From: a bacterium | Lineage (GTDB): Bacteria > CSSED10-310 > JAFGSJ01 | Assembly (NCBI GenBank): GCA_016934675.1 | Contig: JAFGSJ010000060.1 | Span: forward strand, 1 to 64,000 | Reading direction: 5' to 3' | DNA length: 64,000 nucleotides | Shown here: positions 1 to 64,000 of the stretch, piece by piece | How the letters are laid out: every line of letters starts with the position of its first letter | How positions within the stretch are numbered: position 1 is the first letter of the stretch | Notes under the pieces: model-generated | The model's input: only the letters and a program-made list of their open reading frames with translations | Told to the model about the DNA's origin: nothing | Database searches by the model: none | Translations under genes and position numbers: made by a program

Positions 1-57
1 AATGACCATGTGGTTGCCCATTAGGAATGAAGACTTTTCAAAGAAAGGAGAGTAGTG

Positions 58-1542
58 ATGAGAAGGTTCAGTCTGGTTTTGGGAATTTTTACGGTTGTAT
101 GTATGTTCAGTTTGGTCCAGTTCTGGGGTTGTGATGATGACGACGATGACGATGTGACGCCGACGGCGACGGCAACGCCCAATGAGGAAACGCCGACGCC
201 GACGGAAACGCCCACACCGACAGAGACGCCGGGTCCGGGGACGGGCATTCTGAATATCTGGACCAGTCCGGTCGCCGGTGACATTTATGTGGACGGTCAG
301 TTGATGGGCACTAGTGTCTGGCAGGGTGAAGTCCCGGTCGGGGTCTATACCGTCTCTTTCGGCGAGGTGGAGGGCTATTCCACGCCGGACGATGTGGAGG
401 CCTCCGTGCAGCTCAACGAGACCACCCATGTCGAGGGTATCTATGGCACGACATTCATTAAGACATTTGGGGGGAATTTGCAGGAAGATGGCTATTCTGT
501 CCAGCAAACCAGTGAAGGGGGCTATATTATCGTTGGCGATACAGTATCGTACAGTGTTCAGAATCCGAATTTAGATGCTTACCTGATTAAAGCCGATTAT
601 AAAGGTGATTTGTTCTGGTCCAAGTTGTTTGGAGGTGAAGACTATGATTATGGACGCTCAGTCCAACAGACGAGTGATGGTGGATATATTATCGCTGGCT
701 GCGTAGACTGTCGTCCGATTGGCGAAGAAATCTCCTTTTGTGACGTATCGCTCATCAAGACAGATGATATCGGAACGAAACTCTGGTCCAAAACATTTGG
801 CGGCGATTTCCTGGATCGGGGCTATTCTGTGCAGCAGACGAGTGAGGGTGGTTTCATTATCGCCGGGAGCACTTCTCCGTCGTATCTTGATGATGTTGCC
901 GATATCTATCTGATCAAGACCGATGAATCCGGGAACCAACTCTGGTCCAAGACCTTTGGTGGAGCTTCTTTGGACCGGGGCAGTTCCGTGCGACAAACCA
1001 GTGATGGCGGGTATATTATTGCCGGATGTACTTTGTCTTTCGGAGCCGGATATTATGATGTCTATCTTGTCAAGACAGATGCTAACGGGAATGAGCTCTG
1101 GTCCAAGACATTCGGAGGAGGGTCTGATTCTGAGATGGGCTATTCTGTCCAACAGACTTACGATGGTGACTATATTATCGCCGGATACACCGCTTCCTAT
1201 GGTGATCACGCTTCATCTGTCTACCTCATCAAGACAGATGGAAATGGAAATGAGCTTTGGTCCAAGACCTATGGCAACGGAGACAATAATAGAGGCTATT
1301 CTGTCTGTCTAAGCAATGATGGCGGTTATGTAATCACTGGGTCCTCAAGTATCTATGATGTCGGAGGATATGCCTCTCTCATCAAAACTGATAGTAATGG
1401 CAACGAACTCTGGTCAAGGACATTGGTCAATAATGGATCAGGCTATTCCGTTCAGCAAACCTGCGATGGCGGCTATATTATCACCGGGAGTTTGGCTGAT
1501 GATGTTCTCTTGATCAAGACGGACTCGGAGGGGAATATCTGA
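58..1542 (+). CDS. Repeat lipoprotein with PEGA domain and seven propeller-like units
   Basis: Predicted surface or periplasmic lipoprotein; substrate unknown. The signal peptide ends in a lipobox-like WGC (Cys25), followed by a run of Asp. Asp after the Cys would favour inner-membrane retention under the E. coli rule. Next come a Thr/Pro/Glu-rich linker (about 33-62) and a PEGA-like domain (about 64-128). The rest is seven units of about 50 residues built on the pattern YSVQQTSDGGYIIAG ... YLIKTD.NGNELWSKTFGG. The chain begins with a lone TFIKTFGG and ends at KTDSEGNI, so the first strand could close a seven-bladed propeller with the last unit. The ATG at 58 lies 7 nt after GGAG; a GTG at 55 is in frame but sits closer to it. 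A paralogue follows at once. Structure is inferred from the repeat pattern; function is unknown. Confidence 0.85.
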   Translation: MRRFSLVLGIFTVVCMFSLVQFWGCDDDDDDDVTPTATATPNEETPTPTETPTPTETPGPGTGILNIWTSPVAGDIYVDGQLMGTSVWQGEVPVGVYTVSFGEVEGYSTPDDVEASVQLNETTHVEGIYGTTFIKTFGGNLQEDGYSVQQTSEGGYIIVGDTVSYSVQNPNLDAYLIKADYKGDLFWSKLFGGEDYDYGRSVQQTSDGGYIIAGCVDCRPIGEEISFCDVSLIKTDDIGTKLWSKTFGGDFLDRGYSVQQTSEGGFIIAGSTSPSYLDDVADIYLIKTDESGNQLWSKTFGGASLDRGSSVRQTSDGGYIIAGCTLSFGAGYYDVYLVKTDANGNELWSKTFGGGSDSEMGYSVQQTYDGDYIIAGYTASYGDHASSVYLIKTDGNGNELWSKTYGNGDNNRGYSVCLSNDGGYVITGSSSIYDVGGYASLIKTDSNGNELWSRTLVNNGSGYSVQQTCDGGYIITGSLADDVLLIKTDSEGNI

Positions 1543-1561
1543 TCAAGACCGGTTAGATCAA

Positions 1562-1591
1562 GTTCGGTCGACCGCAAGCGGTCGACCGAAC
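1562..1591. repeat. Perfect 14-bp inverted repeat (hairpin)
   Basis: Arms 1562-1575 and 1578-1591 are exact reverse complements with only AA between them. It lies about 20 nt after the stop codon of the first repeat lipoprotein. No T-run follows, so it is not a standard intrinsic terminator. It could be a factor-assisted terminator, an mRNA-stabilising hairpin or a dispersed palindromic element. Confidence 0.8.
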
Positions 1592-1721
1592 ACGCGGCTC
1601 GAACAGACAAACCACTTGCTGTTCAGCCGCGGATCCCGACCGATACGTTACGACTTTCAGCAAGACCAGGAGTTTGAATAAGCAGGCCTTCATTCCGCTT
1701 GCTACAAGAGAGGGCCATGAG

Positions 1722-2927
1722 ATGTCGCGATACAGAGTTGCTGCAAAGTTTATTGCCGTCATCGGATTATTTGTTCTGGTCCATTTTCCTGGTTGTTCTG
1801 ATCAAGACAGCAGCGAAACCGAACCGATCATAACCTTCAGCGCGACCTTTGGATGGGCTTCAACGGATATAGGCTACTCAGTTCAACAGACCAGTGATGG
1901 CGGCTATATTATCGGCGGATGGACCAATTCCTTTGGGGCCGGTGACTGTGATGTCTATCTCATAAAAACCGATCGATACGGACACATGACCTGGTCCAGG
2001 ACCTTCGGTGGTCCCGAGGCGGATTATGGGCATTCAGTTCGGCAGCTCAGTGACGGGGGTTATGTTATTGCCGGGGAAACACATTCCTTTGGGGCCGGTT
2101 CTAGCGATATTTATCTTATCAGAACAGATGAGAATGGTCATGAACTCTGGTCACGAACATATGGTGGAGAGAGTGAAGAATGGGGTATGTCCGTCCAGGA
2201 GAGCTGTGCGGGCGGGTTTATCATGGTCGGAAGTACCTATTCATACGGATCTGGAATGCACGATGTTTATCTGATCAAAACTGATGATCGAGGTAATGAA
2301 CTGTGGTCGAAGATATTTGGAGGAGTAAACGATGACCAGGGCTGGTCGGTCCAAGAGACCAATGATCGTGGCTATATTATAACCGGCATGTGCGGCTTCT
2401 CGCATATGACTTACAAGGAAAACGTCTATCTGATTAAGACTGATGATCAAGGAAATGAACTGTGGTCAAAAATGTATGGCGGTAAAAAAGAGGAATGTGG
2501 AATGTCAGTCCAACAAACCGTTGATAATGGCTATATTATCCTCGGCAGAACAAAATCGTACGGTGTCGGTTATTCCGATTTTTACCTGATCAAAACTGAT
2601 GAATTGGGAAACGAATGCTGGTCCAGGACCTTCGGTGGTGAGGGCGCAGAATGGGGCTACTCAGTCCAACAGATCGAGGACGGCTTTATTCTTATAGGAT
2701 CAAAAGATTATATGGAGGCATATGGCGCTGAAATATTATTCATCAAGACCGATGAGCGTGGAAACGAACTATGGACCAGGACCTTTGGTGGCTATATGCA
2801 CGAATGTGGTTATTCAGGCCAACAGACCAGTGACGGGGGCTATATCATTGTCGGTGGCACTAATTCCTTTGGGGCCGGTTCCCATGATGTCTATATGATC
2901 AAAACCGATCAAGACGGGAATATCTAA
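1722..2927 (+). CDS. Repeat lipoprotein, seven propeller-like units (paralogue of the preceding gene)
   Basis: Predicted lipoprotein of 401 residues. The signal peptide ends in FPGC (Cys25) with Ser next, which would allow outer-membrane sorting under the E. coli rule. There is no PEGA domain or Thr/Pro linker. After a short spacer the protein is seven units of about 50 residues with the same pattern as its neighbour: YSVQQTSDGGYII, SFGAG, DVYLIKTD, GNELWSRTFGG. It starts with a lone TFSATFGW strand and ends at KTDQDGNI, again consistent with ring closure. An in-frame TTG at 1674 would give a longer N-terminus, but the ATG at 1722 has an AGAGAGG ribosome site 8 nt upstream and leaves a clean signal peptide. 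Tandem duplication is evident from the shared repeat and matching end; binding partner and role are unknown. Confidence 0.83.
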   Translation: MSRYRVAAKFIAVIGLFVLVHFPGCSDQDSSETEPIITFSATFGWASTDIGYSVQQTSDGGYIIGGWTNSFGAGDCDVYLIKTDRYGHMTWSRTFGGPEADYGHSVRQLSDGGYVIAGETHSFGAGSSDIYLIRTDENGHELWSRTYGGESEEWGMSVQESCAGGFIMVGSTYSYGSGMHDVYLIKTDDRGNELWSKIFGGVNDDQGWSVQETNDRGYIITGMCGFSHMTYKENVYLIKTDDQGNELWSKMYGGKKEECGMSVQQTVDNGYIILGRTKSYGVGYSDFYLIKTDELGNECWSRTFGGEGAEWGYSVQQIEDGFILIGSKDYMEAYGAEILFIKTDERGNELWTRTFGGYMHECGYSGQQTSDGGYIIVGGTNSFGAGSHDVYMIKTDQDGNI

Positions 2928-3041
2928 AGTGCAGGGGGAAAAAGAACCAGCCCGATACAATGATAGTGAAGGAGTGGTGCAGAAATAGTGTCTCGGTCCT
3001 GTTCATATCGTGCTGATACGGCAAGCCAGATCGTCTGGTCC

Positions 3042-3070
3042 TTGACTGAAGTAAGCCGAAAGACTATATT
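3042..3070 (+). promoter_or_regulatory. Sigma70-type promoter of the toxin-antitoxin pair
   Basis: TTGACT (3042-3047), 17-nt spacer, TATATT (3065-3070). Just downstream the heptamer ATGTAGT occurs twice within 20 nt, ahead of the antitoxin ATG at 3114. This could be part of an autoregulatory operator, as is usual for VapB-type antitoxins; that part is inference. Confidence 0.65.
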
Positions 3071-3113
3071 AGAAATGTAGTCGATGTAGTTACTTTATGG
3101 AGATGGCCTGATC

Positions 3114-3398
3114 ATGGAAAAAAAAGTTGGTATTCGTGAGGCAAAAATCAATCTCAGCAAGTTAATCAAGCTTGTACAGAATGGTGATCGGGTCATCATT
3201 ACTGATCGGGGTAAGTCCGTGGTAAAGCTGGTGTCGGTTGAATGGGAGGATCGCTCCCTGTCTGACCGGATAGCGATCATGGAGCAGGCAGGACTGATTG
3301 GTCCAAGCCGTTGTACGGGTGATTTTGTCATACCGGCACCGCTGCCTCTGCCTGATGGGTTAGCTCAGAAGTATCTCCTAGAAAGCCGGGATGAATGA
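3114..3398 (+). CDS. Phd/YefM-fold antitoxin (VapB-like)
   Basis: Antitoxin of a type II toxin-antitoxin pair; expected to bind and inhibit the PIN toxin encoded next and to repress the shared promoter. The first 45 residues match the Phd fold: VGIREAKINLSKLIKLVQNG followed by VIITDRGKSVVKLV. This is the MNxxEAKxxLSxLL...G..viIt.rGkPvA.l layout of the family. The C-terminal half (about 50-94) is a less conserved tail that would wrap around the toxin. Length (94 residues) is typical. The stop codon overlaps the toxin start by 4 nt (ATGA), the usual translational coupling. The pair lies between a complete repeat lipoprotein and the decayed tail of another. Confidence 0.88.
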   Translation: MEKKVGIREAKINLSKLIKLVQNGDRVIITDRGKSVVKLVSVEWEDRSLSDRIAIMEQAGLIGPSRCTGDFVIPAPLPLPDGLAQKYLLESRDE

Positions 3399-3838
3399 AC
3401 TCTCATTCCAAAACGAACCCAGTGGTTCTCTATTGGGATTCATCAGCGGTATTATCGGTCCTGTTTGCAGATATGAACAGTGGTCAAGCACTTCAATGGA
3501 TAGGGGCCAAGGGGACCCATCTTCTTTCGACCCTAGCCATAGCCGAGGTCTATGCTGTCATCAATCGTCTTAAGCGTGAAGGATTGTTGGCAGATATCCT
3601 GATCCGAGCTGCTGTCGAAACGTTCGAGAAATCGCCTTACCGGTCATTATTTGAACAGCCCGACCGGTCAATCATGAAGTCTTTGGCGGCTCAATGGTCT
3701 GTACGAGGAGCAGACCTGTGGCACCTAGCATTAGCAAAGACGATTCAAGAACAACTCCCGGAACTGGTTTTCATCACTTTTGATACAAAATTATCTCACG
3801 CTGCCGCAGGTGAAGGGCTGTTATTTCGGAGCAGATGA
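3395..3838 (+). CDS. PIN-domain ribonuclease toxin (VapC-like)
   Basis: Predicted Mg2+-dependent RNase toxin paired with the Phd-type antitoxin. All acidic PIN residues are visible: D15 (LYWDSSA), E51 (LAIAEVYA), D107 (RGADLWHLALA) and D130 (VFITFDTKLSHAA). The 147-residue length is normal. The last residues are odd. The DNA from about 3825 to the stop, read in the next frame, encodes the start of a repeat-lipoprotein unit (FGADECD...). The toxin's final RSR and its stop codon therefore appear to come from the sequence it landed in rather than from its own ancestral end. The catalytic core is complete, so activity is plausible. Confidence 0.9.
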   Translation: MNSHSKTNPVVLYWDSSAVLSVLFADMNSGQALQWIGAKGTHLLSTLAIAEVYAVINRLKREGLLADILIRAAVETFEKSPYRSLFEQPDRSIMKSLAAQWSVRGADLWHLALAKTIQEQLPELVFITFDTKLSHAAAGEGLLFRSR

Positions 3839-3929
3839 ATGTGACGCTTTTTTACTCAAAACCGACCAAGACGGGAATTTCGATACCTTACCCGTTACAA
3901 AAAATAGAATTGTGACCGGTAATCGGTAA
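3825..3929 (+). pseudogene. Decayed 3' remnant of a repeat lipoprotein
   Basis: In the frame starting at 3825 the DNA reads FGADECDAFLLKTDQDGNF and then unrelated codons to a stop at 3927-3929. This matches FGAGDCDVYLIKTD in unit 1 and KTDQDGNI at the end of the intact paralogue upstream. There is no start codon or ribosome site of its own, and the first codons overlap the end of the PIN toxin gene. It is best read as the tail of a third tandem copy, cut off by arrival of the toxin-antitoxin module. Confidence 0.75.
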
Positions 3930-4039
3930 ACAGAGACGTTCATCACTTCCAGAAAAATCGTGCCAAAATGCCTCTTTGTTACTGCCAGTATTGTCTGAAT
4001 TCTGGTTATGCTATACACAGAAGTGCAGGGGGTGGACTA

Positions 4040-5023
4040 GTGCCGACAGATAATCCATTACGCACGAATGATCAACACTTGTCCTGGGATTGGTTCGATC
4101 AGCGTGGGCCGACTCTGAAAAAGTGGCTTTCGACTGGGCTTGATTGCACGGTCAGGTGGCATGAACCTTCGGCCGAACATGTGACATTTCGGGCTGGAGG
4201 GCCGATAGGTGCCCTCTGCTTTCCCACGAATGAGTCAGCTTTGGTTCGGCTCGTCCAGATGGTCGTGGAGTTGGACCTGGTTGTGCTCATGCTGGGCAGG
4301 GGTAGTAATACCCTCATTCGGGACGGTGGTTTTCCGGGAGTGATCATCAAAATGACCGAGAACATGGCCGGTCTGACCATCCGTCAGAATGAAGTGAGTG
4401 TCCTGGCCGGGACCTCGCTGCATGCATTGGCCCATGCGACCGCCTCGGCCGGGCTTGAAGGCCTGGAATGGTCGAGCGATATTCCAGGCACTCTGGGTGG
4501 CGGTCTCTTTATGAATGCGGGTCTGAATGAGTGCTCTCTGTCGCATGCGATCTTACAGGTGACCAGTCTCGATCCGCGGACCGGTTCGAGCCTGACCTAT
4601 GAACGGGCCCAATGCGATTTTGGATATCGCCACAGCCGTTTTCAGGCGAGTCCAGAAATTATACTGTCGGCAGTCTTCATGTTACGTGAGGCGGGACCAG
4701 CCGGGTTAATCGAGCGTATGAACGAGATTGCCCGGACCAGACAAGCAAAATATCCGCTCGAATTCCCCAATGCGGGCAGCATTTTCAAGCGACCGCCCGG
4801 TCATTATGCCGGGGCCTTGATCGAACAGGCCGGTTTGAAGGGCAAGTGCCGGGGCCAGGCCATGGTCTCGCCCAAACACGCCAATTTTATCGTCAATACC
4901 GGTCAGGCGACCGCAACGGATATCGAGGATTTAATCGAAGAAATCCAGGCCATCATCTGGAAGCGGAACGCGGTCAGGCTCCAGCCTGAAATCCGGATTT
5001 TCGGAATCCGGGCCAGAAACTGA
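4040..5023 (+). CDS. murB: UDP-N-acetylenolpyruvoylglucosamine reductase MurB
   Basis: Cytosolic FAD enzyme that reduces UDP-GlcNAc-enolpyruvate to UDP-MurNAc for peptidoglycan. Numbered from the GTG at 4040 (327 residues): TFRAGGP (49-55), FAD motif GRGSNTLIRDGGF (86-98), SDIPGTLGGG and NAG (146-161), YRHSRF (196-201), catalytic serine in NAGSIFK (S247), IEQAGLKG with HANFIVN (261-286), and the acid E317 in QPEIRIFG. The compact layout, YR-x-S-x-F without the longer loop, resembles type II MurB. The in-frame ATG at 3968 would add a Cys-rich tail that MurB does not have. The GTG follows a G-rich ribosome site and is preferred. No other mur genes are adjacent. Confidence 0.93.
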   Translation: MPTDNPLRTNDQHLSWDWFDQRGPTLKKWLSTGLDCTVRWHEPSAEHVTFRAGGPIGALCFPTNESALVRLVQMVVELDLVVLMLGRGSNTLIRDGGFPGVIIKMTENMAGLTIRQNEVSVLAGTSLHALAHATASAGLEGLEWSSDIPGTLGGGLFMNAGLNECSLSHAILQVTSLDPRTGSSLTYERAQCDFGYRHSRFQASPEIILSAVFMLREAGPAGLIERMNEIARTRQAKYPLEFPNAGSIFKRPPGHYAGALIEQAGLKGKCRGQAMVSPKHANFIVNTGQATATDIEDLIEEIQAIIWKRNAVRLQPEIRIFGIRARN

Positions 5024-5147
5024 CTACTCTGCATCGGAATTTCAACGTTTCGGGGAAAAATCAAAAGAACACCGTAGATTTCACCGATAGCACAGATTTT
5101 TATCAGCAATAAACGGGTGAGGCCATGATCTCGTCTGGCGAATATGC

Positions 5148-5176
5148 TTGACAAGCCGGATTGGTCTTGATAAGTT
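5148..5176 (+). promoter_or_regulatory. Sigma70-type promoter of the acyl-CoA operon
   Basis: TTGACA (5148-5153), 17-nt spacer, TAAGTT (5171-5176). It lies about 70 nt before the dehydrogenase start at 5246. The -35 is perfect and the -10 is modest. Confidence 0.5.
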
Positions 5177-5245
5177 TTCTTCCTTGTGCTGAGAAAATAT
5201 GCGGGCATTATCGTGACACATTCAACAATCGATGGGAGGAATTCA

Positions 5246-6586
5246 ATGAGTCTGGATGACAAACTTACGCGAGTCGCTGTCCTGGGTGCTGCCGGAAAAA
5301 TGGGCAGCGGTATTACTCTTTTACTTGCACAGCAGATGGCCCTGGCCAAACTTCAACCACAGAATAAAGGCCGCTATTATCGGCTGGACGCAATCGATGT
5401 CAGCGATCAGGCCCTGGACGGGTTGATGAGGTATATCCGGGAACAGAGCCAGAAAAGCGCTGAGAAGATGACGGTCATTGTACGTGACCTGTACAAGGAC
5501 CGTTCCGACCTGGTCGAAAACAGCGAAATAATCAATGAATACGTCAATGAGGTCGTGTCCGTGATCAGACCTGCCTCCGATATCGGTCAGGCCAAAGGGG
5601 CCAAGCTGATTTTCGAAGCGGTCCTCGAAAAACTCGATCTGAAAGTCAGTTTGATCAGAAAAATGAAAGAATTGTGCCCTGATGCCTATTTTTTCAGCAA
5701 TACTTCCTCGATCCCCATTGCCGAGATGGACCGCCAGGTCGGGCTCAACGGTAAGATAATCGGGTATCATTTTTACAATCCGCCGGCCGTGCAGAAACTG
5801 GTCGAAGTGATCAGTAACGATAAGACCGATGCCCATCTGAAAGAACTCGCCGCCGAGCTGGGCAAGCTGTTGCGTAAAAAATTGATACCTTCCAATGATA
5901 TCGCGGGCTTCATCGGTAACGGGCACTTCATCCGTGATGGCTTGCATGCTTTGGAGGCAGTCAGTCGACTGGCCCCTGATTTCACCGAGCCCGGCGCGGT
6001 CTATGCCGTCAACAAGGTCAGCCAGGACCTGCTGATCCGGCCCATGGGCATTTTCCAACTGCTCGATTATGTCGGCATCGAGGTTTTTCAATGGATTATC
6101 GATGTCATGAACAAGTATATCCCGGGAGAAACAATGCACCATGATCTGCTCGAGCGGATGATCGCCAAAGGTATTCTCGGGGGTCAGCGTCCTGACGGCA
6201 GTCAGAAAGACGGTTTTCTGAAATATGAGAAAAACAGGCCCGCGGGTGTGTACGATCTCGGCACCGGTTCGTATCTGCCTTTATCTGACGAGGCCTGGGC
6301 CAAAGGGATCGAAGCCAGACTCGGCTCCTATCCCAGCTCATTAAAGCCCTGGAAAGCACTGGTGGCCGATCCGAATAAGGAGGCTTTTTTCGCGACCTAC
6401 TTCCAGGAACTGAAGCAGACCAGATCACTTGCGGCCGAGCTGGCCCTGGCCTATGCTCAGAAATCCAAGGCAATCGGACAGAAGCTGGTGGCTGATGGCG
6501 TGGCAGCATCAGCGGACGATGTCAACGGTGTGTTACTCAACGGTTTCTTCCATGTCTATGGACCGATCAATGACTATGTATCCTGA
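5246..6586 (+). CDS. 3-hydroxyacyl-CoA dehydrogenase family protein
   Basis: NAD-dependent oxidation of a 3-hydroxyacyl-CoA to the 3-ketoacyl-CoA, or the reverse, in the cytosol. The Rossmann start AVLGAAGKMGSG (11-22) is visible. SNTSSIP (151-157) and GYHFYNPP (173-180) give the catalytic pair H175 and E187, with the 12-residue spacing of the classical enzymes. The C-terminal half (about 220-446) is longer than the usual 3HCDH domain and more divergent, with GNGHFIRDG in place of the common VNR motif. The ATG at 5246 follows GGGAGGA; the upstream ATG at 5186 lacks a good site. The thiolase gene starts 22 nt downstream, so the pair probably performs the last two steps of a beta-oxidation-like pathway. 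The actual acyl chain is not evident. Confidence 0.82.
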   Translation: MSLDDKLTRVAVLGAAGKMGSGITLLLAQQMALAKLQPQNKGRYYRLDAIDVSDQALDGLMRYIREQSQKSAEKMTVIVRDLYKDRSDLVENSEIINEYVNEVVSVIRPASDIGQAKGAKLIFEAVLEKLDLKVSLIRKMKELCPDAYFFSNTSSIPIAEMDRQVGLNGKIIGYHFYNPPAVQKLVEVISNDKTDAHLKELAAELGKLLRKKLIPSNDIAGFIGNGHFIRDGLHALEAVSRLAPDFTEPGAVYAVNKVSQDLLIRPMGIFQLLDYVGIEVFQWIIDVMNKYIPGETMHHDLLERMIAKGILGGQRPDGSQKDGFLKYEKNRPAGVYDLGTGSYLPLSDEAWAKGIEARLGSYPSSLKPWKALVADPNKEAFFATYFQELKQTRSLAAELALAYAQKSKAIGQKLVADGVAASADDVNGVLLNGFFHVYGPINDYVS

Positions 6587-6608
6587 TTGATCAGGGGAGG
6601 ATAGTTTA

Positions 6609-7868
6609 ATGACAATGCAAAAAATGAGAAAAAAAGTCTATTGTGCTGCAGGCTATAACACGATTTCCCTGGGAACGGGTCGCAAGGAATTCCATCCCAA
6701 AAAACCGCGTCCCGGATTGGAACATTATATTATCGAAGCCGGTAAGGGTGTGCTCGAGCAGATCGGCGGGAATGCAGCCCTGATCGAGGAGGCCGTGATC
6801 AGCAATTTCATGGCGGCCCGCTTCAATCGGCAGGGCAATCTGCCCGGTATCATTCCCATGATTCATCCGGACCTCGAATACATTCCCTGTACACGGGTCG
6901 AAGGTGCCTGCGGTTCGGGCGGACTCGCCCTGTATACTGCCGTGAAATCGGTCCTGGCCGAGACGGCTGATGTGGTCTTGGCGGTTGGGGTCGAGGTCCA
7001 GAATACGGTCAAGGCGATCTATGGCGCTGATATTCTGGCCGGGGCCGGTTATTACGCCGGCGAGCGCAAGGAAGGCCATGCCTATTTCTTCCCCGCCAAA
7101 TTTTCAGACAGGGCCGGTGTGCTGTACGAGAAATTCGGCCACGACAAGGTCAGGGAAGCCATGGCCCTGTGGTATGTCCAGGCGGTCGAGAACGCCCGCC
7201 GCTGTCCCAAGGCCCAGGAGCATCACAATACCAATCCCGACTTGTTTGCTACCGGCATGACCCCGCCCAATCCCAAGGGTTTTGTCGATCATTTGAACGT
7301 GTTTGATTGTTCCAAAGTCTCCGATGGGGCCAGTGCATTGATTTTCGCCTCAGCTAAGGGCCTGAAGAAATTGGGTATCGCCCTGAAAGATACGGTCGAG
7401 GTGGTCGGTTACGGCCAGAGTGAATGTAATCTCTCGCAGCCCCCGAGTGATATGACCCGGTTGACCACCAGCAAACGCTCTGTGGAAAAAGCGTATCAGA
7501 TGTCCGGCTTGACTCCGCGGGATATTGGCCTGCTCGAGGTCCATGATTGTTTCACCATCTCCGGATTGCTTTCACTCGAAGCGGCAGGCATGGTCGAATA
7601 TGGTCAATGGTGTGATTTCGTTAAGGATGGGAAAACTCATTACCAAAACGGTGATATCCCGACCAATGCTTCGGGTGGATTGGTCGGTTTCGGTCATTAT
7701 ACCGGTGGCACGGGGGTCAGGCAGGCTGTTGATTGCCTTCATCATCTGACCGGTAAAGCCGGGGACTATCAGGTCAAACTGAATCCCAACAAACCGCACG
7801 GTTTGATGATTTCCATGGGCGGCAACGATAAAACCGTCACCGCCATGATTTTCAGGAAAAACGAGTAA
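6609..7868 (+). CDS. Thiolase family acyl-CoA acetyltransferase (SCP2-type)
   Basis: Predicted thiolase acting on the 3-ketoacyl-CoA made by the preceding dehydrogenase. Catalytic residues of the SCP2/non-specific thiolase branch are present: nucleophile C101 in VEGACGSGG, H312 and C314 in EVHDCF, and H363 in FGHYTGGTG, following GGLVG. Length (419 residues) is normal for the branch. The ATG at 6609 follows GGGGAGG; further ATGs at codons 3 and 6 are possible. It is the second gene of a two-gene operon and faces a minus-strand operon. Whether it cleaves or condenses cannot be told from sequence, and the SCP2 branch often has unusual substrates. Confidence 0.85.
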   Translation: MTMQKMRKKVYCAAGYNTISLGTGRKEFHPKKPRPGLEHYIIEAGKGVLEQIGGNAALIEEAVISNFMAARFNRQGNLPGIIPMIHPDLEYIPCTRVEGACGSGGLALYTAVKSVLAETADVVLAVGVEVQNTVKAIYGADILAGAGYYAGERKEGHAYFFPAKFSDRAGVLYEKFGHDKVREAMALWYVQAVENARRCPKAQEHHNTNPDLFATGMTPPNPKGFVDHLNVFDCSKVSDGASALIFASAKGLKKLGIALKDTVEVVGYGQSECNLSQPPSDMTRLTTSKRSVEKAYQMSGLTPRDIGLLEVHDCFTISGLLSLEAAGMVEYGQWCDFVKDGKTHYQNGDIPTNASGGLVGFGHYTGGTGVRQAVDCLHHLTGKAGDYQVKLNPNKPHGLMISMGGNDKTVTAMIFRKNE

Positions 7869-7888
7869 CAATTCTGGCATCGTGACGT

Positions 7889-7929
7889 CACACGGATGGA
7901 TCGGGTGCTCATTCTCGGTCATCCGTGTG
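7889..7929. terminator. Inverted repeat between convergent operons
   Basis: Arms 7889-7898 (CACACGGATG) and 7920-7929 (CATCCGTGTG) are exact complements around a 21-nt loop. They lie between the convergent thiolase and TPR-protein genes. There is no T-run on either side, so a terminator role is plausible from position only. Confidence 0.4.
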
Positions 7930-7963
7930 GCAATCGCATTCGAGACCCGGCCATGTTTCCTGT

Positions 7964-9811
7964 TCAGGGTGATGAGCAGTGACGATGGAGTAAGGCGGTC
8001 ACTTTTTCGGAACCGAGCTTTCGGGCGTGTTGCCAGTCTTGACAGGCCTGTTCGGTCTCACCAAGCTCGAGTTGGACCACACCTCTTTTTTCATAGAGGC
8101 TTGCATCCAGTGGGGTCAGCTCGATTGCCCGGTCGAAATCGGTCCGGGCAATCGCAAAATCGCGCAGATAAAATCGAGTATTGGCCCGTAAAGCGTATGC
8201 CTGGACATTACGGGCATCTAATTCGATGGACCGGTTAAAATCAGACAGGGCCCCCTGGTAATCATGCATTAACGCCTTGACAATACCTCGATTGTTGAAT
8301 ACTTCGACCTCTTCTGGATCAAGATGTAGGGCCTGCTCAAAATCAGCCAAAGCGCCCTCGAAATCCTTGAAATGACCGCGACTGATGCCGCGATTGATAT
8401 AGGCCTTGACCAGTTTGGGATCACGTGCAAGGGCCTGTTCACTGTCCGCGAGAGTCGCCCGGTAGTCTTTCTGTTTGAGCCAGACATTGCTGCGGAGAAG
8501 GTAGCCGTAGGCCTGATCGGGATACTTGGCGATTATATCGCTAAAGAGCGTCTGGCTGTCTTTCCAGACCTTATTTCGTTCATGAGTGGCATAACCGAGA
8601 AAGACGAGATAAACGGAAAAGACGAGTATGGCCAAGGTCCTGAGTCGAGGCCTGTTTGTGCGTCTAATAACGGAATCCGTCCAGGCGATCAAGCCATAAA
8701 AGAGCCCTATCGAGGGAATATAGGTGTATCGTTCGGCGACAAAAGCCAGGCCAAAGGGAATAAACTGCAGGGTCAAGGAAATGCTCACCAGGAAAAAGAG
8801 CCCGCCCCAGATCAGTTCCGGATGACTGCGCCGGGTACGATACAGTATCCAGACCAGTAGGATCAGAGCGCCTAACGAACCATAACAGACCAATGGCAAC
8901 CAGCTTCCGGTCTTCTCCGGGTAAAAGTGGTAAACCGAAAGGTTAAAGGGAAGCATGAGTTTGACCAGATAGAACATCAGGGCATGACTGAGTAAAACCA
9001 GACGATCGAACAGGGAGATGGCATAGGTCGACAGGGCCTCACTTTCCGATTGGGACAGCAGGGCCATGACGCCGAACAAACCTGACAACAGAAAATAGTG
9101 GAGCTTCTCGAGGACCGCTTTTACGGAAAAGGGGCGGCCGTTCCGGTAATCCAACAGAAGAAAAACCAGGGGCAGGGTCACGGCCATGGATTTCGAGAGC
9201 ATGGACGCCAGACCGGCCAGGAAAGTCAATACCTGAAACAATCGTTTTCTGCCTGTGTGCAGCGATTTCAGATAAAAAACCATGGCCAGGATATAAAAAA
9301 AAGCATAAAGCACATCCTTACGCTCTGAAATCCAGGCCACGGATTCGACGTGCACAGGATTGATCCCGAAGAGCAGGGCCACCAGAAAAGCGGACGCAGG
9401 CCCCAGGCCCAATTCGTGAAGAAAGATGAGGACCAGGAACGTATTCAGCAGGTGAAGGAGCAGATTGGTCAGGTGGTAGGCGTGGGGCTCCAATCCCGAG
9501 AGAGCATAATTCACTGCATAACTGAGCATGGTCAGCGGATGAAAATTGCCCACATAATAGGAAGTCAGCAGGTGCCAGAGACTCGAAGATGTTTTCAATT
9601 GAATATCGGGGTTCTCGTAGACATAGAGATCGTCATCGAGTTGGACGAAGCCATGGTCCAGGATACCGGCATAGACCAAGGTGACCAGAATGACCAGCAG
9701 AAGACCGGCCAAGAGTCTGCTCCTCAAAACTCCAGACAGAAAGGCCGGCCGTGGGGCAATGACCGTCTTGGCATGACCTCTGCCCTTGGTATGTTGTGCC
9801 TTTTGTGTCAT
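7964..9811 (-). CDS. TMTC-like multi-spanning membrane protein with C-terminal TPRs
   Basis: Integral membrane protein of 615 residues. The first 400 or so carry many hydrophobic helices, with an early HGFVQLDDDLYVYENP loop and NPVHVESVAWISERKDVL. These features are shared by the bacterial relatives of TMTC O-mannosyltransferases and other GT-C glycosyltransferases, in which acidic residues of the first periplasmic loop take part in transfer. Residues about 435-605 form five TPR repeats (for example AYINRGISRGHFKDFEGALA). It starts 2 nt after the stop of the sulfatase-fold gene, so the two are co-translated. A role in modifying a surface molecule or exported protein with sugar is inference; donor and acceptor are unknown. 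Confidence 0.75.
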   Translation of the reverse strand: MTQKAQHTKGRGHAKTVIAPRPAFLSGVLRSRLLAGLLLVILVTLVYAGILDHGFVQLDDDLYVYENPDIQLKTSSSLWHLLTSYYVGNFHPLTMLSYAVNYALSGLEPHAYHLTNLLLHLLNTFLVLIFLHELGLGPASAFLVALLFGINPVHVESVAWISERKDVLYAFFYILAMVFYLKSLHTGRKRLFQVLTFLAGLASMLSKSMAVTLPLVFLLLDYRNGRPFSVKAVLEKLHYFLLSGLFGVMALLSQSESEALSTYAISLFDRLVLLSHALMFYLVKLMLPFNLSVYHFYPEKTGSWLPLVCYGSLGALILLVWILYRTRRSHPELIWGGLFFLVSISLTLQFIPFGLAFVAERYTYIPSIGLFYGLIAWTDSVIRRTNRPRLRTLAILVFSVYLVFLGYATHERNKVWKDSQTLFSDIIAKYPDQAYGYLLRSNVWLKQKDYRATLADSEQALARDPKLVKAYINRGISRGHFKDFEGALADFEQALHLDPEEVEVFNNRGIVKALMHDYQGALSDFNRSIELDARNVQAYALRANTRFYLRDFAIARTDFDRAIELTPLDASLYEKRGVVQLELGETEQACQDWQHARKLGSEKVTALLHRHCSSP

Positions 9812-9813
9812 TT

Positions 9814-11526
9814 TTATTCGATGTAGCCCAACATACGGAGTTGGGTCTGCATCTCGTCAGTGGGTAATAAAACCTGTTTGTGAAATGTGGTACCGGCCTT
9901 TTGACGGTAGCACTCCAACGTCTGCTGAATCTGGGTCAGGTCTATCGAGCTGTCAGGGCGATCGAGCATGTTCTTCTGTTCCGTGGGATCCTCGATCAGG
10001 TCAAAATAGACCATAACCCGCTCACGTGTCTCCTGAATTGCAACCTGATTGCTGTTACGCAAACAGAACGAGAAGCAACGAGTGTCATGTCCCTGTCCAA
10101 GTTCGAAGGGTGAATCGCAGTCCCCCCGGGCTTCGAGCGTGATCGTACCTTTGGCCTGATTGGGCAGGTTCAGTTCGAAGGTCGACCAATGCGGCAGGAT
10201 GGTCAAATGTTTCAGATACTGACCGTTCAACCGGACATCGAGTAAACGCGGTTTGTGAAAGGACATGATCTCGAATATGAAGGTCGGACCGGACACATTC
10301 GGAATCTCGGCCCGTTTCTGAAACCAGCGGATCGTGTCTTCCGCCTCCCAATACTGGCTGTAATCGATTAGTTTGTTGGTCGCTGATCTGACGCTGGTCG
10401 CCCGTCGTCCGTGCAATTCGAGCTCTGAATACGTCCAGCCCTTGGGCGATGTTCTGAACAGGTCCTGTCCTTCGAGCACTTTGGGGAGTTTGGTCCGGAG
10501 TAATCCGAGCAGGGTCGGGCACAGATCTACCTGTTCGACCAGGCGGGTTTCAATCCTGCTCTTCGAACCGGGAAAGCTTATCAGAAGCGGTACCATGACC
10601 AGTTCGTCGAAGAGACTCTGCCCGTGAGTGACTCCCTGATGTTCCAGCAATTCTTCACCATGGTCCGCAGTCAGAATTACCAGGGTCGTGTCCAGCCTTC
10701 CTCGAGCCCGAAGATGATCCAAAAGTCGGCCAATCATGCGATCATTGAATCTGATCCCATCATCGTAAGCATTGATCAACTCGCTATGAAGACGCTTTTT
10801 CAGCACAGGTTTATCGAGAAAATCAAGGTGCTTCTGCTGACCGAAGAAATCCAGGTCAAAAACGATCGTGTTCTCCCTGGAAAATACCGGCTCACCAGGC
10901 AAATAGGGAAAATGAGGGTCCATATAATGGATATATGCGAACAGACGTTCAGTCCGAGGTAATGCTTCGAGCATGTGCACAACAGACCGATTGATTATCT
11001 CCGCATTCTGCAGAAGCAACTCCTTGAAGTGGAACTGGTCAAAACCCTGAGCAAAGCCTGTCTCGGGCACAATCACCGAATTGGCTGAAAAGGCACAGGT
11101 CTGAAAACCCTGCGCTCTGAGAAAGGTCGGCATGAGTTGAATGGCTGGATCCAATCGATCATACATATCTGAAGTAACATGCGTCCGAGGATAGAGACCG
11201 CTTAATATTGAAGCCATACTCGGTTTTGTCCAGGGGCCCTGCGCTACTGCATGACAGAACTGGATACCCTGACGACTCAGCCGATCCAGTTCAGGCGTCA
11301 CGGACCGATCATAACCATACGCACCGACATGGTCTTGACGCAGACTATCAACGACCAGAAGCAGGACTGTATCTATCCGGTCAGGTGTCACAACACTGTG
11401 GGGCTGACATGTTGAGAGCAGGAACACGAGACTACAGCCAGCAAGAAAGGCTAACCACCTGTACCTTGAGCGCGTGCTCACACCGGAAACTGTATCTCCA
11501 CGCTTTCTCTTGTCCTGTGACATCAT
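9814..11526 (-). CDS. Membrane-anchored sulfatase-fold (alkaline phosphatase superfamily) enzyme
   Basis: The N-terminal hydrophobic segment (about 22-40) contains LAGC and ends LSTC, so it is either a lipoprotein or a simple anchor. The sulfatase domain follows. Metal ligands are suggested by LLLVVDSLRQDH (D60) and LTADHGEELLEH, with GQSLFDELVMVPLL next. The position that becomes formylglycine in true sulfatases (C/S-x-P-x-R) reads PWTKPSMAS, with T100 as the nucleophile candidate. Thr is used by phosphoethanolamine and lipoteichoic-acid-type transferases, so this may be a phospho- rather than sulfo-enzyme. A C-terminal module (about 385-500) looks beta-rich. It is first in an operon with the TMTC-like protein. 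Exact substrate unknown. Confidence 0.78.
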   Translation of the reverse strand: MMSQDKRKRGDTVSGVSTRSRYRWLAFLAGCSLVFLLSTCQPHSVVTPDRIDTVLLLVVDSLRQDHVGAYGYDRSVTPELDRLSRQGIQFCHAVAQGPWTKPSMASILSGLYPRTHVTSDMYDRLDPAIQLMPTFLRAQGFQTCAFSANSVIVPETGFAQGFDQFHFKELLLQNAEIINRSVVHMLEALPRTERLFAYIHYMDPHFPYLPGEPVFSRENTIVFDLDFFGQQKHLDFLDKPVLKKRLHSELINAYDDGIRFNDRMIGRLLDHLRARGRLDTTLVILTADHGEELLEHQGVTHGQSLFDELVMVPLLISFPGSKSRIETRLVEQVDLCPTLLGLLRTKLPKVLEGQDLFRTSPKGWTYSELELHGRRATSVRSATNKLIDYSQYWEAEDTIRWFQKRAEIPNVSGPTFIFEIMSFHKPRLLDVRLNGQYLKHLTILPHWSTFELNLPNQAKGTITLEARGDCDSPFELGQGHDTRCFSFCLRNSNQVAIQETRERVMVYFDLIEDPTEQKNMLDRPDSSIDLTQIQQTLECYRQKAGTTFHKQVLLPTDEMQTQLRMLGYIE

Positions 11527-11665
11527 GACCGATCAATCCTCACTGTTTCGACCTCCAGTACTAGCATAGTGCTCACCCAGACACAAATCCAATTCATCTC
11601 GTCCAGGTCTTTCAAGCCGCTCGAAGTCAATGAAAAAATTATTACATAGTATTGTTCAGTTGCCC

Positions 11666-11694
11666 TTGTCATTTCAGTACAGGATGATTACAAT
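11666..11694 (+). promoter_or_regulatory. Sigma70-type promoter of the antiporter gene
   Basis: TTGTCA (11666-11671), 17-nt spacer, TACAAT (11689-11694). A start of transcription about 7 nt on would fall at 11700-11702, only 2-4 nt before the ATG at 11704. There is no ribosome site, so the message may be leaderless. Confidence 0.55.
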
Positions 11695-11703
11695 GGATAT
11701 GTT

Positions 11704-13287
11704 ATGTTGAACGAATTGCAGATAGTCATTGAATTATTGCTGATAGCCTCACTTGTGGCTGTGGCAATCAAGTATATCAGAATACCGTATACTGTTGCTC
11801 TGGTCATTGTGGGCTTTACGCTCTCGTTTGCCCGCCAGTTTCTTCCGGGGGCCGAGGCGTTTCATTTAACCCAGGAACTCGTCTTTTTGGTCTTTCTGCC
11901 ACCGCTCCTGTTCGAGGGAGCGATCAATATGGACCTCGAGTTACTTCGCATTAATGCCGTCTATGTTTTTATGTTGGCCTTCGGAGCGACGCTGTTAACC
12001 TGTTTACTGGTCGGCTTCAGTCTGCATCTTACCTTGGGTTTTGGACTGGTTTATGCTTTACTGCTGGGAACGATCCTGGCACCGACCGATCCGGTCAGTG
12101 TGCTGGCCATCTTTCGCGAGCAAGGGGTCAACAAGGAACTCTCGACCATTGTCGAAGGCGAATCGGTCTTCAATGACGGGATTGGGGTCGTTCTCTTCCT
12201 CGTCTTACTCGAACGGATCACTTCTCCCAACGAGTTCTCATACGGAGCTGGCAATATCAAGCTCCTCTGGGAAGTGGGGATGGGCTCCTTGATCGGTATC
12301 ATCATCGGTTATATGGTCCATCGCCTCCTGGGTAAAATTGACGATCATCTGACCGAAGTTACCATTTCTCTGGTCCTGGCATATGGCGTCTATATTCTGG
12401 CTGACCGGGCCCATGCCTCCGGAGTCATAGCCGTTGTTTGTGCCGGTTTGATCATGGGTAATTACGGTAAGGTCCTGTCCATGTCACCCACCACACGCTT
12501 AACTCTGACCTCGTTCTGGGAAGTGGCCGCGTTCCTGGCCAATTCCCTCCTGTTTCTGTTGATCGGCCTGGAAGCACGTCCGGATAATCTGATCCAGAAC
12601 TGGAAAATGATCGTCCTGATTTTTGTCCTGCTCGTTGTGTTCAGATCGGCGGCCGTGTACGGCCTTTTTGCCGGTCTGAGATCGTTTCGATCTGTTCCGC
12701 CCTATTCCTGGCTCCATGTCATTAACTGGGGCGGCCTGAGAGGTTCAATACCAATCGCCTTGGCCCTGGGTCTGCCTCTCTCATTCAACTTCAGCACCGG
12801 CCATACCACCATGACCCGGACTGATATCATCAGTATCGTCTTCGGCGTGGTCCTATTATCCTTGTTACTTCAAGGACTCTCAATCAAAAAAATCGTGAAT
12901 AACTTGGGACTCGCCGGTTTGTCCGGAGCTCCACGAACCTATCAACACCTGAGAGGACGAATTATTGCCACACAGGCTGCCCACGAAACTATACAACTCC
13001 TGCGACGCAAGGGTGAAATATCCGAACAAATCTACGATAAAATCAATCAGGAACTCGAAATGATGGCCCAGGAATACGGACTCGAAATGAAGGGTTTCCT
13101 GGCTGAACATAACGATCTTCACGCAGCCGAATATGCAACCATCACCCGTTCCCTGCTGCTCGATCAACGCTCAGCACTTCAGGAAGCAGCCCAACGGGGC
13201 ATCCTGTCTGAACATGTTACCACCGACCTGATCAGGGAAATTGATACCCGTCTGTCCATAAACCAGGATAATGTAAGCAAACCATAA
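11704..13287 (+). CDS. CPA1-family Na+(K+)/H+ antiporter
   Basis: Inner-membrane cation/proton exchanger of the NhaP/CPA1 type. About a dozen hydrophobic helices fill residues 1-400. The transport core is clear: APTDPVSVLAI with D129, and ESVFNDGIGVVLF with the N157-D158 pair typical of electroneutral CPA1 members. INWGGLRGSIPIALAL (about 340) is the conserved GGxRG helix. Residues about 415-527 are a soluble cytosolic tail rich in helices (RGRIIATQAAHETIQLLRR), as in many NhaP relatives. Likely role is pH and Na+ homeostasis. The gene stands alone, between a divergent envelope operon and the sahR promoter. Confidence 0.9.
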   Translation: MLNELQIVIELLLIASLVAVAIKYIRIPYTVALVIVGFTLSFARQFLPGAEAFHLTQELVFLVFLPPLLFEGAINMDLELLRINAVYVFMLAFGATLLTCLLVGFSLHLTLGFGLVYALLLGTILAPTDPVSVLAIFREQGVNKELSTIVEGESVFNDGIGVVLFLVLLERITSPNEFSYGAGNIKLLWEVGMGSLIGIIIGYMVHRLLGKIDDHLTEVTISLVLAYGVYILADRAHASGVIAVVCAGLIMGNYGKVLSMSPTTRLTLTSFWEVAAFLANSLLFLLIGLEARPDNLIQNWKMIVLIFVLLVVFRSAAVYGLFAGLRSFRSVPPYSWLHVINWGGLRGSIPIALALGLPLSFNFSTGHTTMTRTDIISIVFGVVLLSLLLQGLSIKKIVNNLGLAGLSGAPRTYQHLRGRIIATQAAHETIQLLRRKGEISEQIYDKINQELEMMAQEYGLEMKGFLAEHNDLHAAEYATITRSLLLDQRSALQEAAQRGILSEHVTTDLIREIDTRLSINQDNVSKP

Positions 13288-13373
13288 CCCGGAACTTTCT
13301 TGATCACTGCTCTGGTTGTTTCTGTTCGGAATTCGAATAACTCTCCCTTATATTTTTTATTTTCCTTCGCCTC

Positions 13374-13402
13374 TTGACTATATCAATAAATCATGATATA
13401 GT
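13374..13402 (+). promoter_or_regulatory. sahR promoter with overlapping operator-like palindrome
   Basis: TTGACT (13374-13379), 17-nt spacer, TATAGT (13397-13402). A perfect 8-bp inverted repeat, CTATATCA (13378-13385) and TGATATAG (13394-13401), is wedged between and over the -35 and -10. A dimeric winged-helix protein bound here would block polymerase, which fits autorepression by the ArsR-type protein encoded 9 nt downstream. The predicted start of transcription (about 13409) almost coincides with the ATG, and no ribosome site is visible. Confidence 0.75.
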
Positions 13403-13410
13403 TATATTGT

Positions 13411-14334
13411 ATGAGCAGGATTGTGACATATTTCAAAGCGTTGGCGGACCAGACCCGGGTCCGGTTGATGCATATTTTGAGTCAGTATGAGTTGAACGTC
13501 AACGAGATCGTTGAGATCATGCAGATGGGACAGTCGCGTATTTCGCGTCATTTGAGGATACTGGCAGATGCGGGATTAGTCCGGGCCCGGCGGGATGGTT
13601 TATGGATTTTTTACAGTGTGGTCGGATCGGGTGCCGGTGCGGCTTTTTTCAAATCAATTGAGGCACACCTCAGGTCTGATCAGGATGTACCTGCTGATCT
13701 GGTCCGGACGGAACAGGTGATCGAGCGTCGTCGTCAGCGGACGGTCCAGTTTTTTGATACGATAGCCAGTGATTGGGAACAGTTAAGGGGGGAGTTGTTG
13801 GGAGATTTTGATTTGACCGGTGAAATAGTCCGGCTTTTGCCTGTTGGCGTGTTGACTGCTGATTTAGGGTGTGGCAGTGGGGATTTATTGAGGCGGATTT
13901 TGGTCGATAAGGGTCCGGTCATTGGGGTGGACCGGTCGCGGAACATGCTCAATGAAGCCCGTTCATATTGTGGAGCCGATGCGAGCGGGTTGGATTTGCG
14001 GATTGGCGAGCTTGAGCATTTGCCCTTGCGTGATGGGGAGGTCAATGCAGCGGTATTGAATATGGTCCTGCATCATCTGCACGCGCCACTCGGAGCGATT
14101 CAGGAAGCAAGTCGCATCATCAAGCCGGGTGGCATGTTGATCATTGCGGATTTTTTGACGCACACGCGGGAAGAGATGAGGCAGAGTCATCAGGACCGCT
14201 GGTTGGGTTTCACACCGGACCAGATCGAGGGTTGGCTCGAAGAATCGTTTTTCAAGCTTGAGAGAAAGGAAGCATATAGTTTGAAGCAGGATCTTATGAT
14301 TGGGTTGTATTCGAGTATTAAGCGAGAATTCTAA
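13411..14334 (+). CDS. sahR: SahR-like ArsR-family regulator fused to a methyltransferase domain
   Basis: Residues 1-85 are an ArsR winged helix (FKALADQTRVRLMHIL, then recognition helix GQSRISRHLRILADAGLV). Residues about 105-300 are a class I methyltransferase fold with motif I TADLGCGSGDLL (149-160) and a PGGMLIIADF strand. This two-domain layout directly upstream of ahcY is that of SahR, described in Proteobacteria including Desulfovibrio, where S-adenosylhomocysteine is thought to relieve repression of the methyl-cycle genes. The methyltransferase domain may serve as a SAM/SAH sensor rather than an enzyme; that is inference. It starts 9 nt after its own promoter's -10, probably leaderless. 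ahcY begins 28 nt downstream with a strong ribosome site. Confidence 0.88.
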   Translation: MSRIVTYFKALADQTRVRLMHILSQYELNVNEIVEIMQMGQSRISRHLRILADAGLVRARRDGLWIFYSVVGSGAGAAFFKSIEAHLRSDQDVPADLVRTEQVIERRRQRTVQFFDTIASDWEQLRGELLGDFDLTGEIVRLLPVGVLTADLGCGSGDLLRRILVDKGPVIGVDRSRNMLNEARSYCGADASGLDLRIGELEHLPLRDGEVNAAVLNMVLHHLHAPLGAIQEASRIIKPGGMLIIADFLTHTREEMRQSHQDRWLGFTPDQIEGWLEESFFKLERKEAYSLKQDLMIGLYSSIKREF

Positions 14335-14361
14335 TAATCGTTAGAAACAAGGAGGTTAAAG

Positions 14362-15825
14362 GTGAGTAGAGTAGCATTGGATCGGGAGTTAGAAACAAAA
14401 CAAGCGTGTTTGGAAGTAGAGCCTGGGTTACCCTATAGGATTGCAGACATCAAGCTGGCGGATTGGGGTCGTAAAGAGATGGAGTTGGCTGAGCGTGAAA
14501 TGCCCGGTTTAATGGCGGTTCGGGAAAAGTATGGTCCGGAAAAGCCGCTCGAGGGTAAGAAGATCATGGGCAGTCTGCACATGACCATACAGACGGCCAT
14601 GTTGATCGAGACCTTGAAGGAATTGGGCGCGGATATACGCTGGGCCTCGTGTAACATCTATTCGACCCAGGACCATGCAGCAGCGGCTGTGGTCAAGGCT
14701 GGTTCGGCGGCTGTTTTTGCCTGGAAAGCGGAGACCCTCGAGGAGTATTGGTGGTGCACGCAGCAGGCCTTGACCTGGCCAGATGGGAGTGGGCCTGACT
14801 TGATTCTCGATGACGGGGGTGATGCAACCCTGCTCATTCATCAGGGAGTCAAGGTCGAAAGAGACCCGGGTCTACTCGAACAAAAGTATGAGGTCAAGGA
14901 ATTTCAGATTCTGATGAATCGGCTGAAACAGACCTATCGCAGCAATCCCGGTTTCTGGACCAGCATTGCCGGGAAGGTCCTGGGGGTATCGGAAGAGACG
15001 ACCACGGGTGTGCATCGTCTCTATCAGATGATGGAACGGAAGGAGTTACTGTTTCCAGCGATCAATGTGAACGATTCGGTCACCAAATCGAAATTCGATA
15101 ATCTGTATGGTTGTCGTGAGTCACTGGCGGATGGGATCAAGCGGGCTACGGATATCATGGTTGCCGGCAAGATTGTGGTCGTGTGCGGCTATGGGGATGT
15201 GGGCAAGGGCTGTGCTCAATCCATGCGTGGTTTCGGGGCGAGGGTCCTGGTGACCGAGATCGACCCGATCTGTGCTTTGCAGGCTGCCATGGAGGGCTTC
15301 GAGGTGACCACCATGGAAGAGGCCCTGACAGAAGGCGATATTTTTGTGACTGCAACCGGTAACTATCATGTCATCACCGGCGAGCATATGGAGCAGATGA
15401 AAGACGAAGCCATACTATGCAACATCGGTCATTTTGATAGTGAGATCGAAATGGTCTATCTCGAGGAGAGTACTGATTGTCACAAGGAAGTGATCAAACC
15501 GCAGGTTGACCGCTGGCGTTTGAAGTCAGGTCGTTCGATTATAGTGCTGGCCGAAGGTCGCCTGGTCAATCTGGGCTGTGCGACCGGTCATCCCAGTTTT
15601 GTGATGAGTACCAGTTTCACCAATCAATGCCTTGCCCAGATGGAATTGGCCTCGAAAAAACATGAGATCAAGGTCTACACCCTGCCCAAAATACTGGATG
15701 AGGAGGTTGCCCGTCTCCATCTCGATCGTCTGGGAGTGAAAATGACCAGGCTCAACCAGAAACAGGCCGATTATATCGGCGTACCGATCGACGGTCCCTT
15801 CAAGCCCGACAATTATCGCTACTAA
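14362..15825 (+). CDS. ahcY: S-adenosylhomocysteine hydrolase
   Basis: Reversibly splits S-adenosylhomocysteine into homocysteine and adenosine, removing the inhibitor left by SAM-dependent methyl transfer. The cytosolic enzyme uses bound NAD+. Diagnostic stretches: [56 protein letters not shown], the NAD site [30 protein letters not shown], and the C-terminal PDNYRY that reaches the neighbouring subunit. Length (487 residues) is full. Translation starts at GTG 14362 after AAGGAGG. It is co-transcribed with sahR and so presumably responds to SAH level. Confidence 0.97.
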
Positions 15826-15844
15826 ATCCACGGAAAAGCGTCTG

Positions 15845-15875
15845 GAAAGCGAGTAGCCACGTGCTGCTCGCTTTC
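15845..15875. terminator. Hairpin after ahcY
   Basis: Arms GAAAGCGAG (15845-15853) and CTCGCTTTC (15867-15875) are exact complements around a 13-nt loop that can pair further (AGC/GCT). It lies 20 nt after the ahcY stop. No T-run follows, so termination would need help from a factor. Confidence 0.5.
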
Positions 15876-15917
15876 TGTGCAGCCCCCGCCTTAGAGTTGA
15901 CTGTCCCATTAATTATG

Positions 15918-15946
15918 TTGACAAGTGCTCGATGGACAGACTATGT
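15918..15946 (+). promoter_or_regulatory. Possible promoter of cdd
   Basis: TTGACA (15918-15923), 17-nt spacer, CTATGT (15941-15946). The -35 is perfect but the -10 is weak. The predicted start of transcription falls on or next to the chosen ATG at 15954, which also lacks a ribosome site. Confidence 0.35.
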
Positions 15947-15953
15947 TGAAGTC

Positions 15954-16367
15954 ATGATAGAAACATTACAATTGGGATTGTCTGAATCAGATCCGTGGTA
16001 TGAGTCAGTTCTGGCTGCCATCGAGGCCAGGGGGCAGGCGCATGCGCCCTACTCGAAATTCAAGGTTGGGGCAGCGGTGCGTTTCAGTGATGGGCGGATT
16101 TTCGGTGGTGCCAATGTTGAGAATGTTTCGTATGGTTTGACCATGTGTGCCGAACGGGTAGCCGTGTACAGGGGTGTTTTTGCGGGAGCAGGCCGCATGG
16201 TTGAGTTGGCGGTGGCCGTGGCTGATCCGGCTTTACCATATCCTTGCGGGGCTTGCTTACAAGTTATGGCTGAATTCGGTTCAGATTTTCCAGTCCATCT
16301 GGTGAATACTGATCGAATCGTGCACGTGTCTTTTTCTCAATTATTACCGTACCGGTTTACCTTTTAG
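15954..16367 (+). CDS. cdd: Cytidine deaminase
   Basis: Hydrolytic deamination of cytidine or deoxycytidine to uridine, pyrimidine salvage. Numbered from the ATG at 15954 (137 residues): APYSKFKVGAAV (31-42), GGANVENVSYG (51-61), the zinc/catalytic TMCAER with C65 and proton shuttle E67, and PCGACLQV with zinc ligands C98 and C101. This is the short homotetrameric class. Upstream in-frame ATGs (15861, 15915) would add residues unlike the family, and none of the starts has a good ribosome site. The 15954 start may be read from a leaderless transcript. hpt follows 28 nt later, so nucleoside and base salvage are grouped. Confidence 0.92.
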   Translation: MIETLQLGLSESDPWYESVLAAIEARGQAHAPYSKFKVGAAVRFSDGRIFGGANVENVSYGLTMCAERVAVYRGVFAGAGRMVELAVAVADPALPYPCGACLQVMAEFGSDFPVHLVNTDRIVHVSFSQLLPYRFTF

Positions 16368-16394
16368 GGCCGGACTCTGCAGATAGGGGTATGT

Positions 16395-16949
16395 ATGAGT
16401 TTTCAGGGTTTGGATGTTAAGGAGATAGTGATCGATCACGAGACTTTGTCGGTCCGAATCAGGGAAATGGCCATGCAGATCAAGCAGGATTATCAGGGCA
16501 AGAGACTCAAGCTGATTTGTATTTTGAAAGGTGCGGTATTTTTCATGGTTGAATTGGCCAAATCGCTATCCGACGTGTCCCTGACCATGGATTTCATGGA
16601 TGTGACCTCGTATGGTGCCTCGACGACTTCCTGTGGAGAAGTGCGTATACTCAAAGACCTGGACGAACCGATCGAGAATGATGATGTGCTGCTTATCGAA
16701 GATATTGTTGATTCCGGTTTGACCCTGCGGTTTATTCTGAAACAGCTTGCAGGCAGGAACCCAGCCTCACTGAAAATTTGCACGCTGCTCGATAAGCCGA
16801 GCCGACGCCTGGTTGAAGTCCCGATTGATTATTGTGGTTTTGCCATACCGGACTCATTTGTTGTTGGCTACGGTCTTGATTTCGACCAGAGATACCGGAA
16901 CCTGCCCTTTATTGCGGCGCTGGATGAGAGCAAGCTGCCGCCGGAATAG
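16395..16949 (+). CDS. hpt: Hypoxanthine phosphoribosyltransferase
   Basis: Converts hypoxanthine (and often guanine) plus PRPP to the nucleoside 5'-monophosphate, purine salvage. The type I PRTase signature LLIEDIVDSGLTL (99-111) binds the PRPP ribose phosphate. CILKGAVFFMVELA (42-55) provides the PPi loop, and VTSYGAST (70-77) is the flexible loop. The tail DKPSRR ... FVVGYGLDFDQRYRNLPFI holds the base-binding residues. Length of 184 residues is typical. It follows cdd closely and is probably co-transcribed. PRPP is supplied by Prs, encoded about 4 kb downstream. Confidence 0.93.
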   Translation: MSFQGLDVKEIVIDHETLSVRIREMAMQIKQDYQGKRLKLICILKGAVFFMVELAKSLSDVSLTMDFMDVTSYGASTTSCGEVRILKDLDEPIENDDVLLIEDIVDSGLTLRFILKQLAGRNPASLKICTLLDKPSRRLVEVPIDYCGFAIPDSFVVGYGLDFDQRYRNLPFIAALDESKLPPE

Positions 16950-17059
16950 TGTCCTGCCTATGTATTGGAAGACGAAACCCGAAAGTGTTTCATTTGACCT
17001 GTCAGCGGGTCTGTGATACTTCAATGGGCAAGAATATGTCGTATGATAATTGATGGAAT

Positions 17060-18886
17060 ATGCTTTTTATTCTCAGGCCCAGGAACGCAAAAGTGATCGT
17101 CAAACGTCGGATACTATTAGGTATCACGCTCGTCTTTCTCTGTCATTGTAGTACTCTGCCCAAACAGACAAGTCCAGTCGCTGGAAATCTCCTGTCAGAG
17201 CAGAAGCCGTCGAGCCCGAAAGCGGGGATTGTTCAGGCGGAAGCTGTGTCGGACTGGGAAAATAATCAGGCCCAGGCGGCGTACCATTTGGGTCTAGGTT
17301 ATCTGTTCTGGCTGAACGAGGAAATTGACAAGGCCTTGGAAGAGTTTAAGACGGCCCTGAATTACGATCCCCAATCGGCATTTCTGAACTATAATCTTGG
17401 TGAAAAATATTATTTTTTAGCGGCACCCGCTTTTTTCAGCGAATCAAGAGCTGATCAGGAGTTACGCCAGGTCAGCCTCGAACAAGCTGAGTACCATTTG
17501 GATAATGCCTTTGCGATTGATCCCGAAGATTTGGATACGATGATTTTACTTGCTGATGTGAAGCACACCTTGAATAAAATAGGGGATTCCATCAAGTTGG
17601 GTCACATGATTATCAAGAAGGACCCGAAGAACATCCTCAACAGGCTTCAATTAGCAGAAGAGTTGATTCAACTGGGCCAGGAGCGGGAAGCGATCGATGT
17701 GCTCAAACCACTGCTGACTCAGCAGCCGGACCATCCTCACGCAAATTATCTGATGGGCTATTGTCTGGTAGTGTTGAAGCGGGACAAAGAGGCGTTATCC
17801 TATCTTGAAACCGCTTATGAGAACAATCCCTATCATTCAGCTCTGGTCGAGATGCTGGGTCAGATTTATGAAAGTGAAGATGAGTATGACAAGGCGGCGG
17901 CAATGTATAAAAAGATATCTTTGGTATCGCCCAAGGATTCCTTGTTTTACGAGAAATATGTTCGGATGTTACTCTACCAGAATGAATACAATCTGGCGGA
18001 AAAAGTAATGAACGAAATCATCGCTGAAGGTGTTGAGAATAGTCTTTATTATTATTTTTTAGGTTTGATAGTCGAATCGCGTGGTTCATTGGAGAAGGCC
18101 CGTGATTTCTATCAAAAAGCCTGGTCATTGAACGAGGCTGATTTTCGGATACCGTATAAATTGTCAGTGATTTATTACAGTATGGGAGAACAAGAGAAAT
18201 CAATCCAGGTCCTGCGTGATGCATTATCGGAGTCCCCCAACAATCCCTGGCTCTATCTTTTTCTTGGGGAGGCCCATATGCGGATCGGTCAATATGACCA
18301 GGCATTGGAATTGTTCAATCAGGGTGGCATTCTCGTGCCCGAGGATACAGAATTCTACCTGCAGAAAGCAGTCATTTTCGAGAAGAAAGGCGATTTTGAA
18401 CAGACAGAGGAAATGCTCTTGAAAGTGATCTCACTGGATGAAAAGCACTCGGAAGCCCTGAATTTCCTGGGCTATTTCTATGCGGAACGGGGCGTTAAGC
18501 TCGACCGGGCCGAGGAATACCTTGTGCGGGCCTTAGTGATTCAGCCTGAAAATGGCGCATATCTGGACTCGTTGGGTTGGGTATATTTCAAGCAGGGCAA
18601 GCTGGAAAAAGCCCTGGAATATTTACAGCACGCTGCCGTCCGGATCGAGTATAAGGACGCAGTAGTCCTGGACCATTTGGCTGATGCCTGGGCCGCGGTC
18701 GGCTGTTTTGAAACAGCGGTCACGCTATGGAGGAAAGTGGTTGAACTCGACCTGCACCCAGAAAATATTTCTGAAAAGATCAACCTGAACAGCGTGAAAA
18801 GGAATGATCCGGCGAGTGACTGTCCGGTTTATGATCTTACCTCACTGCCAAACCCGGACTCGAGTGAAACACAAGTTCAGCCCTGA
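17060..18886 (+). CDS. TPR-repeat exported protein
   Basis: The N-terminal signal segment (RRILLGITLVFLCHC) suggests export, perhaps as a lipoprotein, though His before the Cys is not a standard lipobox. The rest is an almost continuous TPR superhelix from about residue 70 to 575: YHLGLGYLFWLNEEIDKALEEFKTAL, then many 34-residue units, ending YLDSLGWVYFKQGKLEKALEYLQ. It is a scaffold for protein contacts with no enzymatic motif. In related genomes such TPR lipoproteins lie just upstream of LolB-like lipoproteins, as here, which suggests a part in envelope assembly; that is inference. A GTG at 17093 is an alternative start. Confidence 0.85.
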   Translation: MLFILRPRNAKVIVKRRILLGITLVFLCHCSTLPKQTSPVAGNLLSEQKPSSPKAGIVQAEAVSDWENNQAQAAYHLGLGYLFWLNEEIDKALEEFKTALNYDPQSAFLNYNLGEKYYFLAAPAFFSESRADQELRQVSLEQAEYHLDNAFAIDPEDLDTMILLADVKHTLNKIGDSIKLGHMIIKKDPKNILNRLQLAEELIQLGQEREAIDVLKPLLTQQPDHPHANYLMGYCLVVLKRDKEALSYLETAYENNPYHSALVEMLGQIYESEDEYDKAAAMYKKISLVSPKDSLFYEKYVRMLLYQNEYNLAEKVMNEIIAEGVENSLYYYFLGLIVESRGSLEKARDFYQKAWSLNEADFRIPYKLSVIYYSMGEQEKSIQVLRDALSESPNNPWLYLFLGEAHMRIGQYDQALELFNQGGILVPEDTEFYLQKAVIFEKKGDFEQTEEMLLKVISLDEKHSEALNFLGYFYAERGVKLDRAEEYLVRALVIQPENGAYLDSLGWVYFKQGKLEKALEYLQHAAVRIEYKDAVVLDHLADAWAAVGCFETAVTLWRKVVELDLHPENISEKINLNSVKRNDPASDCPVYDLTSLPNPDSSETQVQP

Positions 18887-18916
18887 TTCAGAGTATCTCC
18901 ATTCCTGTGGGGGGTT

Positions 18917-19789
18917 ATGGCTTATAAACACACAATGACAACACCGGCTGTTCTGTGTCAGACCAGACGGGATAGGACTGGATCGAGCCATGGAACGTAT
19001 CGTCACACTGCCGTGGTCCGTTTTGTCCTGGTCACAATTATCTGTTCTGGATTCCTGACTGGCTGCCATGAAAGGCGACCACTCGAACAGAGTCCGCTCG
19101 AGGTCCGGATCGACCCGGATCGGATTGCGGCAATCGTGACAATGCTGGAAACCCGGGCCGCTGTTTTTACAGGGGTGCAAGGTAGGTTTGCTGCCCGAGT
19201 CATCAAACCGGGCCTTGATTTCACTTTTCGAGGAGCTTTTCGGGCTGCACGTGAGGGCCAGACCCGACTCGAAATCTATTCACCCATGGGAATGGTCACC
19301 CATGTCCTGGTCCTTGATAAGGATACCTTTCGATTCATCAGTGCCGAGGAGGGTGAGTTGAGTGGTCTGGCTTGCGAACCGGTTGAACGGCTCTATGATC
19401 AGTGGGGATTGACGATCATGCCTTACCAGCTCCTAGCCCTGTTTTCCGGCTCATATATCGAACCGCTCTTCTACGAAATCCAGGAGGGAAGTGCTCTGGA
19501 TAGACTACTGGTGAAGGTTGATCTGCGCTGCGTCAGAAACGGGGCAGTCGAGCACCTTTTTATTGATCCTGTCCAAACGGTCATGGTCAGGCGTCAATTA
19601 CGGCTGTCTCATTCAACTCAACCGGTCAACATTGCCTATTTCTATCCGGCTGAGGGAGCAGGGGGACAGTCTGATCCGGCAGATCTGTCTTCATTCCCCG
19701 AACGCCTGGTGATTTCCCAGGAACGGGAGCGGGTCAGAATTCAAATTGATTTCAGTGACATTGCGGAAATCGGACAGGAAACGTTATAA
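18917..19789 (+). CDS. LolB-like / DUF4292-type lipoprotein
   Basis: Predicted lipoprotein with lipobox GFLTGC (Cys50) after an unusually long N-region; a start further in (GTG 19013) would give a normal signal peptide. The mature part fits a LolA/LolB-type half-barrel: VQGRFAARVIKPGLDFTFRGAFRAA, then LEIYSPMGMVTHVLVLDKDTFRFIS, matching the order 'substrate-binding strands then SP.G..v..l..d'. Its place directly before ispE and prs is the place of lolB in many Proteobacteria. The likely job is receiving or handling lipoproteins at the outer membrane. Assignment rests on pattern and synteny, as sequence conservation in this family is low. Confidence 0.62.
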   Translation: MAYKHTMTTPAVLCQTRRDRTGSSHGTYRHTAVVRFVLVTIICSGFLTGCHERRPLEQSPLEVRIDPDRIAAIVTMLETRAAVFTGVQGRFAARVIKPGLDFTFRGAFRAAREGQTRLEIYSPMGMVTHVLVLDKDTFRFISAEEGELSGLACEPVERLYDQWGLTIMPYQLLALFSGSYIEPLFYEIQEGSALDRLLVKVDLRCVRNGAVEHLFIDPVQTVMVRRQLRLSHSTQPVNIAYFYPAEGAGGQSDPADLSSFPERLVISQERERVRIQIDFSDIAEIGQETL

Positions 19790-19807
19790 GGACGGAGGCT
19801 AATCGTC

Positions 19808-20725
19808 ATGGATTTGATGGCGAAGATGAACGGGCTGACGATCAAAGCGAATGCCAAAATCAATCTATGTCTGCGCGTGGTTGGACGCAGGACGGATGGT
19901 TATCACCAGATCGAGACTATTTTTCAAGAGATTGATTTTGGCGATATTCTCACGATGCAGCCGAGCACAGGTGATATCAAGTTCGAGGTCCGCGGACTCT
20001 CCGTCCCGACCGACGAGACAAATCTGGTCATGCGGGCAGTTGCAGCTATGCGGGCCCAGTTCCGGACCAGCCAGGGAGTCAGGATCGTGCTTGAAAAGAA
20101 AATACCGATCGGGGCCGGGCTGGGCGGTGGCAGCAGTGATGCGGCTGCAACTTTGAAAGGTTTGAGTGCGGTCTGGAATATCCGGGCCACAGCCGAACAA
20201 TTGCATGCTATCGCTGCCCGGTTGGGGGCCGATGTGCCGTTTTTTCTTCAGGGTGGCAGTTGTCTGGGCACAGGACGGGGAGATATTCTGACGCCCATAC
20301 CTGATCTCAAACCGTTTCCGCTCCTTATCCTCAAGCCGGATTGCGCCATAAACACGACCTGGGTCTATCAACATTTTCGGACTGAAAATGAGCAAAGCGA
20401 CTTGACAAAGTTGGCCCCTTTTATTAATATATCCACTTTGGTCCAGAAGATTGATTGGCTTGAATCGGTGAAATCCTTGCTTGTCAACGATTTAGAGCAA
20501 GTCGTCCTGCCCCGGTTCGCCGAGGTGGCACGACTGCGGACAATGCTTCTGGAACGTGGTGCCTCAGTGTCATTGATGAGTGGTTCAGGTTCCACGGTGT
20601 TTGGTCTTTTTCAGGATGAACGGGCCCGCGATGTTGCCTATGACGGCATTTCAGACCAGGAGTGTTTGCGGCTAAAAGCAGCTTTCGCGAGGCGGCAGGA
20701 TTTACAGGTTGGACACGAAGCGTGA
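19808..20725 (+). CDS. ispE: 4-diphosphocytidyl-2-C-methyl-D-erythritol kinase
   Basis: GHMP kinase that phosphorylates CDP-methylerythritol with ATP, fourth dedicated step of the MEP isoprenoid pathway. Visible motifs: ANAKINLCLRV (catalytic Lys), RRTDGYHQIET, the ATP loop PIGAGLGGGSSDAAA, GADVPFFLQGG (catalytic Asp), and SGSGSTVFGLF near the end. Length of 305 residues is slightly long but normal. The ATG at 19808 follows GGAGG by about 9 nt. The tRNA-Gln gene begins 33 nt downstream, then prs, in an order seen in many Proteobacteria. Confidence 0.95.
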   Translation: MDLMAKMNGLTIKANAKINLCLRVVGRRTDGYHQIETIFQEIDFGDILTMQPSTGDIKFEVRGLSVPTDETNLVMRAVAAMRAQFRTSQGVRIVLEKKIPIGAGLGGGSSDAAATLKGLSAVWNIRATAEQLHAIAARLGADVPFFLQGGSCLGTGRGDILTPIPDLKPFPLLILKPDCAINTTWVYQHFRTENEQSDLTKLAPFINISTLVQKIDWLESVKSLLVNDLEQVVLPRFAEVARLRTMLLERGASVSLMSGSGSTVFGLFQDERARDVAYDGISDQECLRLKAAFARRQDLQVGHEA

Positions 20726-20757
20726 AGCTGTTTGATCAAGGAGAGAATACAATTCGT

Positions 20758-20829
20758 TGGGGCGTCGTCAAGCGGTAAGACACGGGTCTTTGGAACCCGC
20801 ATTCGGAGGTTCGAATCCTCCCGCCCCAG
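20758..20829 (+). tRNA. tRNA-Gln (anticodon TTG)
   Basis: A full cloverleaf of 72 nt with no intron. The acceptor stem is T20758-G20764 with C20822-A20828, and G20829 is the discriminator. The anticodon stem CGGGT/ACCCG (20783-20787, 20795-20799) encloses the loop CTTTGGA with anticodon TTG at 20790-20792. The T arm has GGTTCGAATCC. The CCA end is not encoded. It lies between ispE and prs on the same strand and may be processed from the operon transcript. Confidence 0.97.
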
Positions 20830-20865
20830 TTTATCATATCGCAACCCGAAGCAAGGTGAAGGACC

Positions 20866-21807
20866 ATGCCATATAATCTGATAGTTATTGGCGGACGAGC
20901 CAATAATGATTTATGCAAGGAAATTTGTTCATGTATCGGTTTGGAGCCGGGCAATATCGAGATCACCAATTTTAAGGATGGGGAGACCTATGTCCATATT
21001 ACGGACAATATCCGGGGGGCCGATGTTTTTGTCATTCAACCCACGGCACCTCCGGTCAATCAGAGTATTATGGAACTCCTGATCATTCTCGATACGCTCA
21101 AACGTGCTTCAGCCAAAAGGATCACGGCGGTGCTGCCTTATTATGGTTATGCCCGTCAGGACAGAAAGGACAAACCGCGGGTCGCGATAACCTCGAAACT
21201 CGTCGCTCGTCTGATCGAGGTCTCCGGGGCCCATCGGGTCCTGACCATTGACCTGCACGCCGATCAGATTCAAGGTTTTTTTGAGATTCCTTTCGATCAT
21301 CTGCAGGCTATTCCGATCCTGGTTGATTATTTCAAATCCAAGCATTTGGACAATCTGGTCATCGTATCGCCCGATGCGGGCGGGGTGGCCCGGGCCCGTG
21401 CTTTCAGTTCCCGGCTCAATGCATCGCTGGCTATATCTCTTAAAAAACGCGAGAAGAAGAACGAGAGTGAATTGATTGACATAATTGGTGATGTCAAAGG
21501 GAAAAAAGCCATCATTCTCGATGATATTATCGATACTGCCGGGACACTAACCAATTGTGCCCAAGCCCTGATGGAACGTGGGGCGGTTGAGGTATTTGCC
21601 GCAGCGACCCATCCGGTCCTGTCTGAACCGGCTATTGCCAGGCTGAACGATTCTATCATCAGCGAGGTCGTGGTGACCAATACTATTGATTCGGCCGTAA
21701 AAGCCAAAGAGTGTCCAAAAATTAAAACTGTCAGCATTGCTTCACTTCTGGGCAAAGCTATTACCAGCATTCATGAAGAGACCTCTGTGAGTGCTCTCTT
21801 TCGATAA
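20866..21807 (+). CDS. prs: Ribose-phosphate pyrophosphokinase (PRPP synthetase)
   Basis: Transfers pyrophosphate from ATP to ribose 5-phosphate, giving PRPP for nucleotides, His, Trp and NAD. Class I signatures: FKDGETYVHITDNIRGADVF, the ATP flexible loop YYGYARQDRKDKPR, metal-binding TIDLHADQIQGFF, VSPDAGGVARAR, and the PRPP loop IILDDIIDTAGTL. The 313-residue length is standard. The ATG at 20866 follows a purine-rich AAGGTGAAGG. rplY follows 33 nt later, so it is one transcript with its neighbours. Confidence 0.96.
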   Translation: MPYNLIVIGGRANNDLCKEICSCIGLEPGNIEITNFKDGETYVHITDNIRGADVFVIQPTAPPVNQSIMELLIILDTLKRASAKRITAVLPYYGYARQDRKDKPRVAITSKLVARLIEVSGAHRVLTIDLHADQIQGFFEIPFDHLQAIPILVDYFKSKHLDNLVIVSPDAGGVARARAFSSRLNASLAISLKKREKKNESELIDIIGDVKGKKAIILDDIIDTAGTLTNCAQALMERGAVEVFAAATHPVLSEPAIARLNDSIISEVVVTNTIDSAVKAKECPKIKTVSIASLLGKAITSIHEETSVSALFR

Positions 21808-21840
21808 CACTTTTTCTTTGTATGATGGAGCGAAATAACC

Positions 21841-22422
21841 ATGAGCGAATACAGTATTGAGGCAGAAGCCAGAGAAATAACCGGAAAGGGGAACATGAGG
21901 AAGATGCGGACCAAGGGTATTTTACCCGGCGTTGTGTACGGTCACACTCAAAAAACAATCCACCTCACCCTTGAAACGAAAGAATTCATGCATATGCTTT
22001 ATAAGGGCCTTTCGTTGAATGATCCCATGACCTTGAGCGTGAAAGCGGACAAAGACAGCTTCAGTAAGACTGTTTTTATCAAGGAATTACAACGTGACCC
22101 TGTGACAAACGAGGTATTACATGTCGATTTCTATACCGTCGAGCCGACGCAGAAAATAACGTTACCGATTATCATCAAGGGTAAAGGCACGCCGATGGGT
22201 AAGGAACAGGGTGGTATTTTACAGCAGTTGACCAGCGAGATCAAAGCTGAGGGTCTGGTGCCCGACCTGCCTCGTGAGATCGAGGTGGACCTGAGTCAGC
22301 TCAATGTGGGTGATTCATTATCTGTGGGACAATTGACATTACCGGCCAACATTCGGGTGCTGGACAGTGAAGACAAAGTACTCTTTCACGTGCTGAGTGC
22401 CAAGAAAGTCTATATCGAGTAG
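21841..22422 (+). CDS. rplY: 50S ribosomal protein L25 (CTC/TL5 long form)
   Basis: Binds 5S rRNA in the large subunit. The N-terminal L25 domain (about 1-95) shows AEAREITGKGNMRKMRTKG and LPGVVYG. The C-terminal extension (about 100-190: PTQKITLPIIIKGKGTPMG, LPREIEVDLSQLNVGDSLSV) marks the long TL5/CTC form, present in most bacteria but absent from E. coli. 193 residues. It lies between prs and pth, the usual place in non-enteric bacteria. Confidence 0.94.
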   Translation: MSEYSIEAEAREITGKGNMRKMRTKGILPGVVYGHTQKTIHLTLETKEFMHMLYKGLSLNDPMTLSVKADKDSFSKTVFIKELQRDPVTNEVLHVDFYTVEPTQKITLPIIIKGKGTPMGKEQGGILQQLTSEIKAEGLVPDLPREIEVDLSQLNVGDSLSVGQLTLPANIRVLDSEDKVLFHVLSAKKVYIE

Positions 22423-22508
22423 GACCCGGACCTGCGTTCAACCTTGATCCGAGATGGGAATTCCCCGATTGAGAACCGGGATTTGCCGATGAGGCCACTT
22501 TCCAGGCT

Positions 22509-23105
22509 ATGGTCCATGTCATGAAAAACATGCCGGATATGATTATCGCTGGCTTGGGCAATCCTGGCAGGACTTATGAACAGACCCGCCATAATGTTGG
22601 TTTTCGGGCACTCGACCGTTTCGCGGCACTGGTCAAAAGCACTCGTTTCGACAATATCGGCTGTGCGTTGCAAGCACGGGTACGTCTGATGGGCAAGGAG
22701 ATTCTCCTGATTAAACCGATGACCTACATGAACCGGAGTGGCGTGGCTCTCGAATATGTCCTGCGTTCATGGCAGTTGGAGCCGGAGGAACTTGTGGTCA
22801 TCCATGACGATCTTGATTTGCCGATTGGCCGCTTGAGATTGCGTCGTGACGGCGGCAGTGGCGGCCACAAGGGGACCCAATCTATTATTGACCACCTTTC
22901 GAGTCAGGCATTCATGCGTGTGCGAATTGGTATTGGCAAGCCTGATCTAAGCGATGATGTCACGGAATATGTCTTGACGCAATTCAACCCCGCTGAACAG
23001 GAGCTTATGACGACCACAATCAATCGTGCCGCACAAAGTATCCAGGCAATTGTTGCCGAAGGTTTGATCGCTGCAATGAATATATATAATCAATCCATAG
23101 AATAG
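22509..23105 (+). CDS. pth: Peptidyl-tRNA hydrolase
   Basis: Cleaves peptidyl-tRNAs released from stalled ribosomes so the tRNA can be reused. Motifs: IIAGLGNPG with substrate-binding Asn, QTRHNVGFRALD with the catalytic His, KPMTYMNRSG, VIHDDLDLPIG with the catalytic Asp, and GGSGGHKG. The family normally begins just before GLGNPG, so the true start may be the ATG at codon 11 (22539). The earlier ATGs at 22509 and 22521 also lack a strong ribosome site. 188-198 residues depending on the start. It follows rplY and precedes hppA. Confidence 0.95.
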   Translation: MVHVMKNMPDMIIAGLGNPGRTYEQTRHNVGFRALDRFAALVKSTRFDNIGCALQARVRLMGKEILLIKPMTYMNRSGVALEYVLRSWQLEPEELVVIHDDLDLPIGRLRLRRDGGSGGHKGTQSIIDHLSSQAFMRVRIGIGKPDLSDDVTEYVLTQFNPAEQELMTTTINRAAQSIQAIVAEGLIAAMNIYNQSIE

Positions 23106-23132
23106 AAGGGGTTCATAGAAAGGAGTATCGGT

Positions 23133-25190
23133 ATGGGCAGTTTTGCAGAATTCTTATCCGCGTTTGCGCCCATTGTCGGGCTTGTAGGCTTGTGGTATGC
23201 CTGGCAAGTATTCCAACGTATTTCCAGGATCACAATTGATGATGAGAAACTGAATACAATCTCACATGACATCCATCGTGGAGCAATGGTTTTTCTCAGC
23301 CGGGAATACTCGATCATTGCCGTATTTGTGGCGATAGTCTTTTGTTTACTGGGACTTTGGCTCGGCAATTGGTGGACTGCTCTCGCATTTCTGACTGGGG
23401 CGGTCTGTTCTGCAACAGCCGGTTTTTTTGGCATGTCGGCTGCCACGCGGGCCAATGTTCGGACGGCTCACCTGGCCAAGGCTGAAGGTGCCGGCGCTGC
23501 CCTGAGCATTTCCTTTGCCGGTGGCAATGTCATGGGCATGAGTGTGGCTAGTCTTGGCCTGGTGGGACTGGGGGCCTGGTTTCTCTATGTTGTTTTTTCG
23601 AGGAATCCCGAAGCTGCACCTGAGATGCAGTTCTTTTCTTCGGCCTTTATTTCGGTGATTTCCGGTTTCGCCATGGGCGCCAGCTCGATCGCCCTGTTCG
23701 CACGTGTCGGTGGAGGGATCTATACCAAAGCTGCTGATGTTGGGGCCGATCTGGTTGGTAAGGTCGAAGCCGGTATTCCGGAGGATGATCCTCGGAACCC
23801 GGCAGTCATAGCTGACAACGTAGGAGACAATGTCGGTGATGTCGCCGGAATGGGGGCTGATCTGTTCGAATCTTATGTGGGTGCGGTTGTGGCTACCATG
23901 GCCATCGCAGCAACCATGAACTCACCCATCAAATTGATGGCTTTCCCGCTTGTTCTCGTTTCTCTCGGTCTGTTTGCCTCGATCCATGGCAGCCGTTATA
24001 TCGACAAATACCAAGAGCAGGACCCTCAGATTACACTGCGTAAAGCGACCTGGGTCTCGGCTGGAATCTATCTGGTCGGCGCCCTGCTGTTGACCTTGAT
24101 CCTGTTACATGATCTGAAACCGTTTATGGCGATTCTTTTCGGTATGCTGTCAGGTGTGGGGATCGGATATGTAACTGAACTCTATACATCGGGTAAGGAA
24201 CCGATTCTGGGTTTTTTCAAGCGTCCGATTCTGAGAATTGCCGATGCCTCGCAGACCGGTCCGGCTACTAACATTATCACCGGTTTGGCTGTGGGTATGG
24301 AGAGTGTGGTTCTGCCCGTCGTTATTCTGTGTATCGCCATCATCATCGCTTTCCAATCGGCCGGACTCTATGGGATCGGTTTAGCCGCGGTATCCATGCT
24401 GGCCACAATCGGGATCACCATGTCCGTTGACGCCTATGGACCGGTCGCCGACAATGCTGGCGGCATTGCTGAGATGTCCGGATTGGGTCCTGAAACACGC
24501 AAGATTACGGACCGACTCGATGCTCTGGGCAATACAACCGCGGCTATGGGCAAAGGGTTTGCCATAGGTTCAGCGGCCCTGACTGCTCTGGCCTTATTCT
24601 CAGCTTATCAGAGTACGGTTGGCGTGAAAACGATCGATTTGACGAATGCCTATGTCATCGCCGGTCTATTCCTGGGCGGCATTTTACCCTACCTGATCGC
24701 GGCCCTGACCATGAATGCCGTGGGTAAGGCTGCTTCACAAATGGTCTCGGAAGTCAGACGGCAATTCAAAGAAATTCTGGGCATCATGGAAGGCACTGCC
24801 AAACCCGATTCTGAACGTTGTGTTCAGATTAGCGCCAATGCCGCTTTAAAACAGATGATTGCCCCGGGTATTATCGTGGTGATCGCTCCCATTCTGGTCG
24901 GCTTCATACTCGGGCCGGCTGCCCTTGGTGGCATGCTGGCCGGAGCTACTCTGTCCGGCGTGCTGCTGGCCCTGATGATGGCCAACGGGGGCGGGGCCTG
25001 GGACAATGCCAAAAAATATATCGAGGAAGGCAATATCGGCGGTAAAGGTTCAGCGGCCCATGCTGCTTCAGTCGTAGGCGATACGGTCGGTGATCCCTTT
25101 AAAGACACCGCTGGCCCGGCTATGAACATTCTGATCAAGTTGATGTCCATCGTCTCTCTGGTCATTGCTCCACTCCTGGCCATACATTGA
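23133..25190 (+). CDS. hppA: K+-stimulated membrane-bound pyrophosphatase (ion pump)
   Basis: Integral membrane pump that uses pyrophosphate hydrolysis to move H+ or Na+ out of the cytosol. About 16 transmembrane helices in 685 residues. The acidic catalytic regions are present: [20 protein letters not shown], then [29 protein letters not shown], and near the end [15 protein letters not shown]. The motif [12 protein letters not shown] has Ala and Gly where K+-independent enzymes have Lys and Thr, so it belongs to the K+-dependent group, which includes Na+ pumps and H+ pumps. The ATG follows AGAAAGGAG. Such pumps recover energy from biosynthetic PPi and are common in anaerobes with tight energy budgets. 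Confidence 0.95.
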
Positions 25191-25191
25191 T

Positions 25192-25209
25192 GATCAAAGC
25201 TTGATCTTT
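25192..25209 (+). terminator. Weak hairpin after hppA
   Basis: GATCAA (25192-25197), loop AGC, TTGATC (25201-25206), then three T. It lies directly after the hppA stop. The stem is short, so this is a tentative terminator. Confidence 0.3.
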
Positions 25210-25272
25210 AGAGGTGACTGTTATACCTATGTGTTACTTGATGGAGTTTTTCATTACTTGAGTAGTTATTGA

Positions 25273-25303
25273 CCCTGCCCCACCGCGTGGAACGCGAGCA
25301 GGG
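25273..25303 (+). promoter_or_regulatory. Candidate S6:S18-binding leader hairpin of rpsF
   Basis: The rpsF leader holds a two-part hairpin. The outer stem is CCCTGC (25273-25278) with GCAGGG (25298-25303). The inner stem is CGCGT (25284-25288) with ACGCG (25292-25296) around a GGA loop. The 5' side carries an asymmetric bulge that ends in CACC next to CG. An asymmetric internal loop with an unpaired CCG in the rpsF leader is the known binding motif for the S6:S18 complex, which represses its own operon. Assignment is by position and shape; base-by-base agreement with the published consensus was not tested. Confidence 0.5.
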
Positions 25304-25327
25304 GCTTTACTCGAAGGGAGGAACACT

Positions 25328-25717
25328 TTGCGTACCTACGAAGTTATTTTTATTTTGTCCCCAGGCCTTGATCCTGATGCTGCGGAGAACCGAGCTGGAG
25401 AAATACGGCAAACCATGACCAACGCTGGTGTGAATGTTCTGTATACCGAAAGCTGGGGCAAACGAAAACTGGCCTACTATGTCAAAAAGCAGAATTTCGG
25501 TTATTATTTCTTTTGGCAGGTCGAGGTCAACAACGAAACTTTACGTGAGCTTGACCGAATGATGAAGCTGCAGGACAACATCCTCAAGTTTATCATTGTC
25601 AAAGGTGAAACGGACGCTGTCGGGCAAGCAACGCCATTCATGGCTTCGGAGAGGGTCAAGGAAGTCAAAGAAATAAAGGAACCCAAGGAAGAAGAAGATG
25701 AGGAGGAGGAAGGCTAA
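25328..25717 (+). CDS. rpsF: 30S ribosomal protein S6
   Basis: Small-subunit protein that binds 16S rRNA as a pair with S18. RTYEVIFILSPGLDPDAAEN, then GKRKLAYYVKKQNFGYYFFWQV and the strand with LKFIIVKGE match S6 throughout. The final 25 residues are an acidic tail (PKEEEDEEEEG), resembling tails on some S6 proteins. It begins with TTG at 25328, well placed behind AAGGGAGG, and no better in-frame start exists. Its stop overlaps the ssb start by 1 nt (TAATG). A hairpin in the leader may bind S6:S18. Confidence 0.94.
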   Translation: MRTYEVIFILSPGLDPDAAENRAGEIRQTMTNAGVNVLYTESWGKRKLAYYVKKQNFGYYFFWQVEVNNETLRELDRMMKLQDNILKFIIVKGETDAVGQATPFMASERVKEVKEIKEPKEEEDEEEEG

Positions 25718-26106
25718 TGGCATCGTTCAATCGGGTGACACTTGTGGGGAATCTCGTCCGTGATCCTGAACTGAAATATATCCCGAGCGGGACCCCTATT
25801 TGTACTTTCTCGATTGCAGTCAACCGTAAATACAAGCAGGGCGAGGAATGGAAAGAAAGCACCTGCTTCATTGATATCGAAACCTGGGGACGGCAAGCTG
25901 AAACAGCAGGCGAATATTTGAAAAAAGGGAGGATGGTCCTGATCGACGGTCGTATCGAGCAAGACCGCTGGGAAACCCAGGACGGTTCAAAACGTTCCAA
26001 ACACAAGATCGTGGCCAATCAAATCGTTTTTCTATCCAGCGGTCGTGACCAGGATTTGCCAACCGATACAAGTGAAAAACCGGTCGATGACGATATTCCA
26101 TTCTAG
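25717..26106 (+). CDS. ssb: Single-stranded DNA-binding protein
   Basis: Coats single-stranded DNA in replication, repair and recombination. The OB-fold is clear: SFNRVTLVGNLVRDPELKYI at the start, then TFSIAVNRKY, FIDIETWGRQAETAGEYLKKG and RIEQDRWE. It ends in the acidic tip DDDIPF that recruits partner proteins such as RecO, which is encoded further along this window. 129 residues, with a shorter linker than the E. coli protein. Sandwiched between rpsF and rplI as in many bacteria, but rpsR, usually next, is missing. Confidence 0.95.
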   Translation: MASFNRVTLVGNLVRDPELKYIPSGTPICTFSIAVNRKYKQGEEWKESTCFIDIETWGRQAETAGEYLKKGRMVLIDGRIEQDRWETQDGSKRSKHKIVANQIVFLSSGRDQDLPTDTSEKPVDDDIPF

Positions 26107-26198
26107 AACAGTCATGGAATACATGACCGAATATACTAGGTAAACCAAGATATATCTGACAAGACATTATCAGAAACATTTTTAAAGTGGAGTTTCAC

Positions 26199-26642
26199 AT
26201 GCAGGTCATTCTGAAAAAAACTATCGCACATCTCGGTAAAGAGGGCGAAACCATTACCGTCTCTGATGGTTATGGCCGAAATTACCTTATCCCTCAAGGT
26301 ATTGCCTTTGAAGCCACCTCGGGTAATCTGAAGATACTCGAATGGGAAAAGAACCAGGTTTCTCTCCGCCGTAACAAGGAAATCCGGGAAGCCAAGGACT
26401 TGGCTCAATCCTTGAAAAAACTCTCGATTACGATCCGGAGTGAAGTGGGTGAAAATGAAAAACTGTATGGTTCGGTTGGGGTCAATGACATCATTACCGC
26501 CCTGGCCAACGAGGGTGTTCATTTATCCAAGAAACAGATCGTTCTCGAGGAACCGATCAAAGCCCTGGGCATTTATAATATTCCCGTTAAGCTGCATCCG
26601 GAAGTCGAAAGCAAGATTAAAATCTGGGTCGTGAAAACATAG
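26199..26642 (+). CDS. rplI: 50S ribosomal protein L9
   Basis: Two-domain protein that bridges out from the large subunit near the L1 stalk. The N-domain MQVILKKTIAHLGKEGETITV and YGRNYLIPQGIA are diagnostic. A long helix (about 41-75) joins the C-domain, with KLYGSVGVNDIITAL and VHLSKKQIVLEEPIKALG. 147 residues. The ATG at 26199 lies 6 nt behind AAAGTGGAG and gives the canonical MQVIL start; a GTG at 26187 is inside that ribosome site. The 93 nt between ssb and this gene hold no rpsR. Confidence 0.95.
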   Translation: MQVILKKTIAHLGKEGETITVSDGYGRNYLIPQGIAFEATSGNLKILEWEKNQVSLRRNKEIREAKDLAQSLKKLSITIRSEVGENEKLYGSVGVNDIITALANEGVHLSKKQIVLEEPIKALGIYNIPVKLHPEVESKIKIWVVKT

Positions 26643-26655
26643 TAGTCCTGATGGG

Positions 26656-27702
26656 CTATGATACAGTCCCGTTTTCTTTGATTGAGGCTGTCATGACGTT
26701 CGCACTCTCGATTCGAATCGTCGTATAGTGCGGATATTTGTGCCTTAACCAGGTCAAATTGTGACGATGATGGCCAAGATATTGTGAGAGAAAGTGCTTG
26801 GGGACTGTAATCGTAAGTCGTTCCACCGCCACCGGACTGGCCGTTTTAAGAAGTTCGACCAATTCAGCCCGACGGCAGTAAGCTTGGACCAATTCACCAA
26901 AAGCGGGATGAAAAGGTCCAGCCAGGATCGCATCAGGCCTGGTCATCGAGTCCAGAGTTTGTAACCCCATCCTGACAACCCTGATTCCCTCGCTTTCAAA
27001 GCGTTTCAGCCATTTGCCGGAGATGACCACGGCCCGAGCCAAAGACAGCGGCTGATAATCGCCCTCGACAAAAAGATCAGCCAATCGTGTCCCTCTCAAG
27101 ACAATAGTCGGATGGATCCGAACAAAATCGGGTCGGAGCTGACAAGCCCGTTCAAGGGTCGTGGCCATGGTCTTATGAGTATCACCAGGCAAGCCGAACA
27201 TGAGCTGCAATCCCAACTCGATGGTGGATTGACGGATTGCTTGACAGGCCAGTCTGACATCTTCCACGGAATGGCCGCGTCCGGCCTGGTCCAGTACGGT
27301 CTGTACCAGAGCTGGTACCCCGAGTTCAATCGTTGTGACACCATGCTGTTCCAAAACCCGGATAATATCCCTTGAAATGAAATCCGGCCTGGTCGAGACC
27401 CTGATCCCATTGAGCCAACCCCGCACTATATAAGGCTGAAGCCTTCGTAATAGCCATATCCAGCTTGTACTGGCCGGACCGATCAATGAACCACCATAGA
27501 GGGCGATTTCCACTTTCTGAGCTTTTTTCTCAGGGGGCAGACTCTGCCATAAGAGCTCGATCATCTGCTCGATGGAACCGTCCGAAGCAGACATGGTCAT
27601 CTGGCCGGTAATTTCCTGATTACAATAGCTGCATCGTGAAGGACAGCCTTGGTACGGTAGAAAAATCGGCAAGATGGATATTTTCTGCCTGTCAAATCCC
27701 AT
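26656..27702 (-). CDS. Radical SAM protein (Elp3-like)
   Basis: The [4Fe-4S] motif is C20, C24, C27 in YQGCPSRCSYCNQ, numbered from the ATG at 27702. The following layout, ALYGGSLIG (GGS for GGT), IRVSTRPDFI, TTIELGVPALVQTVLDQAGRGH and LQLMFGLPGDT, is that of the Elp3/coproporphyrinogen-oxidase-like radical SAM group. The C-terminal part carries HPTIVLRGTRLADLF, as in Elp3-like proteins, but there is no acetyltransferase domain. The 27702 start has GGGGGAG 8 nt upstream; an ATG at 27744 would add 14 unlikely residues. Proteins of this kind are often called YhcC-like or tRNA-modifying; the substrate here is unknown. It faces rplI tail to tail with 13 nt between. Confidence 0.8.
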   Translation of the reverse strand: MGFDRQKISILPIFLPYQGCPSRCSYCNQEITGQMTMSASDGSIEQMIELLWQSLPPEKKAQKVEIALYGGSLIGPASTSWIWLLRRLQPYIVRGWLNGIRVSTRPDFISRDIIRVLEQHGVTTIELGVPALVQTVLDQAGRGHSVEDVRLACQAIRQSTIELGLQLMFGLPGDTHKTMATTLERACQLRPDFVRIHPTIVLRGTRLADLFVEGDYQPLSLARAVVISGKWLKRFESEGIRVVRMGLQTLDSMTRPDAILAGPFHPAFGELVQAYCRRAELVELLKTASPVAVERLTITVPKHFLSQYLGHHRHNLTWLRHKYPHYTTIRIESANVMTASIKENGTVS

Positions 27703-27930
27703 GTTATTACTCCCCCGTGGTCTGTATAGCACCATATTTAACACCTCGATACAATATATTCCAATCCTGAGAGAGCATCGGCGGTCCCGGGGACACTCGA
27801 TAATGTCGGATCAGGCCTGGAAACCGGGCATTAGTCCTTTACTTTTCAGCCCAGATCATTTACTATGGTGTGAGATGAGACAGATGGCACCTTGACCAAA
27901 AACGGTTTGTGAGAGGAGCATGAGTTCCCG

Positions 27931-29973
27931 ATGTTCTGGCGTACAAAGTGGTTCCGGATACCGGTTATCATTCTCTGTTTCTGTTACGGGATCTATTTCG
28001 TTGCGATCAATATTTTTCTCAATACGGCGCACGTGCAGGAACGGCTCAATCCAAATCCAGCTAAACGGAAGCTCGGTTATCAGACAGTATATTCATTCTT
28101 TCCTTTTCAGTTCACTTTGCAGGACGTGACCTATGTTCATTCTGCAAAAACAGCCTATCGGATTTCCGCGGATAAACTGTCATTCTGGTTGAAGCCATGT
28201 GCACTACTTAATCACGAGATTTATTTGAGCCATTGCAGTGTGTCGGGCTTGGAATATGAGGCAACCAGCCCAAAATTTGCCCGGACGAAGAAACCTGATA
28301 CCACTCTGCAGATGTCAGGTAATCCTCGAGGTACTGGCGAGGTTCACCAAACCAAATCAAGCCGTGATGGTGATCTCCCCAAAAAGACGATCGAGGCGGA
28401 AACCCGTACTTGGCAGGACCTGCCCCGGTCAGTCAAAGTCCCGACCAGGCAAAAGACGTCTCCATCCGGGCTGAAGAAAGAAGGACAAGACCTACCCAAA
28501 GCGAAGAAGAAAGACTGGGATTTCTCATTGCCGGATGTTCAACTGGTCGATCTCAGAAAGATTACCTATGACAATTTTCAGTTAGAGACACGGGGCCAGG
28601 GTTCTATCACACTGAAAAGAGAGGGTGATCTACTGTCTATCCCCGAAAGCCATCTCTTTTTGGAACAGAGTACTATCCGGGAAATGACGACCAAAAACAT
28701 TGTATTCGAACAGATGAAACTCGACCTGAACTGTGTACTCAAACCAATCCGGTACAAACAGATTAAAGGTAAGGAACGGCTGCATTTCCTTCAGGCTGAG
28801 CTTGATCTTCACGAGTCGTTGTGTCCAGACCTGTCATTCCTCGAAATATATTTAAAGAAGGCTGATTCCGTGGCAATCAAGGGAGGGCGGGGTAGCGTGA
28901 AAGGCTCTCTTTCCATTCAGGACGGCTCTTTTGTTCCGGGCAGCTCCTTGACCTATGCCAGTCAAGAGCTCGAAGTATCATCCCTGACTGATTACTTTCG
29001 AGGCAAAGGGACGGTCAAGTGGGATATTACTCGGGACAACAGCCAGACCGGATGGCATGTGAAAGTAAGATTCTCGCACTTCGAACTGATCAGGGAGCAG
29101 AAGAAACACATCTATGGTACGGATAACGAAGTGCATTTATGGGGACCGGAAACAAGCATCACCGAGCCTATCCAGGATTTCAAAGCCTCACTCACCATCA
29201 ATCAAGCCAGTCTACCCGATCTGAGTCATTACAATACCTATTTTCCGGATAATACAGACCTGATCATCCAAAAGGGTCTAGGGACCTTAACCTCGAAGAT
29301 ACTGCTCGATGATAAGAACACGCTGAAACAAGGACAGATTACTCTGCAAACCAGCCAAAATGAATTTCTGTTTCAAGATATGACCTTGCTTGGTGATATG
29401 TTGTTGACCGCTCGATTGGGTCGAAGTTCTCTCGACGATTACCAGATCGAATTGCAGCCTACGACCTTGGAGTTGAAGAATATCAGGATACTGCATGAAC
29501 ACGAGTGTGTTTCAAAAGACTGGTGGGGTTCATTCTCAGTCAATAAGGGGCTCATCTCTCCCCGGGCCCAGCAGACACTCGAGGCTGACTTTACCATTAA
29601 AACGCGAGATCTCTGGCCCGTACTCTACCTGTATCTGAGCATTAAAGATGTTCTACCGGATTACCTGGCCCGATCACTGAAAATACCGCTCACCCAGGGT
29701 TATGGTCATATATGTCTGGCCAAAGACCGGACTGAATTTGACCTCTTTCATCTCGAAGGAAAAAAACTCTCGCTCGATGCCCGTTTTCGGAGCCAGAATA
29801 AAAAGATTGACGCGGCTGTGCTCCTGATTTATGAGCTGAACGCAAAAAACAAGATGAAACTCGGGATCGAACTCAAGGATAAAAAGCAGAAACTCATCTT
29901 TGAAAAAGCGCGGGAGTGGTTTAAAAACTATTCTTTTCCTGCTCGGACCAAGTCTGCCAGCCCCGATAGATAA
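27931..29973 (+). CDS. Membrane-anchored AsmA/DUF748-like envelope protein
   Basis: One N-terminal membrane helix (about 8-28) followed by some 650 periplasmic residues. The opening YQTVYSFFPFQFTLQDVTY resembles the start of AsmA-like and DUF748 proteins, and the rest is predicted mostly beta: repeated patterns such as LELKNIRILHEHE and GTLTSKILLDDKNTLKQGQITLQ. Residues about 105-200 are a charged, Lys-rich insertion likely to be unstructured. AsmA-like proteins are thought to form long grooves that carry phospholipid between the two membranes. Assignment is by fold style only and no catalytic motif was seen. The ATG at 27931 is used; an out-of-frame ATG at 27920 sits closer to the GAGAGG site. 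Confidence 0.6.
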   Translation: MFWRTKWFRIPVIILCFCYGIYFVAINIFLNTAHVQERLNPNPAKRKLGYQTVYSFFPFQFTLQDVTYVHSAKTAYRISADKLSFWLKPCALLNHEIYLSHCSVSGLEYEATSPKFARTKKPDTTLQMSGNPRGTGEVHQTKSSRDGDLPKKTIEAETRTWQDLPRSVKVPTRQKTSPSGLKKEGQDLPKAKKKDWDFSLPDVQLVDLRKITYDNFQLETRGQGSITLKREGDLLSIPESHLFLEQSTIREMTTKNIVFEQMKLDLNCVLKPIRYKQIKGKERLHFLQAELDLHESLCPDLSFLEIYLKKADSVAIKGGRGSVKGSLSIQDGSFVPGSSLTYASQELEVSSLTDYFRGKGTVKWDITRDNSQTGWHVKVRFSHFELIREQKKHIYGTDNEVHLWGPETSITEPIQDFKASLTINQASLPDLSHYNTYFPDNTDLIIQKGLGTLTSKILLDDKNTLKQGQITLQTSQNEFLFQDMTLLGDMLLTARLGRSSLDDYQIELQPTTLELKNIRILHEHECVSKDWWGSFSVNKGLISPRAQQTLEADFTIKTRDLWPVLYLYLSIKDVLPDYLARSLKIPLTQGYGHICLAKDRTEFDLFHLEGKKLSLDARFRSQNKKIDAAVLLIYELNAKNKMKLGIELKDKKQKLIFEKAREWFKNYSFPARTKSASPDR

Positions 29974-30061
29974 GCCTGTCTGAAGAAAGGGCACGCATTT
30001 CATTGGAAAGACGGCAGACCCTTGCTGCACGTTGGCACTGCGTTTTGGGCTCGAAAAGTTG

Positions 30062-31528
30062 TCAGACGCAGGTGATTTCACACTCACCGGGTTGCAGGGC
30101 GGGGCTTGGCTCAATACTGATGGTCAAATTGCGCTTCAGTTCGACTTCGAGCAAGTCTTTGCGTTTTCTGTTGAGCAGATAATCGGCCACGTTGGGTGGC
30201 ACCAGTACCCTGACTGTCTTGATATCACTTTTCAGTGTTTCGGTTCGAAGTCGTCTCATGAAATCAAGGGCCAATTTTTCTGTCGATGGGACGACACCTT
30301 TTCCGCCACATTGACGGCAGGTTGTATAGTTACCATATTCGATCGAGGGCCCGATTCGTTGTCGCGACATTTCCATGAGACCGAAGAGAGATAATCGCGC
30401 AATATTGACCCGGGCTTTATCGATTTTGACTTGATCTTTCATCAGGCGAAAAATGGATTGCTTATGTTTTGATTCACGCATATCGATGAAATCAATCACG
30501 ATCAGGCCACCCAAATCACGCAGTCTCAACTGGCGGGCAATTTCAGATACGGCTTCCAGGTTAGTAGTATATGCGGTTTCTTCCATTGAATCCTTGCGGG
30601 TTGCTTTGCCTGAATTGACATCAATAGCGACCAAAGCTTCCGTTTGATTGATGACGATGGAGCCACCCGAGGACAAATCGACGCGTGGTGCAAAAATTGA
30701 CGTTATTTGTGATTCCAATTCGTATTTGCTGAAAAGAGGTTGGGCTGATTGATAGTGCTTGACACATCTGAGTTGCCGCGGAGAAATGATGCGCATGAAA
30801 TTCCGGACATCGCGAAAGACCTCGCGATCATTAACCAGTATCTCTGTTACCTCAAGGCTGAGAAAGTCGCGAATAGCCCGGATCGCAAAATGGCGTTCCT
30901 TGTAGAGCAAACATGGACCCTTCCGTGATTGACCTCTTTTTTTGATGTCCTGCCAGAGACGGGTCAGGTAACGCACATCCCGTGAAAGTTCTCTCTTATT
31001 TTGATCACGCCCCGCTGTCCTGATGATGACCCCCAAACCTTCCGGGACTTCGAGCGAGTCGATCAGGTCTTTGAGTCGTGACCGTTCTGTATCCTCCTCG
31101 ATCTTACGCGATACGCCCAGATGTCTCCCGCCTGGCATAAGGACCATATAACGGCCCGGCAGAGAAATATAGGTGGTTAGATTAGCGCCCTTATTCAATA
31201 TGGGTTCTTTGGTTACTTGCACCAGAATTTCCTGTCCACGAGCAATGAGATTTTGAAGAGAGTGGGATTTTCCCTTGTCCCGAGACGGGCTCTTTTTAAA
31301 ATTCTCACTATGGATTTCATGCTGCTGTAAAAATCCGCTTCGCTCGGCACCATAATCCACAAATGCCGCTTGAAGACTTGGCTCGATATGCGTGATAATC
31401 CCTTTATAAATATTTCCTCGAGTTAATTCACTCGATGCAGTCTCAATCCTGAAATCGACGAGTTGATTGTTCCGAATAAGCGCCATTCGGCTCTCTTCCG
31501 GATCAGCGGCATCGATTAAAATTTTCAT
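30062..31528 (-). CDS. rng: Ribonuclease G/E
   Basis: Endoribonuclease that matures 16S rRNA and cuts mRNAs at AU-rich single strands. Numbered from the ATG at 31528 (488 residues), its key positions equal those of E. coli RNase E: catalytic metal ligands D303 (ALVAIDVNSGK) and D346 (LIVIDFIDM), and zinc-link C404/C407 (TTCRQCGGKG). The S1 domain spans about 37-125 (GNIYKGIITHIEPSLQAAFVDYG) with a basic insertion near 75-92. It ends soon after the small domain, so it is the short RNase G form without a degradosome scaffold. The start overlaps the legC stop by 4 nt (ATGA), so the two are translationally coupled, which is an odd partner. Confidence 0.93.
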   Translation of the reverse strand: MKILIDAADPEESRMALIRNNQLVDFRIETASSELTRGNIYKGIITHIEPSLQAAFVDYGAERSGFLQQHEIHSENFKKSPSRDKGKSHSLQNLIARGQEILVQVTKEPILNKGANLTTYISLPGRYMVLMPGGRHLGVSRKIEEDTERSRLKDLIDSLEVPEGLGVIIRTAGRDQNKRELSRDVRYLTRLWQDIKKRGQSRKGPCLLYKERHFAIRAIRDFLSLEVTEILVNDREVFRDVRNFMRIISPRQLRCVKHYQSAQPLFSKYELESQITSIFAPRVDLSSGGSIVINQTEALVAIDVNSGKATRKDSMEETAYTTNLEAVSEIARQLRLRDLGGLIVIDFIDMRESKHKQSIFRLMKDQVKIDKARVNIARLSLFGLMEMSRQRIGPSIEYGNYTTCRQCGGKGVVPSTEKLALDFMRRLRTETLKSDIKTVRVLVPPNVADYLLNRKRKDLLEVELKRNLTISIEPSPALQPGECEITCV

Positions 31529-32712
31529 GTGCTCTTTCTGCATAGACCCCCAGTCCTGATCAACTGTTGGATGTGTTCGATGACGAGCATTTGCTCTGAT
31601 GGTTTGAGTGAGACCGAACAGGGAATACTCAAAGCCCTCTCATAGATATGGTTAGCCTGGACGATATCGATTGCCTGGCAATTCGAAAACGGTGGTAAAC
31701 TATAAAGTGGATGCCAGAGTGGTCTGGTCTGGACCGCATGAGCAGCGAGCGATTGTAAAGCCTGTCGACTGGTAATACCCGTTATGGTCGGATCGATCAG
31801 AATGGTGTAGAGCCAAAAAGTGCTAAATCGATCAGGTGCTTCACCAGCCACAGTCACACCCTCAATCTGGCCAAGATGTTCCTGATATCGAGCGGCGATC
31901 TGACGTTTGGTCGCAATGAAATGATCGAGTTGCTCCATCTGGGCACAGCCAAGTGCTGCCTGGATATTCGTGAGTCGATAATTGTAGCCTATTTCGTTGT
32001 GAATATACTCGAGGGGATCGTCCTTGGCTTGTGTGGTCAGGTAACGTGCCCTCTCGGCCCAGGAGCCATTATTGGTCACGATCATACCACCTCCACCCGT
32101 GGTTATGATTTTATTGCCATTAAAGCTGAAACAGGCAATGGATGAAAGATTACCTGTTTTTATGTCACCACAGCAAGCACCGAGACTTTCGGTGGCATCT
32201 TCAATTACAATCAGGTTATAGTAACGAGCCAACTTGTTGAGTTCGACCATATCGACGGGATGCCCCAAAATATGGACCGGGATTATTGCCTTTATCCTCC
32301 GATTGGAGTCGTTATTGACCAGGTTATCCCCCTCGAAATGGCAGCTTTTTTCGAAGAAGGCCCGCAATTTGACCAGATCGAGTTGAAAATAGACCGGTTC
32401 GACGTCCACAAAGACGGGCCAAGCCCCAACATATCGAATGGCACTTGCCGGTGCGATGAAGGTGAGGGTCGGGACAATGACCTCATCATCTTGTCCTACC
32501 CCGGCGACAATCAAGGCAATATGCAGGGCTGCCGTTCCATTGACCGTCGCTACTGCATGGCTGCAGCCGACATAACGGGCAACCATATCTTCGAAACGAT
32601 TGACAAAGTCCCCGACCGAAGAAACCCAATTCGTCTCGATACACTCCTGAACATAACGCGATTCGTTTCCGCCCAGAAAAGGGACTGAAAGCGGGATAAA
32701 GTCATCATTCAT
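31525..32712 (-). CDS. legC: LegC-type DegT/DnrJ aminotransferase
   Basis: PLP-dependent sugar aminotransferase. It matches LegC, which aminates a 4-keto-6-deoxy nucleotide sugar on the way to legionaminic acid: IPLSVPFLGGNE, then ETNWVSSVGDFVNRFE (26-41), ATVNGTAALHIAL (55-67), LTFIAPASAIRY, EDATESLGA (171-179) and the PLP lysine K201 in FNGNKIITTGGGG. The ATG at 32712 has a run of G 5-6 nt upstream; an ATG at 32754 would overlap the preceding gene. The upstream neighbour is a PtmE-like guanylyltransferase from the same pathway. The other pathway genes (legB, legG, legI, legF) are not in the window, so the final sugar is uncertain. Confidence 0.82.
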   Translation of the reverse strand: MNDDFIPLSVPFLGGNESRYVQECIETNWVSSVGDFVNRFEDMVARYVGCSHAVATVNGTAALHIALIVAGVGQDDEVIVPTLTFIAPASAIRYVGAWPVFVDVEPVYFQLDLVKLRAFFEKSCHFEGDNLVNNDSNRRIKAIIPVHILGHPVDMVELNKLARYYNLIVIEDATESLGACCGDIKTGNLSSIACFSFNGNKIITTGGGGMIVTNNGSWAERARYLTTQAKDDPLEYIHNEIGYNYRLTNIQAALGCAQMEQLDHFIATKRQIAARYQEHLGQIEGVTVAGEAPDRFSTFWLYTILIDPTITGITSRQALQSLAAHAVQTRPLWHPLYSLPPFSNCQAIDIVQANHIYERALSIPCSVSLKPSEQMLVIEHIQQLIRTGGLCRKST

Positions 32713-32740
32713 ATTTACCCCCCCCAAAGTGGGCAGCGAT

Positions 32741-33844
32741 TCATGAGTGTTCATCCTTACCCTGGGCCATCTTTAACTGCTGATGATGTCCGATATCGTA
32801 CCATTCTTCCTTGATTTCGAAAGCCCCAACATTTTCATTGCGCTCGAGACACTCCTCAATCAATGATGGTAAGGGATAGTACGTATTGGGGGGAATCCGA
32901 GCAAGAAGACCAGGTTCAAGGATATAAACACCGGCGTTGATGAGCCAGACTTCACTGGGTTTTTCGCTTATCTGTCTGACTCGATTATTCTCTGTAAAAA
33001 CAACCCCGTAGGGGACCGTATAGATATGATTATGCACACCAAGCGTGGCCAGATAACCGTTCTCTTCATGAAATGAAAACATGTGATTGAGGTCGAACAG
33101 GGTCAGTAAGTCCCCGTTCATAATCAACAAGGGGTGATCGGGTTGGTCGGGTAACAGAGAGAGGGGGCCGCCTGTTCCTAATGGCTTTTTTTCATGAATA
33201 TATTCAATCCGGCAACCATAAGCTGAGCCATCTCCCAGATGCTCTTCAATCATTTCCGCCAGATAATTGATCGAAATAAAAATCTGGCGGATGCCGAAAC
33301 CGACCAGATGCAGAATGATTCGCTCCAGGATCGAGCGACCGGCCACCTTGATCAAAGGTTTAGGAACGTGGTCTGTCAAAGGCCGCAAGCGTTCTCCGCG
33401 ACCACCGGCCATGATCACTGCCCAATTCGGTCTCTCGCCGGCTCCGACTATCTCATGCATCAGGTGAAGACCTTGAAGAACTCCGTTTTCATTGATTATG
33501 GGTATTTGTTTCAAATCGCGGGCACGCATGATATCCAGGACCTCGGCCCGCCCAATGTGAGGAGTCACTGTTGTGCATTGTATATTCATGATCGGAGCAA
33601 CAGGGTCATCCAGTATATTACCGCGCAGCAAAGCTCGGCGAATATCGCCATCCGTTACCGTTCCCAGCAGATGGGTCTTGTCATCGATGATAACCGCTAT
33701 GCCAGCGGCACCCAGGTCGATCGCCTGCATGGCCTGTCTAATCGTGCTTTCAGGCGAAATCATGATTCTGCCAAGAATTTCTCGTGTGCTCATCGCAAGC
33801 ATTTGCCCCAGGTTCGGAAGGAACATCCTGACTCGATGAAACAT
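32741..33844 (-). CDS. CBS-domain sugar nucleotidyltransferase (PtmE-like)
   Basis: Two CBS motifs (about 26-80 and 85-135; DLGAAGIAVIIDD, GTVTDGDIRRALL, LKQIPIINENGVLQGL) precede a sugar-phosphate nucleotidyltransferase domain starting WAVIMAGGRGERLRPLT (141-157), with IKVAGRSILERII and GTGGPLSLL following. This CBS-plus-transferase layout is that of PtmE, the glucosamine-1-phosphate guanylyltransferase that opens the GDP-linked legionaminic acid route in Campylobacter. The LegC-type gene follows directly, which supports that reading. The CBS pair may sense a nucleotide. The start is uncertain: ATGs at 33844, 33826 and 33793 all lack a clear ribosome site, and 33793 would leave a tidy CBS start. 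Confidence 0.75.
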   Translation of the reverse strand: MFHRVRMFLPNLGQMLAMSTREILGRIMISPESTIRQAMQAIDLGAAGIAVIIDDKTHLLGTVTDGDIRRALLRGNILDDPVAPIMNIQCTTVTPHIGRAEVLDIMRARDLKQIPIINENGVLQGLHLMHEIVGAGERPNWAVIMAGGRGERLRPLTDHVPKPLIKVAGRSILERIILHLVGFGIRQIFISINYLAEMIEEHLGDGSAYGCRIEYIHEKKPLGTGGPLSLLPDQPDHPLLIMNGDLLTLFDLNHMFSFHEENGYLATLGVHNHIYTVPYGVVFTENNRVRQISEKPSEVWLINAGVYILEPGLLARIPPNTYYPLPSLIEECLERNENVGAFEIKEEWYDIGHHQQLKMAQGKDEHS

Positions 33845-33933
33845 GGACTGTCATCTGCTATCAGTTTTGTGTCATACATAGAGCATTGCACAGAGGTCGT
33901 CAAATATGAGCACAGCACTAATACTGATCCTTT

Positions 33934-35280
33934 TCAAAAGAAACGAGCCAGGGTCTGATCAAAATCACCCTTCAGCAATTTCTTGATACAGACACTGAGC
34001 AGTATCTCGGGCATGATATTCTTACCCTGTTTGGGTTGAATATGCAGGATTTTATCCTTGTGTTTGGTATCTGAAATGAAGATATAACCTTCGACCCCGG
34101 CAGGACTGGCCTTGAGAATCAGGGGCAGATTTTCGTTAACCGGCGCACCGACTGGCCAAAAATACACTACTTTTCCAATCCCGGCAGCGGTCTCACCTTC
34201 AAAATGCTTATGGATGTCAGGCTCGACCCGAAAGATAAACTGGCTGGCCATCGGTCCCTGTCTCGGAGAAGCAGCAACCCGCTCTACCGGCAACGATGGT
34301 GGCCGGGACACTGAAGTTGCGACCACGAACTCCGGCACCGGTTTGGCTTCCGGGGGCGCCGTAATACTGATCTCATAATCATCAATCGAAACGGCTTCGG
34401 ATTCAAGCTCGAATTTGAGCTGATCATAAAGCAAAGCCAGGGAATCGATCTCTTGTTTGAGCCGTTCCCGCCTTCCTTGATCGAGATTCGCAAATCCACG
34501 CAGGCTGTTGAGAACGTGATCGTATTCGGACAATGCTTCTTGTATCTCGAGATTTGTCTCCGGATCGTCAAGTTGGGTAAAATCGATCGACGCAATTGCG
34601 TTTTTCATATCCAGGAACCGTTGGAGTTCCCCGGCAATGGCCGTTACCGTTCCTTTGATCTCCTCCAGATTGTCCCGATTCAGTTTGCTGATTTCCTTCT
34701 TTTTAAACAAATCGATGATGCCGGAAAACGTATTTTTCAAATCCGCTAGTTCATCGGGCCATAAACTCAGGTCCCGACCCACCAGATTCAAGATATCCTT
34801 TATGATCGTTTTATTCTCATCGATAAACTGGGTCCTTCTTTGCTCGACCAGCTTCTCACTGAGACTGGGCGGCAGCTCTCCTTCCCGATAACGGGCCAGT
34901 CGCGTCTGAATCTCATGCAGGTGGGTCTGGGAGAGTTGCTCCTTTTTCTCCAAGGCAAAACGCATGATCAACCGAAGTTCATTGAGTTGACTACACGATG
35001 CAAGAATTTTCTGTAAACCATCGTGCAGGTCCCGGTCATTGATCGTCTCCCTTAAACGTTGTTCAACCCGGCTTTGCATCATCCCGAAATCACTGTGATC
35101 AGCCATTCTTTCGAGATTGACATACAGCAATTCGAGTGAATTCCATCGGTCCTTTTCAGTGCTGTTGGATCCTGAAGGAAGAGCTTCCTCTTCCTTCACG
35201 CGCCGTGTTAAAGAACGAACAGCGTTCAACAGACGACTCGGGACCCGGTCTGATTTTGGTCCCATTTCATTGTGGCCCAT
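33934..35280 (-). CDS. Coiled-coil protein of unknown function
   Basis: I do not recognise the family. Residues about 1-300 are strongly helical and charged with coiled-coil character (LRLIMRFALEKKEQLSQ, LKQEIDSLALLYDQLKFELE). A Pro-rich linker (about 305-345) follows. The last 100 residues form a compact, probably globular domain with GIGKVVYFWPVGAPV, EGYIFISDTKHKD and LLSVCIKKLLKGDFDQTLARF. There is no signal peptide or membrane helix, so it is cytosolic. It lies 190 nt downstream of the kinase-receiver fusion on the same strand and may be a partner or target of it. That link is inference from position. Confidence 0.6.
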   Translation of the reverse strand: MGHNEMGPKSDRVPSRLLNAVRSLTRRVKEEEALPSGSNSTEKDRWNSLELLYVNLERMADHSDFGMMQSRVEQRLRETINDRDLHDGLQKILASCSQLNELRLIMRFALEKKEQLSQTHLHEIQTRLARYREGELPPSLSEKLVEQRRTQFIDENKTIIKDILNLVGRDLSLWPDELADLKNTFSGIIDLFKKKEISKLNRDNLEEIKGTVTAIAGELQRFLDMKNAIASIDFTQLDDPETNLEIQEALSEYDHVLNSLRGFANLDQGRRERLKQEIDSLALLYDQLKFELESEAVSIDDYEISITAPPEAKPVPEFVVATSVSRPPSLPVERVAASPRQGPMASQFIFRVEPDIHKHFEGETAAGIGKVVYFWPVGAPVNENLPLILKASPAGVEGYIFISDTKHKDKILHIQPKQGKNIMPEILLSVCIKKLLKGDFDQTLARFF

Positions 35281-35469
35281 TGTATATTGTCTTACCTTGG
35301 CTCGATCCTGGCGATATGTATCTATCCGTTATGTAAACTGTGATTAGTGTACTCCAATTTGAATGATTCGTCAATGTTACCATCCTGAAAACAGGAATTC
35401 GAAATCTGGGACATACAAACTCGAATCATTTTTTTGATAGTTACCTGTGAATGGGTCCTGTTCCGAAAA

Positions 35470-36834
35470 TCAGGGTCTGGATGTAGTAGGAGGGACGATT
35501 TTTTTGATGTTATTGAGCAGTTTATTGATATCAAAGGGTTTCGTGATGTACTCCTTGACCCCGATAGATTTACCATAGGCGCGATATTCCTTATCCTGCT
35601 TGCAGGTGATCATGACGATGGGAATACCACGTGTTTGAGGATTGGCTTGTAAGAATTCGACGGCTTGGTAACCGTCCATACCGGGCATCATCAGGTCCAT
35701 GCAGATCAAATCAGGTTTATTGTTGATGGCAAGATCGATGGCCTGTTCACCACTCTGAGCAATCAGTGTGCCATAACCGTTGTTAAGCAGGATTGTGTTG
35801 AGTAATTTGCGGATGTCCTCGTCATCATCTGCAATAAGCACGGTAGCCGGACGGACTTTGCTCTGCGTTTCCGTGGCACCGGTATCATGAGTATCGAGTC
35901 GATCGAGATCAGCCAGGATTTCGTCCACGTTTTGATAGCGTTCATCCGGGTCTTTGCGCATGCATTTGAGAACGATTGCTTCCAGCTCGGGATTGATAGT
36001 CGGATCAATGGTGCGTAATGGGACTGGTGGTTCCTGAAGATGTTTCATAGCCACCTCGATCGGACTTGCACCACTGAAGGGAATATGGCCGACATACATT
36101 TCATAGAGAATGATCCCAAAGGCATATATATCAGTACGTTGATCGATTTTTTCACCTTTGAATTGCTCCGGACTCATATACGCCGGTGTGCCAAGAATTT
36201 CCTCATGTCCGGTCAGATCAGGAATTCCGATATAACGGGCAATCCCGAAATCCAAAATAACGGGTTTGTCCTGATTATCGATTTTAATATTTGAAGGTTT
36301 CAGGTCCCGATGGATGATTTTCTCGCTATGGGCTGCGCCGAGAGCGTTCAAAATGCCACGAGCATAGGGTAAGATACGCTCGCGCTGGACTTTGTTTTCT
36401 TCGATGAGGTCTGATAAATCGGTACCATGAATATATTCCATGGAGATAAAGAAGATATCATCGAAATTTCCGAAATCATAGATCGTACAAACGTTCGGGT
36501 GTTTGACCTTTCGGGCGACTTTAATCTCGCGTTTAAAGCGTGACAGCATATCTTTTTCTAGGGCAAGATCAGCTTTTAATATTTTCAGGACCACGATTTC
36601 ATCGAGTGTCGTATCCTTTGCTCTAAAAACATGACCCATTCCTCCGGTAGCCAGGCTCTCGAGTATTATGTAGCGATCTCCTAGAAAACCGCCCTTTTTC
36701 AACAAATCATCAATTTTTGAGATACTGGTGCTGAAATTATCGAGAAGCATGGTCTCCATAAGACTGAATCCGCAATTGGCACAATATCTAGCCTCAGGGT
36801 CATTGTTCATATTGCAATTGGGACATTTTAGCAT
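35470..36834 (-). CDS. Zinc-ribbon / Ser-Thr kinase / response-regulator receiver fusion
   Basis: Three signalling modules in one soluble chain of 454 residues. Zinc ribbon: C4, C7, C18, C21. Hanks-type kinase about 53-315: glycine loop LATGGMGHVF, K84 in VVLKIL, catalytic HRDLKPSN (175-182) and DFG (195-197), activation segment GTPAYMSPEQ. Receiver domain about 331-449: acidic pocket D336-D338, phospho-acceptor D380 in MDLMMPGMDG, T410, K432 in ITKPF. All catalytic residues are intact. There is no membrane helix, unlike PASTA-type kinases. The receiver could let a histidine kinase or phosphotransfer protein control the Ser/Thr kinase, joining two-component and eukaryote-like signalling. Partners are unknown and no histidine kinase is nearby. 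Confidence 0.9.
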   Translation of the reverse strand: MLKCPNCNMNNDPEARYCANCGFSLMETMLLDNFSTSISKIDDLLKKGGFLGDRYIILESLATGGMGHVFRAKDTTLDEIVVLKILKADLALEKDMLSRFKREIKVARKVKHPNVCTIYDFGNFDDIFFISMEYIHGTDLSDLIEENKVQRERILPYARGILNALGAAHSEKIIHRDLKPSNIKIDNQDKPVILDFGIARYIGIPDLTGHEEILGTPAYMSPEQFKGEKIDQRTDIYAFGIILYEMYVGHIPFSGASPIEVAMKHLQEPPVPLRTIDPTINPELEAIVLKCMRKDPDERYQNVDEILADLDRLDTHDTGATETQSKVRPATVLIADDDEDIRKLLNTILLNNGYGTLIAQSGEQAIDLAINNKPDLICMDLMMPGMDGYQAVEFLQANPQTRGIPIVMITCKQDKEYRAYGKSIGVKEYITKPFDINKLLNNIKKIVPPTTSRP

Positions 36835-36901
36835 AATGCACCCGGATTTCTAAAAGACAGTCAACACGCATTACTTAGAATAAAGATTTTTATAAAAAAT
36901 A

Positions 36902-38152
36902 TCAATATAAAGTTTTATCTGGTATCTGAGAAGGGAATGCTCTGAATGATTCTATTTCAAAGGTCTCCTTTTGAACTATCTGGTCGATCTTATAAAAAGA
37001 TGCCCAGGTTTTATGATAGCCGGCGAGTAGTTGGTCGGTTGACATGTTTTTCGGTTGAAAAACCACATGCGTTGCCGTGTACTGTGACCATTGTTTTGAC
37101 AGTATTCTGCCTTCTCTTTCCAGTTTTTTGGCCAGCCTGGTCCGGGGATAGGGCACGAGCAGGTGAAATTCAGCCTCGTCGATTCCGTGTTTGCAGCAAA
37201 AATCGAGGGTCCGCTCGAAAACAGAATCGGTATCGAAATCATAACCGAACGTAAAGCTGCCAATCAGTTTGATGTCATGCTCTTTCAAGCGTTGTATTTC
37301 ATCCGCGATCTTACGAGCAAAGCCCGGGACCCGCTCGGGTTGATTAATGGCAATTGCTTCTCGTGGTCCGAAATCGAGATAGAGCAGCCAGCAACCGGAC
37401 ATCTTCATGAGTTCCAGAAATTTCGGGTCGGAAGCCATGTCTGTGGAACCGAGTCCGAGCCAAAATCGCCCCATGCTCCGCATGGATTCCAGGATACTCG
37501 TTAACCGTTTCCGGTGGAAATAAAGATCATCATTAATGAAAAACAAGTAGTTCTGGGCCTTTTCAATTTCCGAGAGGATTGCCTCATCCTGGCGGAAAAG
37601 GACGATCCGTCCCTGGGTCTGGGGTACGGAACAGGCTTCACAGGCCAGCCGACATCCGCGGAAAAACTGGATCGGATCAATAGGAAGATAGCCCTTGTTC
37701 AGATAAATCGATCGTTCGGGAGTGAAGCGGTCGAGTGTTGCTGCATCCGGTGCCTGACACTGGTAGCGGCGATCATGGACACCTTTACTCAAATCATCCA
37801 GGAAACGGGGCAAGGTATCTTCCGCTTCCCCGACAAAAATCACATTGGCATGATTCAATGCTTCGTCAGGTAATAATGAAGTATGGACGCCCCCAAGGGC
37901 AACCATCGTGCCCTGCTGGCGAAAATGATCTGCCAACTGGTAGGCCCGCTGGACCTGATTGGTCATGGCCGTTATCAAAACCAGATCATAGGTCTGGTCG
38001 AGTGGAACGGCTTCCAGACGCTCATCATAATAGTCCACCTCGCCCCAGTGACGGAGAATCCCAGCTAAAGTGGCCGGACTCAGCGGTGGAATAGTCCGCC
38101 GGTATGGCAAAGGAAATGGTCCCCAATCAGGAAAAATAAGCAAAAATTTCAC
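36902..38152 (-). CDS. B12-binding-domain radical SAM protein
   Basis: The N-terminal domain (about 1-130) has the cobalamin-binding layout without an obvious DxHxxG: PPLSPATLAGILRHWG, DLVLITAMTNQVQRAYQLAD, VALGGVHTSLLPDEAL. The radical SAM core follows with C167, C171, C174 in FRGCRLACEACSVPQ. Similar proteins modify lipids, hopanoids or cofactors; the substrate here is unknown. It starts with GTG at 38152, overlapping the stop of the molybdenum hydroxylase gene by 4 nt (GTGA) behind GGGAGG, so the two are translationally coupled. That link suggests a shared pathway, but the chemistry is not clear from sequence. Confidence 0.78.
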   Translation of the reverse strand: MKFLLIFPDWGPFPLPYRRTIPPLSPATLAGILRHWGEVDYYDERLEAVPLDQTYDLVLITAMTNQVQRAYQLADHFRQQGTMVALGGVHTSLLPDEALNHANVIFVGEAEDTLPRFLDDLSKGVHDRRYQCQAPDAATLDRFTPERSIYLNKGYLPIDPIQFFRGCRLACEACSVPQTQGRIVLFRQDEAILSEIEKAQNYLFFINDDLYFHRKRLTSILESMRSMGRFWLGLGSTDMASDPKFLELMKMSGCWLLYLDFGPREAIAINQPERVPGFARKIADEIQRLKEHDIKLIGSFTFGYDFDTDSVFERTLDFCCKHGIDEAEFHLLVPYPRTRLAKKLEREGRILSKQWSQYTATHVVFQPKNMSTDQLLAGYHKTWASFYKIDQIVQKETFEIESFRAFPSQIPDKTLY

Positions 38153-40971
38153 GATTGCCTCCCCTGCTCTTGAATATGCTGCTGTATCGTTTCGGCGGTG
38201 ATGGGTAAAGATGTCGCCCGATAACCGGTTGCTGCAAAAACGGCATTCGCGATCGCCGGGGCCGTGGGCACAAGAGGTGGTTCTCCGATACCGACTGCCC
38301 CGAAAGGTCCCGGGAAACTGTCATCTTCGAGTAAGATGATCTGGATTGCCGGCATGTCATGCGCCCTGACAAGATGATAATCGCCGAGTCTTCGCTGTTT
38401 GATCGCACCCTGTTCGACCGTAATCTGCTCCATGAGCGCATAACCGATACCCATGGCTATGGCCCCGTAAATCTGCCCTTTAACCATGCGTGGGTTGAGG
38501 GCCTTACCAATATAATGACAAGCGATCATGTCAAGAACACGCACTTCGCCGGTCCTGGCATTGACCGCTACGCGGGTCCATTGGGTGCCATAGGTGAAAG
38601 GATAATAAGCATCTCCCTGACCTGAGGACGGATCGAGTCCACTGGTATAATCGTGGCCCCTGAACTCGCCGAGACCCAGTAACTCGACCTTATTCTGCCA
38701 AGCAATGGTCTGGATTTCACTGTAGGACATTCTGAGCGCATTGGTGGGTGAAACGAGACCTTCATCGTCAAAATACAGTGTTTCAGGCTGTACTCCCAGA
38801 TGTTGGCCTACCAATTGGCAAATCTTCAACTTCAAGTCTTGAGCGGCCCGAAGAATGGCATTGCCCGTGATGAAAGTCTGCCGAGAAGCCACGCTCGAAC
38901 CACTGTTCGGTGTACTATGCGTATCCGCGGCTGTGATAATGATGGATGCAAGGGGAACACCAAGGACCTCGGCCGCAATCTGACAAGCGATAGTCTGTGC
39001 TCCCTGTCCATAATCAACCACACCGGTTTTCAATTCGAACCTTCCCTCTCGAGTAAACCTGATCGTGGCTTTACCGACATCCCTTATTCCCGCCCCAAAT
39101 CCGATCCCATAACAACAGGAGGCCAGACCCGTGCCATAGTAAATCCGATCGGTGCTGGTCGAAGGAGCTCCCCGAACAGGCTCTTCATGTACTAGCTGCA
39201 TTGCTTTTTGGACGGTATTTGTCAAGGTGGCCTGGACCGGTACATCAAAAAGCAGTCTCTGACCCGTTATCGTACTCGAACCCTTGTGCAGATAATTCCT
39301 GGCCCTGATCTCCGCCGGCGTCAGACCACACAATTCAGCCAGACGGTCGATGTGGCTCTCCATGGCAAACGCAACCTGTGGCACACCAAAACCACGCATG
39401 GCCCCCGAAACCGGATTGTTCGTATAAACGACCCGGGCATTCACCCGGACATGCTCGATCTCATAAGGGCCGCAACAATGGACCGCTGCCTTCCGGATAA
39501 TATTCGGACTCCAGGAAGCATACGCGCCACCGTCGGCAGTCAAGGTCACATCCTGGGCCAGGATTTTTCCGGAGTGAGGATCATAGGCCGTTTTGATCGC
39601 AATCAGGAATGGATGCCTTTTCGTGGTCAGAGCAAAGGATTCCTGGCGGGTGAATCTGACTTTCACCGCTTTGTGAGTCAGGTAGCAGGCCAGGGCTGCG
39701 AATAATTGGGTATGAAGGTCCTCCCTCTTACCGAAAGCACCACCGACATGGGGTTGGACTACCCTGACCTGTTCAGCACTGAGTCCAAGCACCCGGCTAA
39801 TGTTTAAACGGTCAAAAAAAACGTGCTGGGTCGGCGCTACTATAGTCAGTATATCCCGGTCCCAATATGCCAGTGTACTCTCGAGCTCGAGCGGACACTG
39901 CTCGGTCCGACCCGTCCGATAATCGCCCGTACATACAGGATAATCACCGTTGAAAAAAGCATCGGGATCACCCTTGATGATGTTCTGGACTGAAAGGACA
40001 TTACCGCTTGCATGAACGGCCGGTGCACCCTCGGCCAGGGCCTGTTCAACCGTCAGGACCGGCTCGAAACACTCGTAATCAACACGAACGAGTGCGGCCA
40101 AATCGCGGGCTTGCTGCTCTGTCTCAGCCAGAACGAGCACCACGGGATCACCCACCATCCGGACCCGCTCCCGACACAGCATTTCCCTGTCCCGGATGAC
40201 TTTGCCGTAACTGTTTTTACCGGGAACATCACGGGCAGTCAAGACCCTGATGAAGCCAGGCAACCCATCGAGTCTGCCGGTGTCAATCGAACGAATTGAT
40301 GCCGAAGGGTATGGTGAAGTTACTAAGGCGCCATAGATAAGGTCTTGATGGGCATAATCGTCGGTGAAAAGCGCCTTCCCACTCATCAATTCGGCGATCC
40401 GGTTCCGGACCGCCGAGCGACCGATCTGGACATGCGCGATCTGGTCAGCCTGGATTGTGGCCGGTCCTGGTCCGATCAGAGCAAGATCATCGTCGATCTG
40501 TTCTGCCTCGACTAAACCAGCGGCCAGCAAAGTCGCTCTGATATATTGCTCATATCCGGTACAGCGGCACAGGACCGGCTTGAGTGCATGAATGACCTCT
40601 TGACGCGTCGGTCTGGATTGCTGTGATAACAAAGCAAACATGCGGATAATCATGGCTGGCGTGCAAAAACCACATTGAGGTGCCGAGGTTTGTTTCAGGG
40701 CGGCCTGGATCGAGGCAATCAAGGGACTACTGCCCATCAGGCCCTCGATCGTGACCAGATCATGTCCAACCATTTCAGCCAGGCGGACCTGACATGCATT
40801 CGCGGCACGGCCATCAATCAAGACGGAACAGCTCCCGCAGGCACCGGTCCCACAACCCTCCTTCGCACCGGTCAGGCCGAATTCGACTCTGAGAACATCA
40901 AGCAATCGTGTATCGGCCTTAAGGTGACTCGAAACGATCTGACCATTCAGCCTGAAACTGACAGGCTCCAT
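38149..40971 (-). CDS. Fused [2Fe-2S]-molybdopterin hydroxylase (xanthine/aldehyde oxidase family)
   Basis: Hydroxylase of the xanthine oxidase family with both electron and Mo modules in one 940-residue chain, as in the Desulfovibrio aldehyde oxidoreductase Mop. Numbered from the ATG at 40971: plant-type cluster C40, C45, C48, C60 (EGCGTGACGSC), second cluster C100, C103, C135, C137 (CGFC, CRC). The Mo domain then shows GGAFGKRED, AMRGFGVPQ, YGQGAQTIACQIAAE and the active-site Glu in GIGEPPL near the end. There is no FAD domain, so electrons would leave to a separate carrier. The 40971 start has AAAGGA 8 nt upstream; a far ATG (41115) adds an implausible tail. The substrate could be an aldehyde or an N-heterocycle. 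Confidence 0.88.
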   Translation of the reverse strand: MEPVSFRLNGQIVSSHLKADTRLLDVLRVEFGLTGAKEGCGTGACGSCSVLIDGRAANACQVRLAEMVGHDLVTIEGLMGSSPLIASIQAALKQTSAPQCGFCTPAMIIRMFALLSQQSRPTRQEVIHALKPVLCRCTGYEQYIRATLLAAGLVEAEQIDDDLALIGPGPATIQADQIAHVQIGRSAVRNRIAELMSGKALFTDDYAHQDLIYGALVTSPYPSASIRSIDTGRLDGLPGFIRVLTARDVPGKNSYGKVIRDREMLCRERVRMVGDPVVLVLAETEQQARDLAALVRVDYECFEPVLTVEQALAEGAPAVHASGNVLSVQNIIKGDPDAFFNGDYPVCTGDYRTGRTEQCPLELESTLAYWDRDILTIVAPTQHVFFDRLNISRVLGLSAEQVRVVQPHVGGAFGKREDLHTQLFAALACYLTHKAVKVRFTRQESFALTTKRHPFLIAIKTAYDPHSGKILAQDVTLTADGGAYASWSPNIIRKAAVHCCGPYEIEHVRVNARVVYTNNPVSGAMRGFGVPQVAFAMESHIDRLAELCGLTPAEIRARNYLHKGSSTITGQRLLFDVPVQATLTNTVQKAMQLVHEEPVRGAPSTSTDRIYYGTGLASCCYGIGFGAGIRDVGKATIRFTREGRFELKTGVVDYGQGAQTIACQIAAEVLGVPLASIIITAADTHSTPNSGSSVASRQTFITGNAILRAAQDLKLKICQLVGQHLGVQPETLYFDDEGLVSPTNALRMSYSEIQTIAWQNKVELLGLGEFRGHDYTSGLDPSSGQGDAYYPFTYGTQWTRVAVNARTGEVRVLDMIACHYIGKALNPRMVKGQIYGAIAMGIGYALMEQITVEQGAIKQRRLGDYHLVRAHDMPAIQIILLEDDSFPGPFGAVGIGEPPLVPTAPAIANAVFAATGYRATSLPITAETIQQHIQEQGRQS

Positions 40972-41186
40972 CAGCACGTCCTTTGGGAGTTGATTTTTAT
41001 CTGTGCTCGGACATAACGGGTTCTTATTTCCCTGAAAATATATATTCGGGATATGACGATACATAAAGCAATTGCCGGAGATAGTCAACCGGGAAAGAGG
41101 CCCCGAGCCAATCACGACAGAAAAGCTAGCCGGGATGAGTGGCTTCTCAATTGGATTATTATCCAGCCTTGTTCTAATAGGTCGAT

Positions 41187-41216
41187 TTGAATTTTACCAC
41201 TCGATTTTGCTATACT
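41187..41216 (+). promoter_or_regulatory. Sigma70-type promoter of mreB
   Basis: TTGAAT (41187-41192), 18-nt spacer, TATACT (41211-41216). It leaves a leader of about 45 nt containing a GAGGAG ribosome site before the GTG at 41267. Confidence 0.55.
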
Positions 41217-41266
41217 AGGCAATTGGTTATCTGGTTTTCTAGGCCGAGACAGAGGAGAAGAATACG

Positions 41267-42280
41267 GTGTTTAAACGTTTTTCACAGGACCTGGCCATCG
41301 ATTTGGGCACAGCCAATACCCTGGTTATGGTAAAAGGCCGCGGTATTATTGTCAATGAACCATCGATAGTGGCCGTTTATAAGAAAAATAACCGAATACT
41401 GGCTGTGGGGCACGAAGCGAAAAGAATGCTTGGTAAGACCCCTGGTACCATCGTGGCCATCAGGCCCATGAAAGACGGGGTCATTGCCGATTTTGAAGTC
41501 ACGGAACTGATGCTGCGTTACTTCTTCAAACTCGCCCGAAATAAGCGGGTCCTTTTCAAACCCCGGGTCGTTATCGGTGTTCCGTCACGCATTACGCCCG
41601 TCGAGAAAAAAGCTGTTGTAAACGCCGCGCTCAAAGCGGGTGCCCGGAGCGTGTTCTTGATCGAGGAACCGATGGCTGCAGCTATTGGGGCCGGATTACC
41701 AGTCACCGAGCCCAGTGGGAGCATGATCGTCGATATCGGCGGCGGCACGACCGAGGTGGCCGTGATTTCTTTGTCCGGTATTGTCTTCAGTATGTCCATC
41801 CAGGTCGCGGGGAATTGTATCGACCAGACCCTGGTCAATTATGTCCGTAGAAAATATAACCTTGATATCGGTGAGCGGACTGCCGAAGCACTCAAGATCG
41901 AAATCGGTTCCGCCGTTCCGCTTGAAGAGGAGCTGACCGCCGAACTCAAAGGCCGAGACCTGGTTGTCGGTCTGCCCCGGACCATAAAAATCACTTCCAC
42001 CGAAATCCGGGAAGCCCTATCCGAAAACCTCGATTCCATCGTGGAAGCAGTGAAAACCACGTTGGAAAGGACCCCACCCGAACTGGCCGCGGATATCGTT
42101 GACAGTGGTATCACTATCGCCGGTGGTGGCTCATTGATCAGGCATATGGATACCCTTATCCAGCAACGGACGGATGTCCGGGTGACCAGAGCACCGGAAC
42201 CCTTACTTTGTGTCGTTCTGGGCACAAGCAAGGTCTTGGATGACCTCGATCTGCTCGAAAAAGTCAGTGTCCATACCTGA
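41267..42280 (+). CDS. mreB: Rod-shape actin homologue MreB
   Basis: Bacterial actin that forms membrane-bound filaments and guides the elongasome, which builds the lateral cell wall. Actin-fold motifs: LAIDLGTANTLV (phosphate 1), FLIEEPMAAAIGAGLPV and IVDIGGGTTEVAVISL (phosphate 2), and IAGGGSLIRHMDTL (adenosine). 337 residues, slightly shorter than average but complete. Translation starts at GTG behind AGAGGAGAAG. Unlike most genomes, mreC and mreD do not follow; the next gene is on the other strand. This implies a rod-like or curved cell. The copy could also be one of two in the genome. Confidence 0.94.
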   Translation: MFKRFSQDLAIDLGTANTLVMVKGRGIIVNEPSIVAVYKKNNRILAVGHEAKRMLGKTPGTIVAIRPMKDGVIADFEVTELMLRYFFKLARNKRVLFKPRVVIGVPSRITPVEKKAVVNAALKAGARSVFLIEEPMAAAIGAGLPVTEPSGSMIVDIGGGTTEVAVISLSGIVFSMSIQVAGNCIDQTLVNYVRRKYNLDIGERTAEALKIEIGSAVPLEEELTAELKGRDLVVGLPRTIKITSTEIREALSENLDSIVEAVKTTLERTPPELAADIVDSGITIAGGGSLIRHMDTLIQQRTDVRVTRAPEPLLCVVLGTSKVLDDLDLLEKVSVHT

Positions 42281-42369
42281 CCTACTCATACTCGAATGGG
42301 TCTCATAATGTCGTTTCGATTGGAAATCAGTGCCCTTGTGCACCAATCACTCAACCCAGGTCATCGTAT

Positions 42370-43665
42370 TTATCTGCCCTGAATACCGCTCGGTTCTTTC
42401 GTAATACGACCATTCTTAATCACAGTGTGTATGCTTCGAATATTCTTGAGGTCCGTCAGAGGATTCTCCCGGAGAATCAATACATCTGCTTTCTGGCCGG
42501 GTTGAATCGAACCGACCCGATCTGCACAACCGAGCCATTGGGCCGGATATAGACTTGCCCCACGGATGATCTCGAGCGGAGCAAGACCTTGGGCTTCGAG
42601 AGTAAACATTTCAGCCCAGGTGTTTTCCGGCGTCGCCCCATCCTGCCCGACCAGTAGTTTTATTCCTTTTTTTGCCATGGCTTTGATGAAAAAAATGCAG
42701 ACTTTAGCTATGATCGCCAGTGCTCTCTGCCGGGCACGATGCTCCTCCTCGGTCATTTCCCTTTCAGCAGGAAAACTGTTATCTAACATGATATTCAAAG
42801 TCGGACAGATAAAAGCACCTGCTTCCCGGCACGTTTCCAGGAGACAATCGAGTTTTTCCAGGTCAATGCTGTCTGTTCCAAGCGGAAATACCCGTTCCAC
42901 AAACGACATCCGGGCAGCCGGGTCATGACCTGAAGACAATAAGCGATCGTACTCACCCTGGAATTCATTCTTGAACACACACGGCCAGGGTGACTTGGCA
43001 TGTTCGAAACAACGGATACCGAGAGCCAACCCCAGATCCATCGGAACATCATGAAAAAAGGGTGCGCCGGGATCGAGCGTGACGGGCAGAAAGCATGCCC
43101 TGGCCTGTTCGAGCAAACATTCGAGTACGTCCCGGTCAAATTTGTTGAATACCTTGACCAGGGCCCCACCCCGCTGCTTAATCTGCCGGACGATCTGCTC
43201 CGCCTGGGCCGCGTCATCCACAGCCACCGTAAAACCGGGCATGGTTTCGTTGAATTGTGCCCAGGTCAGTGGGCCCTTTTCCAGCATTGGACCGGCATAA
43301 TACATATCGGGTCCGACATATTCACCCGTATTGATCCGTGTCGCCATTTTTTGAAGATCAAGCAGAGGACCGCCCACGTCCCGGACCGATGTGACCCCAT
43401 GTTCCAAAAAACGCGCCAGCGTGTTACGAGCGATTGACTCTCCCTCGGGGACCAGATGGGCCAAATGGGCATGGCAATCCCATAGACCGGGAATAACGTA
43501 ATCATTGCTGCAATCAACGACCTTCGCCGCAGTCGATGATGTGGCCAGTCCGTTCCCGATTTCGATGATCGAACCAGCCTCGATCACAATATCACGATCC
43601 TGTTGCAGATCGGCATGCACACCATCAAAAACAGTACAGTTCTTTAAAATCAGCTTTTCGACCAT
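42370..43665 (-). CDS. Amidohydrolase family protein (imidazolonepropionase-like)
   Basis: TIM-barrel metal-dependent hydrolase. N-terminal beta sandwich LILKNCTVFDG, then VIPGLWDCHAHLAH with metal ligands H65 and H67, TSVRDVGG, the likely carboxylated lysine K171 in ALVKVFNK, H222 in FEHA, the catalytic Asp in VGQDG, and PGQKADVLILRENPL at the end. This is the usual order of the cytosolic amidohydrolase/Xaa-Pro dipeptidase-like group. Where that group has a VxxHA histidine after the lysine, this protein reads PVTLDPG (about 194-200), so one metal ligand seems missing or replaced. The ATG at 43665 has GAGGTGC in front; an ATG at 43677 contains that ribosome site. Substrate unknown. Confidence 0.78.
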   Translation of the reverse strand: MVEKLILKNCTVFDGVHADLQQDRDIVIEAGSIIEIGNGLATSSTAAKVVDCSNDYVIPGLWDCHAHLAHLVPEGESIARNTLARFLEHGVTSVRDVGGPLLDLQKMATRINTGEYVGPDMYYAGPMLEKGPLTWAQFNETMPGFTVAVDDAAQAEQIVRQIKQRGGALVKVFNKFDRDVLECLLEQARACFLPVTLDPGAPFFHDVPMDLGLALGIRCFEHAKSPWPCVFKNEFQGEYDRLLSSGHDPAARMSFVERVFPLGTDSIDLEKLDCLLETCREAGAFICPTLNIMLDNSFPAEREMTEEEHRARQRALAIIAKVCIFFIKAMAKKGIKLLVGQDGATPENTWAEMFTLEAQGLAPLEIIRGASLYPAQWLGCADRVGSIQPGQKADVLILRENPLTDLKNIRSIHTVIKNGRITKEPSGIQGR

Positions 43666-43881
43666 AAAGCACCTCATTCAACCGTGATTATGTAGGTAAC
43701 TCTGAAATGTGTGCTGAAAAAGGGACCTAAAGCAGTGGCACTAATCCTTGCCAATATCTATTGTGCTACTATCTGATACGATTAATGGAAAAGAGTACCA
43801 CCCAAACAAACATGACTATACCTCAAATCTGCGGACCAATCAAGTCAAACCCTCACCCGCTCTTGCTAAAATTATGCAGGA

Positions 43882-43910
43882 TTGACTCCGAAAAAACTGC
43901 CTGGTATAGT
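43882..43910 (+). promoter_or_regulatory. Promoter A of a near-identical promoter pair
   Basis: TTGACT (43882-43887), 17-nt spacer, TATAGT (43905-43910). It drives the methyltransferase gene at 43972. Core and spacer are almost the same as the promoter at 44918-44946. The intergenic stretch 43666-43971 otherwise shows nothing I can name. Confidence 0.7.
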
Positions 43911-43971
43911 ATATTTTACTATTACATTCTTCAAAATATCGTATTTGGCATGAGCGAGTCACGGAGCAGCG

Positions 43972-44742
43972 ATGAACGATTATGGTTCCCGTTTGTGGGA
44001 AATATTTTTTGAAGTGTATGAGGGTTTGCCCCGGCAGGGGCCGGGCAATCGTCGTTGCACTGAACGGGCTCTCCGTCTCTGTGTAGGGCTTCCGCGTGCA
44101 TCTATGATTGTCGATTTGGGCTGTGGAGTTGGCGGGCAAACGCTGCATCTTGCCGATCTGACGACGGGCACCATCTTCGCCGTCGATAACCACGCTCCCA
44201 GCATTGAGCGACTGAAAGCGACGCTTGCCGCACGTGGCCTCTCCCAACGAGTCCAGGCGAGGGTTGGTGACATGGCTCATCTGGACTTACCGCCGGAAAG
44301 CTACGACTTGGTATGGTCAGAAGGAGCGCTCTATAACCTGGGCATTGGAAAAGCCATGCGTATATGCCGTGGATTGCTGCGTCCCGGTGGTTTCCTAGCG
44401 TTCACCAACGCGGTCTGGCGCAAGGAAAATCCACCCCCGGAGGTCAAGGCAAGCTTCGATCTGGATTACCCTGACATGGGCACGATCGCTGATGTGGTAA
44501 CGGACATCCAGCATGGTGGCTTTGAGCTTATCGACCACTTCACCCTACCGGATGAAGCGTGGTGGGACGACTTCTACTCACCGATGGAACAGCGGATCAT
44601 CGAGTTGCGTCGGAAATATAACAACGATGCCGAGGCGATTACCGTGCTCGATCAACTTGCGCGGGAGCCCGAAATGCACCGTAACCACTCAGACTACTAC
44701 GCCTATGAGTTCTTTGTCGCGCGCCGCCCGGCCATAACTTGA
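43972..44742 (+). CDS. Class I SAM-dependent methyltransferase
   Basis: Soluble methyltransferase of 256 residues. Motif I is MIVDLGCGVGGQTL (45-58), followed by IFAVDNHAPSIERLKAT, GDMAHLDLPPESYDLVWSEGALYNLG and LLRPGGFLAFT. This is the Methyltransf_11/25 pattern for small-molecule substrates; the substrate is unknown. It has its own strong promoter, and 16 nt downstream begins a truncated copy of a different methyltransferase. It opens a short stretch (to about 48.46 kb) that looks accessory rather than housekeeping. The ATG at 43972 gives a typical family start, but its ribosome site is weak. Confidence 0.82.
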   Translation: MNDYGSRLWEIFFEVYEGLPRQGPGNRRCTERALRLCVGLPRASMIVDLGCGVGGQTLHLADLTTGTIFAVDNHAPSIERLKATLAARGLSQRVQARVGDMAHLDLPPESYDLVWSEGALYNLGIGKAMRICRGLLRPGGFLAFTNAVWRKENPPPEVKASFDLDYPDMGTIADVVTDIQHGGFELIDHFTLPDEAWWDDFYSPMEQRIIELRRKYNNDAEAITVLDQLAREPEMHRNHSDYYAYEFFVARRPAIT

Positions 44743-44758
44743 GGAGATCGAACATCAT

Positions 44759-44899
44759 ATGAAAGATACCTGCCACCTTTACACAGACCTGGCATGGCTA
44801 TGGCTGATGTGGGGCGATGCGGCCACAGAGTACGTCCACTACTGCCAACATGTCACCGGCCTGATTCGACAGTTTACCAAACAGCAGATCAGCTTCTGA
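44759..44899 (+). pseudogene. Truncated methyltransferase N-terminal fragment
   Basis: A 46-codon ORF, MKDTCHLYTDLAWLWLMWGD onwards, ending FTKQQISF. The opening (HLYTDLAWLW...GD.ATEY...C.HV) resembles the first 45 residues of full-length small-molecule SAM methyltransferases, as I remember the family, where the SAM-binding motif would follow directly. Here a stop codon falls just before that motif and nothing like motif I appears downstream. It has a GAGGAG ribosome site at 44742-44747. I read it as the remnant of a gene cut off by deletion; a genuine small protein is the alternative. Confidence 0.55.
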
Positions 44900-44917
44900 T
44901 CCGTTCGATTTTTAAAG

Positions 44918-44946
44918 TTGACTTCGAAAAGACAGCCTGATAGAAT
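44918..44946 (+). promoter_or_regulatory. Promoter B of a near-identical promoter pair
   Basis: TTGACT (44918-44923), 17-nt spacer, TAGAAT (44941-44946). It lies ahead of the PsiE-like gene. The spacer CGAAAAGACAGCCTG differs at only two places from CGAAAAAACTGCCTG in the promoter at 43882, about 1 kb upstream. Confidence 0.7.
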
Positions 44947-45059
44947 AAGTTCCACGCAAAAGCTCTGAACAGTGTCTTATGGGATGATTGAAACCATTAT
45001 CTGGTCGGTATTGGGATGTGCCGGGATCAGGATTTTTTCCGCGTAAAAAGGGCTACACA

Positions 45060-45563
45060 ATGCTGAATCTACTGAAGAAGTTCGAACGGTTACTCATTCA
45101 AATCCTCATGATCATGATGGCGTTCGTGCTCTTATTGGCGACCATCGATCTCGGATGGGCGATCTTCAAAGATATTACGGAATCGCCGTACTTGGTCATT
45201 GACATCGATCAATTACTTGAACTGTTCGGGCTATTCATGCTAGTGATCATTGGCATCGAATTGCTCGAAACGATTATGAAGACCTATCTTGCTCAAGGCA
45301 TAGCCCACTATGAAGTCGTCCTTTCAGTGGCGATCATCGCCATCGCCAGAAAGGTCATCATCCTGGACATCAAGGAAACAAGCAGCATTTCCCTCCTGGG
45401 AATTGCGGCAATCATAATAGCATTAACTGTCGGTTTCTTTTTCATGAAGAAGGCTGCGGCCCGCCCGCCCGCTCCTGACCAATCCGAGGGCCAGGATAAT
45501 GCATCATCGCCTAACAAGGCCGTGCAAAAGACACAGGTTGATACCGATTTCCCTGACGCATGA
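45060..45563 (+). CDS. PsiE-like small membrane protein
   Basis: Four hydrophobic helices in 167 residues (about 12-35, 50-75, 85-105, 112-132), with the conserved look of the phosphate-starvation-inducible PsiE family: LLELFGLFMLVIIGIELLETI, YEVVLSVAIIAIARKVIILD. The end (about 133-167) is a polar, Pro/Ser/Gln-rich tail facing the cytosol. Function of PsiE proteins is unknown. The ATG at 45060 follows AAAAAGGG; an in-frame ATG at 44988 would add 24 unlikely residues. The P-type ATPase gene begins 25 nt after its stop, so the two probably form one transcript from the promoter at 44918. Confidence 0.75.
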   Translation: MLNLLKKFERLLIQILMIMMAFVLLLATIDLGWAIFKDITESPYLVIDIDQLLELFGLFMLVIIGIELLETIMKTYLAQGIAHYEVVLSVAIIAIARKVIILDIKETSSISLLGIAAIIIALTVGFFFMKKAAARPPAPDQSEGQDNASSPNKAVQKTQVDTDFPDA

Positions 45564-45588
45564 CATCTGAAGCCACGTGGGACAAGCA

Positions 45589-48357
45589 ATGATTGAGTCG
45601 GTCAATACACCATGGGCATTGACCCCCGAGCAGGCACTCGATGTTGCGATGGCGAGTCGCAACGGTTTGGATCAGTCATCTGCAGCACAAAGGCTTGCAG
45701 ACCACGGGCGAAATGTGCTCACAGCAGAGGATCGTGAGCCTTGGTATGTAATCCTGCTGCAGCAGTTCACCAATCCACTGGTCTATATGTTGATCGGGGC
45801 AGCGGGCGTGAAGGCCTATTTCAAGGGGGCGACTGACGCTATCGTGATCGGCGTCGTGCTCCTCTTCATGGCCCTCGTCGGGTTCGTGCAGGAGATGAAG
45901 GCAAAGAAGGCCATGGCCGCCCTGCTCAGCTTGAGTGCACCCAAGGCCAAGGTCCGCCGAAGCGGTACGACGCGGTTGGTGGATGCAGCAGAAGTTGTGC
46001 TAGGCGACCTCCTGATTCTCGATGCCGGCGATCGTATCGTCGCGGACGCACGGCTGATCGAAGCGGTCAATCTCAGAATCAACGAGTCGACTTTCACCGG
46101 TGAATCACTCCCGGTAGAAAAGGATATCCGGGTCCTGCCGCCCGATGCGCCGATTCACGACCGCCGGAACATGGCCTTCATGGGAACAACGGTCACTCGA
46201 GGTCGGGCCGTGGCCCTAGTCACTGCCACCGGGATGCGTACTGAAATCGGCCGCATCGCCCAGGCGGTGGCGAGCACGGGCAAGGACAAGACCCCTTTAC
46301 AGCAGAGCATCGAGAAACTCGGACATGCACTCATCTGGGTGGTCGTGGGTGCCTGTACCATGCTGGCTGTGGCAGCTCTGCTGCAGGGCATGAGCTGGAT
46401 GGATGTGATGCTGCTGGCCGTAGCGGCAGCCGTCTCCGGGATCCCGGAAGGCCTGCCGGCAGCCGTGACGGTCGTTCTGTCCATCTGTGTCAACGGTTTG
46501 GCTAAGCGAAATGTCCTCATTCGAAAACTAGCCGCTGTCGAAACCCTCGGAACCGCAACCGTGATATGTTCGGACAAGACGGGTACACTGACCCTGAATC
46601 AGATGACCGTACGTGGAATCTGGACGGGAAGACGACATCTGACAGTCACCGGTAGTGGTTACGAACCGCTCGGTGAGTTTCTGCAAGATAACATCCGCGT
46701 TGAGCCGAGCGACGATACGGCCCTTTTGTACACCTTGCGTGGTGCATGTCTCTGCAACGATGCTATTCTGAGTACGACTGACACAGGACACCAGATTCTG
46801 GGTGATCCCACCGAGGGGGCCCTCCTCGCGGCGTCGGGAAAAGCCGGGCTCGGCAAGAAGGAATTAGAGGCGAGCCATCCCCGTCTGGGAGAAATCCCTT
46901 TCGAGAGCGAACAGCAGTTTATGGCCACGCTGCATGCCGAGGACGACCAGCGTGTGGCCTATGTCAAGGGCTCATTGGAGCGGCTCCTGCCGATGTGTGC
47001 TCATCTGCGGACCTCAGACGGCGATCTTGAAATGGATGCAGCGGCCCGCCAGGAGGTGATCGAGGCCAACGAGTTCCTGGCTGCACAAGCATTTCGTGTG
47101 TTGGCTGTCGCCGTTGCACCCTATCCCGTAACGCTCGGGCGACTCGAAACCTCGCATCTGCCGGGCCGCCTGGTCCTGTTGGGACTCGTGGGTATGCTCG
47201 ATCCACCGCGAGATGAGGCCCGCAGCGCTATTCAGGATTGCAAGCGGGCCGGGATACGGGTGGCCATGATCACCGGCGACAACCCGAAGACGGCTGCGGC
47301 AATCGCCACCGCACTCGGGATCAGTGAAGCGGGCGAAACGGCGACGATCGGCAGAGAAATCGAGGCGATGGATGATGATCAGTTGCTCGCGACATGCCGC
47401 GTTCAGAACGTCTACGCCCGAATCGAGCCCCTTCACAAACTGAGAATTGTCCAGGCGTTCAAACGAGACGGGCACGTCACAGCCATGACCGGAGATGGAG
47501 TGAACGATGCCCCTGCGCTGGAAGCCGCGGGAATCGGCATCGCGATGGGGATCACCGGGACCGACGTCGCCAAGGAGGCCGCCGATATGGTGCTTGCGGA
47601 CGATAACTTCGCCTCGATCGTGGCCGCGATCGAGGAAGGCCGTATCGTTTTCAACCGCCTGCGAAACGTGACTTTTTTCCTGCTGATGACCTGCACAGGT
47701 GAACTCGCGACCCTCTTTCTGAGCGTGGCGCTCTATGGGGAGTCCCCGCTCGAACCGATCCAGATACTGTGGATTAACCTCGTCAACGGCGCCCTCGTGG
47801 CCATTCCGCTCGGACTGGAGCCAGGCAGCGGCGATGAGTTGTCTCAACCGCCTCGTGACAGCAGTGTCGGTCTGCTCTACCCCGGCATGCTCTTGCGAAT
47901 TGCCTTTTCAGGTCTCTTCATGGCCCTGCCTGTGACCTGGATATTCCATCATGCCCCTCTGCCCGAACTGCCGGATGAAGCAACCGCGCATGCACTGCGC
48001 CAGACCATTGCGTTCACCGGTATCGTGGTGTTCGAGTTGCTTTTTGCCTTTCAAGCCCGTTCTGCCGAGAAGGGCATACTCAAGCTTGGCCTGTTCCGCA
48101 ATCGAGCGATGTTCCTTTCCATGACCGTCGGGCTGGGTTTGCAGATGCTGGTGGTCTACCTGCCCATCGCCAACCGCGTGTTCCATACCCTGCCTCTCCC
48201 AATCGTTGACTGGAGCTGGGTTGTGCTGCCTGCCTTCGTGGTGGTCACGCTTGAAGCTCTCCGCAAGCTGATGGCCCCGCACCTGTTTGCAGCGGGTCAA
48301 TGGAAACCGCTCCGCATGCGGGAGCTGTTCGGAAAGCGAACCGTGACCACAGCGTAA
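45589..48357 (+). CDS. P2-type cation-transporting ATPase (Ca2+/Na+-ATPase-like)
   Basis: ATP-driven cation pump of about 922 residues. N-terminal cation ATPase domain (about 1-65), actuator FTGESLPVEK, TM4 GIPEGLPAAVTVVLS, phosphorylation site SDKTGTLTLNQM (near 46571), nucleotide-domain VAYVKGSLERLL, hinge MTGDGVNDAPAL, then six C-terminal helices. PEGL in TM4 is the mark of P2 ATPases. In TM6, where Ca2+ pumps have NLVTDG with an Asp ligand, this protein has INLVNGALVAIPLG, so the ion specificity may differ from Ca2+. The ATG at 45589 is preferred to a GTG at 45577. It follows the PsiE-like gene and ends 80 nt before a strong terminator. Confidence 0.88.
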   Translation: MIESVNTPWALTPEQALDVAMASRNGLDQSSAAQRLADHGRNVLTAEDREPWYVILLQQFTNPLVYMLIGAAGVKAYFKGATDAIVIGVVLLFMALVGFVQEMKAKKAMAALLSLSAPKAKVRRSGTTRLVDAAEVVLGDLLILDAGDRIVADARLIEAVNLRINESTFTGESLPVEKDIRVLPPDAPIHDRRNMAFMGTTVTRGRAVALVTATGMRTEIGRIAQAVASTGKDKTPLQQSIEKLGHALIWVVVGACTMLAVAALLQGMSWMDVMLLAVAAAVSGIPEGLPAAVTVVLSICVNGLAKRNVLIRKLAAVETLGTATVICSDKTGTLTLNQMTVRGIWTGRRHLTVTGSGYEPLGEFLQDNIRVEPSDDTALLYTLRGACLCNDAILSTTDTGHQILGDPTEGALLAASGKAGLGKKELEASHPRLGEIPFESEQQFMATLHAEDDQRVAYVKGSLERLLPMCAHLRTSDGDLEMDAAARQEVIEANEFLAAQAFRVLAVAVAPYPVTLGRLETSHLPGRLVLLGLVGMLDPPRDEARSAIQDCKRAGIRVAMITGDNPKTAAAIATALGISEAGETATIGREIEAMDDDQLLATCRVQNVYARIEPLHKLRIVQAFKRDGHVTAMTGDGVNDAPALEAAGIGIAMGITGTDVAKEAADMVLADDNFASIVAAIEEGRIVFNRLRNVTFFLLMTCTGELATLFLSVALYGESPLEPIQILWINLVNGALVAIPLGLEPGSGDELSQPPRDSSVGLLYPGMLLRIAFSGLFMALPVTWIFHHAPLPELPDEATAHALRQTIAFTGIVVFELLFAFQARSAEKGILKLGLFRNRAMFLSMTVGLGLQMLVVYLPIANRVFHTLPLPIVDWSWVVLPAFVVVTLEALRKLMAPHLFAAGQWKPLRMRELFGKRTVTTA

Positions 48358-48726
48358 GCAGAACGATGAGGACGAATGCCAACAATCGCGTTCATGTGAG
48401 GCGGGCAGGCCTGAACGGGAACAGGCAACAATAAGCTTAGGCCTGGGGGCCTTTTTTTCACCTCTACGTTCATCAACATCATCCACAGATAACACGGGTC
48501 CATGCTGATCGGACACAATCCCTTTCTGTTTCCGGACAAGATGGAATTTATCACCGGTTTGTTCAATCTTCGGACCGCAGCCTGCTGTCTGATGATCAAT
48601 CATCCCTTTCATTTTGTTCTTGAAGATTTTTAACACGGTCGCTAATATTGAACTCATGATAGATCAAGCGTTTATTTTGCCGGAAGTGTATTTTTTAAGA
48701 ACGAGTAGTCTAAGGAGAAAAGACAG
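48358..48726. other. Intergenic stretch between the ATPase and GlmS-like genes
   Basis: 369 nt without a supported gene. It holds the intrinsic terminator at 48439-48458. I looked for the glmS ribozyme core in front of the GlmS-like gene and did not find it. A purine-rich ribosome site (AAGGAGAAA) sits just before the ATG at 48727. A minus-strand ORF crosses the region but mirrors the ATPase gene and is not coding in my view. Confidence 0.7.
48439..48458 (+). terminator. Intrinsic terminator after the P-type ATPase
   Basis: Stem AGGCC (48439-48443) and GGCCT (48448-48452) with loop TGGG, running into seven T (48452-48458). It is the clearest intrinsic terminator in the window and closes the PsiE/ATPase transcript. 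Confidence 0.82.
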
Positions 48727-50544
48727 ATGTGTGGCATATTTGGTATCATGTACGCTGAGGACAGGTCGGACCTCGGAACGGTTCTGACCAAAGCGGCGGA
48801 ATGCCTGACCTATCGAGGCTATGACTCGGTCGGAGCCGTAGCTGTGACCCGTCAGGGACAGGCCGATTTACGCAAGGATGTCGGAAAAATTGAAGATGTC
48901 GCCGCTCGACTTAAATTCCATGAACTCGAGGGCAACAGAGGCATTGCCCAACTCCGCTGGGCAACTTTCGGCGTGCCTGCCCAGAGAAATGCCCAACCGC
49001 ATTTTGACACACATCATCGCCTGGTCGGGGCCCACAACGGCAACGTGATCAATACGGTCCAATTGATCCGGGACCTCTCAGCCAAGGGACATATCTTCAG
49101 GGGTGAAAATGATGGCGAAGTAGTGGTCCATGCCCTCGAAGAATCCTATAATAAACATGGCGATCTCGACCGAGCCGTCCGCGAAGCACGCCTTCTGCTC
49201 AAAGGCGATTACGCCTTCATCATTACCGCCCTCGATGGTGACCGATTATTCGCGGCTAAAATGGGCAGCTCGCTCTATCTCGGAGTTGGGCCTGACTTCA
49301 TCCTGGTTTCGTCGGACCTCCCCTCGATTTTGTGGTTGACCAACCGGATCGTTACCCTCAATGATGGTGAATACGTCGAATTCAACCAGGAACACTATGA
49401 AATACGCTCGATCGAAACCGGCTCCAAAATTGAACGACTGCCCATCGAGTCGAAATTGTCGCCGGATTCTGCTTCAAAAGGAGATTACGCCTTTTTCATG
49501 CAGAAGGAAATTCATGAACAACCGGATCGCTGTCAGGCTTTACTCGATTTTTTGGCAGCCTCAGAAGAAGTCCGGCCCTTTGCCGAAGAACTGGCGGCTT
49601 CGAAGCGGACTTATATCATCGGATCGGGCTCGTCATACAACGCCTGCGTGATCGGCTCATATTATCTGAACAGAATCGGAGCCTGCTCGACCTACCCCGT
49701 CGTGGCCAGCGCTTTCAGCGAGCATTTCGGTGAAAGTATCCGCCCCGATGATACCTGTGTACTCATATCACAATCCGGTGAAACCAAGGACCTGATCAAT
49801 GTGCTCAACCTCCTGACCAAAAGGGGCCTGGCCAACAATGTCCTGGGCGTAGTCAATGTCCTGGGTTCCACCCTGATGATGCGTTCGCGGCGCTACCTGC
49901 CACTTCTCTCGAACCTCGAAATCGCCGTAGCGGCGACCAAAACTTTTACTAACCAGATCGTCCTGTTTCTGGCCTTGGCCATCGAGGTGGCTAAAATGAA
50001 AGGACGGGCAGGCACCCTGATCAAAATCCTGCAGAAGACTCCGCGGGCTATTGCCGACACGATTGCGGGCATGGAAGGTGCGGCTGCCGAATTAGGCTCA
50101 CGGTATCGGGACTGCAATGATATGTATACCCTTGGTTACAGCCTGACCTATGGTTCTGCTCTGGAAGCCGCCCAGAAAATAAAGGAAATTTCCTATGCTC
50201 ATTGTGAGGGGATGTACTCGGCTGAATTTAAGCATGGTCCGCTGGCAATCATAACGGAAGGTTACCCCGTTTTTTATTTATCGACCCTCGAGGACCGGCA
50301 GATGATGCTTTCCCACATTAATGAGGTCACCTGTCGTCAGGGTACGGCTTTGACCGTATCGCCTCCCTCGGAGGAATTGGAGAAGAGTTCGAGTGTTTTT
50401 TTACCTCTGCCGCATGCGGATCAGATTTTGGTGCCGGTCCTGTCGGTTGTTTTCATGCAGCTTTTTGCCTATCACTTGACGGTTGAAAAGGGTTTCGATC
50501 CGGATTATCCCAGGAACTGTTCAAAAACGATCACGGTTGATTGA
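48727..50544 (+). CDS. GlmS-like glutamine amidotransferase / sugar isomerase (divergent)
   Basis: Full two-part GlmS layout in 605 residues. The N-terminal glutaminase begins MCGIFGIMY with Cys as the nucleophile once Met is removed, with YRGYDSVG and LRWATFG after it. Two SIS domains follow (IIGSGSSYNACVIGSYY, VLISQSGETKDLINV, then GYSLTYGSALEAAQKIKEISY), ending YPRNCSKTITVD, the PRNLAKSVTVE tail of GlmS. It should make glucosamine 6-phosphate or a related amino sugar from glutamine. Several usually fixed motifs differ: ENDGEVVVH instead of SETDTEVI, and GSGSSYNA for CGTSYHA. It may therefore be a paralogue with another sugar substrate. It stands alone behind a strong ribosome site. Confidence 0.8.
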   Translation: MCGIFGIMYAEDRSDLGTVLTKAAECLTYRGYDSVGAVAVTRQGQADLRKDVGKIEDVAARLKFHELEGNRGIAQLRWATFGVPAQRNAQPHFDTHHRLVGAHNGNVINTVQLIRDLSAKGHIFRGENDGEVVVHALEESYNKHGDLDRAVREARLLLKGDYAFIITALDGDRLFAAKMGSSLYLGVGPDFILVSSDLPSILWLTNRIVTLNDGEYVEFNQEHYEIRSIETGSKIERLPIESKLSPDSASKGDYAFFMQKEIHEQPDRCQALLDFLAASEEVRPFAEELAASKRTYIIGSGSSYNACVIGSYYLNRIGACSTYPVVASAFSEHFGESIRPDDTCVLISQSGETKDLINVLNLLTKRGLANNVLGVVNVLGSTLMMRSRRYLPLLSNLEIAVAATKTFTNQIVLFLALAIEVAKMKGRAGTLIKILQKTPRAIADTIAGMEGAAAELGSRYRDCNDMYTLGYSLTYGSALEAAQKIKEISYAHCEGMYSAEFKHGPLAIITEGYPVFYLSTLEDRQMMLSHINEVTCRQGTALTVSPPSEELEKSSSVFLPLPHADQILVPVLSVVFMQLFAYHLTVEKGFDPDYPRNCSKTITVD

Positions 50545-50706
50545 GTTTTGTAAACCATTGTGCGCGCTGCTGACGAGTTTTCTTGGTTCTGAATGTCTTA
50601 CAATTGAACACGTAAGACTGGCAGATTATGGAATATTGTTTTACAATAGAAGAGTAAGGCATTCGTTACTCGTTATTTTCGACCAACAGGAAGCGGACAG
50701 ACAAGA

Positions 50707-52338
50707 ATGGTTTCAGCAAAAAAAATCTCTTTTGAGGCACGTAATGCCATAAAAGCATTCGTGGCCTGCGAGATCAATCAGGACGATCAGACGGGACCCG
50801 ATTCAACTCTGCTTGATAGTGAGTTGCAACAAACCTTTCAGGGCATGTATGACAATCACGAGGTTTGGGAGGTCGATCGTCGGCTCGAACTCATTCTGGA
50901 TTTTTTGGCAAGCGTGTCCGCGTCTGCAGATGACATCGTTGCGTTTCGTCAGTACACCCAGAAGCAGATTCATGGTTATATCCGCAAGATGTGCGATTGT
51001 AATGAAGAAGAGTTGACCGAGTTAAAAATGAAACCCGGTCATCTTCAGGACACACTGGAAGATCGCGTGACTGATCGGCGTTTGCGCATCATTCAGAATT
51101 ATCTGGCCATTATCAATCGCCTCGACCAGCTTTATCCACCCTATGTCAGCGATCGGGAAACTGTGCCGGTAAAGGTTCAGGATACTGTCCAAGCCGAACC
51201 GGGACAGATCGTGCAACCCTGTATACAACCTGAAATTGAATCAGTTTATATTCCCCCTGTCCGACCGAAACAGGGACCAATCGGGCTACATCCAATTCTC
51301 AAATGGGGATTGGCTGTCATTATTCCCATTGGAGTAGGCATCATTGGGCTGGGTGTCATGCCCAAGACGAGCGAACAGGCCAGTCTTCATAATGACAGAC
51401 CCGATACGCTTGCATCGGTTTCGACCTCCAGCAAGCTCGATTATAGTCAGAAACGTATTATTCCCACTCCCGGTCAAAACGTCATACTTCAGAAAGAATC
51501 TGGCCTTGATCCCAAGCTGCACCCTCTCGAATTAACACCCCGAGCAGAGCGGTCCCTCACCCCACAACCCACGCCCCAGATAGTGGTCGAACCGGCTCAA
51601 CCCGCAGAAAAGAGCTCGACTGCGGAACCATTGAGGAGGATCATCGATTCGGACCTGACTCTGCATGCCAATATACCCTTGAATCTGATCAGAGGCAATC
51701 CAGGATACAAGTCGATCTCGCTGACGTTTGACGGGCATTCACAGAGACAGGATACGGTCGCTATCCTCGAAATTCTGGCCCGATATAAGATCACCTGCAC
51801 TTTTTTTCTGACCGGTGGTTTTATCGAAGAGTATCCCGAAGAAACCAAAATGATTGTGGCGGCGGGCCATGAAGTAGGCAACCATCTCTATTCACATCCG
51901 CATTTATACGATATTGACGAGGCGAAATTCAAAACCGAACTGATCAAGGCTGACCAGGCTTTTTACAAGTTGTGTGGCAAGCATATGGCCCCTTATTGGC
52001 GGGCCCCCTATGGTGAATATGTGCCCAAACTGGCGAGAATTGCCCGGGAACTCGGTTTTGTCCACATTCACTGGACCCATGGCACGACTCGCAGACAGAG
52101 CCTGGATACCATCGATTGGGTCGAGGACCCGGACTCGAAGCTTTTTAGTAGCTCAGATGAGATAGTCCGGCACATCCTGAGTTCAGATTATAAGGCAGGC
52201 GGCATTATTCTGTTACATGTCGGGGCTCGAACAATAGACCCACCCTATAAGAAATTCCCCGATCTCATCCAGGGGCTACGCGATCAGGGCTACAGCATCA
52301 TCCCAATCACCGAGATGCTGAAGCAATTGAAATCGTGA
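50707..52338 (+). CDS. Membrane-anchored NodB-type polysaccharide deacetylase
   Basis: Three parts: a cytosolic helical N-terminus (about 1-145), a single membrane helix (about 198-217), a Pro/Gln-rich periplasmic linker (about 220-310) and a NodB deacetylase domain (about 333-540). NodB motifs: SLTFDG (D342; one Asp where many have TFDD, as in the TFDG subgroup), metal-binding H393 and H397 in NHLYSHPH, YWRAPYGEY (R432) and GGIILLHVG. It probably removes N-acetyl groups from peptidoglycan or an exopolysaccharide at the outer face of the inner membrane. The N-terminal domain is not one I recognise. The ATG at 50707 has only a weak ribosome site. Confidence 0.82.
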   Translation: MVSAKKISFEARNAIKAFVACEINQDDQTGPDSTLLDSELQQTFQGMYDNHEVWEVDRRLELILDFLASVSASADDIVAFRQYTQKQIHGYIRKMCDCNEEELTELKMKPGHLQDTLEDRVTDRRLRIIQNYLAIINRLDQLYPPYVSDRETVPVKVQDTVQAEPGQIVQPCIQPEIESVYIPPVRPKQGPIGLHPILKWGLAVIIPIGVGIIGLGVMPKTSEQASLHNDRPDTLASVSTSSKLDYSQKRIIPTPGQNVILQKESGLDPKLHPLELTPRAERSLTPQPTPQIVVEPAQPAEKSSTAEPLRRIIDSDLTLHANIPLNLIRGNPGYKSISLTFDGHSQRQDTVAILEILARYKITCTFFLTGGFIEEYPEETKMIVAAGHEVGNHLYSHPHLYDIDEAKFKTELIKADQAFYKLCGKHMAPYWRAPYGEYVPKLARIARELGFVHIHWTHGTTRRQSLDTIDWVEDPDSKLFSSSDEIVRHILSSDYKAGGIILLHVGARTIDPPYKKFPDLIQGLRDQGYSIIPITEMLKQLKS

Positions 52339-52344
52339 AGCTGA

Positions 52345-53370
52345 TCAGGCCTGTTTCGGCCATATCCAGACTCCCTCGATGATGGTTTGGCATGAGGGGC
52401 ATTGACCGGGTATTGTGAAGCGGGCCTCGCCTGAAAATTGTGACCGTTCGACCACCATGGCCGAACAGTTGGGACAATGCGTATCCGCCCGCTCAGGAAT
52501 ATTACCCAGATAGATATACTTCAAACCTGCCCGCTGTCCTATTTCACGGGCTTGATACATGCTTTCGAGAGGAGTGGGTTCGGAATCGGTAAAGGTGTAA
52601 TCCGGATGAAAACGGCTGATATGCCAGGGAATTTCCCGGCCTGTATCAGCGATGAATTCTGCAATTTTCGTTAATTCGGGTGTTCCATCATTCTGGCCGG
52701 GCACGAGGAGCGTGGTTATTTCTATCCAGATCTTCAATTGTTTCATCATGCGAATCGTATCCAGGACCGGTTCTAAGGCACCTTTACATATTTTTTTGTA
52801 GAAATCGGGATTGTAACTCTTCAGATCGACATTTGCCGCGTCCAGATAAGGAGCCATTTTTTCCAGAGCAAGCCCGCTCATAAAACCATTGGTCACGAAG
52901 ATATTGGCCAAACCGGCCTTCTGGGCTAAGCAGGCCGTATCGTAAGCATACTCGAAATAGATGGTAGGTTCCGTGTAGGTATACGCGATCGAGGCAGACT
53001 TGGACTTTAGGGCCTCCCGGACAATCTGTTCGGGACTGACAGATGCTGACGATCGCATCATAGAATTGGCAGAGGATGCTTGGGAAATCTGCCAATTCTG
53101 ACAGAACCCGCATTGAAAATTACAGCCCCGGGTAGCGATGGAATATGCACGCGTTCCGGGCAAAAAATGGTGCAGTGGCTTTTTTTCGATCGGATCGACA
53201 TGGGCGGCGATGATCTGCCCATACACGTGCGAATAAAGGACACCATCGATATTCTGTCGCACCTTGCACAGGCCGTACTGTTCCGGTTTCAACAGGCAAT
53301 GATGTGGACAAAGCTGACAGAGGACCAGCCCATCTTTCTTTTTTTCATAAAGCATTGCTTCATGATTCAT
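52345..53370 (-). CDS. AmrS-like radical SAM enzyme (AmmeMemoRadiSam type)
   Basis: Radical SAM protein of the PFL-activase-like group. The N-terminal Cys cluster (C18, C21, C25, C35; LCPHHCLLKPEQYGLCKVR) is followed by the SAM cluster C83, C87, C90 in ATRGCNFQCGFCQNWQ, PEQIVREAL, and GLANIFVTNGFMSG. The end holds a zinc-ribbon-like pair of CPxC motifs (HCPNC, QCPSC). This matches the radical SAM member of the AmmeMemoRadiSam system, whose reaction is unknown. The usual partners, AMMECR1 and Memo, are not in the window. The ATG at 53370 is 7 nt behind GAGAGG; earlier in-frame GTG and ATG codons overlap that site. Confidence 0.82.
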   Translation of the reverse strand: MNHEAMLYEKKKDGLVLCQLCPHHCLLKPEQYGLCKVRQNIDGVLYSHVYGQIIAAHVDPIEKKPLHHFLPGTRAYSIATRGCNFQCGFCQNWQISQASSANSMMRSSASVSPEQIVREALKSKSASIAYTYTEPTIYFEYAYDTACLAQKAGLANIFVTNGFMSGLALEKMAPYLDAANVDLKSYNPDFYKKICKGALEPVLDTIRMMKQLKIWIEITTLLVPGQNDGTPELTKIAEFIADTGREIPWHISRFHPDYTFTDSEPTPLESMYQAREIGQRAGLKYIYLGNIPERADTHCPNCSAMVVERSQFSGEARFTIPGQCPSCQTIIEGVWIWPKQA

Positions 53371-53458
53371 TTCCATACCTCTCACCGTTCAGTCATCGAG
53401 ATTGACCCTGTAGTATCTAAGAACACATGTGGGACATTGACGTGCTCTTTTCAAACAA

Positions 53459-55381
53459 TTAGTTGTTGAGACCGACGATGTGGAGGAGTTTGAGTGCATT
53501 GGTCGTTTGAGCAAGGCCGTGATGGAGGCGATAGTCGAAAAGCAGGCGTGGCTCCTCTTTTTCGTCTACACTGAAATGCTCGGAAAAATGGACTGGCGAG
53601 CAGGTTGTCTCGAGGCCGGGAGCTTCGGCAAGGCTGAGATCGTGGGTGGCGATTGCGCCGATAGCACCTGACCTGATAAGATGAAGCAGGACCTGTTGCA
53701 CTGCAAGTTGTCGTTCAGCCACGTTCGTGCCGAGCAGTATTTCGTCGAGCAGAAAAAAGAAGGTTGCATCATTTTTATTGTAACAGGACCGGGCTCGTTC
53801 GACGATATCCTTGATTTGCTTGAGTTCAGCCATGAAGTATGACACGCCATCCGAGAGTGAATCACGAATTCTGAAACTGGTCCCCAGGACCAAGGGTGGG
53901 ATGGACAGGGCCTGAGCACACACAGGGGCTCCCGCCTGGGCCAGGATGATGTTGACGCCGAGTGTTCGTAAGAGGGTGCTTTTACCAGACATATTAGAAC
54001 CAGTAACGAGCAGAAACGAGCCGGGTGGACCGACCGTGACATTATTTCTGACACAAATCCGGGGAGGGAGAAGGGGATGCCCCAGATTTTCCGCGATGAC
54101 ACAAGTACCATGGTCCTGTGTAACCTGGGGAAAAGACCAACTCGGGTTCTCGAATTTCAGTCGGGCCAGACAGGCCAGGCTTTCCAGTTCACCGAGGGCC
54201 AGCAACCATGAACGCAGGTAATGACCGGCGTCTTTCTGCCATTTTTCCAGGGCAAGAAGGACATGGAAATCCCAGAGGGTCAATGCCTGTATAGGTAAAT
54301 ACAGCAACTCCGAATAACGCAAGTGCGAGAAGCTGACCAGCCGTGCTAATCGTCGCAGTTGCTTGTAAGCGGAAAGATTTCCGGCCGACATTCTCTTTTT
54401 CAGATCGAGCCAGCGTTCAGAGTGAAAAATAATCGGGTCCAGAAAAGCGAACATGCGGGCATAATGGTATAAAGAACGGTCACCAAGCTTGATTCGAGAA
54501 AACAGTAAATGGACCTTGTGGGCACATATGCCGGTCAGGACCAGGTTAAGGGCAACGGGGAGCAACCACAATGGAGTAAGAACAATACCGATCACATTCA
54601 GCAGTAAAAGGACGAACAGGAGTATCACCAGGAGCCGGGTCAGCCAGACCAACCAATTTTTTTTGAGGAGCCAGGGGGAGGACTCGCACCAGCTCAGGAA
54701 TGGTCCGATATCAGCCGGGTCACGAGCTAATTGCCGGCCCTGAAATTCGAGTTCCTGGAGAAACTCGTACTCAGATGCTAATTCCTGCACGATGTGCTGG
54801 CGTGACTGAATCTCGGGAGGGCTGGCCGGCGTTTGGAGCCAATCAGCCAGGATGCTCCTGCCTGCCGGAGTATTCGCAGTACACAGCAGATGATAAAGAG
54901 AGGCCTTTCCTTTCAAATCGAGGTCTTCACTCAACGAATGCCTGTGATCAAAGCCCGGTTCATCCGGTCGAGGTAATGCATTCCAGTCCCTGATCAGCCG
55001 GGCTTGTGCTTCCCGATTGATCGCCTCCATCTCTCGGGCTCGCGTCAATGTGGTGAAAATCCGCTGATGGACAACAATGACAATGATAAAAGCGAAAAAA
55101 GCACCCAGGGCGATCATGCCCCAGATAAACTGAGCGGATTCAGAAAAGAATACATTTGCCAGGCAGAACAAGATCATGAGAAAGAGAACGAGACGGAGAT
55201 GGACTATCCGGTTAAATAACCGTTCAAGATGGGTCCGCTTGTGGCTAAAAAAAACGATCCGGGAACTCACAATCTGAGCAACATCATCTTCGTGTGCTCC
55301 GCGGGAAGAAACCGTTCTCTTTTGTTCCTGGTCCATATCCTTACAGCCTTTATCCGGGAAAAGCCCGAAACTCTGTTCCAT
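53459..55381 (-). CDS. Membrane-anchored MutS-like ATPase
   Basis: The C-terminal 190 residues are a MutS domain V ATPase: Walker A GSNMSGKSTLL (461-471), SDGVSYFMAELKQI (510-523), Walker B FFLLDEILLGTN (542-553) and IATHDLSLAE. Upstream lies a helical lever-like region (about 300-420), as in MutS family proteins. Two pairs of hydrophobic helices (about 62-105 and 243-290) would place the protein in the membrane. There is no mismatch-recognition domain, so ordinary mismatch repair is unlikely. Proteins of this shape occur in various bacteria but have no settled role. 640 residues; starts at 55381 or 55336 are both without a good ribosome site. Confidence 0.8.
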   Translation of the reverse strand: MEQSFGLFPDKGCKDMDQEQKRTVSSRGAHEDDVAQIVSSRIVFFSHKRTHLERLFNRIVHLRLVLFLMILFCLANVFFSESAQFIWGMIALGAFFAFIIVIVVHQRIFTTLTRAREMEAINREAQARLIRDWNALPRPDEPGFDHRHSLSEDLDLKGKASLYHLLCTANTPAGRSILADWLQTPASPPEIQSRQHIVQELASEYEFLQELEFQGRQLARDPADIGPFLSWCESSPWLLKKNWLVWLTRLLVILLFVLLLLNVIGIVLTPLWLLPVALNLVLTGICAHKVHLLFSRIKLGDRSLYHYARMFAFLDPIIFHSERWLDLKKRMSAGNLSAYKQLRRLARLVSFSHLRYSELLYLPIQALTLWDFHVLLALEKWQKDAGHYLRSWLLALGELESLACLARLKFENPSWSFPQVTQDHGTCVIAENLGHPLLPPRICVRNNVTVGPPGSFLLVTGSNMSGKSTLLRTLGVNIILAQAGAPVCAQALSIPPLVLGTSFRIRDSLSDGVSYFMAELKQIKDIVERARSCYNKNDATFFFLLDEILLGTNVAERQLAVQQVLLHLIRSGAIGAIATHDLSLAEAPGLETTCSPVHFSEHFSVDEKEEPRLLFDYRLHHGLAQTTNALKLLHIVGLNN

Positions 55382-55552
55382 GGTTGTGCAGCGATGTCTC
55401 GTGCTCGAAAATGGTCGTATTCATTCTCTTCATAGACTCATTTACATTCAGGATCAAGCTGATGCGTTGTTGCATTTCGCCCTAGCGCGTCGTATTGATA
55501 CAGCAGCACAGCACTGCATATGAATAAGTCTGTAATCAAAAGGAGCGGCTGG

Positions 55553-56740
55553 ATGTTCGATATTGTCGTCACGACTGCATTCGGTCTTGAGACGGTCGTT
55601 TCAAGAGAAATGAATGCTTTGGGTTTTGATACATACCGGGTTGAAAACGGGAAAATCACTATCCAGGCGGGATTTGAAGAGATCAGCCGCTTGAATGTGT
55701 GGTTACGGTCTGCCGATCGGGTTTTCATCAAGTTGGCCTCATTCCCGGCCCATGATTTTGGTGAATTATTCGATCAAGCCAGGGCAATCGATTGGTCCGA
55801 CTTTTTTCCAGCAGATGCCAGGATAGACGTTCGAGGGAAATCACATCAATCACAGCTTCACAGCGTCCCTGATTGTCAGGCAATTGTGAAAAAAGCCATA
55901 ATCGAGCAATTGAAGAGTGCTTATGGAACGACCTGGTTTCCCGAAACAGGGCCTGCTTTTCCGCTTGAAGTCGCTTTGCACAAGGATGAGGCCAATCTGC
56001 TGCTTGACACATCCGGGACCGGTTTACACAAACGTGGCTATCGGACTCTCGTGGGCAGCGCACCCCTGAAAGAGACCCTGGCGGCCGGTTTGGTTAAACT
56101 CAGTTTCTGGAATGCAGATCGCCCCCTGATCGACCCCTTCTGTGGTTCAGGCACCATTCCGATTGAAGCGGCCCTGATCGGCTTGAATAGGGCCCCGGGA
56201 CTTAACCGCTCCTTCGCGGCGGAGGCCTGGCCGTTCTTTCCCGGGCAAATCTGGTCTCAGAAACGGGAAGAAGCCCGTGATCTCGAGCAAAAAGATCGCC
56301 AATTTCACATCATTGGTAACGACAGTGATCCGAAAGTCCTTGAGCTGGCCCGTTATCATGCCCGACAAGCCGGTGTTGATCACCTAATCCATTTTCAAGA
56401 GCAATCTGTCCGCCACCTTCAGACCAAAAAAAAATATGGCTGCCTGATCACTAATCCGCCTTATGGTGAACGTCTTGGTAACAAGAACGATCTGATAACA
56501 CTCTACCAGGAGATGGCCCTGGCTTTCTCTTCACTCGAGACATGGTCGATCTATATCCTGTCTGCTGATCCGGACTTTTCCACATATTTCACACGCAAGG
56601 CCGATAAGCGTCGCAAACTCTATAATGGTAAAATCGCATGTACCTATTTCGAGTTTTTTGGGCCAGCGCCCCCCCGTCGCTCATCTGGCAAGCCCGGTCC
56701 GAATCCCCCGGTCTCCACATCACCCTCTGTCGCTACCTGA
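55553..56740 (+). CDS. THUMP-domain 23S rRNA/tRNA guanine N2-methyltransferase (RlmL/YpsC-like)
   Basis: N-terminal ferredoxin-like and THUMP domains (about 1-165: DIVVTTAFGLETVVSREM, RVFIKLASFPAHDFGELFD) are followed by a Rossmann methyltransferase (about 165-375). The latter carries LIDPFCGSGTIPIEAALI and the N2-guanine motif ITNPPYGERLG. This is the layout of the RlmL N-terminal half and of YpsC, which methylate G at N2 in 23S rRNA. It lacks the second (RlmK) domain. The ATG at 55553 follows AAAAGGAG by 10 nt; an in-frame ATG at 55520 is less likely. The C-terminus is a short Pro-rich tail. Exact target nucleotide not determinable here. Confidence 0.88.
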   Translation: MFDIVVTTAFGLETVVSREMNALGFDTYRVENGKITIQAGFEEISRLNVWLRSADRVFIKLASFPAHDFGELFDQARAIDWSDFFPADARIDVRGKSHQSQLHSVPDCQAIVKKAIIEQLKSAYGTTWFPETGPAFPLEVALHKDEANLLLDTSGTGLHKRGYRTLVGSAPLKETLAAGLVKLSFWNADRPLIDPFCGSGTIPIEAALIGLNRAPGLNRSFAAEAWPFFPGQIWSQKREEARDLEQKDRQFHIIGNDSDPKVLELARYHARQAGVDHLIHFQEQSVRHLQTKKKYGCLITNPPYGERLGNKNDLITLYQEMALAFSSLETWSIYILSADPDFSTYFTRKADKRRKLYNGKIACTYFEFFGPAPPRRSSGKPGPNPPVSTSPSVAT

Positions 56741-56885
56741 CTTTTCGTTTCCAATCGTATCACTGTACCTGGTCGTTTCCTTAGAACTGATCGAGCTCCA
56801 GATATCCATTTGCACTCTTCACAAATGTACCATAAAGCATAGTGTGAGCAATTATTGTAGTGGAAGCAACTTGATAAAGGAGAAC

Positions 56886-58643
56886 ATGGCAATGATGTGT
56901 AGAACGGACTGTGCCGGAAAAGCACCAGGAACGTTAAGGTCGATCATGAGAACACATGTGCTGACGGGAGTACTACTCCTGCTGTTGATGAATGGGTTGA
57001 GCTGCACAACTGAAGAACAAGGTCGAGAGGCTGGTCCGAAAAAATCCCTTGAATCAAAGACCACTTTACCGAAAAGACCGGCCCAGACCTTGGTGAGAGA
57101 GTTATCGTCTGATCCCCAAAATCTCAATCCAGTTCTTTCGACGGATTCGCATTCATCAAATGTTCAGGAGCTGATATTCGAGTCTCTCTTTACGGTTGAT
57201 TCATCACCGGATTTTAACTATGTGGGCCGATTGGCGGAATCCTGGGAAATTTCCGAGGACAAATTGACCCTGTTTTTTACTGTGCGTAAGGGTATTACCT
57301 GGCATGACGGTCAGCCCTTTACGGCTGAAGATGTCAAGTTCACGTTCGACATGGCCATGCGCTCGGATATTCCAGCACTCAGCATGAAATCGATCGTGGA
57401 GCCACTTCTCGCCGTGGTCGTTGAAGACCCCTATAAGGTCAAGTTCCAGTTCAAATATGCGTTTTCACCTGCCCTTTTATACATTGGCGCGACCTCGATC
57501 ATACCCAAGCACAGATTCAGCAAGGAGGGATTGGCGGAAGAGGCCAAACGGCGTGGACTCGAAACACCGCCAACATTTGTCACCTCGGATTTCAGTCGCA
57601 ATCCGATTGGGACCGGTCCGTATATTTTCAAGGAATGGAAGACGAATCAGCACCTGAAGTTCAGCCGGAATGACAATTACTGGGACAAGGCCAATAGTCC
57701 CAAGATTAAAGAGGTCATCTTCAAAATCCTCCATAATCGTTCTGTGGCCTTTAATGTAATGATGGCGGGCGAATTGGATGTTTTACGGGGACGCCCGATC
57801 CAGTTCGTGAATTTCAATCGTCAACCGAGTTTGCAACGGGAAATGGTGTCCGAATCCTTTTTTTATCCCGTCTATTATTATCTGGGTTGGAACAGCCGGC
57901 CCGAGCGTAAAGTATTTACGGACAAGAGGGTCCGTCAGGCCATGACCCATGCTCTTGATCGTGAAGCCTTCATCGAGAAAATACTCTTCGGACAGGCCCA
58001 GGTGATTACCGGCCCTTTTTATTTTCAATCATGGGCCTACAATCATGCTGTTAAACCCTTGGAATTCAATCTGGACAAAGCAGCCCAATTGCTTCGGGAA
58101 GCAGGTTGGCAAGACTTGAATCGGGACGGTATCCTCGAAAAGGACGGCGTCAATTTCGAATTCGATATTCTGCTTTCATCGGGAAGTGCCATTGGCCCCC
58201 AATTATGTTCGATCATGCAGGCCAATCTCAAGAAACTGTATATTAACGCAAATATTGTTGTCACGGAATGGAGTGTTCTCCTGGAAAAAATCGAGAGCGG
58301 TAATTTTGATGCTGTCTTCAACGGTTGGACCATGGGGATTGAACCGGATGCTTATGGAATATGGCACTCATCCCAGATCGCCCAGGGGAATAACTATGTG
58401 GCCTACAGGAATGATGAAGTCGATCGTTTACTGGTAAAAAACCGTAAGGAATTCGACCGGACCGAACGTGAGAAAATATGCCAACGGATTCATGAGTTGA
58501 TACACGATGACCAACCCTATACCTTTATCTGCTCGCCCAAAGAGATCTATTTCCTGTCGCAAAGGGTCAAAAAATACCAGATTTCGCCTCTGGGATTGTT
58601 CGGCTTTTTTCCGAGCCAGTTGAGCTGGGAGCTGGTCGAATAG
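56886..58643 (+). CDS. Peptide/nickel ABC transporter substrate-binding lipoprotein
   Basis: Periplasmic binding lipoprotein of the DppA/OppA (SBP_bac_5) family. Signal peptide MRTHVLTGVLLLLLMNGLSC with the lipid Cys40 when counted from the ATG at 56886. The mature part shows LNPVLSTDSHSSNVQELIFE, LAESWEISEDKLTLFFTVRKG, WHDGQPFTAEDVKFTF, GTGPYIFKEWK and DKRVRQAMTHALDRE, all typical. It should bind short peptides or similar solutes and hand them to an ABC permease. No permease or ATPase genes lie beside it, so it may be an orphan that shares a transporter encoded elsewhere. Ribosome site AAGGAG precedes the chosen ATG; the open frame extends further up but overlaps the preceding gene. Confidence 0.92.
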   Translation: MAMMCRTDCAGKAPGTLRSIMRTHVLTGVLLLLLMNGLSCTTEEQGREAGPKKSLESKTTLPKRPAQTLVRELSSDPQNLNPVLSTDSHSSNVQELIFESLFTVDSSPDFNYVGRLAESWEISEDKLTLFFTVRKGITWHDGQPFTAEDVKFTFDMAMRSDIPALSMKSIVEPLLAVVVEDPYKVKFQFKYAFSPALLYIGATSIIPKHRFSKEGLAEEAKRRGLETPPTFVTSDFSRNPIGTGPYIFKEWKTNQHLKFSRNDNYWDKANSPKIKEVIFKILHNRSVAFNVMMAGELDVLRGRPIQFVNFNRQPSLQREMVSESFFYPVYYYLGWNSRPERKVFTDKRVRQAMTHALDREAFIEKILFGQAQVITGPFYFQSWAYNHAVKPLEFNLDKAAQLLREAGWQDLNRDGILEKDGVNFEFDILLSSGSAIGPQLCSIMQANLKKLYINANIVVTEWSVLLEKIESGNFDAVFNGWTMGIEPDAYGIWHSSQIAQGNNYVAYRNDEVDRLLVKNRKEFDRTEREKICQRIHELIHDDQPYTFICSPKEIYFLSQRVKKYQISPLGLFGFFPSQLSWELVE

Positions 58644-58650
58644 GCAAAAC

Positions 58651-58678
58651 GGGTCCTTCCAGTAACAAGAAAGGACCC
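58651..58678. terminator. Bidirectional terminator between convergent genes
   Basis: Arms GGGTCCTT (58651-58658) and AAGGACCC (58671-58678) with a 12-nt loop. It lies just 7 nt after the binding-protein stop and 20 nt before the end of the convergent enoyl-CoA hydratase gene. The minus-strand exit runs into GTTTTG. Confidence 0.6.
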
Positions 58679-58697
58679 TGTGTTACATGAGAGGCAC

Positions 58698-59477
58698 TTA
58701 TTTGCCTTGAAATCGGGCCGGTCGCTTTTCGAGGAAGGCTGTCATGCCTTCACGAGCATCTTCGGTAAAAAAGCAATACCCAAATATGGTGGCCTCCAAT
58801 TTCAAGCCTTCGTTCTGAGTCATTTCCAAGCCGCTATTGACAGCTTTCAGGACGTAATTGACAGCTTTGGGAGCCATGGTCACTATTTTGGCCAGGATCG
58901 TTTCGGCCGTGGTCAACAATTCTTCAGGAGGGACAACGTGGTTGACCAGGCCGATTCGTAAGGCTTCAGCCGCATTGATCATGTCACCGGTCAAGAGTAG
59001 CTCGAGGGCCATTCCTTTACCAACGAGTCGTGACAGACGCTGGGTCCCGCCATAACCCGGAATGAGTCCGAGTTTGACCTCGGGTTGACCAAATTTCGCC
59101 TTTTCCGAAGCGATTCGGAATGTGCAGGCCATGGCTAATTCGCACCCACCTCCCAAAGCGAATCCGTTGATTGCAGCAATGACGGGTTTGCCGAGATGCT
59201 CGATTTTATTGAGCAGGGCCTGCCCCTTAAGACCGGCCTGACACGCTTCGAAGCCGTCGAGTTTGGCCAATTCGGCGATATCGGCCCCGGCTACAAAACT
59301 CTTACCTTCACCGGTCAGAATGATACCCAGGACCGAATCATCCTGTCCCAGATCGTTGAAGGCAGCGTCGAGTTCATCAAGCACTGTATCATTCAGGGCA
59401 TTCAATACTTCGGGACGATTAATGGTGATGAGCGCGATTGTTTCCTTTTTGACTACTTTCAATGTTTCATATGACAT
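58698..59477 (-). CDS. Enoyl-CoA hydratase (crotonase family)
   Basis: Adds water to a trans-2-enoyl-CoA, giving a 3-hydroxyacyl-CoA. The oxyanion hole is formed by FVAGADIAEL (61-70) and ALGGGCE (107-113). Both catalytic acids of true hydratases are present, E113 in GGGCELAMAC and E133 in FGQPEVKLGLIPGYGGTQRL. 259 residues. Translation starts behind a perfect AAGGAGGT. The gene stands alone, but its product would be the substrate of the 3-hydroxyacyl-CoA dehydrogenase encoded at 5.2 kb. It resembles crotonases of butyrate-type metabolism; chain length is not certain. Confidence 0.93.
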   Translation of the reverse strand: MSYETLKVVKKETIALITINRPEVLNALNDTVLDELDAAFNDLGQDDSVLGIILTGEGKSFVAGADIAELAKLDGFEACQAGLKGQALLNKIEHLGKPVIAAINGFALGGGCELAMACTFRIASEKAKFGQPEVKLGLIPGYGGTQRLSRLVGKGMALELLLTGDMINAAEALRIGLVNHVVPPEELLTTAETILAKIVTMAPKAVNYVLKAVNSGLEMTQNEGLKLEATIFGYCFFTEDAREGMTAFLEKRPARFQGK

Positions 59478-59695
59478 AAAACGACCTCCTTAAGCAATGT
59501 AATCCGCATCGGACCTGATCATACATCAGAACCACTCATGAAGCAATGTTTTTTTCAACTGGACTATGGAATGGTTTATTGCACTGTGGGGAAGACCGCT
59601 GCTATCAAACTGATAACGCGATCAATGGAGCAACTGTGATTCCCATTGTCTTTAGTGTATAATAGTCTGAGTGCATTTTTCAGAGAGGAATAGCG

Positions 59696-60457
59696 ATGGC
59701 TCTGGAACAAACAGAGGCGATTGTCCTGAAAATCTTTGATTATGGAGAAGCAGACCGGATTGTCCACTTTCTGACTGAGAATCATGGATTGGTACATGGT
59801 TTTACTCGGGGTGCCCGGAAGCATAAAAGTCGATTCGCAGGCAGGATCGACCTGTTGAATCACGGCCATTTGCGATTCTTCGAAAAGCAACATGACAAGC
59901 TGGCAGCAATCAATGAATTCGAAATTCTGAATAGCTTTCCCATGCTCAAACAGGACCTTGATCGCTTCTATCGGGCCTCGATAATGGCCGAACTGGCCCA
60001 TATTGTCACTCTTTCTGGGAGCCCTGATCGACAACTCTTTAAAATTATGCTGGCTTTTCTGAAAGTACTCGATCATCCTTCCAGTCATAGCAGGACACTA
60101 TTGGTCCTTTTCGAGATATTTCTTATTCATCATGAAGGTTATGCGCCACCTCTTGACCGCTGCCCACACTGTCAGGGCAAACCAAATTTCCCCCTGTTCT
60201 GGCTGGCGACCCCAAATCGGTTCGTCTGTTCTGCCTGCCGCACAGACAGCTCTCTACCGGGACTGCCCCTGCCCCAGGACCTGGTCGATACCTTCAAGAT
60301 GATGAGAAACCCTAATATCAACGCTTTAGTAGGTACGCACCTGGACGATCCGATACTCGAAGCAGCTGAACGCTTCTGTTTTGAGTATCTGCGTTTTCAT
60401 TTCGATTTTCAAGCCCGGACCGAAAAAATGTACCAGATGCTGAACGACCTGTCTTGA
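59696..60457 (+). CDS. recO: DNA repair protein RecO
   Basis: RecF-pathway mediator that loads RecA onto SSB-coated gaps and anneals strands. N-terminal OB-fold: TEAIVLKIFDYGEADRIVHF, HGFTRGARKHKSRFAG. A helical domain with a zinc knuckle follows: C156, C159 (RCPHC) and C178, C181 (VCSAC). 253 residues, a normal size. The ATG at 59696 follows AGAGAGG. A TATAAT box at 59658-59663 is probably its -10 element, though the -35 is poor. SSB, whose acidic tail binds RecO, is encoded at 25.7 kb in this window. Confidence 0.92.
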   Translation: MALEQTEAIVLKIFDYGEADRIVHFLTENHGLVHGFTRGARKHKSRFAGRIDLLNHGHLRFFEKQHDKLAAINEFEILNSFPMLKQDLDRFYRASIMAELAHIVTLSGSPDRQLFKIMLAFLKVLDHPSSHSRTLLVLFEIFLIHHEGYAPPLDRCPHCQGKPNFPLFWLATPNRFVCSACRTDSSLPGLPLPQDLVDTFKMMRNPNINALVGTHLDDPILEAAERFCFEYLRFHFDFQARTEKMYQMLNDLS

Positions 60458-60484
60458 CCATCTCGTTTCACTATTGCCTAGTAT

Positions 60485-61384
60485 TCAACGGGATTTGTTC
60501 GAGTGGCGCCGAAGCAGATGCTGGTAATCACCTTCGCACGAATCCAGGATTTCTTTGAGGTAGGTAATGTTTTTGTTGATATAGTCCTGATACAGATCGC
60601 GCTTGATGCCCCAACGGTTGGAGAAGTGGAGCTTCATCAGGGGGGCAATGCCGCCCAGCGTTCCCTCGATTCTCTTTTTTGACTGATTCTCATAAAAACT
60701 CTCCGTTTTCTTCAGCAATTCGAGTTCAGAATCGAAGCCCGGAATATGGGCTTCTTCGAATTCACTATACAAATACAGGAGTTTTTCCAGATAGTCTCGA
60801 TCAGCCATCTGGGCCAGCAAATCGGCACTGCCTACGACCTGGCCCATATTTTTTATTTCAGGGGAGCGAAACGGGATAGTATCGAGCGAGTTATTCAGGA
60901 TGGTGCAGGCAATGATATGAGTACAATCCTCGATTTGTTGGTTGTTGAAACCTTTTGAGGGCAGATACGATCTGATGAATTGAATACTGCGCTGCTCGTG
61001 TCCGATCGTATATTTTGCGCCCGTTCCCTGGGTATCGTCCTCAGTCTGGATAAAACCGGCATCATGAAAAAGGGCACCGATCAGTCCCAGGACCACGCTG
61101 TCTGTGGTGTATTCTTTACCGCTGAGAAAGACGCCATGGGCCAGCCGGGCCGTCGCTAAAAAGACCGCCAGAGTATGATCGAGATCATGATAGCGGGTAT
61201 TACAGGCTTGGAATCCTTCGTGCTCCCCCTGAAACAATCTGAGATTGTCATGATAGATGGCTACCATTACACTCAAATCCAGATCAGGTTTCATCAAGGA
61301 ACAGATGTATTGTACCTCGGCCAGGATGTCATCGGCATCCTGGAGAAAAAACCGATTATACGGCAATGTCCGCTTTGATGGCAT
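60485..61384 (-). CDS. HD-domain phosphohydrolase
   Basis: Metal-dependent phosphohydrolase of the HD/PDEase type. Ligands: H66-D67 and H70 in RYHDLDHT, H107-D108 in GALFHDAGF, H129 in IGHEQRSI and a late Asp in GSADLLAQMADRD. YHDLDHT resembles the opening of nucleotide phosphodiesterases and unlike HD-GYP proteins has no GYP motif. 299 residues, soluble. It could hydrolyse a cyclic or linear nucleotide; substrate unknown. Convergent with recO, with 27 nt between them. A promoter on the minus strand lies about 45 nt ahead of its start. Confidence 0.8.
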   Translation of the reverse strand: MPSKRTLPYNRFFLQDADDILAEVQYICSLMKPDLDLSVMVAIYHDNLRLFQGEHEGFQACNTRYHDLDHTLAVFLATARLAHGVFLSGKEYTTDSVVLGLIGALFHDAGFIQTEDDTQGTGAKYTIGHEQRSIQFIRSYLPSKGFNNQQIEDCTHIIACTILNNSLDTIPFRSPEIKNMGQVVGSADLLAQMADRDYLEKLLYLYSEFEEAHIPGFDSELELLKKTESFYENQSKKRIEGTLGGIAPLMKLHFSNRWGIKRDLYQDYINKNITYLKEILDSCEGDYQHLLRRHSNKSR

Positions 61385-61428
61385 AGCTTCTGTTTTCGTT
61401 CGTCATCAACCTGTGGCTATTCAAGAAT

Positions 61429-61458
61429 ATTATAAGGTATAATACTCATTGAAGGCAA
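61429..61458 (-). promoter_or_regulatory. Minus-strand promoter of the HD-domain gene
   Basis: On the minus strand TTGCCT (61458-61453), 18-nt spacer, TATAAT (61434-61429). The ATG at 61384 follows about 45 nt later. Confidence 0.5.
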
Positions 61459-61499
61459 GTATAATCTGTCGGTGCTCAGGTCCTCGTTTTTTTCTGGCC

Positions 61500-61528
61500 T
61501 GGTCAATCGAACAAAAAAGGTCTATATT
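61500..61528 (+). promoter_or_regulatory. Promoter of the TIGR04076-DUF362 gene pair
   Basis: TGGTCA (61500-61505), 17-nt spacer, TATATT (61523-61528). It lies 45 nt before the ATG at 61573, with AGGAAGGG as ribosome site between. Confidence 0.45.
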
Positions 61529-61572
61529 GAAAGCATGAGGTCCAATATAACCCCTAGCAGGAAGGGATAATC

Positions 61573-61839
61573 ATGGATGAACTGAAAGTCGAAGTCGTCG
61601 AGGTCAAAAAATGTGGGGCTCGTCATCGAGTCGGCGATACATTTTACGTCCGGGGCGAAGGTATTCTTGAGTTCCCCGAGGGGAAACGATTCTGCATGTA
61701 TGCCCTGAACAGTCTCATCCCCTTTTTGTCGTCCAAACAGCGTGAGAGGCAGCTTTCAGCGGATGACTGGGTAACAAGTTATGAGGAGCTGTGCTGTCCC
61801 GATCCGAATGGTATTGTTTTTCGCATAACCCGCTGTTGA
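61573..61839 (+). CDS. TIGR04076 family small protein
   Basis: Small soluble protein of 88 residues. The pattern VEVVEVKKCGARHRVGD, FCMYALNSLIPFL and CCPDPNGIVFRITR matches TIGR04076: a Cys-x-x-x-H pair near the start, Cys plus 'AL..L.P' in the middle, and CPDP near the end. The conserved Cys and His suggest metal or Fe-S handling, but no function is established. AGGAAGGG precedes the ATG. It lies 33 nt ahead of the DUF362 gene and is probably co-transcribed with it. Confidence 0.75.
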   Translation: MDELKVEVVEVKKCGARHRVGDTFYVRGEGILEFPEGKRFCMYALNSLIPFLSSKQRERQLSADDWVTSYEELCCPDPNGIVFRITRC

Positions 61840-61872
61840 AACTCGAATTGAAGAGACTGCAAAGGAAAAATT

Positions 61873-62802
61873 ATGGATAATGATATCAGTCGGCGCCGGT
61901 TTATCCGTGAAGTATCGGTCTGTTCATCCGGGCTCATCATTTCTCAATGGTTGCCCGTTACAAGCTTGGTCTCAGCATCTGAAAAGATACCATCCTCAGC
62001 GGAGAAAATGGTTATCGCCCATGGTCCGTCCCCGGATAAGATTGTCACTGCGGCCGTCGAAGCCATGGGGGGCATGACCCGCTTTGTCAGCAAAGGTGAT
62101 ATTGTGGCTCTCAAACCGAATATTGGCTGGGACCGGACTCCGGAGCAGGGTGCAACGACGCATCCCGACGTGGTCAGTGCTTTGGTCAGATTATGTCTGA
62201 ATGCGGGTGCCAAAGAAGTCAGGGTGCTTGATAACACCTGTAATGAAGCCAAACGCTGTTATAAGCGCAGTGGTATCGAAGCCTCAGCTCGGGCCGCCGG
62301 AGCCAAGGTCCTCTACTATGATGAACGTAAGGACAAAATGATGAAAATCGGTGGTCAGAAAGTGGTCGAGTGGCCGGTCAACCTCGATCTCTACGAAGTT
62401 GACTGCCTGATCAACGTGCCTGTGGCCAAACACCACGGCATGTCTCGCCTGACCATGGGTATGAAAAACTGGTTTGGTGCCGTGGGCGGTCGTCGGAATA
62501 AACTGCACCAAGACATCGATCAGACTATTGTCGACCTGTCTCTTTTTTTCAAACCGAAACTAGTCGTTCTCGATGCCTTCCGGATTCTGACTCGGAATGG
62601 TCCGCAGGGTGGTAATACCAGCGATGTTAAATACCCCCGGATCGTGGCGATCAGTACGGACCAGGTCGCGATCGATGCTTTTGGTGGCACTCTGTTCGAC
62701 CTGAAATTCGATGAGTTGGAATATGTCCGGGTAGCCGAACAGAAAGGACTCGGGGTCATGGATTATTCCAGCCTGACTCCGCGTGAACTGAAAATTTCAT
62801 GA
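61873..62802 (+). CDS. Tat-exported DUF362 protein
   Basis: A twin-arginine signal, SRRRFIRE (6-13) followed by a hydrophobic stretch (15-38), indicates export in folded form, usual for proteins that carry a cofactor. The mature part is a DUF362 domain: VALKPNIGWDRTPEQGATTHPDVVSA, VRVLDNTCNEAKRCY, LINVPVAKHHGMSRLTMGMKNWFG. In other DUF362 proteins this domain is joined to ferredoxin-type clusters; here no extra 4Fe-4S motif is seen. 309 residues. Function unknown; a redox or maturation role is inference. It forms a pair with the TIGR04076 protein upstream. Confidence 0.85.
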   Translation: MDNDISRRRFIREVSVCSSGLIISQWLPVTSLVSASEKIPSSAEKMVIAHGPSPDKIVTAAVEAMGGMTRFVSKGDIVALKPNIGWDRTPEQGATTHPDVVSALVRLCLNAGAKEVRVLDNTCNEAKRCYKRSGIEASARAAGAKVLYYDERKDKMMKIGGQKVVEWPVNLDLYEVDCLINVPVAKHHGMSRLTMGMKNWFGAVGGRRNKLHQDIDQTIVDLSLFFKPKLVVLDAFRILTRNGPQGGNTSDVKYPRIVAISTDQVAIDAFGGTLFDLKFDELEYVRVAEQKGLGVMDYSSLTPRELKIS

Positions 62803-62874
62803 TTCATCTCCAGTTCGGAATTGAATAATCCGAAAAGCAAAAACAGTGGTGCTCTGTCCCTCAGTTTTGCTGTG

Positions 62875-62898
62875 GGCTTGCCGATCTTTCGGCCTGCC
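62875..62898. terminator. Hairpin between convergent DUF362 and DNA methyltransferase genes
   Basis: Inner stem GCCGA (62880-62884) and TCGGC (62889-62893) around TCTT, with a second pairing GGC (62875-62877) and GCC (62896-62898). It lies between two convergent genes. The T-runs are short, so this is tentative. Confidence 0.35.
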
Positions 62899-62911
62899 TT
62901 AAAGTTGTGAA

Positions 62912-63625
62912 TTATGGCTTTATCTGCTTTATTCTCTCTTCGGAAGCTCTGAAATAATTCTGGTCCAACTCGAAACCGATAAACCTTCTGTTGAGATTGA
63001 GGGCGGCAACACCGGTCGAACCGACTCCCATGAAAGGATCGAAAACAATATCGCCCATGTTTGAGCCTAATCTAATGATATGACTCAAAACGGCGAGCGG
63101 TTTCTGAGTCGGATGTTTGGGATCTTTCATTCGCTCGGAACCCATACAGATCGGCGACTCGATAAAATTGTGCATTTCTTTTTGAGAACTAAAATTCCAG
63201 GTGTGACCTTTGTTCCACGTACATACTATGAGTTCACAACTGTTGAGGAACCCGGCCTTGAAGATTTTGGGCGGAGGATTGGTTTTGTGCCAGACCATAT
63301 ATTGAAACGTGTCAAAAGCGGGATCAAACGCACGATGCCATGCTCCAAGCAAATTATAGCTCGTGAAGGCGAAAAAGTTCCCGGTCGGTTTCAGGACCCT
63401 TTTGAACTCGTCCAACCATTCGACGGGTTGAAAATCAATACCGTCCCATTCGGCGAGATCGTTGTTGAAATCCTTCCGCCATGACATTTTGATATTTCCT
63501 GTTGAATAATTATGGAGATTGTAAGGCGGGTCCGTCAGGATCAGGTCAATCGAATGGTCCTCAATTCCCTTGATCAAGTCCCGGGCATCACCATTGCCCA
63601 GGATATAGTTACCATGCTTGAGCAT
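62912..63625 (-). CDS. Orphan DNA methyltransferase (DPPY type)
   Basis: Amino-methyltransferase that modifies adenine N6 or cytosine N4 in DNA. The catalytic motif IV LILTDPPYNL comes first (about 28-37) and the SAM motif I DPFMGVGSTGVAAL comes near the end (about 197-210). This is the beta-class order. HPTQKPLAV marks motif X. At 237 residues it is compact, with a short target-recognition region (about 120-170). No restriction enzyme gene is visible on either side, although the window ends 375 nt upstream. It could be a solitary regulatory methylase, a phage-derived enzyme or part of a restriction system beyond the edge. Confidence 0.88.
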   Translation of the reverse strand: MLKHGNYILGNGDARDLIKGIEDHSIDLILTDPPYNLHNYSTGNIKMSWRKDFNNDLAEWDGIDFQPVEWLDEFKRVLKPTGNFFAFTSYNLLGAWHRAFDPAFDTFQYMVWHKTNPPPKIFKAGFLNSCELIVCTWNKGHTWNFSSQKEMHNFIESPICMGSERMKDPKHPTQKPLAVLSHIIRLGSNMGDIVFDPFMGVGSTGVAALNLNRRFIGFELDQNYFRASEERIKQIKP

Positions 63626-63794
63626 AAAATCATTACCAAACCGATCGAGGGTTTCTCTTCGGAGAATGAATGGAACGGCTTACCAAGCTAACATATGATC
63701 ATGTTGTATCGAAACTCGAGGCGTAAGTCAATATGCTCGAAGTCCCCCGAAAAAACTGGCCAGGTTTGATCAGTTTCTTTCAATGCAAAGCGGT

Positions 63795-63823
63795 TTGTTT
63801 TCTTTCTCGTGACAGTATATAAT
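63795..63823 (+). promoter_or_regulatory. Promoter of the gene entering the right edge
   Basis: TTGTTT (63795-63800), 17-nt spacer, TATAAT (63818-63823). A leader of about 70 nt with a GC-rich stretch follows before the GTG at 63902. Confidence 0.6.
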
Positions 63824-63901
63824 AAGATGAAATGAGGCTGCTCATGTAAATTTTATGGGGGGAAAACCGGTCCCGGGCTGGTCCGGCAGGAGAGACTGAC
63901 A

Positions 63902-64000
63902 GTGAAAGATACGGTGTATACTCGACTTCCTGAATTTGCCCAGGTGCGGGGAATCCTGATCGCCAGACTCGATGAGATGTTGTGCCCGGCCAGTGGGACA
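63902..64000 (+). CDS. Unknown protein, cut by the window edge
   Basis: Thirty-three open codons from GTG 63902, reading MKDTVYTRLPEFAQVRGILI then ARLDEMLCPASGT, run off the end. An AGGAG ribosome site lies 9 nt upstream and a good promoter stands about 80 nt before. Too little is visible to name it; no signal peptide is evident in this part. Confidence 0.5.
   Translation, partial: MKDTVYTRLPEFAQVRGILIARLDEMLCPASGT

Follow-up and report, generated by a model that had tools for sequence, protein, structure and literature searches.

A toxin-antitoxin operon probably joined to the 3' end of a lost repeat lipoprotein gene, from which the toxin gene takes its stop codon

Introduction

At the left end of a bacterial contig, a toxin-antitoxin (TA) operon is located between two genes for repeat lipoproteins and murB, and the toxin gene ends within a short sequence which, in another frame, resembles a unit of these lipoproteins. 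The question raised by this locus is whether the toxin gene really borrows its end from the remains of a lipoprotein gene and, if so, how the two came to be joined. Bare TA operons inserted between core genes have been described, e.g., ccdO157 between folA and apaH and parDE between relA and mazG, the mechanism of their integration being stated as unknown (PMC7167474). For the locus studied here, the original prediction was that a TA cassette replaced most of a third tandem lipoprotein copy and took over its stop codon.

Material and methods

The window, i.e., the whole stretch of DNA that was analysed, is the 64-kb stretch at the start of contig C61, which belongs to an assembly of 5.45 Mb. 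Seven other genomes of the host's poorly sampled phylum were used for comparison, none of them from the same genus or the same family. The profile of the repeat unit was built from 68 unit segments of the host genome's own lipoproteins, leaving out the relic described below. Codon-position bias, with 5, 5 and 8 changes by codon position between the relic and single units, was too weak to be informative, and a simulation of random mutation was used instead. The related toxin loci number 18 in all, among which the pairs L048/L075 and L071/L073 encode an identical protein. All positions in the window refer to the forward strand, on which all of the features described there lie.

Results

Lipoprotein genes of the locus

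The contig begins with lipoprotein 1 (55-1542) and lipoprotein 2 (1722-2927), followed by the TA operon (3114-3838) and murB (4040-5023). Lipoprotein 1 (495 aa) is of the repeat beta-propeller type and gave a weak match to the NCBIfam model Lepto_SBBP_lipo (2.1e-10), far under the cut-off, as well as a match to Pfam PQQ_2 (7.8e-8), while lipoprotein 2 (401 aa) matched by sequence the beta-propeller protein CylK in the PDB (E 1e-16). With the SBBP lipoprotein model NF047494, the two proteins scored 39.9 and 45.7 bits, respectively, and did not reach the curated cut-off of 400. The array shares a repeat of ~52 codons, a lipoprotein-like N-terminus and the sequence match to CylK with the SBBP/delta-60 repeat beta-propeller lipoproteins (NF047494 LipL53 family, TIGR02608), but remains far under the curated cut-offs for these families and belongs to a poorly sampled phylum. 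On the right side of the locus, murB is intact (PF02873, 1.5e-33) and is present in five other genomes of the phylum.

Lipoprotein genes of this host show further irregular ends. Lipoprotein 1 ends at a stop codon located in a repeat-unit fragment that is read out of frame, TATCTGATCAAGACC (YLIKT, 1536-1552); an exact 15-mer of this fragment recurs only at position 907 within the same gene. This is the second stop at the locus borrowed from repeat sequence, in this case without any TA operon. On contig C75 (locus L031, positions 570-870, minus strand) a collapsed lipoprotein gene was found, in which one last repeat unit follows, in another frame, a signal peptide and a PT-rich linker.

The TA operon

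The first gene of the operon (3114-3398) encodes a Phd/YefM-type antitoxin of 94 aa (PF02604, E 2.8e-11, 43.5 bits against a cut-off of 29.8; TIGR01552, 37.3 against 20.8), the second one (3395-3838) a VapC-like PIN-domain toxin of 147 aa (PF01850, E 2e-9, 38.5 bits against a cut-off of 23.6). No other sequence of the region resembles a promoter better than the sigma-70-like TTGACT-17-TATATT (3042-3070), but such matches are no commoner than expected by chance. The acidic residues D15, E51, D107 and D130 of the toxin are all present and were invariant in an alignment of 17 sequences. An AlphaFold model of the toxin (pLDDT 92.7) showed that helix 131-139 closes the fold and that the tail lies outside. 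The closest solved folds were PAE0151 (2fe1, E 3.5e-7) and VapC20 of M. tuberculosis (5.7e-5), so that the PIN fold resembles that of solved VapC proteins, though a search of the PDB by sequence gave no match to the toxin. No NCBIfam model matched the toxin and PADLOC did not report anything at the locus. In gene order, gene overlap, antitoxin family and the PIN fold with its four acidic residues the operon resembles VapBC-like type II modules, from which it differs in that no NCBIfam model fits its toxin and that the last codons and the stop codon of the toxin gene derive from a foreign gene relic. The operon would presumably still function as a toxin-antitoxin pair.

A relic of a repeat unit at the end of the toxin gene

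The sequence FGADECDAFLLKTDQDGNF (3825-3881, 18-19 codons), which is read in a frame other than that of the toxin, scored 36.1 bits with the unit profile. Outside the lipoproteins, the best score in a six-frame search of the 64-kb window was 9.0 bits, and the maximum in 40 simulated 64-kb windows was 16.1 bits. The overlap of the toxin's last codons with a lipoprotein remnant in another frame, as originally predicted, is thereby confirmed, and the stop codon of the toxin gene (TGA, 3836-3838) indeed falls inside it. The remnant had also been said to be close to unit 1 and to the C-terminus of the intact paralogue upstream. This holds for lipoprotein 2, 0.9 kb away: in ungapped comparisons over 57 bases the relic matched its last unit at 39/57 and its unit 1 at 36/57 positions. 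In the whole genome of 5.45 Mb, the DNA closest to the relic belongs to the last unit of lipoprotein 2, where 26 bases (2899-2924) match at 92% (E 0.0019).

Behind the KTDQDGN motif of the relic the usual continuation ELWSKTFGG is absent, and the paralogues stop a few residues past their last KTDxxGN. For these two reasons we regard the relic as the end of a gene and not as an internal unit. Its frame remains open from 3882 to a TAA at 3927-3929; the frame of the lost gene may extend as far as this codon, and the stretch 3882-3929 could then be its original C-terminal tail. Searching with the unit profile did not disclose any further lipoprotein pieces between 2928 and 4040, nor any remnant of the 5' part of a putative third copy. 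Only the last repeat unit of a lipoprotein gene is thus left at 3825-3881, in agreement with the predicted local loss of a gene. BLAST of the spacers 2915-3113 and 3820-4040 against the genome yielded no convincing donor locus beyond the tail of lipoprotein 2.

The relic differs from the unit of lipoprotein 2 at 17 of 54 bases. Nevertheless, it scored 41.6 bits on a profile lacking this unit, while the median of the intact units was 36.2. When the lipoprotein 2 unit was mutated randomly in a simulation, the score of the relic was reached in none of 5000 runs with either 15 or 17 changes and in only 6 of 5000 (~0.1%) with nine. Since the score stayed unit-like in spite of the 17 differing bases, as it did not in the simulation, the relic diverged while coding, inside a working gene, and turned into a relic comparatively recently. 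Divergence under coding constraint favours a separate gene as the source, the simplest candidate being a third member of the array.

Related toxins and the position of the junction

A search with the toxin sequence alone gave one relative, L048 (50% identity), whose antitoxin is 48% identical to that of the window; no relatives were obtained from plasmids and viral contigs, nor from genome contigs with the single sequence. An alignment of the two sequences, used as query, retrieved 17 good loci from Bacillota, Armatimonadota, Desulfobacterales, Aerophobetes and further groups. A Phd/YefM antitoxin gene adjoins the toxin gene upstream in all 16 distinct homologous loci inspected and in L048. 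Loci L066-L082 and L048 constitute a coherent Phd/YefM-PIN family, in which the end of the antitoxin (P.PLP...AQ..L.EDR) is conserved and the toxin tails are fully variable.

Across the 18 related toxin loci, the conserved PIN sequence stops at AA.GE.L, which corresponds to codon 3818-3820 of the window. The tails past GE.L comprise 0-25 residues and are unrelated between loci (nothing, AV, ACQ, KVIP, N, HGSVIS, GEPTD, VEDREDRHSP). Neither an end in RSR nor the downstream DNA of the window toxin was found with any of the related toxins, so that the finding named beforehand as refuting the original prediction did not come up. Because these differ completely beyond AA.GE.L, we conclude that RSR was not inherited. 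The comparison supports that the conserved toxin does not include the last three to four residues; most or all of the sequence LFRSR and the TGA thus derives from the relic.

The conserved toxin's end at 3820 and the unrelated tails that follow in its relatives place the join at 3821-3825, the homology to the repeat unit beginning at about 3825. A junction near 3821-3828 had been predicted; its location was correct and could be narrowed down. Loss of the native end should not disable the enzyme: the tail lies outside the closed fold of the model and all four acidic residues are kept, for which reason the loss was probably harmless.

Discussion

In our opinion, the data are best explained by a TA operon that was joined to the 3' end of an otherwise lost repeat beta-propeller lipoprotein gene and took a stop codon from within the remnant, a history that we consider probable. 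A type II operon encoding a Phd/YefM antitoxin and a VapC-like PIN ribonuclease would have been joined at 3821-3825 by non-homologous recombination to the lipoprotein gene, the rest of which is gone and which probably followed lipoproteins 1 and 2 as the third member of the array. The toxin would have kept its whole conserved domain but lost its own stop codon, perhaps together with a few dispensable residues of its tail, and now runs three to four codons into the relic, out of the relic's frame, as far as the TGA at 3836-3838.

Lipoprotein genes of this host also collapse without a TA operon, as seen on contig C75 and at the end of lipoprotein 1, and the deletion may for that reason have preceded the operon. 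In outline, the scenario originally predicted is the best supported one: the true lipoprotein C-terminus, the borrowed stop and the local gene loss have held. The TA operon itself may have replaced most of a third copy, but neither an intact third copy nor an empty site turned up in the genomes searched, none of which is of the same genus or family. Deletion between repeats might first have left only the last unit of a third gene, beside which the operon landed later without having caused the loss. The out-of-frame unit piece at 1536-1552 and the collapsed gene on C75 indicate that such deletions are ordinary here; yet merely 0-4 bases separate toxin and unit, which is better explained by a single join than by two independent events, and we regard this course as possible, though distinctly less probable than a direct join.

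Other histories invoke the tail of lipoprotein 2 or the surroundings of the operon. The 12-bp sequence AAGTGCAGGGGG occurs three times in 5.45 Mb, and two of the copies flank the block of operon and relic as direct repeats, the left one (2927-2938) overlapping the stop codon of lipoprotein 2 and the right one (4021-4032) lying just upstream of murB. The pair could be a target duplication generated by insertion of the block, or a coincidence; among random pairs of segments of the same size, 3 of 1485 shared 12 or more bases. If operon and relic (~2939 to 4032) had arrived as one block behind the stop codon of lipoprotein 2, murB would previously have been the next gene, and once the flanks are rejoined, the lipoprotein stop, a ribosome-binding site and the murB start are plausibly spaced. 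We nevertheless think such an arrival unlikely, as the repeat was noticed post hoc, a transposase is absent, terminal inverted repeats bordering the block were found neither by eye nor by repeat comparison, and the nearest relative of the relic is the adjacent gene rather than another locus. This closeness, and the fact that relic and lipoprotein 2 tail are in register 957 bases apart, would also suit an insertion into the last unit of lipoprotein 2, by which its original tail was displaced or duplicated as target. But the relic has kept its fit to the unit profile despite 17 differences in 54 bases, a fit that drift from an identical copy would have destroyed, and the homology ends where the coding sequence ends, so that this origin is very improbable. 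Hardly any credence can be given to the notion that the similarity arose by chance and that RSR is the toxin's own end. Toxin tails vary anyway, but the relic exceeds the maximum of 40 simulated windows by 20 bits (36.1 against 16.1), and we rejected it on these grounds.

A toxin gene joined directly to the end of a lost lipoprotein gene, the history we prefer, is a clean example of a familiar placement of TA modules and of a genome scar; mechanistically it is ordinary and does not represent a new kind of system. As with the chromosomal ccdO157 and parDE modules (PMC7167474), a bare operon lies among ordinary chromosomal genes and is not accompanied by a recognisable mobile element. It differs from these modules in that one edge is resolved to about four bases, being located within a gene relic. 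Where edges fall into recognisable gene relics, one breakpoint of the entry of a TA operon can be pinned to a few bases. The locus also shows that a toxin gene can retain its domain and yet take its stop codon from whatever sequence is downstream. It is tempting, albeit speculative and in our estimation rather doubtful, to assume that this toxin subfamily would move as a bare operon with its 3' edge at the end of the PIN domain (GE.L), each site supplying the last codons and the stop. If this were true, the variable tails of 0-25 residues would be insertion scars that map the edge of integration.

Follow-up and report, generated by a model that had tools for sequence, protein, structure and literature searches.

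A predicted SahR-type autoregulatory circuit at sahR-ahcY in a bacterium outside the Proteobacteria

We propose, with a probability of roughly 0.88, that the regulator gene sahR and the adjacent ahcY in a 64,000-nt stretch of bacterial DNA (the window) form an autoregulatory circuit of the SahR type. The characteristics of SahR systems found in the window are an ArsR HTH, a methyltransferase fold, an ATC-N10-GAT palindrome, an operator before the regulator's own gene and linkage to a gene of the SAM cycle. Earlier publications describe SahR, SAH as its effector and its autoregulation, and the window is a well-conserved example of a described circuit. In the portions of the literature available to us, SahR is presented as a SAH-responsive regulator in Proteobacteria (PMC4239095, PMC5343134) that recognizes a 20-bp palindrome and has a core regulon of sahR, ahcY, metH, metF and metK (PMC4239095). 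With the proteobacterial regulon, as described in those portions, the window shares the ArsR-family regulator, the ATC-N10-GAT palindrome, the operator before sahR and the target ahcY (PMC4239095). In Ensifer aridi, induction of sahR in its own deletion mutant was read as autoregulation, and an operator is likewise predicted before sahR; according to the available part of that report, the motif there is instead a rhizobial version, carried by several further targets (PMC8877191).

The gene sahR occupies positions 13411-14334 of the forward strand and encodes 307 residues. The product combines an ArsR-family HTH at residues 13-58 (HTH_5, 2.3e-14) with a class I methyltransferase-fold domain at about residues 150-250 (Methyltransf_11, 4.4e-19, residues 151-245), which bears out the ArsR/methyltransferase fusion named in the first-pass annotation. 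In SahR proteins, a C-terminal SAM/SAH-binding domain of methyltransferase fold is fused to the HTH, and relatives of the window protein carry the same fusion. Residues D151, G153, G155 and G157 of the DLGCGxG motif were invariant among 41 sequences. An AlphaFold model built with 41 sequences had a mean pLDDT of 95.1, and its top Foldseek matches were SAM methyltransferases, several of them crystallised with SAH; at E ≤0.001 no solved structure covered both halves, each of the 58 hits matching one half. Downstream, ahcY (forward strand, 14362-15825, 487 aa) begins with GTG 27 nt after sahR, preceded by the Shine-Dalgarno sequence AAGGAGG at 14349-14355 on the same strand. It was identified as adenosylhomocysteinase by TIGR00936 (627.7 bits, cut-off 497.6), in agreement with the earlier proposal that the next gene clears SAH, and was the single copy found in the assembly.

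The same domain matches bear on whether the protein might be a metal- or arsenic-responsive ArsR regulator with an arsenite methyltransferase as fusion partner, ahcY being only a neighbour. The subfamily model HTH_metalloreg scored 86.3 bits, above its cut-off of 55, and ArsM models matched weakly. However, the only cysteines are Cys154 and Cys187, leaving the HTH half without the residues of a cysteine-rich metal site, the ArsM model reached 52.5 bits where the cut-off is 263, and the linkage to ahcY is conserved across loci, so that we regard this explanation as very improbable.

The putative operator is embedded in the promoter of sahR. The upstream gene ends at 13287, and the 123-nt intergenic region from there to the ATG at 13411 contains a -35 hexamer, TTGACT (13374-13379), and an extended -10 element, TGa-TATAGT (13394-13402, hexamer TATAGT at 13397-13402), both on the forward strand; the hexamers match at 10 of 12 positions, with a 17-nt spacer and a TG ahead of the -10. 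The predicted SahR-type operator (13377-13402, forward strand) consists of 9-bp arms, ACTATATCA and TGATATAGT, that are 100% complementary and lie 8 nt apart. Within it are the left half-site CTATATCA (13378-13385), the spacer ATAAATCA (13386-13393) and the right half-site TGATATAG (13394-13401), and the core ATC-N10-GAT is formed by ATC at 13382-13384 and GAT at 13395-13397. The left arm takes in the final two bases of the -35 hexamer, and the right arm coincides with the extended -10, covering five of the six bases of its hexamer. The annotation that palindromic half-sites lie between and over the -35 and -10 was thus correct in both position and description, the perfect arms being read directly.

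Taken alone, this palindrome is suggestive of an operator and nothing firmer. Promoter-like sites numbered four in 3.3 kb, compared with a shuffle mean of 3.7, and the promoter call is by itself not significant. Equally perfect arms occur at eight distinct places (14 entries) in the 64-kb window, as would be expected if the palindrome had arisen by chance in an AT-rich promoter. Against such an origin, of 2000 dinucleotide-shuffled versions of the 123-nt intergenic region only 4 contained perfect arms of at least 9 bp with a loop of 4-12 nt, and relatives carry near-identical sites in the same position (among them TATATCAATAAATCTTGATATA in L047, L079 and L116). Together with the shuffles of the core described below, these observations make a chance palindrome the least probable of the explanations considered. 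It is the conservation among relatives, and not the palindrome itself, that makes the window site convincing as an operator.

Conservation was assessed at 90 loci, which represent relatives and are not independent of one another. Ten came from a search of 41 genomes (the window's own and 40 others), in which ten genomes, including its own, had the full-length fusion; the other 80 are the best of 459 relatives recovered from named genomes by a single peptide pattern taken from the recognition region. By their titles, these best 80 of 459 belong to Desulfobacterota-type bacteria, Spirochaetes, Candidatus Aminicenantes and Acidobacteria. In 83 of the 90 loci, a gene for AhcY follows on the same strand at a distance of no more than 600 nt (75 of the best 80 of 459, and 8 of the 10 from the 41-genome search). 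The remaining seven are L004 (730 nt, contig end), L010, L083, L087 (contig ends), L089 (2223 nt), L098 and L123 (515 nt left); four of them lie at contig ends or have a match just beyond the limit.

Of the 88 loci with 60 nt or more of upstream sequence, 72 had the core ATC-N10-GAT in the 130 nt before the gene, or 71 of 87 without the window (both counts including loci from the best 80 of 459), and the other 16 lacked it. In 100 dinucleotide shuffles the core appeared in a mean of 4.4 loci and at most in 11. Other spacings from N0 to N20 were found in 0-10 loci each, with the exception of N2 (56 loci) and N18 (26 loci), both of which are multiples of an 8-bp phase. A PWM was also built from 54 distinct sites, the window excluded (training median 30.4 bits, range 17.9-38.2). 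The window operator scored 29.15 bits, and elsewhere in the 64 kb, overlapping sites aside, the best score was 9.4. Scores of at least 17.5 bits were obtained in the 300 nt before sahR in 72 of the 90 loci (again including the best 80 of 459), and outside these 300 nt the best score was 16.2 across 603,761 bases from the 90 loci; these results are partly circular, the training sites having been chosen by their likeness to the consensus seen in the same loci. Unlike the PWM, the count of ATC-N10-GAT rests on an independent published consensus. The sensor-operator-enzyme circuit first proposed from 1 kb of DNA is therefore supported by the core in 71 of 87 relatives and by ahcY within 600 nt in 83 of 90 loci, with the best 80 of 459 included in both.

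We envisage the following sequence of events at sahR-ahcY. A dimer of the ArsR-methyltransferase fusion would bind 13377-13402, between the -35 and -10 and over most of the -10, and the bound dimer would exclude RNA polymerase. Accumulating SAH, which methyltransferases produce and are inhibited by, would occupy the degenerate methyltransferase pocket, the repressor would leave, and the two-gene sahR-ahcY message would be made; AhcY would then split SAH, and repression would be restored. Both SAH as the effector and repression as the sign of regulation are inferred by analogy with published SahR proteins of other bacteria. An SAH riboswitch before ahcY would follow the same logic, in that SAH turns on ahcY, but is an RNA element; no riboswitch was found in the window, where Rfam at gathering thresholds matched a tRNA only.

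The same repressor and operator could in principle respond to SAM, as proposed for SamR of Xanthomonadales. SamR is a distant homologue with which SahR shares the consensus ATC-10 nt-GAT, and its effector is left open in the available text (PMC4239095). Methyltransferase-fold pockets accept SAM and SAH alike, and sensing of the two is not separable from sequence. In the same text, however, SamR differs in having a 24-bp motif, in adjoining metH genes and in having metK as its only SAM-cycle gene, and in Leyn et al. it is SahR that is associated with SAM-cycle genes, SamR being tied to metH/metK regulons (PMC4239095). The window has neither the 24-bp motif nor the metH linkage of SamR; its regulator is linked to ahcY, and its site is near-identical to delta-type SahR-linked sites. 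Moreover, the linked enzyme in 83 of the 90 loci (including the best 80 of 459) is the one that removes SAH, and no operator was found at metK of this assembly. On balance we consider a SAM signal unlikely and SAH the probable effector.

Whether the SahR circuit extends beyond sahR-ahcY in this genome was addressed by two pattern scans of the whole assembly (5.45 Mb) with up to three mismatches. These returned 15 and 26 places, compared with 29 and 25 for a reversed control pattern, and hence no excess; besides the sahR site, none of the 26 places scored above 14.8 bits. In the sequence around three methyl-cycle genes, the best PWM scores were 5.9 bits for metK, 0.2 for a homocysteine S-methyltransferase gene and 0.5 for a fused S-methyltransferase/MTHFR (metF-like) gene. 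The genome search suggested in the first-pass annotation, for the same palindrome before other methyl-cycle genes, found none comparable before metK, two homocysteine S-methyltransferase genes and a metF-like domain, and the circuit is therefore local. Unlike the proteobacterial regulon, this assembly thus yielded no operator before its metH-, metF- and metK-type genes, which account for about two thirds of the core regulon described in print and are usual, not defining, SahR targets. A wider regulon was rejected within the limit of three mismatches, the sahR site alone scoring well, and in this genome the regulon appears to have contracted to sahR-ahcY. Such a minimal form, one regulator and one enzyme, would be a convenient candidate for an SAH sensor module.

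As a positive control, the pattern was applied with up to two mismatches to five other genomes, giving 1, 2, 4, 5 and 6 forward hits, compared with 0, 0, 0, 5 and 2 for the control pattern. A perfect operator stood directly before metH in the Spirochaetes bin Prado232 (L165, site 1501-1522), and a strong extra site stood before metE in Desulfobotulus alkaliphilus, as expected of SahR; in the other three genomes the sahR site was the only strong one among the places examined. The extra sites before metH and metE demonstrate that the method is able to detect a wider regulon, and the former extends the SahR regulon beyond the Proteobacteria. A perfect operator in Desulfobotulus alkaliphilus (L158, site 1501-1522) precedes an ORF without a Pfam match.

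Half-sites of SahR often repeat in an 8-bp phase across the 90 loci, forming overlapping palindromes in some promoters. At the 80 loci with a recognisable site, ATC was found at +3 in 69 and GAT at +16 in 72, and additional half-sites were ATC at +11 (42 loci), GAT at +8 (26) and GAT at +24 (18), the next position having 9. The window operator has ATC at +11 and lacks GAT at +24. The phased half-sites could represent overlapping binding registers.

The position of the operator relative to the promoter varies among loci. TTGAC abuts the left operator arm in 22 of 88 loci (the window and 21 of 87 others), 12 of which are compact: the window, eight Aminicenantes, two Acidobacteria and one Spirochaetes. 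In these 12 the gap from operator to start codon is 3-10 nt (8-10 nt in ten loci), and GGAG, GAGG, AGGA and AAGG were absent from the 18 nt before the sahR start in all 12. With the right arm supplying the -10 in this arrangement, the message is expected to start at or close to the initiation codon. In the other ten of the 22, all Desulfovibrionaceae, the operator is followed by 27-183 nt. Many other loci have TTGAC about 22-42 nt upstream of an operator that would then cover the transcription start, and both placements would suit repression.

In the window, sahR has no Shine-Dalgarno sequence, and its start codon lies 9 nt past the last base of the -10. Because the right half-site doubles as the -10, transcription is predicted to start at or within about 2 bases of the sahR ATG; sahR would therefore be translated at a low level from a leaderless end, and ahcY from a strong Shine-Dalgarno sequence. 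This leaderless start, and the resulting ratio of sahR to ahcY expression, are inferred. Counting against them is a GTG at 13423 with AGGA at 13417-13420, which could act as an internal sahR start. A Shine-Dalgarno sequence of 5 or more was seen for ahcY in 6 of the 10 scoreable compact loci, with starts chosen to favour one, and none was seen in 4. The fusion of operator and -10 with a near-leaderless start distinguishes the window from the proteobacterial regulon, and offers a simple, testable design.

The window and its relatives in Spirochaetota, Aminicenantes and Acidobacteriota, in contrast to the proteobacterial SahR regulon, lie outside the Proteobacteria, carrying a SAH-sensing repressor circuit mapped in that group to other phyla with near-identical operators. 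The regulon of Novichkov et al. 2014 reportedly spans alpha-, delta- and some gamma-proteobacteria. No publication on SahR outside the Proteobacteria was found in the literature searched, the coverage of which was limited and does not prove absence.

The window SahR has at most 50% identity to any row of the tree, and the window AhcY has 80% identity with a Spirochaetia row, compared with 41-64% for AhcY of the same phylum. A single clade of the window and five same-phylum rows was rejected for both proteins (p-AU 0.0077 for SahR and 0.00024 for AhcY). In the SahR tree, the window protein belongs to a group of 83 rows (support 85) that also holds Desulfovibrionaceae and other relatives, the experimentally studied D. 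alaskensis protein not being identified among the rows; branches are long, placement inside this large group is unsettled, and the group was chosen after identities had been seen. The pattern is as if sahR and ahcY had moved together. The reading of descent is further weakened by bin contamination of 5.71%, which stays possible for contig C61 because glmS, tried as a marker of its ancestry, was uninformative, its identity to almost all genomes being 30-36% whether or not they belonged to the same phylum. We offer only tentatively, as a doubtful possibility, that sahR-operator-ahcY is an inter-phylum cassette of compact design, with a half-site serving as the extended -10, a leaderless repressor message and 8-bp-phased half-sites admitting a second dimer.

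Three SahR-like fusions of Desulfobacteraceae/Desulfobacterales (L083:3992-4903, L098 and L123) had a changed operator, and no ahcY was found nearby. Judged by eye, the products of neighbouring genes in L083 resemble a GntR regulator, LarA and a lactate permease, and a different target is possible for fusions of this type. Within the window, the gene after ahcY, read as a cytidine deaminase, is preceded at 15918-15954 by TTGACA, 18 nt and TATGTT, with an ATG 6 nt past the -10, and may also be leaderless. A perfect inverted repeat at 1562-1591, with 13-bp arms and a 4-nt loop, lies between two genes and is probably a terminator.
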